Virus record (IMG/VR): IMGVR_UViG_3300028027_000266
Span: 1 to 21,709 of that record
DNA: 21,709 bases
Reading direction: 5' to 3' (one strand)
Source: a virus
Below the pieces are notes generated by a model, which was given only the letters and a program-made list of their open reading frames with translations, did not search any database and was not told the origin of the DNA. Within the stretch, counting starts at the first letter, position 1. Each line of letters opens with the position of its first letter. Positions 1-21,709 of this stretch are shown one piece after another. The translations under genes were made by a program, and so were the position numbers.

Positions 1-678
1 GAAGAAGAGGCAGAGGCTGAGCGTATAGCAGCAGAAGAAGAGGCCATTGCAAAGGCAAAAGCAGAGGCAGAGGCTGAAGCCCTTGCAGAAGAAGAAAGAA
101 TTGCGGAAGAGGCAGAGGCAAAAGAATTAGAAGAGGCGTTGGCTGAAGAAGAGGCTGCTGAAGAATTAAAAGAAATACTTGAAGAGGCAAAAGACGGTAA
201 AGAATTAACTGAAGAACAAAAAGAGGTTGTTGTTGAAGCATTGCTTGAAGATCTTAAGCCTGGAGAGTCAATATCAGCAGAACAAGTCCAGGCATCTGGA
301 GTTTCATATGCAGATCTACCACCTGAAACACCAATTGAAATTCGTACAGATGAAAATGGAAATGCATTAATTATTACAGCAGAGGTTGCTGCAAATGTAG
401 AATTGGTTCAAGATCCAGGAGCACTGTTAGAAGCAGTATTCACTGATCCAGGAGCAGCATTAGCAGCACTGGGAAGTATTGGTGCTGATATGACTGAGGA
501 AGAAAGAGAAGAAGCAACAGATATGGTTGTCGCAACAGTTGTTGCAACAGGAGCAGCAATAAATGCTGCAGCAGTGGCAGCAGGTGGAGCAACTGGTGGT
601 AGTACAGGTGGTGGAGGAAGTTCTGGTGGAGGCTCAGGCAGCAATTCACCAGGTTCAAGAGGAGGAAGAAAATGGTAA
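1..678 (+). CDS. 3' part of an Ala/Glu-rich, Gly-tailed phage protein (probable virion component)
   Basis: The frame is open at the left edge, so only the C-terminal 225 residues are present. Residues 1-75 are almost pure Glu/Ala with a few Lys, Arg and Ile, and look like a long helix or coiled coil. A more globular stretch follows (about 85-165) with alternating hydrophobic residues (TPIEIR, ALIITAEV). An Ala/Val-rich segment (about 180-200) leads to a Gly/Ser tail ending GSRGGRKW. The stop overlaps the next ATG. The repetitive helix and Gly-rich tail suit a phage structural or tail-associated protein, but that is inference from composition and position. TTG 139 is a possible start but not needed, because the frame continues upstream without a stop. 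Confidence 0.75.
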   Translation, partial: EEEAEAERIAAEEEAIAKAKAEAEAEALAEEERIAEEAEAKELEEALAEEEAAEELKEILEEAKDGKELTEEQKEVVVEALLEDLKPGESISAEQVQASGVSYADLPPETPIEIRTDENGNALIITAEVAANVELVQDPGALLEAVFTDPGAALAALGSIGADMTEEEREEATDMVVATVVATGAAINAAAVAAGGATGGSTGGGGSSGGGSGSNSPGSRGGRKW

Positions 679-851
679 GAATAGTAAAGAATATAATGAA
701 AGACCTAGTAGATCAGGCATGGACTCTTCTTGGAATGTTTATTGCCTGGGTTGTTTTGGACGGTAGCGCTAAGACTATTGTTGGTTATGGAATTATGGCA
801 ACCCTTGGTCTTTGGATTATCACTAGTCCTATTAGAAATAGAGAGGAGTAA
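672..851 (+). CDS. small two-helix membrane protein (holin-like)
   Basis: This 59-residue protein begins MVRIVKNIMKDL and has two hydrophobic segments, about residues 16-30 (WTLLGMFIAWVVL) and 37-50 (IVGYGIMATLGLW), with a charged C-terminus (SPIRNREE). Its ATG overlaps the end of the preceding gene, and the next gene starts 2 bases after its stop, so the three appear to be co-translated. Size and topology suit a holin or a small inner-membrane phage protein, but no sequence motif proves that role. Two more holin candidates lie in the window (854-1153 and 10788-11057). Confidence 0.75.
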   Translation: MVRIVKNIMKDLVDQAWTLLGMFIAWVVLDGSAKTIVGYGIMATLGLWIITSPIRNREE

Positions 852-853
852 AA

Positions 854-1153
854 ATGAACAGTATCACAAACATTTGGAATATTCTCATGCGTATCGTTGC
901 GGTATTTGCAGCAAATGCATTAGCAGTAATTGGTGCTGGTGCAATCGCAGGTATATCAGTAGCAAAAGCAATGACAGTAGCAGGCCTTAGCGCAGTAGCC
1001 GTAGTTGTTGAGAAGTTGGCTCGTGCATTTATGGATGACGGCAGACTCACAAGAGATGAGATCAATGCAGCATTTTCTACCACAGATAAAAATGCAAAAA
1101 CAGTGCAGGATGCAGTAGTTGAAACACGTAGAAAAAGATCAAAGATAGCATAA
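854..1153 (+). CDS. small membrane protein with charged C-terminal tail (holin candidate)
   Basis: The protein is 99 residues. Residues 12-52 form one long or two closely spaced hydrophobic helices rich in Ala, Val and Ile. The polar tail contains DDGRLTRDEINAAF and ends in a basic cluster (TRRKRSKIA). A Shine-Dalgarno sequence (GAGAGGAG, 841-848) precedes the ATG by 5 bases. The layout (N-terminal membrane hairpin, basic cytoplasmic C-terminus) matches many phage holins and comparable small actinophage membrane proteins. The function is inferred from topology only. The next gene has its own promoter, so this gene probably ends a transcription unit. Confidence 0.75.
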   Translation: MNSITNIWNILMRIVAVFAANALAVIGAGAIAGISVAKAMTVAGLSAVAVVVEKLARAFMDDGRLTRDEINAAFSTTDKNAKTVQDAVVETRRKRSKIA

Positions 1154-1173
1154 TTAAACATATTTGACCATGT

Positions 1174-1203
1174 TTGACAGCCCCTTCCAGGCAATGGTAT
1201 ACT
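1174..1203 (+). promoter_or_regulatory. sigma70-type promoter for the Ntn-hydrolase gene
   Basis: TTGACA (1174-1179) and TATACT (1198-1203) are separated by 18 bases, with a TGG extension directly before the -10. The predicted start leaves a leader of about 24 bases that contains GGGAGGGG (1219-1226), so the gene at 1234 is translated by the Shine-Dalgarno route. Confidence 0.8.
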
Positions 1204-1233
1204 TAAGTATATCTGTTTGGGAGGGGTTTCTGC

Positions 1234-1764
1234 ATGACTTGTATTGCAGTCGTTCGTGATGAAATAAATAATAAAATATACATGGCTGGTGATCGTGGTG
1301 CCTCAGATGACGGTACCATTTTAGCACTTACTAGTCCAAAGGTTTGGAAACTAGGACCCTACTTAATTGGATATGCTGGTGCTATGGATGGTGAGCGTAT
1401 TCGCTATAACTTTAATCCTTATGTTCCAGATATTAAAGATACAGATAAATTTATGCAGACTAAATTTATTAAACAACTTCGTGCATTTTATAATGATTTT
1501 TGGGTTGATACATCTAAAGATGGAGACCTTGGACTATTGATTGCAGTTCGTGGACAAATTTATGAACATAGTTCTGCAGATATGTCTTTATCTAAATATA
1601 CAGTACCATATCTTGCTATGGGTTCTGGAGCAGAATACGCATATGGATATTTAAATGCTACAGAAAAAGCAAAAGATGCAAGAAAACGTGTAGTTGGAGC
1701 AGTAAATGCTGCAATTAAGTTTAGTCCATCATGTATGGGCCCAGTTGACGTAGTAAGTCTTTAG
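1234..1764 (+). CDS. proteasome/HslV-like Ntn-hydrolase
   Basis: The 176-residue protein starts MTCIAVV. Removal of Met would expose Thr as the N-terminal nucleophile, as in HslV and proteasome beta subunits. AGDRGAS (18-24) corresponds to the family's (A/G)D.RAS loop with its catalytic Asp (D20). SPKVWKLGPYLIGYAG (34-49) carries the Lys equivalent to proteasome K33 (K36, or K35 after Met removal), followed by the usual small Gly-containing strand. Length is close to HslV (about 175) and shorter than actinobacterial proteasome beta. It has its own promoter and a strong ribosome site. The target is unknown: possibilities include virion or host protein processing, or a non-proteolytic amidohydrolase. 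Family assignment is fairly sure; function is open. Confidence 0.8.
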   Translation: MTCIAVVRDEINNKIYMAGDRGASDDGTILALTSPKVWKLGPYLIGYAGAMDGERIRYNFNPYVPDIKDTDKFMQTKFIKQLRAFYNDFWVDTSKDGDLGLLIAVRGQIYEHSSADMSLSKYTVPYLAMGSGAEYAYGYLNATEKAKDARKRVVGAVNAAIKFSPSCMGPVDVVSL

Positions 1765-1773
1765 GAGTATACT
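1745..1773 (+). promoter_or_regulatory. promoter giving a leaderless transcript of the 1780 gene
   Basis: TTGACG (1745-1750) lies 17 bases before TATACT (1768-1773) inside the end of the preceding gene. The ATG at 1780 follows the -10 after 6 bases (TTTAAT), so the predicted first transcribed base is the A of the start codon. AGGAG (1763-1767) could also serve read-through transcripts as a distant ribosome site (12 bases). Confidence 0.65.
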
Positions 1774-1779
1774 TTTAAT

Positions 1780-1971
1780 ATGCATAAAGAAGATGATATA
1801 GAAGATGCAGAGTTTGGTATCTGGTTAACAAGTGGTATTGAGCGGGGATGGATTTCAGACCCTTACTGTAACACTCATGATGGCGGATACGAATATATGG
1901 ATGAAGAAGAAGTTCAAGAATGGGAAGACGGTGGTGACCCATGTTGCCATGTAGTACGTCTAATGATATGA
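1780..1971 (+). CDS. small acidic conserved phage protein with Cys/His pairs
   Basis: This 63-residue, strongly acidic protein contains GIWLTSGIERGWISDPYC, then THDG, a run of Asp/Glu (DEEEVQEWEDGG) and DPCCHVV near the C-terminus. The spaced Cys and His residues could bind a metal, but the pattern matches no standard zinc finger I can name. Similar short proteins with DPYCxTHDG and GGDPC occur widely in actinobacteriophages as hypothetical proteins (from memory, not searched). It lies between the Ntn-hydrolase and the secreted protein, 9 bases before the latter. Function is unknown. Confidence 0.75.
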   Translation: MHKEDDIEDAEFGIWLTSGIERGWISDPYCNTHDGGYEYMDEEEVQEWEDGGDPCCHVVRLMI

Positions 1972-1980
1972 GGAGAAAAA

Positions 1981-2652
1981 ATGAAAGTTAGATCAATTAT
2001 AAGTTCAGCAGTAATGGTTGCAGCATCTGTAGTATTTATTTCAGTTGCTCCAGCACAAGCAGGAGAATGTTCAGCAGAGGATCCTTGTCAAACCTATGCT
2101 ATGGTAAATGATGCTGGGGTAGTTACAAATATCATTGTTTGTCAGCCATCAGTTTGTGGTTCTGGAACTTGGGCGGGACAAAGAGTTGTTCCACAAGTTC
2201 AAGCAAATCCTGAAACACATCAAAGTCAGGGTGGATATCTTGCAAACCCAGGATCAACCCCAATAACAGAATCTGATGGAAGATTCACTTTAACAAATGA
2301 TCAACCAATTGTTTCACAGACTACTCTAGAAGAAAATAACGTTGTTACAACTATTGAATCAACAGTCGGTCCTGGAACTCAAGAATCATTTACTTTCAAT
2401 GATACAGTTGGTCGGCCAAATGGTACACCAACTATGCGAAAAGAGCCTATGAAAAATTCTACATCGGCAACATTGTCTGTAACTGAATTGAGTAAATCAG
2501 AAACTCCAACAGTTCTTGCTAAAGAAATACTTACATTTAGTGAACGAAAGACTGAAGAGTTTGTTAAGTTAAAGGCACAAGTTGATACATTGCAAAGAAT
2601 TCTTCGCAACTGGGCAATTTTTAAGTCCAGTCTTACAGGATGGTTTTTGTAA
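1981..2652 (+). CDS. secreted phage protein with N-terminal Cys-containing domain
   Basis: The protein is 223 residues. It has a clear Sec signal peptide: basic MKVR, hydrophobic residues 6-22, and an AQA-GE cleavage site after A27. Four Cys (30, 36, 54, 59) in the first mature domain (ECSAEDPC and VCQPSVCGSG) suit disulphides formed outside the cytoplasm. The middle is Ser/Thr/Asn-rich and low in Cys, and residues about 185-223 form a helix (FVKLKAQVDTLQRILRNW) with a hydrophobic end (SLTGWFL). GAGGAG precedes the ATG. It may act at the cell envelope during infection or lysis, or sit on the virion. No enzymatic motif is visible. Confidence 0.75.
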   Translation: MKVRSIISSAVMVAASVVFISVAPAQAGECSAEDPCQTYAMVNDAGVVTNIIVCQPSVCGSGTWAGQRVVPQVQANPETHQSQGGYLANPGSTPITESDGRFTLTNDQPIVSQTTLEENNVVTTIESTVGPGTQESFTFNDTVGRPNGTPTMRKEPMKNSTSATLSVTELSKSETPTVLAKEILTFSERKTEEFVKLKAQVDTLQRILRNWAIFKSSLTGWFL

Positions 2653-2661
2653 TATAGGTTT

Positions 2662-2737
2662 TGGGCTGTAACTCAGTTGGTAGAGTGGCGAACTGTTAAT
2701 TCGCAAGTCGTAGGATCGAGGCCTACCAGCCCAGCCA
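2662..2737 (+). tRNA. tRNA-Asn(GTT), CCA encoded
   Basis: A full cloverleaf folds. The acceptor TGGGCTG pairs perfectly with CAGCCCA, and the D-arm is ACTC...GAGT with GG in the loop. The anticodon stem GCGAA/TTCGC holds loop CTGTTAA (anticodon GTT at 2695-2697), and the T-stem is GTAGG/CCTAC. Discriminator G and an encoded CCA (2735-2737) follow, as expected for Asn. Confidence 0.93.
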
Positions 2738-2738
2738 A

Positions 2739-2812
2739 GCGAATATTGCATAGTGGTAGTGCGTAACCTTGCCAAGGTTAATGTGCGAGTTCGATTCTCG
2801 CTATTCGCTCCA
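2739..2812 (+). tRNA. tRNA-Gly(GCC), CCA encoded
   Basis: It starts one base after tRNA-Asn. The acceptor GCGAATA pairs with TATTCGC, the D-stem is GCAT/GTGC, the anticodon stem TAACC/GGTTA holds loop TTGCCAA (anticodon GCC, 2771-2773), and the T-loop is canonical TTCGATT. Discriminator T and CCA (2810-2812) are encoded. The Hsp20 promoter lies just beyond its 3' end. Confidence 0.95.
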
Positions 2813-2817
2813 AAGTT

Positions 2818-2826
2818 TGGTATAAT
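2818..2826 (+). promoter_or_regulatory. extended -10 promoter for hsp20
   Basis: TGG-TATAAT is a consensus extended -10. No good -35 is visible because that position falls in the tRNA-Gly 3' half. The block TTTGGTATAATAGTA is almost identical to the endolysin promoter core TTTGGTATACTAGTA at 3353-3367. A leader of about 50 bases with GAAAGGGG (2870-2877) precedes the hsp20 ATG. Confidence 0.65.
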
Positions 2827-2883
2827 AGTACTGTATCTGCCTACGGGGGATACATTAACTTATTCGCTTGAAAGGGGAATAAT

Positions 2884-3300
2884 ATGGTAACAAAGTACGC
2901 TATGGATCTATTTAATGATCCCTTTTTTATTGGCTTCAACAGAGAGTTGAGTCGCCTAAATACAGCACATAAAACAAACTCACAGTCATACCCTCCGTAT
3001 GATCTTATCAAACTGGATGAAGATACATACAAGATTTCACTGGCTGTCGCTGGGTTTTCAAAGGACAATATTGATGTTTTAGTAGATAATGGAACATTAA
3101 TTATCAAGGGTGAGATTGTTGAAGTGACAGATGTAGAGGTAGTTCACAAGGGAATCGCAGGAAGAAAGTTTGTAAGATCTTTTGCACTGGGAGAGTACAT
3201 GGAAGTAACATCTGCAGAACTTAAGGATGGTATGCTACATGTTAATGTAGTACGCATTGTTCCTGAAGAAAAAAAGCCTAAGTCTATTAAGATAAAGTAA
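2884..3300 (+). CDS. Hsp20/alpha-crystallin small heat-shock protein
   Basis: The protein is 138 residues, usual for the IbpA/Hsp20 family. After a Phe-rich N-terminal arm (DLFNDPFFIGF) comes an alpha-crystallin domain at about 37-128: YDLIKLDEDTYKISLAVAGF, then ENID-like KDNIDV, LIIKGE, a basic RKFVRSF strand and the diagnostic GMLHVNV (116-122) before a Lys-rich C-terminus. Such proteins are ATP-independent holdases that keep unfolded proteins soluble, and they are common in cyanophages and other aquatic phages. A role in virion protein folding or in heat and assembly stress is inferred. It has its own promoter and a good ribosome site. Confidence 0.92.
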   Translation: MVTKYAMDLFNDPFFIGFNRELSRLNTAHKTNSQSYPPYDLIKLDEDTYKISLAVAGFSKDNIDVLVDNGTLIIKGEIVEVTDVEVVHKGIAGRKFVRSFALGEYMEVTSAELKDGMLHVNVVRIVPEEKKPKSIKIK

Positions 3301-3334
3301 TATCTAGGCTAATCTTTAAAACAACCTGAGCATG

Positions 3335-3363
3335 TTGCAAAAAGGCTCATTCTTTGGTATACT
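3335..3363 (+). promoter_or_regulatory. promoter of the endolysin operon
   Basis: TTGCAA (3335-3340) and TATACT (3358-3363) are 17 bases apart, with TGG directly before the -10. A leader of about 20 bases contains TTAGGAGG (3378-3385) before the ATG at 3390. Overlapping genes follow almost continuously to 11057, so this could be the main promoter of that stretch. Confidence 0.8.
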
Positions 3364-3389
3364 AGTAATACAAAACTTAGGAGGTTTTT

Positions 3390-4184
3390 ATGGCTGTCAA
3401 AGGCTCATTAGAAGCAATTATAGAAGTTGCAAAGAAAGAAGTTGGTACCATTGAAGGTCCAAAAGATAACGAAACAAAATATGGCAAGTGGACAGGTGCT
3501 AACTTTCAGCCATGGTGTCAGTCATTTGTTTCATGGACTGCATTTACATCAGGACTAGATCCAAAGAAGTATCCAAAGTCTGCATCAACAGTTGCAGCAG
3601 CAGATTGGTTTAAGAAGAATAACCGTTGGGCAGATGCTCGTAATGATGATCCAACTCCAGGGGATTGGATTTATTTTGATTTTCCAGATGATGGTGTAAA
3701 TCGTATTTCACATGTCGGTCTTTGCATTAAGAATAATGGAGACGGTACTATTCAAGTTATTGAGGGAAACACATCTGGAACTGCAAAGGGAGACCAGCGC
3801 AATGGCGGAATGTGTGTAGAGAAGACTCGTGCTTATGTAAAGAATAAGAAGGGTATCCTTAACGCTGTAGTTGGTTGGGGTCGACCAGTTTATACTGGAG
3901 AAGAAAATGCTCCATTGCTTTCTAAGGCTGGAACTGTTGCAGAGCCAGTTAAGTCTGCAGTAAAGCCAACAGTAAAGAAGCCAATAGCCTTTAAGCCGCT
4001 TAAGGCTGGATCAAAGGGTGAATCAGTCAAAATGATTCAAAAGTTTCTTAGCCTAAAAGTAGATGGAGATTTTGGTTCAGGTACTGCAAAGGCAGTTCAA
4101 GACTTCCAAAAAAAGGCAGGGATTCCAGTAACAGGAGTTGTTGATCAAAAAACACTCAAGTTAATAAAAGAAAGCAGAGGATAA
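3390..4184 (+). CDS. endolysin: CHAP/NlpC-like peptidase with C-terminal peptidoglycan-binding domain
   Basis: The protein is 264 residues. The catalytic part (about 1-165) has WCQSFVSW with nucleophile C43, PGDWIYFDF, SHVGLC with general base H108, and VIEGNTS with a polar third residue near 125-127. This order and spacing fit CHAP or NlpC/P60 cysteine peptidases that cut peptidoglycan peptide or amide bonds. A linker rich in Pro, Lys and Val (about 170-198) leads to a PG_binding_1 domain (about 200-262; GSKGESVKMIQKFL, VDGDFGSGTAKAVQDFQ). No signal peptide is present, so release would need a holin. It shares TAATG with the next gene. Confidence 0.9.
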   Translation: MAVKGSLEAIIEVAKKEVGTIEGPKDNETKYGKWTGANFQPWCQSFVSWTAFTSGLDPKKYPKSASTVAAADWFKKNNRWADARNDDPTPGDWIYFDFPDDGVNRISHVGLCIKNNGDGTIQVIEGNTSGTAKGDQRNGGMCVEKTRAYVKNKKGILNAVVGWGRPVYTGEENAPLLSKAGTVAEPVKSAVKPTVKKPIAFKPLKAGSKGESVKMIQKFLSLKVDGDFGSGTAKAVQDFQKKAGIPVTGVVDQKTLKLIKESRG

Positions 4185-4819
4185 TGATTAACACAGATAG
4201 TATTGAACTAATAAAGCCAACAGAGATTATTGGTGGATGCATTTCTATTTATAGAAATATTTGGGAAAATCCAAATGAAACAATTGAACAGATAGAAGCA
4301 TACAGCAATAATCCTAATGCTAAATATCCTTTTAAAAATGCATTAAACATTGAAGGACAAAGAATAACAAATAGAACTAATGAGGATATGTCTCTAACTG
4401 CCGCTGCTTCAGATGATGAAGTAATGAAGTCTTTATCAGATAGATTTTTTAAAACAGCCTGGTCAACAGCAATTGGGTATAACGAATACTATGAACTAGA
4501 AGAGCAGACATATTTTATAGAAGGTTTTAATATTTTAAAGTATCAAACAGGTACAGAGTATAAAGGACACTACGATGGTGGTAGTAAAAGTGGTAGATCA
4601 ATTTCTCCAATTCTATATTTAAATGATAACTACGAAGGTGGAGAACTTGAGTTTGTTAATTTTGGCATTAAGATTAAGCCAGAAGCAGGAATGCTTGTAT
4701 TGTTTCCAGCAACATTTCCATATAAACATATCGCTCACCCAGTAACCTCTGGAACAAAATATGCAATAGTAACTTGGCTACAAGATAGGCCACAAGATAC
4801 TTTAATGACTCAGATCTAG
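4184..4819 (+). CDS. 2-oxoglutarate/Fe(II)-dependent oxygenase (prolyl-4-hydroxylase type)
   Basis: The protein is 211 residues. The C-terminal half has the double-stranded beta-helix signature: YKGHYDGG supplies the HxD iron ligands (H129, D131), YLNDNYEGGELEF is the typical P4H strand pair, and HPVTSGTKYAIVTWL supplies the distal His (H185) and the 2-oxoglutarate-binding basic residue (K192). Family members hydroxylate protein side chains, commonly proline, and many aquatic phages carry them. The substrate here is unknown. The start codon overlaps the endolysin stop, so the two are translationally coupled, which is an unusual partnership. Confidence 0.88.
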   Translation: MINTDSIELIKPTEIIGGCISIYRNIWENPNETIEQIEAYSNNPNAKYPFKNALNIEGQRITNRTNEDMSLTAAASDDEVMKSLSDRFFKTAWSTAIGYNEYYELEEQTYFIEGFNILKYQTGTEYKGHYDGGSKSGRSISPILYLNDNYEGGELEFVNFGIKIKPEAGMLVLFPATFPYKHIAHPVTSGTKYAIVTWLQDRPQDTLMTQI

Positions 4820-4827
4820 AGTTCTAT

Positions 4828-5016
4828 ATGCCAGTGTATGAATATAACTGCAGCGGTTCTTGTGAAGGAGTTGTAAATAAAGTTCGAGGTATTTCTGAAA
4901 ACGACCCAGGGTATGATTGCGAAACTTGCAATCTACCGCTGGTTCGTATATACTCTACTATAGGAGCAGTTTTTAACGGCAGTGGCTTTTATGTCACAGA
5001 CAATAGAAAGAAGTAG
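4828..5016 (+). CDS. FmdB-type zinc-ribbon protein
   Basis: The 62-residue protein starts MPVYEYNCSGSCEG, close to the MPxYEYxC..C start of the FmdB/CxxC_CXXC regulatory domain. A second pair CETCNLPL completes a four-Cys zinc ribbon, followed by the family's tail (VRIYSTIGAVFNGSGFYVTD). The first knuckle reads C-x3-C, one residue wider than usual. Members are small and often annotated as putative regulators, and they are frequent in actinobacteria and their phages. No DNA-binding evidence is visible beyond the zinc motif. Confidence 0.85.
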   Translation: MPVYEYNCSGSCEGVVNKVRGISENDPGYDCETCNLPLVRIYSTIGAVFNGSGFYVTDNRKK

Positions 5017-5023
5017 TATACTT

Positions 5024-5278
5024 ATGTTTACAATGATTAAAGAAAAAACTGAAGTTGATGGATGGATTCTTGGAGCAACAGATCGCTGTGATTCATGTGC
5101 AGCAGAAGCACTTGTCAAGGTAACTGGTTTAAACGGTGATTTAATGTTTTGTGGTCACCACTATAATAAGATTATAGATAATCCAGAAGGTTACGCTAAA
5201 ATGATGGCATTTATGATTACCATTATTGATGAACGTGACAAACTAATTGAAAACAAAGCAAAAGGAAAAGACTACTAA
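5024..5278 (+). CDS. DUF7455-like small zinc protein
   Basis: I place the start at ATG 5024, giving 84 residues; the frame is open back to 4982 but that would overlap the FmdB-like gene. After an N-terminal arm comes DRCDSCAAEALVKVT and then LMFCGHHYNK, so CxxC plus CxHH can bind zinc, followed by a helix (MMAFMITIIDERDKL). This C-x2-C...F-C-G-H-H arrangement is typical of a short protein found throughout actinophages and actinobacteria (DUF7455, from memory). Its stop shares TAATG with the nuclease start. Function is unknown. Confidence 0.78.
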   Translation: MFTMIKEKTEVDGWILGATDRCDSCAAEALVKVTGLNGDLMFCGHHYNKIIDNPEGYAKMMAFMITIIDERDKLIENKAKGKDY

Positions 5279-5685
5279 TGTATGAATACTATGTAAGAAA
5301 AGTAGAGAATGTTGTAGATGGAGACACCATTGACGTTCTTATTGATTTAGGGTTTGATATCCTATTTGCATCTCGTGTAAGATTGGCTGGTATTGATACC
5401 CCTGAGTCTCGCACAAAAGATCTTGCTGAGAAGGCCCTTGGTCTTGAAGCCAAGGAGTACCTAAAGAAGTCTCTCAAGGATGCTAAGTCTGTTGTTATTA
5501 AGACTGAAAAAATGGACTCATCTGAAAAGTATGGTCGCATTTTGGGTTGGGTATACGTAGATGGCAATACCGTATCTCTTAATGACATTATGATCAATGA
5601 TGGCTATGCATGGGGATACCTTGGAGATACTAAGGTTAAAGACTTTGCCGCTCTTAAAAAGGCTAGAGCAAAATCAGGTAAATGA
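5278..5685 (+). CDS. staphylococcal-nuclease-like (SNase/thermonuclease) protein
   Basis: The protein is 135 residues and consists of the SNase OB-fold alone. Motifs in order: VVDGDTIDV (Ca-binding Asp and Thr, 12-20), VRLAGIDTPES (catalytic R35, then D40, T41, E43), EKYGRILGWV (second catalytic Arg, R87) and LNDIMINDGYAW. All active-site residues are present, so it should be an active Ca-dependent nuclease. No signal peptide is visible, so it would act in the cytoplasm, for example on host DNA or RNA, or be released at lysis. Its end overlaps the thioredoxin start (ATGA). Confidence 0.93.
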   Translation: MYEYYVRKVENVVDGDTIDVLIDLGFDILFASRVRLAGIDTPESRTKDLAEKALGLEAKEYLKKSLKDAKSVVIKTEKMDSSEKYGRILGWVYVDGNTVSLNDIMINDGYAWGYLGDTKVKDFAALKKARAKSGK

Positions 5686-5936
5686 ACCATATATTTTATT
5701 TTACTGCTGACTGGTGCAATCCCTGTAAAAAGACAAGACCTATTGTTGAAGAACTAAATCGTGAATCATCAGAGGTCAGATTTCAAATAATTGATGTTGA
5801 CATTGAGGGCGAACTGGCTAGAGGGTTTGGTATTAAATCTATTCCAACATTTATAGTAATTCAAGATGGGCAAGAGATTAAAAGAGCCACTGGGGCACAA
5901 ACAAGAGAGCAACTAGAGGGGCTAATGAAACTGTGA
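5682..5936 (+). CDS. thioredoxin-like protein
   Basis: At 84 residues this is a minimal thioredoxin fold. It has FTADWCNPCKK with active-site Cys 12 and 15 (WCNPC rather than the usual WCGPC), the central strand FQIIDVDIE, and the cis-Pro motif IKSIPTFIVI (P55) followed by DGQEIKRATGA. It should be a cytoplasmic dithiol reductant or glutaredoxin-size thioredoxin. Phage thioredoxins often serve ribonucleotide reductase or a polymerase, but neither partner is in this window. It overlaps the SNase by ATGA and the next gene by GTGA. Confidence 0.92.
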   Translation: MNHIFYFTADWCNPCKKTRPIVEELNRESSEVRFQIIDVDIEGELARGFGIKSIPTFIVIQDGQEIKRATGAQTREQLEGLMKL

Positions 5937-6268
5937 GCAATGAAGAAGATAGCCTTATTGATGATTTGATTTTAGCAGGTGGGCTAGAAATTTCAGGTAT
6001 AGATGAAAAAAGTGGAGAATTCTTATACACTATTACTAACAAGATGAAAGATCTCATGCCTGAACTATATGAAGACCACCTGGCCCACGTTAATGAAGAG
6101 GTTATGAAGTTGTGGGAAAAAGGATTTGTTAATGTTGACATGATGAGTGAAGATCCACTTGTTACCCTTACAGAAAAAGCATATGATATTAATGAGATTT
6201 CTAAACTAAACAAAGAGGAATTGTGGTCATTAGAAGAAATTAAGCGCATGCTTGGTCCTAAAGTCTGA
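5933..6268 (+). CDS. conserved phage protein of unknown function
   Basis: The 111-residue acidic protein starts at GTG 5933, whose GTGA overlaps the thioredoxin stop. Its sequence (DDLILAGGLEISGID, EFLYTITNKMKDLMPEL, VMKLWEKGFVNVDM) reads as a compact alpha-helical protein with a short beta hairpin. Comparable proteins occur in actinophages and other aquatic phages near virion genes, but I know of no assigned role. Its stop codon TGA forms the TG of the extended -10 of the following gene. Confidence 0.75.
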   Translation: MSNEEDSLIDDLILAGGLEISGIDEKSGEFLYTITNKMKDLMPELYEDHLAHVNEEVMKLWEKGFVNVDMMSEDPLVTLTEKAYDINEISKLNKEELWSLEEIKRMLGPKV

Positions 6269-6274
6269 TATAAT
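6266..6274 (+). promoter_or_regulatory. extended -10 promoter, leaderless start at 6281
   Basis: TGA-TATAAT lies exactly 6 bases before the ATG at 6281, so the message probably begins at the start codon. No convincing -35 is present (GCATGC at that position), so the TGN extension must compensate. Confidence 0.6.
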
Positions 6275-6280
6275 CGTAGT

Positions 6281-6817
6281 ATGCCATATCGTATTGAAAG
6301 ATCAGGTTCACAGTATGCTGTTGTCGATGACAAGGGTAAGACTGTTGGAACCCACGCAACAGAAGAAGAGGCTACATCTCAAGTAAGAGCGCTGTATGCA
6401 AATGTACCAGATGCAAGCAAAAAGAATGTTATTCGCTATGGAAGACGTAGAAGTGGCATTGGAGATTCTCGTACGGGAGTCAATACGGGAGGAGAAAGCA
6501 TGTCAGCAGCAGACCAGATTCAAGAATTAGCAGCAGTTATTAAGCAAATGATGAGTGAAATCCCTGGCGGTACACCACAAGAACAACAGGTTACAACTGA
6601 AGGATACAAGGATTGCGGATGCGAAACATGCAAAGCAATGAATGTTGACTGTCCAGATTGTCCTGCTTGTTCTCCAAAAAACATCGGTAATGGCAAAGAT
6701 GCTGAGTTTGAAGCAACAAAGCCAGACACAATGGATGCATATGATAATGCTATGGGTAAAAACTATCACACCATTTGGGGCGGATCAGTACTTGATTTAA
6801 ATCCGTTTTATAAGTAA
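6281..6817 (+). CDS. phage protein with two parts: short N-terminal domain and Cys-rich C-terminal protein
   Basis: The 178-residue protein starts MPYRIERSGSQYAVVDDKG, with the EEEATSQVRALYAN helix: a beta hairpin plus helix seen at the N-terminus of many phage proteins. A basic, Gly-rich linker (GRRRSGIGDSRTG) follows. The rest has a helix (QIQELAAVIKQMM) and a Cys cluster (CGCETCK and DCPDCPAC, six to seven Cys, likely metal-binding), ending in GGSVLDLNPFYK. An internal in-frame ATG at 6500 has a much better ribosome site than the first start, so a 106-residue second product is likely. The role is unknown; its position fits a virion or assembly protein. Confidence 0.8.
   Translation: MPYRIERSGSQYAVVDDKGKTVGTHATEEEATSQVRALYANVPDASKKNVIRYGRRRSGIGDSRTGVNTGGESMSAADQIQELAAVIKQMMSEIPGGTPQEQQVTTEGYKDCGCETCKAMNVDCPDCPACSPKNIGNGKDAEFEATKPDTMDAYDNAMGKNYHTIWGGSVLDLNPFYK
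6487..6502 (+). promoter_or_regulatory. strong internal ribosome site and in-frame ATG
   Basis: CGGGAGGAG (6486-6494) lies 5 bases before ATG 6500, which is in frame with the 6281 gene. It would yield a product starting MSAADQIQELA and lacking the N-terminal 73 residues. Confidence 0.6.
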
Positions 6818-6818
6818 T

Positions 6819-6959
6819 ATGCCAAAGAAAAAAGCGGGATCTTTTAATGCTACCCAAATTAAAAATGGTAAGATTGTTCGTTTAAATAAAAACGGTACAG
6901 TTAAATCAGTTATTGGTGACTACGAAGTTAAGCATCCAGCAAATAAAAATAAGGGGTAA
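6819..6959 (+). CDS. very small basic protein
   Basis: The protein is 46 residues: MPKKKAGSFNATQIKNGKIV, then beta-forming NKNGTVKSVIGDYEV, ending KHPANKNKG. It is highly basic and has no Cys or hydrophobic segment. It starts 1 base after the previous stop and ends 3 bases before the next start, in the same strand and style as its neighbours, so it is probably translated. Function is unknown; a nucleic-acid contact is possible from charge alone. Confidence 0.65.
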   Translation: MPKKKAGSFNATQIKNGKIVRLNKNGTVKSVIGDYEVKHPANKNKG

Positions 6960-6962
6960 AAT

Positions 6963-7112
6963 ATGGAAGATCTAACAGTAGAGGAATTAAGACAATTAGT
7001 TGCTTTTTACAGACAAAAGTCTAATGATTTAGAATTTGAAACATTGAAGTTTCAATTAAAGAATGCAAGAGTGCCCGAGAATATTCAGGTAGATAAAAAA
7101 ACTAAGCCATAG
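6963..7112 (+). CDS. small helical protein
   Basis: The 49-residue protein is MEDLTVEELRQLVAFYRQKS..., mostly one amphipathic helix with heptad-like hydrophobics (L, L, V, F, L, F, L), and ends VPENIQVDKKTKP. AAGGGG (6951-6956) stands 6 bases before the ATG and covers the end of the preceding gene. The next gene begins 8 bases after its stop with its own AGGAG. It may be a coiled-coil oligomerisation or chaperone-like phage protein; nothing specific is recognised. Confidence 0.65.
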   Translation: MEDLTVEELRQLVAFYRQKSNDLEFETLKFQLKNARVPENIQVDKKTKP

Positions 7113-7120
7113 GAGAAAAA

Positions 7121-7552
7121 ATGCTATATGTCATAACCTTTGGCTTGACATTGGTTGCTTCTTGGTTTATAATTAAAATAACAACTAAAAGCAGAAATAG
7201 AGCATTTCGTAGAACCTTGTATAAACAAAGTGATCTACACAGGATTATGAAAAAGTTTTTTTCTCAGCAGTTGATTACAGACATTGATATAAACCGATCT
7301 TCCCAGTTGACAAGGCGAAGAGAAAAGGATACAATTAAGGTAATAGTAATTGATGAAAAAGCATATTGGGTATCAGACAATGTGTTTTATGTTGCTGATG
7401 CTGTTGAAGGTAATCCAATACCCGAAACTGCCCAACCGTTAGATACTAAACAAATGTCAAATAAAGAAATTAATAAAATGTTATTCATTTTGGATAACCT
7501 AAAGAATGGAAAAAGCGATGATAGTGGCAGTACAGGGAACGAAAGACTTTAA
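7121..7552 (+). CDS. membrane-anchored phage protein
   Basis: The protein is 143 residues. It has one N-terminal membrane helix (about 2-20, MLYVITFGLTLVASWFIIK) followed by a strongly basic stretch (KSRNRAFRRTL), so the bulk lies in the cytoplasm. The soluble part contains KVIVIDEKAYWVSDNVFYVAD, probably a beta sheet, and a helical C-terminus (MSNKEINKMLFILDNLK). AGGAG lies 5 bases before the ATG. The end overlaps the next gene by about 35 bases. No family is recognised. Confidence 0.75.
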   Translation: MLYVITFGLTLVASWFIIKITTKSRNRAFRRTLYKQSDLHRIMKKFFSQQLITDIDINRSSQLTRRREKDTIKVIVIDEKAYWVSDNVFYVADAVEGNPIPETAQPLDTKQMSNKEINKMLFILDNLKNGKSDDSGSTGNERL

Positions 7553-7868
7553 CGACTATAACGTATTTCTTCGTGCTATGAGTGTTGCCTTGTCTGGAAT
7601 GAAAGAAGAAGATAAAGAATTTACAATCTACTCAGTTGGTCCAGCACGTATCAACTCAATGGTATCTGAGTTTTCTAATCTTTCTGAAAGAGGTATGAAG
7701 GCAAGAGGCAAAAAAATTAAGTTTTATAAAGCGCCTTCATCTTGGATAGAAGAAAATATTAGTTATGTTAACTACTTTGCATTTTTAAGCACTGCAAATC
7801 AACTGCAATCAAAACTAGTAGATACTGCAGAATTAAATAATGTTGAAGTTGGAATTTTTAGGTATTAA
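7518..7868 (+). CDS. small Rossmann-like protein, possibly SLOG/DUF2493-related
   Basis: I choose ATG 7518 (116 residues) over ATG 7506 because GGAAAA lies at a good distance and the protein then starts MIVAVQGTKDFNDYNVFLRAM. This resembles the beta strand, GSRDF-like loop and helix that open SLOG/YspA (DUF2493) proteins. Later strands FTIYSVG and KIKFYKAP are consistent with an alpha/beta fold, but the GAARGAD-type nucleotide motif of true SLOG proteins is missing. Relationship is tentative. The gene overlaps its predecessor by 35 bases and is followed 1 base later by the next ATG. Confidence 0.7.
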   Translation: MIVAVQGTKDFNDYNVFLRAMSVALSGMKEEDKEFTIYSVGPARINSMVSEFSNLSERGMKARGKKIKFYKAPSSWIEENISYVNYFAFLSTANQLQSKLVDTAELNNVEVGIFRY

Positions 7869-7869
7869 A

Positions 7870-8625
7870 ATGTTAAAGAAAAAACCTATAAACGTCTACT
7901 GGGCACCTTGCTGGACCGATGTTCCTGAAAATAATTGGAATATGTTGTACCCAGATCCTGAACAACTATATAAAAATTTATCTAAAAAAAGAGCAAAAGA
8001 AACTGCACCAACAGACAACTTACTTCAGTGTCCAGCAGTTAGTAATAAGTTTAGGAATACTTATTTATTTACAACTTCTGTTGATAGTAACATTACTATT
8101 GAAAATGACAATGCTTATTCTATATTTCCAGATCAACTAAAAAGAAATGGCATAACCGCAAAAATTCAAAGAACTGCATCATTTGAAAACAACAAATTAG
8201 TAGTTGTAATGTTATCTTGGATTTTTTTTACAGATGAAGACAGTCTAGATGCAACCTTTACTCCACCATATTTTCATCAAACAGAAATTCAAAAATATGG
8301 AGCACCAGTCCCTGGAACCTTTAATATTGGTAAATGGTTTAGGCCATATGTTTATGAGGTAAACCTATGGGATAATGTAAATGAATTTAATATTAAAGAA
8401 AACGATCCTTTATTTTATACCGAGTTTATTACAGATAGACCAGTAAAAGTTCATAGATTTGAAATGAACGAAAAACTTTTTGCTTTGTCTAGGGCCACAA
8501 GTTCGGCTTCAGTAACTATGGGAGCGCTTAGGCCACTATCTAAAAGATATGAGCAATTTGCACAAAGTAGAAGTAAAGATATAATTCTAAAAGAAATCAA
8601 CAAACAGATTGTAGGGAAAAAATGA
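7870..8625 (+). CDS. conserved phage protein, related in style to the 9117 gene product
   Basis: The 251-residue protein starts at ATG 7870, 1 base after the preceding stop. It begins INVYWAPCWTD and has a beta-rich core with FNIGKWFRPYVYEVNLW (151-167) and FNIKENDPLFYTEFITDRPVKVHRF (split around residue 185), then a helical C-terminus. Comparable uncharacterised proteins occur in cyanophages and other aquatic phages (from memory). The KENDPLFYTEF stretch recalls the IEKGTPICQII stretch of the 9117 product, so the two may be distant paralogues. No catalytic residues can be assigned. Confidence 0.8.
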   Translation: MLKKKPINVYWAPCWTDVPENNWNMLYPDPEQLYKNLSKKRAKETAPTDNLLQCPAVSNKFRNTYLFTTSVDSNITIENDNAYSIFPDQLKRNGITAKIQRTASFENNKLVVVMLSWIFFTDEDSLDATFTPPYFHQTEIQKYGAPVPGTFNIGKWFRPYVYEVNLWDNVNEFNIKENDPLFYTEFITDRPVKVHRFEMNEKLFALSRATSSASVTMGALRPLSKRYEQFAQSRSKDIILKEINKQIVGKK

Positions 8626-8831
8626 TAGTAAATAAATTAGAACTAATGGAAAAGATTGTTGAAAAAAATAATAATCTTAAGTGGGTAGGTTGGGATGTTC
8701 TAGAACTCAAGAGATCTAATCTTGGCAGAACAGACGTTAATGGTATTCGTATCAATGATCAATGGTACATTAAGAAAGATATCAAACTTACTGACAAGGG
8801 TTGGGAAATATCAAACAAGTATAGGATGTAA
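8622..8831 (+). CDS. small conserved phage protein
   Basis: The protein is 69 residues. ATGA overlaps the preceding stop, and GTAGGGAAAA precedes the ATG. The sequence MIVNKLELMEKIVEKNN forms a helix, then KWVGWDVLELKRS and GIRINDQWYIKKDIKLTDKGWEIS form a beta sheet. Small basic proteins of this shape are common between structural and regulatory genes in actinophages. It precedes whiB by 2 bases. Function is unknown. Confidence 0.75.
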   Translation: MIVNKLELMEKIVEKNNNLKWVGWDVLELKRSNLGRTDVNGIRINDQWYIKKDIKLTDKGWEISNKYRM

Positions 8832-8833
8832 TC

Positions 8834-9127
8834 ATGAAGCAGCACTTATGGAAAGATGATGCTCCATGTAAAGATTTAGACACAAACTTATTTTTTGATA
8901 AATATGAAGAAGTTGTAGATACAAGATTAATGGTTGATTCTTTATGTATAAAGTGTCCACTTATCTCAAGATGCTTTGCTGTTGGTATCTCTGGTAAGGA
9001 GTGGGGAGTTTGGGGAAGTGTATACTTAGAAGATGGAAAACCATCTAGAGAATTTAATAACCACAAAAGTAAAACTGACTGGGCCAACACTTGGCAGACA
9101 CTGACTATGGAGCATAATGAAAAATAA
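8834..9127 (+). CDS. WhiB-like (Wbl) iron-sulfur transcription regulator
   Basis: The protein is 97 residues. Four Cys in the Wbl pattern C12-x25-C38-x2-C41-x5-C47 (PCKD ... LCIKCPLISRC) would bind a 4Fe-4S cluster. The hallmark turn GVWGS (58-62; usual form G(V/I)WGG) follows. The C-terminus lacks a long basic AT-hook-like tail. Wbl proteins bind the primary sigma factor of actinobacteria and redirect transcription, and phage copies such as the mycobacteriophage TM4 WhiB can repress host whiB genes and exclude superinfection. This is the strongest host indicator in the window. It overlaps the following gene by 11 bases. Confidence 0.92.
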   Translation: MKQHLWKDDAPCKDLDTNLFFDKYEEVVDTRLMVDSLCIKCPLISRCFAVGISGKEWGVWGSVYLEDGKPSREFNNHKSKTDWANTWQTLTMEHNEK

Positions 9128-9830
9128 AAAACTTATAATTCAACCTGTGGAAGAAATTGGGGATCACTTTATTAACATAAAGCCAGCATCTGAATTTGTT
9201 CCAGAGTGGTATAGAAAAAGCAATAGTACTATTCCAAGATTTAATACAAGGCTCACACCCCAGTATCCTGGAATTGCAACATCAACTTATAAGAGATGTA
9301 CCCCACTATTTGATGCAATGACTGCTGGTTATATGATGTATTTAACTGCAGATATTGAAGTTACTAAAAAAGATGATGGGTTTCCATATATTATGTGGAG
9401 AACTTCTAGAAAAATAATTACAGAGCATTCTCATGAGCAATGGGAAGGTTTGCCTGCTCCTGAAGGGTATAGCCAATATGTTTATAAGTGGCATAACCAG
9501 CATAGGCTAGAAGTTCCTGAAGGGTATTCTTTATTCTTTACAAGCCCAATAAACCGTTTTGACTTGCCATTTTTAAATGTTTCAGGTTTTGTTGATAACG
9601 ATTCATATAATAATCCAGTGCACTTTCCATTTTTTATTCTTGATTCTTTTACTGGAATCATAGAAAAAGGAACCCCAATCTGTCAAATTATTCCAATTAA
9701 AAGAGATAGTTGGTCAAGAGAAGTAATTCCATATTCAGAAAAAGATAGCACTGCAAATGCTGAAAAGTTTTTCTCTACAATTAAAAGATCTTATAAGACT
9801 AACTTTTGGAAAAAGAAAGAGTACAAGTAA
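9117..9830 (+). CDS. conserved phage protein with dUTPase-like C-terminal motifs (tentative)
   Basis: The 237-residue protein has an aromatic-rich N-terminal half (ASEFVPEWYRKS, CTPLFDAMTAGYMMYL). Its second half contains GYSLFFTSPINRFDLPFLNVSGFVD..DSYNNPVHFP (about 137-171) and IEKGTPICQIIPIKR (182-196). This order, a (G/S)G(F/V)(I/V)D.D turn followed by strands and then a Gly-x-x-I-x-Q motif, resembles dUTPase/dCTP deaminase motifs 3 and 4, but the P-loop-like Gly/Ser-rich motif 5 is not seen. Related uncharacterised proteins occur in aquatic phages (from memory, perhaps DUF6065-like). Function is not established. Confidence 0.8.
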   Translation: MKNKKLIIQPVEEIGDHFINIKPASEFVPEWYRKSNSTIPRFNTRLTPQYPGIATSTYKRCTPLFDAMTAGYMMYLTADIEVTKKDDGFPYIMWRTSRKIITEHSHEQWEGLPAPEGYSQYVYKWHNQHRLEVPEGYSLFFTSPINRFDLPFLNVSGFVDNDSYNNPVHFPFFILDSFTGIIEKGTPICQIIPIKRDSWSREVIPYSEKDSTANAEKFFSTIKRSYKTNFWKKKEYK

Positions 9831-10060
9831 TGTATACAGATTCTATGCGTAGGGCATTTCATAATATTCAAGCCCCAAAAGGTTTTGGTGTTAATCTTAT
9901 TGACAACGAGCACTTTCTTACGATAAAATTAGACGAGAAACATTTTGCTGGACTAGTGCATGATGAAAAGATCGCAGCCCTACAGTATGTAGTACAATTA
10001 AAGGATGCATTGGAAAAAGAAGGAGCAATTGTTTTGGTTACTAGAGAGGCATTAAAATGA
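9830..10060 (+). CDS. small conserved phage protein
   Basis: The 76-residue protein starts at ATG 9830 in a TAATG overlap; an upstream in-frame TTG at 9806 is not needed. It reads MYTDSMRRAFHNIQAPKGFG, then LIDNEHFLTIKLDEKHFAGL and a helix (DEKIAALQYVVQLKDALEKEG) ending IVLVTREALK. This beta-beta-alpha-beta arrangement suggests a compact alpha/beta fold. The end overlaps the next gene by ATGA. No function is recognised. Confidence 0.75.
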   Translation: MYTDSMRRAFHNIQAPKGFGVNLIDNEHFLTIKLDEKHFAGLVHDEKIAALQYVVQLKDALEKEGAIVLVTREALK

Positions 10061-10200
10061 TTAAGTTTATTTTATTAAAAATTATATGCTCTTTTAAAGG
10101 TCATAATTTAGTACAGGCTGGCTCCTGTCCCTTTACAGGATCTACATATGATCTGTGTACTAGATGCACATTAATGATTCCTCAGCAGGTGGCAGTATGA
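10057..10200 (+). CDS. Cys/His microprotein
   Basis: The 47-residue protein MIKFILLKIICSFKGHNLVQ... contains H16 in KGH followed by GSCPFTG and LCTRCTLMI, giving a His plus three-Cys set that could bind zinc. Short actinophage proteins with the same order (GHxxxxAGSCPFTGxxYxxCTRC) are familiar to me but unnamed. ATGA overlaps on both sides argue for real translation. An RNA or protein contact role is possible; nothing proves it. Confidence 0.72.
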   Translation: MIKFILLKIICSFKGHNLVQAGSCPFTGSTYDLCTRCTLMIPQQVAV

Positions 10201-10622
10201 TACAAAATGTTTTGATTATTTCTTTGTTAACGCTTTCTATTTCTTTTATAGTTGCATATTCAATTCTTTTAAAAAAGTTTGTTGATGTAAAAAACATTGT
10301 TGCTAAATTAGTTTTTGATAATTTTACATTAGAAAAAGTAATTGAGTTACAAAATGATAAAGAAATACAGACAGGTGAAAGCGTTCATAAAGAAAATTTT
10401 GTTAAATTTATTAGTGAGTCAAGAGACTGGGCCTTTAACTATATTGAAGAGGTTCAAGATGGACTGTCTAAGTTTATCAATGAATTAGAACCTGAAATTA
10501 ATTATTTTAAAGAATATGGAGATATTGGAGCAATGTCACCAAATTACTATTCAATGAAAAAATTTGTACAAGAGTACGAAAAATTAAAGATGCTTTTACC
10601 TACAGAAGAAAAAAATAAATGA
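10197..10622 (+). CDS. membrane-anchored helical phage protein
   Basis: ATG 10197 is chosen (141 residues) because it overlaps the previous stop as ATGA; an earlier in-frame ATG at 10164 would overlap 37 bases. One N-terminal membrane helix (about 4-24, VLIISLLTLSISFIVAYSILL) is followed by a Lys-rich, largely helical cytoplasmic part (VKNIVAKLVFDNF, WAFNYIEEVQDGLSKFINEL). The form recalls an i-spanin or another lysis accessory protein, but the evidence is only topology and proximity to holin-like genes. The end overlaps the next start. Confidence 0.75.
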   Translation: MIQNVLIISLLTLSISFIVAYSILLKKFVDVKNIVAKLVFDNFTLEKVIELQNDKEIQTGESVHKENFVKFISESRDWAFNYIEEVQDGLSKFINELEPEINYFKEYGDIGAMSPNYYSMKKFVQEYEKLKMLLPTEEKNK

Positions 10623-10777
10623 AAGATATTATTTTATCAACACTAACAGGTTTTGGATGCGGTGTCGTGTTCGCAGCATTCAAATTGCCAGTACCAGCAC
10701 CACCAGTTTTTGCGGGAGTCGCAGGAATTATTGGTCTATGGATTGGCTTTACATTACTAACACGAGTTATATCCTAG
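10619..10777 (+). CDS. XapX-domain membrane microprotein
   Basis: The 52-residue protein MKDIILSTLTGFGCGVVFAAF... has two membrane helices around the diagnostic LPVPAPPVFAGVAGIIGLWIG, the XapX (DUF1427) motif of Pro-rich PxPAPP followed by Gly-rich helix. Family function is unknown. In bacteria it is a short inner-membrane protein, and it is also seen in phages. ATGA overlaps the previous gene, and the holin-like gene follows 10 bases later behind AGGAGG. A role in lysis is possible by context. Confidence 0.8.
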   Translation: MKDIILSTLTGFGCGVVFAAFKLPVPAPPVFAGVAGIIGLWIGFTLLTRVIS

Positions 10778-10787
10778 GAGGAATACA

Positions 10788-11057
10788 ATGAATACAGAAC
10801 AACTAAAGGCACTACTGGCATCATATGGTCGCTCAGTACTTGCATCAGGTCTAGCACTCTATATGGCTGGCGTAACAGATCCAAAGGATCTCTGGACAGC
10901 ACTTGTTGCTGCTATCGCACCAGTAGCAATTAGAGCAATCAACCCTAATGACAAGGCGTTTGGCGTATTGCCAGATGCCAAGGAAGTAGAGAAGGCTCTA
11001 AAGTCTGCTAAGGCACCTGTAAAGAAGGCTGCTAAGAAGGCAGCACCAAAGAAGTAA
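10788..11057 (+). CDS. holin-like protein with Lys/Ala-rich tail
   Basis: The protein is 89 residues. Helix 1 (SVLASGLALYMAGV, about 16-29) and helix 2 (LWTALVAAIAPVAIRAI, about 34-51) form a membrane hairpin. A polar link (NPNDKAFG) and a highly basic tail follow (KSAKAPVKKAAKKAAPKK). The pattern YGRSVLASGLALYxAGVTDP is familiar from actinophage genes annotated as holins (memory, not searched). A strong AGGAGG lies 6 bases upstream. A hairpin terminator follows directly, so it ends the long plus-strand unit. Holin function is plausible, although the endolysin lies 6.6 kb upstream. Confidence 0.8.
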   Translation: MNTEQLKALLASYGRSVLASGLALYMAGVTDPKDLWTALVAAIAPVAIRAINPNDKAFGVLPDAKEVEKALKSAKAPVKKAAKKAAPKK

Positions 11058-11063
11058 TTCTTT

Positions 11064-11105
11064 AGGGAGGGATATGCCTATGTGGTCTATCCCTCTCTTT
11101 CTTTT
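11064..11105 (+). terminator. rho-independent terminator of the plus-strand operon
   Basis: AGGGAGGGATA (11064-11074) pairs with TATCCCTCTCT (11088-11098) with one G-T pair and a 13-base loop. A T-rich tract (TTTCTTTT) follows the stem. Confidence 0.8.
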
Positions 11106-11111
11106 ATCACT

Positions 11112-11819
11112 ATGACATACCTATATGAAAATCAGGTAAGACCAAAGTCTAAGACTGCACTAATCATGTGTACGTACATTAGACTTGAAAACATGCCTAA
11201 AATTATTCAAAGACTTCAAAACCAAACCAACAAACAGTTTGATTTTTATATATCAAACAACTGCGAGAATAAAGATAATAAACTTATTGGTTATTTTAAT
11301 AAATATGGAGAGGATTTTGGAACTAATGTATTTATTAAAAATTATCAAAACAAGTATAAACAATTTTCTAGATTTTACCTTGCAAGAGATTTAGCAAAAG
11401 AGGGTTATGAAAAGATAATCTTTGTAGATGATGATGAGGCCCTGCCATCAACTTTTATTCAAGACTGCTACGATCAGTATGATGAAAATCAAATTAAATC
11501 TTTTTATGCCCACAATGTTGAAAAAGATTATTGGAAAAAAATTAGACTTACTAAAGGTGAGATAGGTAACTACGCTGGCACAGGTGGCCTAATCTGTTCT
11601 GCTAAAATATTTTTAGATGATAAACTATTTGAGTGCCCAGAAGAATACCATATCATTGATGACTTGTGGTTTTCTTATTATATTTTAAAGTATACTCAAT
11701 ATAAGATAACATTATTGGATACAAATATTCAGTTTATTAGAGATGATAAGGGTACATTTGTTCACCTAAAAGATCTTAAAAGAAAATTTTCAACTGAGTA
11801 TATTTTGAATAACAGTTAA
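11112..11819 (+). CDS. GT-A type glycosyltransferase (family 2-like)
   Basis: I choose ATG 11112 (235 residues); the frame extends to GTG 11082, but that lies inside the terminator hairpin. The protein opens TALIMCTYIRLENMPKIIQRL and FDFYISNN, the usual first strands of a GT2 nucleotide-sugar domain. It then has KIIFVDDDEALP (DxD metal motif) and GNYAGTGGLICSAKIF before IIDDLWFSYY, the acceptor-side acidic motif. No membrane segment is present, so it is cytoplasmic. No Shine-Dalgarno sequence or clear promoter precedes it. Its 3' end overlaps the convergent gene by 30 bases. Substrate unknown. Confidence 0.82.
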   Translation: MTYLYENQVRPKSKTALIMCTYIRLENMPKIIQRLQNQTNKQFDFYISNNCENKDNKLIGYFNKYGEDFGTNVFIKNYQNKYKQFSRFYLARDLAKEGYEKIIFVDDDEALPSTFIQDCYDQYDENQIKSFYAHNVEKDYWKKIRLTKGEIGNYAGTGGLICSAKIFLDDKLFECPEEYHIIDDLWFSYYILKYTQYKITLLDTNIQFIRDDKGTFVHLKDLKRKFSTEYILNNS

Positions 11820-12836
11820 ATACTTATCTCTTAATATATCAATATCAAAATGTTTTAATGCTATCTCATAGGCTTTTTTCTTCTGATCTTCTTTGTTGTT
11901 ATCCTCAACATAATTATCAATTAAGTTGGCTAACTTTTTTGGATTAGCAGAATAAACATCAAGCCACATGCGTGTTAAAAGTTTGTCAGTTTTATTTGAT
12001 TCAACAAGCCACTCATTTGGCAGAACAAAATTATTTGGAGATATATCTGTCATAAATACTGGTAGGCCACTCATTAAAGACTCATTCATTGGTAAGCATA
12101 GGCCAGCATATCGCCTTGGAAGAACCATGGCATCAAATCCACTATAAAGGTCTGCATTGCTATCTGTATTTGATATATCAATAGTTAGTCTAGGATCTTT
12201 GCAATCTGTTTCTATTGGAGTTTGACTTTTAATAACTAACTCATAGTTGGCGGTAGAGTATTTAAGCATATCTATAACAGTGCTAGTACCATTTCTATCT
12301 TTAGATGCAAACTTACCAGCAATATGAAGTATTCTATTATGAGTTTTTGACATATTATTTTCTCTTGGTACCATAAAATCATTTGGATCTATTGGTGGGG
12401 CTAAATGTGCAACCTGTGCCCTATCCTCAAGAACTTCTTTTACATGTTCTAGATTCCACACACTAGGGGAGAGCAGCATGGTTGGAGCCATTTGGTTATC
12501 ATCATTTATTAAATCTAAAAATTCATAGTTATATTGATTAATTGTTTTTATATTTCTTTTTTCTGCAAGGGGAAGGAATAAACTGCTATAAAAAGATTCA
12601 CAGGTAAATACAACATCTAGATCACGAAGGAAAGCAACAATCTCTTCCTTTGATGCAAAGCCTCTTTTAGTTGTTATACATGGATAGCCTGCATACCATT
12701 CAGGATGCTGCTTGTTTTCATTAAATGGTCTTGAGTCAATAAGAAGGATCTTGTCTGGTTTTAGCATATTAACTATATTTCTTGTTTGATTACCTAAACC
12801 AGTGTTATCTGATCTTGCAATGATTCCTAGTCTCAT
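11790..12836 (-). CDS. GT-B type glycosyltransferase (GT4-like)
   Basis: The 348-residue protein starts MRLGIIARSDNTGLGNQTRN, a typical GT-B N-terminal strand and Gly loop. The C-terminal Rossmann half includes RILHIAGKFASKDRNG, YELVIKSQTP, the YSGFDAMVLPRRYAGLCLPMNES stretch (231-253) and SGLPVFMTDISPN, equivalent to the donor-binding E-x7-E region of GT4 (E252; the second Glu is replaced by Asp/Ser residues). ATGA overlaps the upstream cassette gene. Sugar and acceptor are unknown. It is the last gene of the minus-strand cassette and converges on the 11112 gene. Confidence 0.82.
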   Translation of the reverse strand: MRLGIIARSDNTGLGNQTRNIVNMLKPDKILLIDSRPFNENKQHPEWYAGYPCITTKRGFASKEEIVAFLRDLDVVFTCESFYSSLFLPLAEKRNIKTINQYNYEFLDLINDDNQMAPTMLLSPSVWNLEHVKEVLEDRAQVAHLAPPIDPNDFMVPRENNMSKTHNRILHIAGKFASKDRNGTSTVIDMLKYSTANYELVIKSQTPIETDCKDPRLTIDISNTDSNADLYSGFDAMVLPRRYAGLCLPMNESLMSGLPVFMTDISPNNFVLPNEWLVESNKTDKLLTRMWLDVYSANPKKLANLIDNYVEDNNKEDQKKKAYEIALKHFDIDILRDKYLTVIQNILS

Positions 12837-13594
12837 TCAGTATACCCCCAGGCCTCATCATCTACTGTAAACTTTTGGGTACCTTCACGACCATCTAAAT
12901 GATACGAACGTTTAATATTTCCTTCTGGGTGGTATATCCAAAGTTTGTGTTTGTCCCAACCCTCTTCATCAAACTCACCATAAGGCAAAACATCATCTTG
13001 AACTTTTCCATGAAACCTATCCTCAATAAAAGTTTTATCATCGCAAAAGGGAAGAACAACATCTCTATAATATTTAACTGTACTTAGGTGTGGACGTTGA
13101 CTCCATTGAGCAGTTTTCATAAAACCATCATCAAGTCCAAACATTAAATGTTCGTGTGGTTCAGGTATCACTGCCTCAAAATGAAATCTAATGGTGTTAG
13201 CCTTTTCATATTCAAGCATATCTAGACATTTTTGCCAATCAATTTCATGGTCTGGAGTAATTGGTGCATCTCCTTCAACATAAAGCATTGCAGAAGTATT
13301 AATAATATCAATTGTTTCTTTCATCATTGTTGTTTGATGGCTATGCTCATTAAAAACTATTGGTAAAACATTTTTCCACTCATGTAAACACTTCCATAAA
13401 ATTCTATTTTTATATTCATCGTAATCTATTTTACGAGACATGCGTTCTTCACGCAGACCATCCATTTGTAAAACAATTTCGTTGTTAGGAAAGTGAACTC
13501 TAATAGTAGAAATTGTTTCATCAATTATCTTAGTATTTGGATGGCTTGGTAAAACAGAAGTAGCAACAACAATAGTTACATCATTTTTATTCAT
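12833..13594 (-). CDS. glycosyltransferase-like GT-A protein
   Basis: The protein is 253 residues. It begins NDVTIVVATSVLPSHPNTKIIDETISTI, the usual GT2 first strand and helix, followed by NEIVLQMDG. Around residue 100 MLYVEGDAPI supplies an acidic ExD motif in the place of DxD. The C-terminal half is rich in aromatic and acidic residues (FIEDRFHGKVQDDV, KLWIYHPEGNIKRSYHLDG). The fold assignment rests on the N-terminal pattern and context. It overlaps the neighbours by 4 (ATGA) and 8 bases, so it is clearly part of the cassette. Confidence 0.75.
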   Translation of the reverse strand: MNKNDVTIVVATSVLPSHPNTKIIDETISTIRVHFPNNEIVLQMDGLREERMSRKIDYDEYKNRILWKCLHEWKNVLPIVFNEHSHQTTMMKETIDIINTSAMLYVEGDAPITPDHEIDWQKCLDMLEYEKANTIRFHFEAVIPEPHEHLMFGLDDGFMKTAQWSQRPHLSTVKYYRDVVLPFCDDKTFIEDRFHGKVQDDVLPYGEFDEEGWDKHKLWIYHPEGNIKRSYHLDGREGTQKFTVDDEAWGYTE

Positions 13595-14441
13595 AGAGAT
13601 CCCTCATTACTTTAATAGAAAAATCTCTTTTATATTTAATCCACCAACACACAACCTGATGCATATTATTTGGGTAATTATTAATAAGATTAGGAAGCAT
13701 TTCTTGCAGTTGATTCCAGTTTTTAACTTTTTCAATTGGAATTCCTGCAGGGTAAACATAGTTAAAATAATCAGTCATTTCACCCTTAGAGTCAACACGA
13801 TCACCAATAGGCAAAGCCAACATCTCAATAGCCTCAAAGAATCTAAAGGTGTCTATAACTTGGGCACCAGCAGGGGCTGGAACAACCCTAGCCTTTGATA
13901 GAGTGCGGTAGTAGTCTTTAGGCTGTTCTCCCTGGGCAAAGCCTTCTGTGGGCTTATAAAGGGCATTTGGTAGACTTGGCATGACTTCTGCTAACTGTTG
14001 TCTACGTTGATGTGTTATTTGTCCACCAAAATAAATATCATATTCTTTAACAGGATAATCAGGCAAGTTAGACTTTAAATGCTGTGGCGGACCAATAAAA
14101 AATTTATTATATTTTTCATGTTTTTGATGTGGATACTGAACCCAAATAGAGATATTGGGGTGACCAATTTTGTCTACATTAAATTGAGCGCTTTCGTCAC
14201 CAGTTATAAACAAAACAACTCTATCAAGATTTTTTAATTGGTTTGATATTTCTTTTTCTTTACCAGCATTGCCATGTCCAGGTATGACAACAAAGCCACG
14301 ATCTGCTTTTGGTATTTCTTTTACAACCAATTGATTAACATTATTTTTTTCAAATGTCTCTTTAAGTAGTCCATAGTCCCATTTTCCATCTGCAGCATCA
14401 AGTGGATCAATAGAATATATATATGCTTTAGGCTGATTCAT
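13587..14441 (-). CDS. exostosin/GT47-like glycosyltransferase
   Basis: I choose ATG 14441 (284 residues, MNQPKAYIYSIDP); an in-frame ATG at 14459 adds six residues (MRFIFI) without a ribosome site. The N-terminal half has Rossmann-like strands (GFVVIPGHG, RVVLFITGDES). The C-terminal half contains YDIYFGGQITHQRRQQL and DYYRTLSKARVVPAPAGAQ followed by DTFRFFEAIEMLALPIGD, matching the donor-site pattern of exostosin-like enzymes (..P.G....R..EA...G.iPVi). Substrate is unknown. It overlaps both neighbouring cassette genes. Confidence 0.75.
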   Translation of the reverse strand: MNQPKAYIYSIDPLDAADGKWDYGLLKETFEKNNVNQLVVKEIPKADRGFVVIPGHGNAGKEKEISNQLKNLDRVVLFITGDESAQFNVDKIGHPNISIWVQYPHQKHEKYNKFFIGPPQHLKSNLPDYPVKEYDIYFGGQITHQRRQQLAEVMPSLPNALYKPTEGFAQGEQPKDYYRTLSKARVVPAPAGAQVIDTFRFFEAIEMLALPIGDRVDSKGEMTDYFNYVYPAGIPIEKVKNWNQLQEMLPNLINNYPNNMHQVVCWWIKYKRDFSIKVMRDLYE

Positions 14442-15153
14442 AATAAAGATGAACCTCATGCTGATAGTCTAAAATTGTTTCGGTATATCCTAGTCCCTTG
14501 GTCCATTGTCTAAGATTATATAAAGATTCATCCCATTGCTGCAACATAAACTCAGGGTGTCCAGACAGCCAGATCTTGGGTTTGTACTCTCTAAGTACCC
14601 TCTCAGCCCCTCCCAGAACCCTCCATTCACTGCCCTCTACGTCCAACGAAATGGCAGTAGGTGGCTTAATGCCATGATCATAAACACAAGAGTCTATTGT
14701 TATCTGACCATAGGTATCTCCTTCAAGATATAACTCTTTAAATCCATGTGCTGCTTCAATTACATCATTAACCTCTGGTGGCCATTCGTTATAATATATT
14801 CTTGAAAGATCATTTATCTTATCAGAAGCAAAACCAGGAATACATACCATAGGAAGTTCTAGGTTGTTTGCTGTCCAAGTTGCAGGAAAATGTGACCACA
14901 CTTTAGGGTTTGGTTCAAATAAAACTACTTCTGCTCCCCACATTTGGCAGAGTGCTGGAAACTCTCCTTCTTCTGCACCAACATAGTAAACAACATCACC
15001 TTTGCCAATGTTTTGGTGCATTGACTTTAGTCTAGGCTTTTCCCAACCTTGTTGCTCATACCATTCAGGTCTATCTGCACGGTGTTTAGGCAGCATCATT
15101 TCAAACTCTCCGTTTAAAACTGCTTTAACCATTTCTGTCATTTTTGTATCCAT
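14428..15153 (-). CDS. FkbM-family SAM-dependent methyltransferase
   Basis: The protein is 241 residues. GDVVYYVGAEEGEFPALC (52-69) is the SAM-binding first strand and Gly loop, VVLFEPNP (76-83) carries the acidic residue at the end of strand 2, and AISLDVEGSEWRVLGGAERVL (split at 171-176, DVEGSE) is the FkbM signature, followed by PKIWLSGHPE. FkbM enzymes O-methylate sugars and other hydroxyls. In this cassette a sugar methyl cap is the likely product. Start is ATG 15153, or ATG 15141, which would give an ATGA overlap with the epimerase stop. Confidence 0.88.
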   Translation of the reverse strand: MDTKMTEMVKAVLNGEFEMMLPKHRADRPEWYEQQGWEKPRLKSMHQNIGKGDVVYYVGAEEGEFPALCQMWGAEVVLFEPNPKVWSHFPATWTANNLELPMVCIPGFASDKINDLSRIYYNEWPPEVNDVIEAAHGFKELYLEGDTYGQITIDSCVYDHGIKPPTAISLDVEGSEWRVLGGAERVLREYKPKIWLSGHPEFMLQQWDESLYNLRQWTKGLGYTETILDYQHEVHLYYESA

Positions 15154-16022
15154 TCCATAAGGGATACCTTTGGCATCCAGCCAGTTAAATCTTTAAACTT
15201 TTGATTTGATGCAAGAGTTTCCTGAACTTCCCCAACTCTTGGCGGTATAAACTTAACATCATTTGAAATCATATTAGCAATATCAAGTATAGAATAGTTA
15301 CTTCCATACCCAATATTGTATACCTCTCCAAATCCATCTTTAACTTCAGATGCAAGTATATTTGCTTCTACCACATCAGATATGTGTGTAAAGTCTCTGC
15401 GTTGAGATCCATCTCCAACTACTGTTAGTGGTTTTGACTCATGATATTGTTTTAAGAATAGCCCTATTACTGGAGCATACTGTCCTTTTAATGGCTGCCT
15501 ATCTCCATAAACATTAAAGTATCTGAGCGATATAGTTTTAAGACCATAAAGGTTATAATAAACTTTTGCAAGGTTTTCACCAAAAACTTTAGCAGCAGAG
15601 TATGGTGTTAGTGGGTCAGATGGCTGTGTTTCTATGTTTGGAAGTATTGCCTTCTTGCCATAAGCAGAGGATGTACTAGAATAGATTAGCCTATCTATAT
15701 TGTTTACCCTACAAAGTTCAAGAATATTGGCTGTCCCTACTGCATTTGAATGAATGGATTTTTTAGGATTTAGTATTGCTGGCTGTATTCTTGCATCAGA
15801 TGCAACGTGAAATACGCAGTCAACATCCTTAAAGAGTGGAGCAATTAGATCATAATCACAAATATCATACTTATAATTTTGTGCCTGATCATTCCAATAG
15901 AATTGATCATGACATTCTGCAGACTCATCATCAATACAAATCACATCATGGCCAAGATTAATTAACTTATTAACTAAGTTAGATCCAATAAAACCAGCAC
16001 CACCAGTAACTAAATACTTCAC
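15138..16022 (-). CDS. NAD-dependent nucleotide-sugar epimerase/dehydratase (extended SDR)
   Basis: The protein is 294 residues. It has TGGAGFIGS (6-14, NAD-binding GxxGxxG), FHVASDARI, the catalytic region YSSTSSAYG (114-122) with YSAAK (Y141, K145), and LRYFNVYGDRQ, followed by VVGDGSQRRDFTHISDV and the usual C-terminal substrate region. This set is typical of UDP-glucose 4-epimerase or UDP-sugar dehydratase-like enzymes; motifs alone do not fix the sugar. It presumably makes the activated sugar used by the surrounding transferases. ATGA overlaps the 16019 gene upstream. Confidence 0.92.
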   Translation of the reverse strand: MKYLVTGGAGFIGSNLVNKLINLGHDVICIDDESAECHDQFYWNDQAQNYKYDICDYDLIAPLFKDVDCVFHVASDARIQPAILNPKKSIHSNAVGTANILELCRVNNIDRLIYSSTSSAYGKKAILPNIETQPSDPLTPYSAAKVFGENLAKVYYNLYGLKTISLRYFNVYGDRQPLKGQYAPVIGLFLKQYHESKPLTVVGDGSQRRDFTHISDVVEANILASEVKDGFGEVYNIGYGSNYSILDIANMISNDVKFIPPRVGEVQETLASNQKFKDLTGWMPKVSLMEWIQK

Positions 16023-16972
16023 TTAATTTCCAACACTTCTAAGATATTTTTCCATCTATTAATATATGTATGGTCTACTTTTGTTCTTTCATGACCAGCC
16101 ATACGAATAGTTTCTCTTTCTTCTTCATGCTCTAGATAATAATTAATCTTTTCTTCTAGATCTTTTAAATTTCCATGCTCATATAGAACAATCTCTTTGT
16201 CTGTAAAAAGATCTTCAAGGCCCTTGATTCGAGGGTAGATAGTAAATGCTCCACGACCAGTACTCTCAAACATTCTATCACTTGTATAGTAAGGATAGTT
16301 AAATCCAATGTTAAGACTATCACCAATTGCTATCTTGCTGCGAGCATAAATCTTGTTTAGTGCATCCCCACGAACTGTTCCTGTGTCACCATCGCCACCA
16401 ACATGAAGAAAACGTTTTCCATATAATGATCTTAGGTGGTTTATTAGTTGTGGTCGATAGGGATATTCTGGGTGATAACCCTTGCTTCCAACAAATATAA
16501 CATCATAGTCAAAGGTATTATCATACGCTGGATGAATATAGCATTCTTTATCGTATACACCAGCAGGAAGAAAATGTCCTTTCACTTCTGTATTTTCATT
16601 AAACCAATCAGTCATTAACTTATCTGTAGCAAAGAAATGACCAATGGTTTTATAAAATGGATCCTCTTCAAGATCTTTTTGACGCTCAATACCAAACCAT
16701 AAATCAAGATGGTATGTCATTGTTGGAATGTTTGCTTCTTTTAGTTTAATTAGAACATCTTCCATACCGATATTTCCTGGAGTATCCCAGCCGTGTGTGT
16801 GAACCCAGATAAATAAATCACTCTCTAATGATTCCCCAAGGATGCGCTGGCTCCTTGCCTCACGTTCTTGCATTTTAACGACGGTATGTCCAAGGGATTC
16901 CAAAGACTTTACGTGATGATTCTCACTACTATAGTCAACACCAAAGTTACCTAAGAAAACAATTTTAGCCAA
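16019..16972 (-). CDS. GT-B glycosyltransferase (CgeB/Glycos_transf_1_2 type)
   Basis: The 317-residue protein is read from TTG 16972 (MAKIVFLGNFGVDYSSENHHV), with GGGG 6 bases upstream; no ATG lies nearby. An N-terminal Rossmann-like half (KIVFLGNFG, SDLFIWVHTHGW, MTYHLDLWFG) is followed by YDVIFVGSKGYHPEYPYR and a C-terminal donor half with KIAIGDSLN, TSDRMFESTGRGAFTIYPRIKGLEDLF and a final helix (HEEERETIRMAGHERT). The latter is characteristic of the Glycos_transf_1_2 (CgeB-like) domain. It is the first gene of the six-gene minus-strand cassette. Confidence 0.85.
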   Translation of the reverse strand: MAKIVFLGNFGVDYSSENHHVKSLESLGHTVVKMQEREARSQRILGESLESDLFIWVHTHGWDTPGNIGMEDVLIKLKEANIPTMTYHLDLWFGIERQKDLEEDPFYKTIGHFFATDKLMTDWFNENTEVKGHFLPAGVYDKECYIHPAYDNTFDYDVIFVGSKGYHPEYPYRPQLINHLRSLYGKRFLHVGGDGDTGTVRGDALNKIYARSKIAIGDSLNIGFNYPYYTSDRMFESTGRGAFTIYPRIKGLEDLFTDKEIVLYEHGNLKDLEEKINYYLEHEEERETIRMAGHERTKVDHTYINRWKNILEVLEIK

Positions 16973-16985
16973 AATGCACCCCTTT

Positions 16986-16998
16986 TACAATAATTGTA
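16986..16998. repeat. 13-bp palindrome in the divergent promoter region (possible operator)
   Basis: TACAATAATTGTA is a perfect dyad (TACAAT-A-ATTGTA). It covers the -10 of the cassette promoter. Its half-site ACAAT resembles the ACAATT dyad at 20381-20394. Confidence 0.5.
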
Positions 16999-17001
16999 CC
17001 A
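16993..17001 (-). promoter_or_regulatory. extended -10 promoter of the glycan cassette
   Basis: On the minus strand TGG-TACAAT would start transcription near 16986, directly upstream of AAAAGGGG and the TTG start at 16972. A second -10-like TATACT (17015-17010) lies further upstream. Neither has a convincing -35. Confidence 0.5.
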
Positions 17002-17011
17002 CAATCTATAG

Positions 17012-17017
17012 TATAAT
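17012..17017 (+). promoter_or_regulatory. -10 element with leaderless start at 17025
   Basis: TATAAT lies 7 bases before ATG 17025. No TGN extension and no clear -35 are seen. It overlaps the minus-strand TATACT at 17010-17015, so the two directions may compete. Confidence 0.5.
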
Positions 17018-17024
17018 GGTAGGT

Positions 17025-17885
17025 ATGGCTGATACATATACTCCGAATTCTGGCATGAAGGCTGCTGCCAGACGTGCATTAAAGTGGAAAGAAGATGGCA
17101 AAGCAACTGGTGCTGGAACTCCTGTAGGTTGGGGAAGAGCAACAGATATCGTTAATGGATCTGCAATGTCTCTTGATACAGTAAAAAGAATGTACTCATT
17201 TTTTTCACGGCACGAAGTAGATAAAAAAGGTAAAGACTTTTACAATACATCTAACCCATCTAATGGTCGTATCATGTGGGATGCATGGGGCGGAGATGCA
17301 GGATTCTCTTGGTCAAGAGCAATTGTAAATAGAACTAAAGAGTCATCAGATATCTTTATGGATTTTGGTAAGTTTGTTGGTGGTGCAGAAATACTAACAA
17401 AAATTTTTGCTATAGAAAAAAATGAACACACAATTAAAGAAGGCGACTTCGTAATGGGTAGAACTTCTGAAGGCATTATTCATGGCATGGTTGAACACAT
17501 TATGACTGAAGGCGGAGTCTATGGAGTTCCTGGAACTGAGTATGCTATTCAATCTATGCCACCAGAAAATCCAGCAATGGCTGTTAGAATTTACGAAGAA
17601 GAAGACGGTACATGGGAACCAACAGCATATAGCATTGGTATGATGTACAAAGATGCTGAACTTATTGACATGAATAACCATATGATGGAAGAAGAAGATG
17701 ATATGGACAAGGCAGCAAAGCCCAACTATGCAAATATTATTAAGCCCCGCAAAGGTGAGCCAAAAGATAAAGAGTTATACGCAAGAGTAAAGGCTGCAGC
17801 AAAAGCAAAATTTAGTGTGTACCCATCAGCAGTAGCAAATGCTTGGGTAGTTGCTGAATATAAACGACGTGGTGGCAAGTACTAA
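17025..17885 (+). CDS. three-part conserved phage protein (DUF5872-like ends)
   Basis: The start is ATG 17025 (286 residues, MADTYTPNSGMKAAARRALK); the frame stays open to 16974, which lies in the promoter region. N-terminal part (11-100): VGWGRATDIVNG, VKRMYSFFSRHEVDKK and GRIMWDAWGGDAGFSWSR, a module common in phage assembly genes. Middle (138-200): EGDFVMGRTSEGIIHGMVEHI...VPG and MAVRIYEEEDGTWEPT, a small beta-barrel-like module. C-terminal (240-286): LYARVKAAAKAKF, YPSAVANAWVVAEYKRRGG, a helical module. In other phages these modules occur alone or fused to prohead proteases or portal-linked proteins (memory). No protease residues are visible here. Function is unknown; virion assembly is likely. 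Confidence 0.8.
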   Translation: MADTYTPNSGMKAAARRALKWKEDGKATGAGTPVGWGRATDIVNGSAMSLDTVKRMYSFFSRHEVDKKGKDFYNTSNPSNGRIMWDAWGGDAGFSWSRAIVNRTKESSDIFMDFGKFVGGAEILTKIFAIEKNEHTIKEGDFVMGRTSEGIIHGMVEHIMTEGGVYGVPGTEYAIQSMPPENPAMAVRIYEEEDGTWEPTAYSIGMMYKDAELIDMNNHMMEEEDDMDKAAKPNYANIIKPRKGEPKDKELYARVKAAAKAKFSVYPSAVANAWVVAEYKRRGGKY

Positions 17886-17887
17886 AG

Positions 17888-17960
17888 TACCCCTGGCAGG
17901 AATCGAACCTGCGACGCATGGCTTAGAAGTCCATCGTTCTGTCCACTGAACTACAGAGGT
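17888..17960 (-). tRNA. tRNA-Arg(TCT), no CCA
   Basis: On the minus strand ACCTCTG pairs with CAGGGGT, the anticodon loop is CTTCTAA (anticodon TCT, 17927-17925), and the T-arm is GCAGG-TTCGATT-CCTGC. Discriminator A is followed by CTT, so CCA must be added. It reads AGA codons, which are abundant in these AT-rich genes. Confidence 0.93.
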
Positions 17961-17964
17961 GTAG

Positions 17965-18035
17965 TAGGCCTAGAAGGTAATGCTCCTTCTTCTCAGGATT
18001 AAAAGTCCTGAGCATCACTTTAATGCTTTAGGCCC
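17965..18035 (-). tRNA. tRNA-Lys(TTT)-like, atypical D- and T-loops
   Basis: The cloverleaf folds fully: GGGCCTA/TAGGCCT (first pair G-U), D-stem GCAT/ATGC, anticodon stem CAGGA/TCCTG with loop CTTTTAA (TTT), and T-stem GAAGG/CCTTC. However, the T-loop is AGCATTA instead of TTCRANN, and the D-loop TAAAGTG lacks GG. No CCA is encoded. It lies 4 bases from each neighbouring tRNA. It may be a divergent functional tRNA, a decoy, or decaying. Confidence 0.7.
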
Positions 18036-18039
18036 TTAG

Positions 18040-18113
18040 TACACCAGGTAGGACTTGAACCTACGATAACCGAATTATGAGTTCGGGGCCTTAACCAACT
18101 TGGCTACTGGTGC
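18040..18113 (-). tRNA. tRNA-Met(CAT) (or Ile2), no CCA
   Basis: On the minus strand GCACCAG pairs with CTGGTGT (first pair G-U). The D-arm has TTGG, the anticodon stem CCGAA/TTCGG holds loop CTCATAA (CAT), and the T-arm is GTAGG-TTCAAGT-CCTAC. Discriminator A is followed by CTA. The CAT anticodon could also be a lysidine-modified tRNA-Ile. Confidence 0.92.
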
Positions 18114-18119
18114 TTAGTT

Positions 18120-18389
18120 TTATTTTTTTGGTTTAGGTTTAGGCATTCTATCTTTAATTAATTCAATAACTGAATCAATACCCTCAGCATATGCCATTGC
18201 ATCATCTTTAGCCCACATTAATTCACCAGTATCTTTATGAAAACTAGATCCACGGTAAACTAAATAGTCATGCTTTGCTTGCTCAAATAGTTCAATTAAC
18301 TGTTTTCTTTCAAAAGCAACAGCCTTTGCACAACCATTGCATGGACAAGCCCATTCACCACGAGCAGGGGTTTGATTTGGATCAGCCAC
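18120..18389 (-). CDS. small phage protein with N-terminal Cys cluster
   Basis: I choose GTG 18389 (89 residues), which overlaps the preceding stop by 8 bases; the frame is open to ATG 18443, but that would overlap 62 bases. The protein starts MADPNQTPARGEWACPCNGCAKAV, with CxCxxC as a possible metal site. Helices follow (RKQLIELFEQAKHDY, AMAYAEGIDSVIELIKDRM), then a Pro/Lys tail (PKPKPKK). Its CPCNGCxKAV pattern resembles other short actinophage proteins. The gene lies directly upstream of the tRNA cluster, probably in one transcript. Confidence 0.72.
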   Translation of the reverse strand: MADPNQTPARGEWACPCNGCAKAVAFERKQLIELFEQAKHDYLVYRGSSFHKDTGELMWAKDDAMAYAEGIDSVIELIKDRMPKPKPKK

Positions 18390-18612
18390 TTGTATCGTCA
18401 AACACTTCGTTTTTACCTTGAACAATAGAGCGACAGGCTTCAAATGCTTTACGAGTTCTGCGGCTTTTTACAAACCCCTTACGCTCCCAGATCTGCTGGG
18501 TAAAGAGAATGTCTTGATCCATTTGCTCACGAATTTCTTTAACAGTCATGATAATCATTTCCATTAAATCTTTCTTCTTATCGTCATCAAGTTCTTCGAT
18601 CCAACTATTCAT
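18382..18612 (-). CDS. small helical protein
   Basis: The 76-residue protein begins MNSWIEELDDDKKKDLMEMIIMTVKE and continues as mostly helical charged sequence (QIWERKGFVKSRRTRKAFEACRSIVQG). ATGA overlaps the stop of the upstream gene, and AAGGAAAA precedes the start. The acidic N-terminus and basic middle suggest a small regulator or inhibitor, but no motif is recognised. Confidence 0.7.
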   Translation of the reverse strand: MNSWIEELDDDKKKDLMEMIIMTVKEIREQMDQDILFTQQIWERKGFVKSRRTRKAFEACRSIVQGKNEVFDDTSG

Positions 18613-18821
18613 TTTATTTTCCTTCTAACTACTCCTGCAATTACTTCGGCAAACTGCTGTGAGTTTAAAGATTGTAAAAAATCTCCAGGAAGATCAACGG
18701 CTACTCCAGCCATTGCTAACTCACTTATGATTAAAGATCTTTGATATTGAAGGTAAAGTTCTGTTGTAATGTCAACATTATTTTTATTAGCCCAAGTTTC
18801 AAACTCTATCTCTTTACTCAT
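18609..18821 (-). CDS. small conserved phage protein
   Basis: I choose ATG 18821 (70 residues), which has GAAAGGGAAG just upstream; an ATG four codons earlier (18833) overlaps that ribosome site. The protein MSKEIEFETWANKNNVDI... is mainly helical (LYLQYQRSLIISELAMAGV, SQQFAEVIAGVVRRKIK). It overlaps the upstream zinc-ribbon gene by 8 bases and the downstream gene by 4. Function is unknown. Confidence 0.7.
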   Translation of the reverse strand: MSKEIEFETWANKNNVDITTELYLQYQRSLIISELAMAGVAVDLPGDFLQSLNSQQFAEVIAGVVRRKIK

Positions 18822-18921
18822 CTTCCCTTTCAAATTCTGCTAATGCATTGTTATTACTAAAACAATTACGACAATCTCCATTTATTAATCTTGATCCACA
18901 TACACCACAAAAGTTATCCAT
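18814..18921 (-). CDS. 35-residue zinc-ribbon microprotein
   Basis: MDNFCGVCGSRLINGDCRNC has two knuckles, CGVC and CRNC, separated by about eight residues, a compact zinc ribbon. An acidic tail (LAEFEREDE) follows. It overlaps the HNH-like gene upstream by 8 bases (ATGGATAA) and the next gene downstream by 8 bases (ATGAGTAA). Such overlaps on both sides argue for real translation despite the length. Confidence 0.7.
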   Translation of the reverse strand: MDNFCGVCGSRLINGDCRNCFSNNNALAEFEREDE

Positions 18922-19369
18922 TTTTTAATACCTTTACTATATCATGAAACCTATCAAAGTCGCAAACGTTTCTACCAAAATTTGCAAACCTAGTTGTTAT
19001 AACAATATTTTCTTTTGTGTAATCTCCATTTACATCAATCTTATCTATACTAGGACACATAGGATGTTTTGGCATCCAATCGGGATGTGATTTATAAAGC
19101 AGTTCTAAGTCTAAGTTTACACCAAACCAATAACACTTTCCATCTTGCTTGTCCCAAATTTCTTTTAGATCTTCTGGAGTTACATAAATTTTTGCTGGTA
19201 TCCATTCATGTTGATTAGGACCAGACACACCACCAACGCTAGATCCTTTACCTTCCATTCTACGCTTATTGGTAGAAGAGTTTATGATATTCCAATTACC
19301 TTCAGAGTCTTGGCGCACACCATTTGATAAGATAGTTGACCATAACTTTTTGAAGTAATCACGCTTCAT
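18914..19369 (-). CDS. HNH-like endonuclease
   Basis: ATG 19369 (151 residues) has GGAG 5 bases upstream and is preferred to ATG 19399. The second half carries QDGKCYWFGVNLD and then SIDKIDVNGDYTKENIVITTRFANFGRN, the usual order of phage HNH proteins (GxC..TG......SIDRID..GYT.eN). The first His of the HNH triad is replaced by the SIDKID Asp, as in many HNE/DHN variants, and the Asn of KENI is present. The N-terminal part (KKLWSTILSNGVRQDSEGNW) may bind DNA. It could be a homing-type or defence nuclease; it sits inside an intact operon rather than interrupting a gene. Confidence 0.72.
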   Translation of the reverse strand: MKRDYFKKLWSTILSNGVRQDSEGNWNIINSSTNKRRMEGKGSSVGGVSGPNQHEWIPAKIYVTPEDLKEIWDKQDGKCYWFGVNLDLELLYKSHPDWMPKHPMCPSIDKIDVNGDYTKENIVITTRFANFGRNVCDFDRFHDIVKVLKNG

Positions 19370-19571
19370 CTTTTCTCCAGTGTATAAAAGATTTAACATA
19401 CACTATTCCATAGGCTACTGCTGCAAATATAAAACCATATTGTTTTGTGGTCAGTGCATAAATAATCCAAAGACATTCATTTACACACAAAACCAACCAT
19501 CCCCAGATAGTTTTACGTCCAACTAAAAAGATTCCAGAAACGCCTATAAAGGCTAGTACCCACGACCACAT
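19359..19571 (-). CDS. small membrane protein, PnuC-half-like
   Basis: The protein is 70 residues with three hydrophobic stretches (WVLAFIGVSGIFLV, GWLVLCVNECLWIIYAL, FIFAAVAYGIVYV) and ends in a basic tail (HWRKDEA). The pattern W-G-W-L...W-I-x-Y-A-x-x-T-x-Q-Y-G recalls one half of nicotinamide-riboside transporters of the PnuC type. It is too short for a complete transporter unless it oligomerises. It starts 1 base after the preceding gene and overlaps the HNH-like gene by 11 bases. Confidence 0.72.
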   Translation of the reverse strand: MWSWVLAFIGVSGIFLVGRKTIWGWLVLCVNECLWIIYALTTKQYGFIFAAVAYGIVYVKSFIHWRKDEA

Positions 19572-19572
19572 A

Positions 19573-19698
19573 TTATTTTGACGATTCTAGTGGCATTACC
19601 GTTTCGCAAGGGCAGATAATTGATTCTGGAAGTTCGTGAACCTTGGTATTAATAATTATAGAAGTATTGCAATCTGGACATTTATAAGTGTTTTTCAT
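19573..19698 (-). CDS. 41-residue zinc-ribbon microprotein, leaderless
   Basis: MKNTYKCPDCNTSIIINTKV... has CPDC and then CPCE, enough for a zinc site. The ATG lies 6 bases after a strong -10 (19705-19710), with no Shine-Dalgarno sequence. It is the first gene of the operon that ends in the three tRNAs. Function is unknown; a nucleic-acid or RNA-polymerase contact is possible from size and fold. Confidence 0.75.
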   Translation of the reverse strand: MKNTYKCPDCNTSIIINTKVHELPESIICPCETVMPLESSK

Positions 19699-19704
19699 AT
19701 ACTC

Positions 19705-19733
19705 AGTATATCAAACTTTCCTTTTGAATGCAA
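19705..19733 (-). promoter_or_regulatory. strong minus-strand promoter, leaderless start at 19698
   Basis: On the minus strand TTGCAT (19733-19728), a 17-base spacer and TGA-TATACT (19710-19705) are followed after 6 bases by ATG. The spacer itself is TCAAA-N7-TTTGA, an inverted repeat. It probably drives the operon 19698 to 17888, including the tRNAs. Confidence 0.75.
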
Positions 19734-19736
19734 GTA

Positions 19737-19745
19737 TGGTATGAT
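19737..19745 (+). promoter_or_regulatory. extended -10, leaderless start at 19752
   Basis: TGG-TATGAT lies 6 bases before ATG 19752, divergent from the 19705-19733 promoter. No clear -35 is visible. Confidence 0.55.
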
Positions 19746-19751
19746 TAAATT

Positions 19752-19910
19752 ATGTGTGAAAAATGTGGTTCAGGTTTAGTTCCAATAATTTATGGCCAAT
19801 TAAACGGCGTTCTGTTAGAAATGTCAAGAGAAGGCAGAATTATTATTGGCGATTCTAATGCTATTGATAGACCTAATTTTTACTGTACTCAATGTACTGA
19901 GGCTTTTTAA
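19752..19910 (+). CDS. 52-residue zinc-ribbon microprotein, leaderless
   Basis: The protein MCEKCGSGLVPIIYGQLNGV... has an N-terminal CEKC and a C-terminal CTQC separated by about 40 residues with a beta-rich centre (GRIIIGDSN), forming a four-Cys zinc ribbon. It is the only plus-strand gene in the minus-strand block. Its 3' end overlaps the convergent 19873 gene by 38 bases. No Shine-Dalgarno sequence is present, and its -10 sits 6 bases upstream. Short proteins opening MCxKCGSG occur in actinophages (memory). Confidence 0.75.
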   Translation: MCEKCGSGLVPIIYGQLNGVLLEMSREGRIIIGDSNAIDRPNFYCTQCTEAF

Positions 19911-20088
19911 AATAATTTAAAGATTGATTTGCCATCTCATTGGCTTGCTCTTCGGTATGGCAATATCCAAACCCAAGTATTTTCCCTGATTTAATCAATG
20001 TCCACTTCCAAGGAATTGGCGGAAGATAGAATGCATTTTTTTTAAGAATGCTATGATCAAACTCTTCAATCTTTATCTGGAATGTCAT
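19873..20088 (-). CDS. small conserved phage protein
   Basis: The 71-residue protein MTFQIKIEEFDHSILKKNAF... continues PPIPWKWTLIKSGKILGFGYCHTEEQANEMANQ: a beta hairpin (WTLIKSGKILGFGYC) and a helix, like short domains that pair a G-x-GFGx-C/T turn with a TxEEA helix. It overlaps its upstream neighbour by 23 bases and is the last gene of the operon starting at 20368. Function is unknown. Confidence 0.7.
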   Translation of the reverse strand: MTFQIKIEEFDHSILKKNAFYLPPIPWKWTLIKSGKILGFGYCHTEEQANEMANQSLNYFKKPQYIEYSKN

Positions 20089-20182
20089 GGACAGACCTAT
20101 ATCCCTTACTAACTAAATATCGTGCAATTTCAAAATTTGCTATAAAATATCCTGCTAGCATACCCCATAAAAATTTAAGCAT
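20066..20182 (-). CDS. 38-residue single-helix membrane microprotein
   Basis: MLKFLWGMLAGYFIANFEIARYL forms one hydrophobic N-terminal helix (about 2-16), followed by a polar tail VSKGYRSVHDIPDKD. It overlaps both neighbours (8 and 23 bases). A peripheral or single-pass membrane role is inferred from composition only. Confidence 0.6.
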   Translation of the reverse strand: MLKFLWGMLAGYFIANFEIARYLVSKGYRSVHDIPDKD

Positions 20183-20291
20183 GAACTTCCTTATGTTCTT
20201 TTTTTATATGGTTTGTTAAGGTTTCGTGTGCAAAAGGAGACCGAGATTCAATTTCTTTTTTACATACATAACATATAACTACTCTAGCCAT
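20175..20291 (-). CDS. 38-residue C2H2-like zinc-finger microprotein
   Basis: MARVVICYVCKKEIESRSPF... has CYVC, then about 17 residues, then HIKKEH, with an extra His in AHETLTNH. The order C-x2-C...H-x4-H, with a helix carrying the His pair, is that of a classic C2H2 finger, rare in bacteria but known in phages. AGGAG lies 5 bases before the ATG. It overlaps the next gene by 8 bases. DNA or RNA binding is plausible and untested. Confidence 0.7.
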   Translation of the reverse strand: MARVVICYVCKKEIESRSPFAHETLTNHIKKEHKEVHA

Positions 20292-20293
20292 AA

Positions 20294-20368
20294 CTATCTC
20301 CTACCTAATAAAAGCCACAGTCCTAAAGACATGCAGAATAAACTAAACAATATCGAACTTAGTGTCAT
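20294..20368 (-). CDS. 24-residue membrane microprotein, leaderless
   Basis: MTLSSILFSLFCMSLGLWLL ends LGRR, a single hydrophobic helix with a basic C-terminal anchor. The ATG lies 6 bases after TGT-TATACT and has no Shine-Dalgarno sequence. The next gene starts 2 bases after its stop. The promoter position is the main evidence that this very short frame is translated. It could also act mainly as a leader that couples translation of the next gene. Confidence 0.6.
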   Translation of the reverse strand: MTLSSILFSLFCMSLGLWLLLGRR

Positions 20369-20374
20369 ATAATA

Positions 20375-20403
20375 AGTATAACAATTTTAATTGTTCTTGT
20401 CAA
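20375..20403 (-). promoter_or_regulatory. near-consensus minus-strand promoter with dyad in the spacer
   Basis: On the minus strand TTGACA (20403-20398), 17 bases and TGT-TATACT (20380-20375) are followed by ATG 6 bases later. It lies partly in the 3' end of the 20387 gene. The palindrome in its spacer suggests repression. Confidence 0.82.
20381..20394. repeat. 14-bp palindrome, possible operator
   Basis: ACAATT-TT-AATTGT lies between the -35 and -10 of the 20375-20403 promoter, where a bound repressor would block RNA polymerase. Confidence 0.5.
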
Positions 20404-20629
20404 GCCTATAGACTGTACCCCACCTAAGATATGGTTTATATAACCAATAAGATATACGTGCATGATACCTACAGACAAGACCATAGTCATCGTGATCACT
20501 ATAATGTAAGAACTTATTTAGATGATAGTGTGCAGGCTTTTCACAAAGATTGGCAAACCATCTAAGTGGAAGGTTCTTCGTCTTGTGTTCCTTGGTAAAC
20601 TTCTTTAGGTACCCATCGTAATCTTCCAT
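20387..20629 (-). CDS. basic, aromatic- and His-rich phage protein
   Basis: I choose ATG 20629 (80 residues), with GAAAGG about 10 bases upstream; ATG 20647 is also in frame but its only Shine-Dalgarno-like bases are 2 bases away. The sequence MEDYDGYLKKFTKEHKT continues with RWFANLCEKPAHYHLNKFLHYS, HARISYWLYKPYLRWGTVYRLD. Many Tyr, Trp, His and Arg suggest a compact nucleic-acid-binding or enzyme-like fold, but no motif is known to me. Its 5' end overlaps the 20562 gene by 68 bases in another frame. Confidence 0.65.
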   Translation of the reverse strand: MEDYDGYLKKFTKEHKTKNLPLRWFANLCEKPAHYHLNKFLHYSDHDDYGLVCRYHARISYWLYKPYLRWGTVYRLDKNN

Positions 20630-20675
20630 TTTTATATTGCCTTTCATAGCCTAACGACTTCCAGTCCATCTTCAT
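20562..20675 (-). CDS. 37-residue basic microprotein overlapping the next gene
   Basis: MKMDWKSLGYERQYKNGRLR is followed by WVPKEVYQGTQDEEPST. It is basic at first and acidic at the end, with a hairpin-like YKNGRLRW. It starts 13 bases after the upstream stop, matching operon spacing, but no strong ribosome site is present. It overlaps the 20387 gene by 68 bases, so one of the two starts may be wrong. Confidence 0.45.
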   Translation of the reverse strand: MKMDWKSLGYERQYKNGRLRWVPKEVYQGTQDEEPST

Positions 20676-20688
20676 TATCTTTGGCTCT

Positions 20689-20778
20689 TTAATTTTGGTC
20701 AACCTTGTATGTCATTGCAACATAGCATGCTAAATATCCTGCAAAAAATGCGGGAATAAGAAATAAAGCATTAATCAT
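20689..20778 (-). CDS. 29-residue membrane microprotein
   Basis: MINALFLIPAFFAGYLACYV is followed by AMTYKVDQN: one hydrophobic helix with a short polar tail. AAAGGGGG lies 7 bases upstream, a strong ribosome site that supports translation of so short a frame. It overlaps the upstream Cys microprotein by 8 bases. Confidence 0.65.
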   Translation of the reverse strand: MINALFLIPAFFAGYLACYVAMTYKVDQN

Positions 20779-20887
20779 TTGTAGCCCCCTTTATCATATT
20801 AGTATAGCACTCGGCACAATAAGCACCAATTCGTAATACCTGAGTAGCATTAGTTCCATAACAGTCTATACAAGTAATTCCTGTCAT
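20771..20887 (-). CDS. 38-residue zinc-ribbon microprotein
   Basis: MTGITCIDCYGTNATQVLRI is followed by GAYCAECYTNMIKGATND. Two CxxC knuckles (CIDC and CAEC) are separated by a short beta stretch, a typical small zinc ribbon. It overlaps the previous gene by ATGA and the next by 8 bases. Function is unknown. Confidence 0.72.
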   Translation of the reverse strand: MTGITCIDCYGTNATQVLRIGAYCAECYTNMIKGATND

Positions 20888-21006
20888 TGTCTATGCCGTT
20901 TCTTATTTCCATACTTAGCCTTAACTTCAGCCTTAGCCTTATCAACAATAGCCTTAGTAGTCTCTTTTACATCAAACTCTTGATCAAAGGTTTGCTCAGT
21001 ATCCAT
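20884..21006 (-). CDS. 40-residue charged helical microprotein
   Basis: MDTEQTFDQEFDVKETTKAI continues VDKAKAEVKAKYGNKKRHRQ: an acidic N-terminus, a long charged helix and a basic end. No Cys is present. Overlaps of 11 bases upstream and ATGA downstream place it in the operon. Function is unknown; charge suggests nucleic-acid or ribosome contact. Confidence 0.65.
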   Translation of the reverse strand: MDTEQTFDQEFDVKETTKAIVDKAKAEVKAKYGNKKRHRQ

Positions 21007-21205
21007 TTAAACACTCATTTCTAGTATGATATAAACGTATCTTGGTCATTGTCTTTTTGTTCGGTGCATATAGTTCTTCCCCACAACAAGCAGTCTTAAG
21101 ATACCACTCTTTGGCAAAAAAATCATAGATAAGACCCTTAGCATTTGTATATTTTTTGGTTACAAAGGTTTGAAAAGGGTCGGGGATCTCAAGACTTTCT
21201 AGCAT
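20996..21205 (-). CDS. small phage protein with CC motif
   Basis: The start is probably ATG 21205 (69 residues, MLESLEIPDPFQTFVTKKYT); ATG 21226 and GTG 21229 are alternatives that overlap the upstream gene more. It continues KGLIYDFFAKEWYLKTACCGEELYAP and TKIRLYHTRNECLNGY, with three Cys and one His that could bind metal. The aromatic N-terminal half may form a beta sheet. No family is recognised. Confidence 0.65.
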   Translation of the reverse strand: MLESLEIPDPFQTFVTKKYTNAKGLIYDFFAKEWYLKTACCGEELYAPNKKTMTKIRLYHTRNECLNGY

Positions 21206-21305
21206 ATGCACACCATATCCTACCATCACTCATAGTCTGATGAGTCTCCCAAAATAATGGATCTTTATGTGCCATATCACATTTACTGCATTCGTTTGGC
21301 TTCAT
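21189..21305 (-). CDS. 38-residue Cys/His microprotein, leaderless
   Basis: MKPNECSKCDMAHKDPLFWE is followed by THQTMSDGRIWCAYARKS. CSKC with a nearby His, then a later His and Cys, suggests a single zinc site. The ATG is 6 bases after TGC-TACACT with no Shine-Dalgarno sequence, and it opens the operon running down to 20387. It overlaps the next gene by about 17 bases. Confidence 0.72.
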   Translation of the reverse strand: MKPNECSKCDMAHKDPLFWETHQTMSDGRIWCAYARKS

Positions 21306-21311
21306 GTCTTT

Positions 21312-21340
21312 AGTGTAGCAAGGTTTGCCCAAAAAGTCAA
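21312..21340 (-). promoter_or_regulatory. minus-strand promoter, leaderless start at 21305
   Basis: On the minus strand TTGACT (21340-21335), 17 bases and TGC-TACACT (21317-21312) are followed by ATG 6 bases later. The spacer holds a short dyad GCAA-GGT-TTGC (plus strand 21318-21328). Confidence 0.72.
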
Positions 21341-21353
21341 TAGGACATTATTA

Positions 21354-21362
21354 TGGTATAAT
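21354..21362 (+). promoter_or_regulatory. extended -10, leaderless GTG start at 21369
   Basis: TGG-TATAAT lies 6 bases before GTG 21369. It is divergent from the 21312-21340 promoter. No -35 match is seen. Confidence 0.62.
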
Positions 21363-21368
21363 GTTTAA

Positions 21369-21709
21369 GTGACTGTCAGAACTATTGAATATCTTTTAAA
21401 TAAATTTGGAGCAGGTAGATCTCCAGGATCTTCGGAATATGTCGATCTCATTGATACTCTTGCCGACGACAGAAATGCTGTATATTTTTCAGCAACTGCC
21501 CCAGTAGATACTGAGGCTAATCCTCTTTGGTTTAACACTACAACAAATGTACTCAGTGTCTACGATGGTGAGTGGTTTGCAGCAGGCGGCGCAGCAGGCC
21601 CTACAGGCGCTACGGGAGCCACAGGACAAACGGGAGCCACAGGACAAACGGGGGCCACAGGGCCAGGAGTTGCAACAGGTGGAACAACAGGTCAGTACCT
21701 TACAAAAGT
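21369..21709 (+). CDS. 5' part of a tail-fibre-like protein with collagen-like repeats
   Basis: The frame runs off the right edge after 113 codons. GTG 21369 starts MTVRTIEYLLNKFGAGRSPG. Residues about 35-75 hold YFSATAPVDTEANPLWFNTTTNVLSVYDGEWFAAG, split around the LWFN turn, a small beta module typical of phage fibre proteins. At least seven Gly-X-Y triplets follow (GPTGATGATGQTGATGQTG), then PGVATGGTTGQYLTKS, the usual junction to the next fibre domain. Collagen-like stretches form trimeric stalks in phage fibres. A host-recognition role is inferred. The downstream part is missing. Confidence 0.85.
   Translation, partial: MTVRTIEYLLNKFGAGRSPGSSEYVDLIDTLADDRNAVYFSATAPVDTEANPLWFNTTTNVLSVYDGEWFAAGGAAGPTGATGATGQTGATGQTGATGPGVATGGTTGQYLTK
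21615..21660 (+). repeat. 18-bp tandem repeat encoding Gly-Ala-Thr-Gly-Gln-Thr
   Basis: GGAGCCACAGGACAAACG occurs at 21615 and 21633, and a third diverged copy starts at 21651 (GGGGCCACAGGG). Near-identity at DNA level suggests recent duplication or slippage in the collagen-like part. Confidence 0.8.

Follow-up and report, generated by a model that had tools for sequence, protein, structure and literature searches.

The question raised by this locus is what a small proteasome-like peptidase, apparently free of any ATPase, does for a phage, and from which RNA it is made. The DNA analysed, hereafter the window, is the whole 21,709-nt stretch of IMG/VR virus record IMGVR_UViG_3300028027_000266, and the gene under study lies near its start. 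A first-pass annotation made from the sequence had read it as an Ntn hydrolase of the proteasome/HslV type that keeps the catalytic Thr, Asp and Lys.

Catalytic residues, constraint and predicted fold

1234..1764, + strand: proteasome-like Ntn hydrolase gene, 176 aa (coordinates as in the first-pass annotation)
Residues of the 1234..1764 product: nucleophile Thr2 (Thr1 once Met is removed), Asp20, Lys36, oxyanion-hole Gly46 and G130-S131-G132

The product begins with MTCIAVV and carries the motifs MTC, GDRGAS and SPK, and on alignment its T2, D20 and K36 match Thr1, Asp17 and Lys33, with G46 as the equivalent of the oxyanion-hole Gly47. These four residues are invariant in an alignment of 28 rows that includes cellular proteins and reaches down to 22% identity, T2, D20 and K36 being present in 28 of 28 rows. 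Among 106 distinct close relatives Thr2 and Lys36 are found in every protein (106/106), Gly46 and Gly130/Ser131/Gly132 are also without variation, and Asp20 is kept in 100, with Glu in its place in six. The earlier reading of an intact proteasome/HslV-type triad is borne out by this alignment and this conservation. The triad begins right after the start Met, without a propeptide, and the Asp166/Ser169 pair of proteasomes is absent from the peptidase alignment, as it is from the HslV sequences compared. Moreover, none of 159 close full-length copies, which encode 106 distinct proteins, has an internal stop, the median dN/dS is 0.094 (95 pairs of close relatives), and, as judged from these sequences, the gene is under strong purifying selection.

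AlphaFold2, run on the 28-row alignment, gave a model with a pLDDT of 91.9 and a pTM of 0.88, in which strands are followed by helices at 52–59 and 70–88, further strands, helices at 133–142 and 149–163 and a final strand. The predicted fold is the Ntn alpha-beta-beta-alpha sandwich, which is the fold that the first-pass annotation had expected. The best solved match to the model is the beta-proteobacterial proteasome homologue BPH (5ovs, 5ovt, 5ovu), with Z 19.9 and 2.4 Å over 165 residues at 20% identity and with model residue 2 on Thr1; HslV structures (1m4y, 6kr1, 1g3i) follow with Z 18.7–19.7, and there too model residue 2 falls on Thr1 or the residue that corresponds to it. BPH differs in being a cellular protein with a longer and acidic pore loop (PMC8665760). 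Many enzymes that are not proteases use Ntn folds, and connectase is a proteasome relative turned ligase (PMC8665760), so the protein might be an amidohydrolase or a ligase of that kind. We regard this as improbable, however, since the model has a compact HslV-like layout and lacks the insertion that connectase has between strands 3 and 4.

Place among the proteasome homologues

The nearest annotated family is phrog_1040 of PHROGs, labelled peptidase HslV family, which matched residues 1–175 with E = 1.1e-20; this is the peptidase's PHROGs family, but the HslV in its label does not fit the protein. The score against HslV TIGR03692 was 13.8 bits, far below the cut-off of 157.75, so the protein is not HslV proper. 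HslU was not found either. Pfam Proteasome PF00227 gave 16.1 bits, below its threshold of 22.4, and TIGR03690 (PrcB) gave no match. A profile built from 12 diverse members reached HslV 1m4y (1.8e-13) and BPH 5ovu (2.5e-13), with the alignment starting at Thr1.

The protein falls into group I of the proteasome homologues treated by Fuchs, Alva and Lupas 2021 (PMC8665760). Two phage-encoded kinds, PPH and AAH, were already described there: PPH, the phage/host proteasome homologue, is a protein of ~140 aa without helix H2, and AAH is likewise present in many phages, though none specific to Actinobacteria was found with it (PMC8665760). The present protein shares with PPH that it is phage-encoded, group-I and of the proteasome-like family; however, it has 176 aa and its model places H2 at 70–88, and thus the description of PPH does not apply to it. 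With AAH it has in common the compact group-I form, both H1 and H2, an MT start without a propeptide and occurrence in phages. In size and in predicted helices it is nearer to AAH, as described in that paper, than to PPH. In a structure comparison with predicted viral proteins, AAH-sized phage proteins match the model at TM 0.84–0.89, a protein of Gordonia phage Daredevil at 0.78, and Caulobacter phage proteins of 131–146 aa only at about 0.6. Because of the Daredevil match, the window peptidase is not the sole actinophage example.

The window clade differs from AAH in forming a long separate branch, with 22–31% identity to cellular copies. In the tree it lies outside those copies with support of 100/99, a position to which the usual warning about long branches applies, and the protein is not grouped with PrcB. 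Cellular relatives were recovered with a three-sequence alignment as the query (Actinoplanes, Catenuloplanes, Streptomyces, Salinibacterium, Nitratireductor, Firmicutes and others) and none with a single sequence; their taxonomic spread fits the distribution of AAH. A profile search of 296 Actinobacteriota for homologues returned the seed genome only, hence homologues are rare in hosts and a recent host-to-phage transfer is unsupported.

On the viral side, a single-sequence query found 493 relatives in the viral collection. Matches at E 0.01 or better were obtained in 149 phage records, among which T5-like phages of Salmonella and Escherichia form the largest group. When the Vibrio and Tunturiibacter phage proteins served as queries, scans gave no matches, and a DNA-level search of annotated phages returned tRNA and other small matches only. 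Phage proteasome homologues are widespread, and in the literature we found none characterised and no biochemistry of any phage member of this family. Since phage copies of such peptidases have been described (PMC8665760), the window gene is another member.

A promoter embedded in a leader hairpin

1174..1203, + strand: sigma-70-type promoter TTGACA-18-TATACT with extended TG, 11/12 matches, kept in 37/43 upstream regions
1171..1232, + strand: near-perfect inverted repeat from the −35 box to the Shine-Dalgarno, −30.6 kcal/mol, the strongest hairpin in the window
1219..1226, + strand: Shine-Dalgarno region GGGAGGGG, within the 3′ arm of the hairpin

The gene had been credited with its own strong promoter; a promoter of its own is indeed predicted, the TTGACA-18-TATACT element being the best match within 1–6000. 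What is new in the window, and its freshest point, is that this promoter is embedded in a hairpin. On folding, the −35 and spacer region pairs with the Shine-Dalgarno. Folding energies average −26.4 kcal/mol in 45 distinct leaders of the hairpin class and −8.0 kcal/mol in the other 58; the hairpin is absent from these 58 of the 103 distinct leaders, and the promoter is kept in most of those that were checked. Arms pair better with their own partner than with arms shuffled among relatives in 500 of 500 permutations (relatedness uncorrected), and RNAalifold gave four hairpin pairs with changes on both sides. Pairing between the promoter region and the ribosome-binding site, as predicted from sequence, is a feature of the window gene's branch. 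An intrinsic terminator is not favoured as the role of the hairpin, which has no T-run after it.

RNA begun at the embedded promoter would lack the 5′ arm of the hairpin, and in read-through RNA from the upstream genes the Shine-Dalgarno would be sequestered. We infer that the hairpin may gate translation in this way. Expression is probably confined to the gene's own promoter, because in read-through RNA the Shine-Dalgarno would be masked by the hairpin, and the peptidase would then be translated mainly from RNA begun there. A similar arrangement is known from T4 gene e, where the 5′ part of a hairpin contains the promoter and the RBS is hidden in longer transcripts, and the same has been proposed for T4 soc, 49 and I-TevI (PMC3014915). 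The peptidase gene likewise has its promoter in the 5′ part of an RNA hairpin that would hide the RBS, but that promoter is sigma-70-like, whereas a T4 late promoter takes its place in T4. The peptidase of this locus is small, has no propeptide and apparently no ATPase, and comes with a clear candidate for an expression switch.

Host, neighbouring genes and candidate partners

854..1153, + strand: 99-aa ORF upstream of the peptidase, weak holin match
1780..1971, + strand: acidic 63-aa ORF directly 3′ of the peptidase, near it in 145/159 related loci
2884..3300, + strand: Hsp20 small heat-shock protein, nearby in 16/18 related records and 130/159 loci
3390..4184, + strand: endolysin with CHAP and peptidoglycan-binding domains
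8834..9127, + strand: WhiB-like regulator, a marker of an Actinobacteriota host

WhiB proteins are described as confined to Actinobacteriota (PMC10202952); the window encodes one, and therefore the host is an actinobacterium, as had been supposed. A WhiB match above cut-off is present in 16 of 18 related records, and the window clade, with hundreds of viral contigs, represents an AAH-sized homologue in WhiB-encoding phages. The WhiB-like protein of the window has GVWGS in place of the GVWGG of its relatives.

With such a host, in a phylum some of whose members have proteasomes, the peptidase might insert into, replace or poison the host 20S proteasome; replacement of host subunits or interference with them had been raised in the first-pass annotation, on the ground that Actinobacteria have their own proteasome. 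Among the 198 Actinobacteriota sampled, only 91 gave a proteasome-family match, and the listed genomes below 2 Mb mostly have none, which weakens the case for the host proteasome as target. Moreover, in profile searches and fold comparison alike the protein comes closest to BPH and HslV, not PrcB. We consider such interference very unlikely.

The statement that no ATPase partner is visible holds up over a wider set. AAA_2 domains (the HslU/ClpX class) were not found in the window or eight relatives, records which may be fragments, and no AAA domain scored above cut-off in 18 related records, possibly fragments as well. A host ATPase could still be the partner, and the HslV-like size and the lack of a detected phage ATPase would suit pairing with ClpX, ARC/Mpa or another unfoldase of the host. 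However, no HslV is listed for Actinobacteria by Fuchs et al. 2021, and no AAA+ partner was found to co-occur with the new homologues (PMC8665760), so we hold this pairing to be unlikely.

Gene order bears on the further suggestion that the peptidase processes virion proteins in head or tail maturation. In related loci a structural-type protein usually comes first, followed by small ORFs, then the peptidase, the acidic 63-aa ORF (which has no family match) and Hsp20, with the endolysin downstream or directly upstream of the peptidase. In a 112-kb relative (L016/G001) the peptidase gene follows packaging and structural genes, with terminase upstream and an 813-aa structural-type protein, and lies close to lysis genes, which would suit such a role. 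The same genome, however, has a head maturation protease (phrog_9427, 2e-104) that adjoins a virion structural gene ~46 kb from the peptidase, and an S78 protease match is present in 4/4 large relatives, so a prohead-protease role, as proposed earlier for virion processing, is unlikely; a head protease beside the capsid gene was rejected as the identity of the peptidase, the S78-type protease filling that place in relatives. In proteobacterial phages, moreover, the homologues lie amid nucleotide-metabolism genes. Taken over head and tail, we give virion processing a small chance. The same large relative carries, just 3′ of its peptidase (L016:8732-9490), a 253-aa ORF with a phrog_3677 protease match (E 2e-15), and no ORF of this type was seen at the corresponding place in the window.

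The reading that we favour, and think probable, is that this actinophage gene encodes a stand-alone, ATPase-independent group-I threonine peptidase of BPH/AAH-like type, made mainly from its own promoter. Removal of Met1 would expose Thr1, the subunits would assemble into a BPH-like ring, and the ring may cut peptides or unfolded proteins in an ATP-independent way, perhaps together with the phage Hsp20. A broader proposal, which we put forward as doubtful, is that the clade has a two-part ATP-independent proteostasis module, in which a BPH-like peptidase ring acts with the phage Hsp20 as holdase, and the peptidase, with its embedded sigma-70 promoter, is insulated by the hairpin from the upstream late genes.

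Elsewhere in the window there are five tRNA genes, at 2662–2812 (Asn, Gly) and 17887–18113 (Arg, Lys, Met), and a sugar-modification cluster on the minus strand at 11790–16972, with glycosyltransferases, an FkbM methyltransferase and an epimerase, which is rare in related loci.
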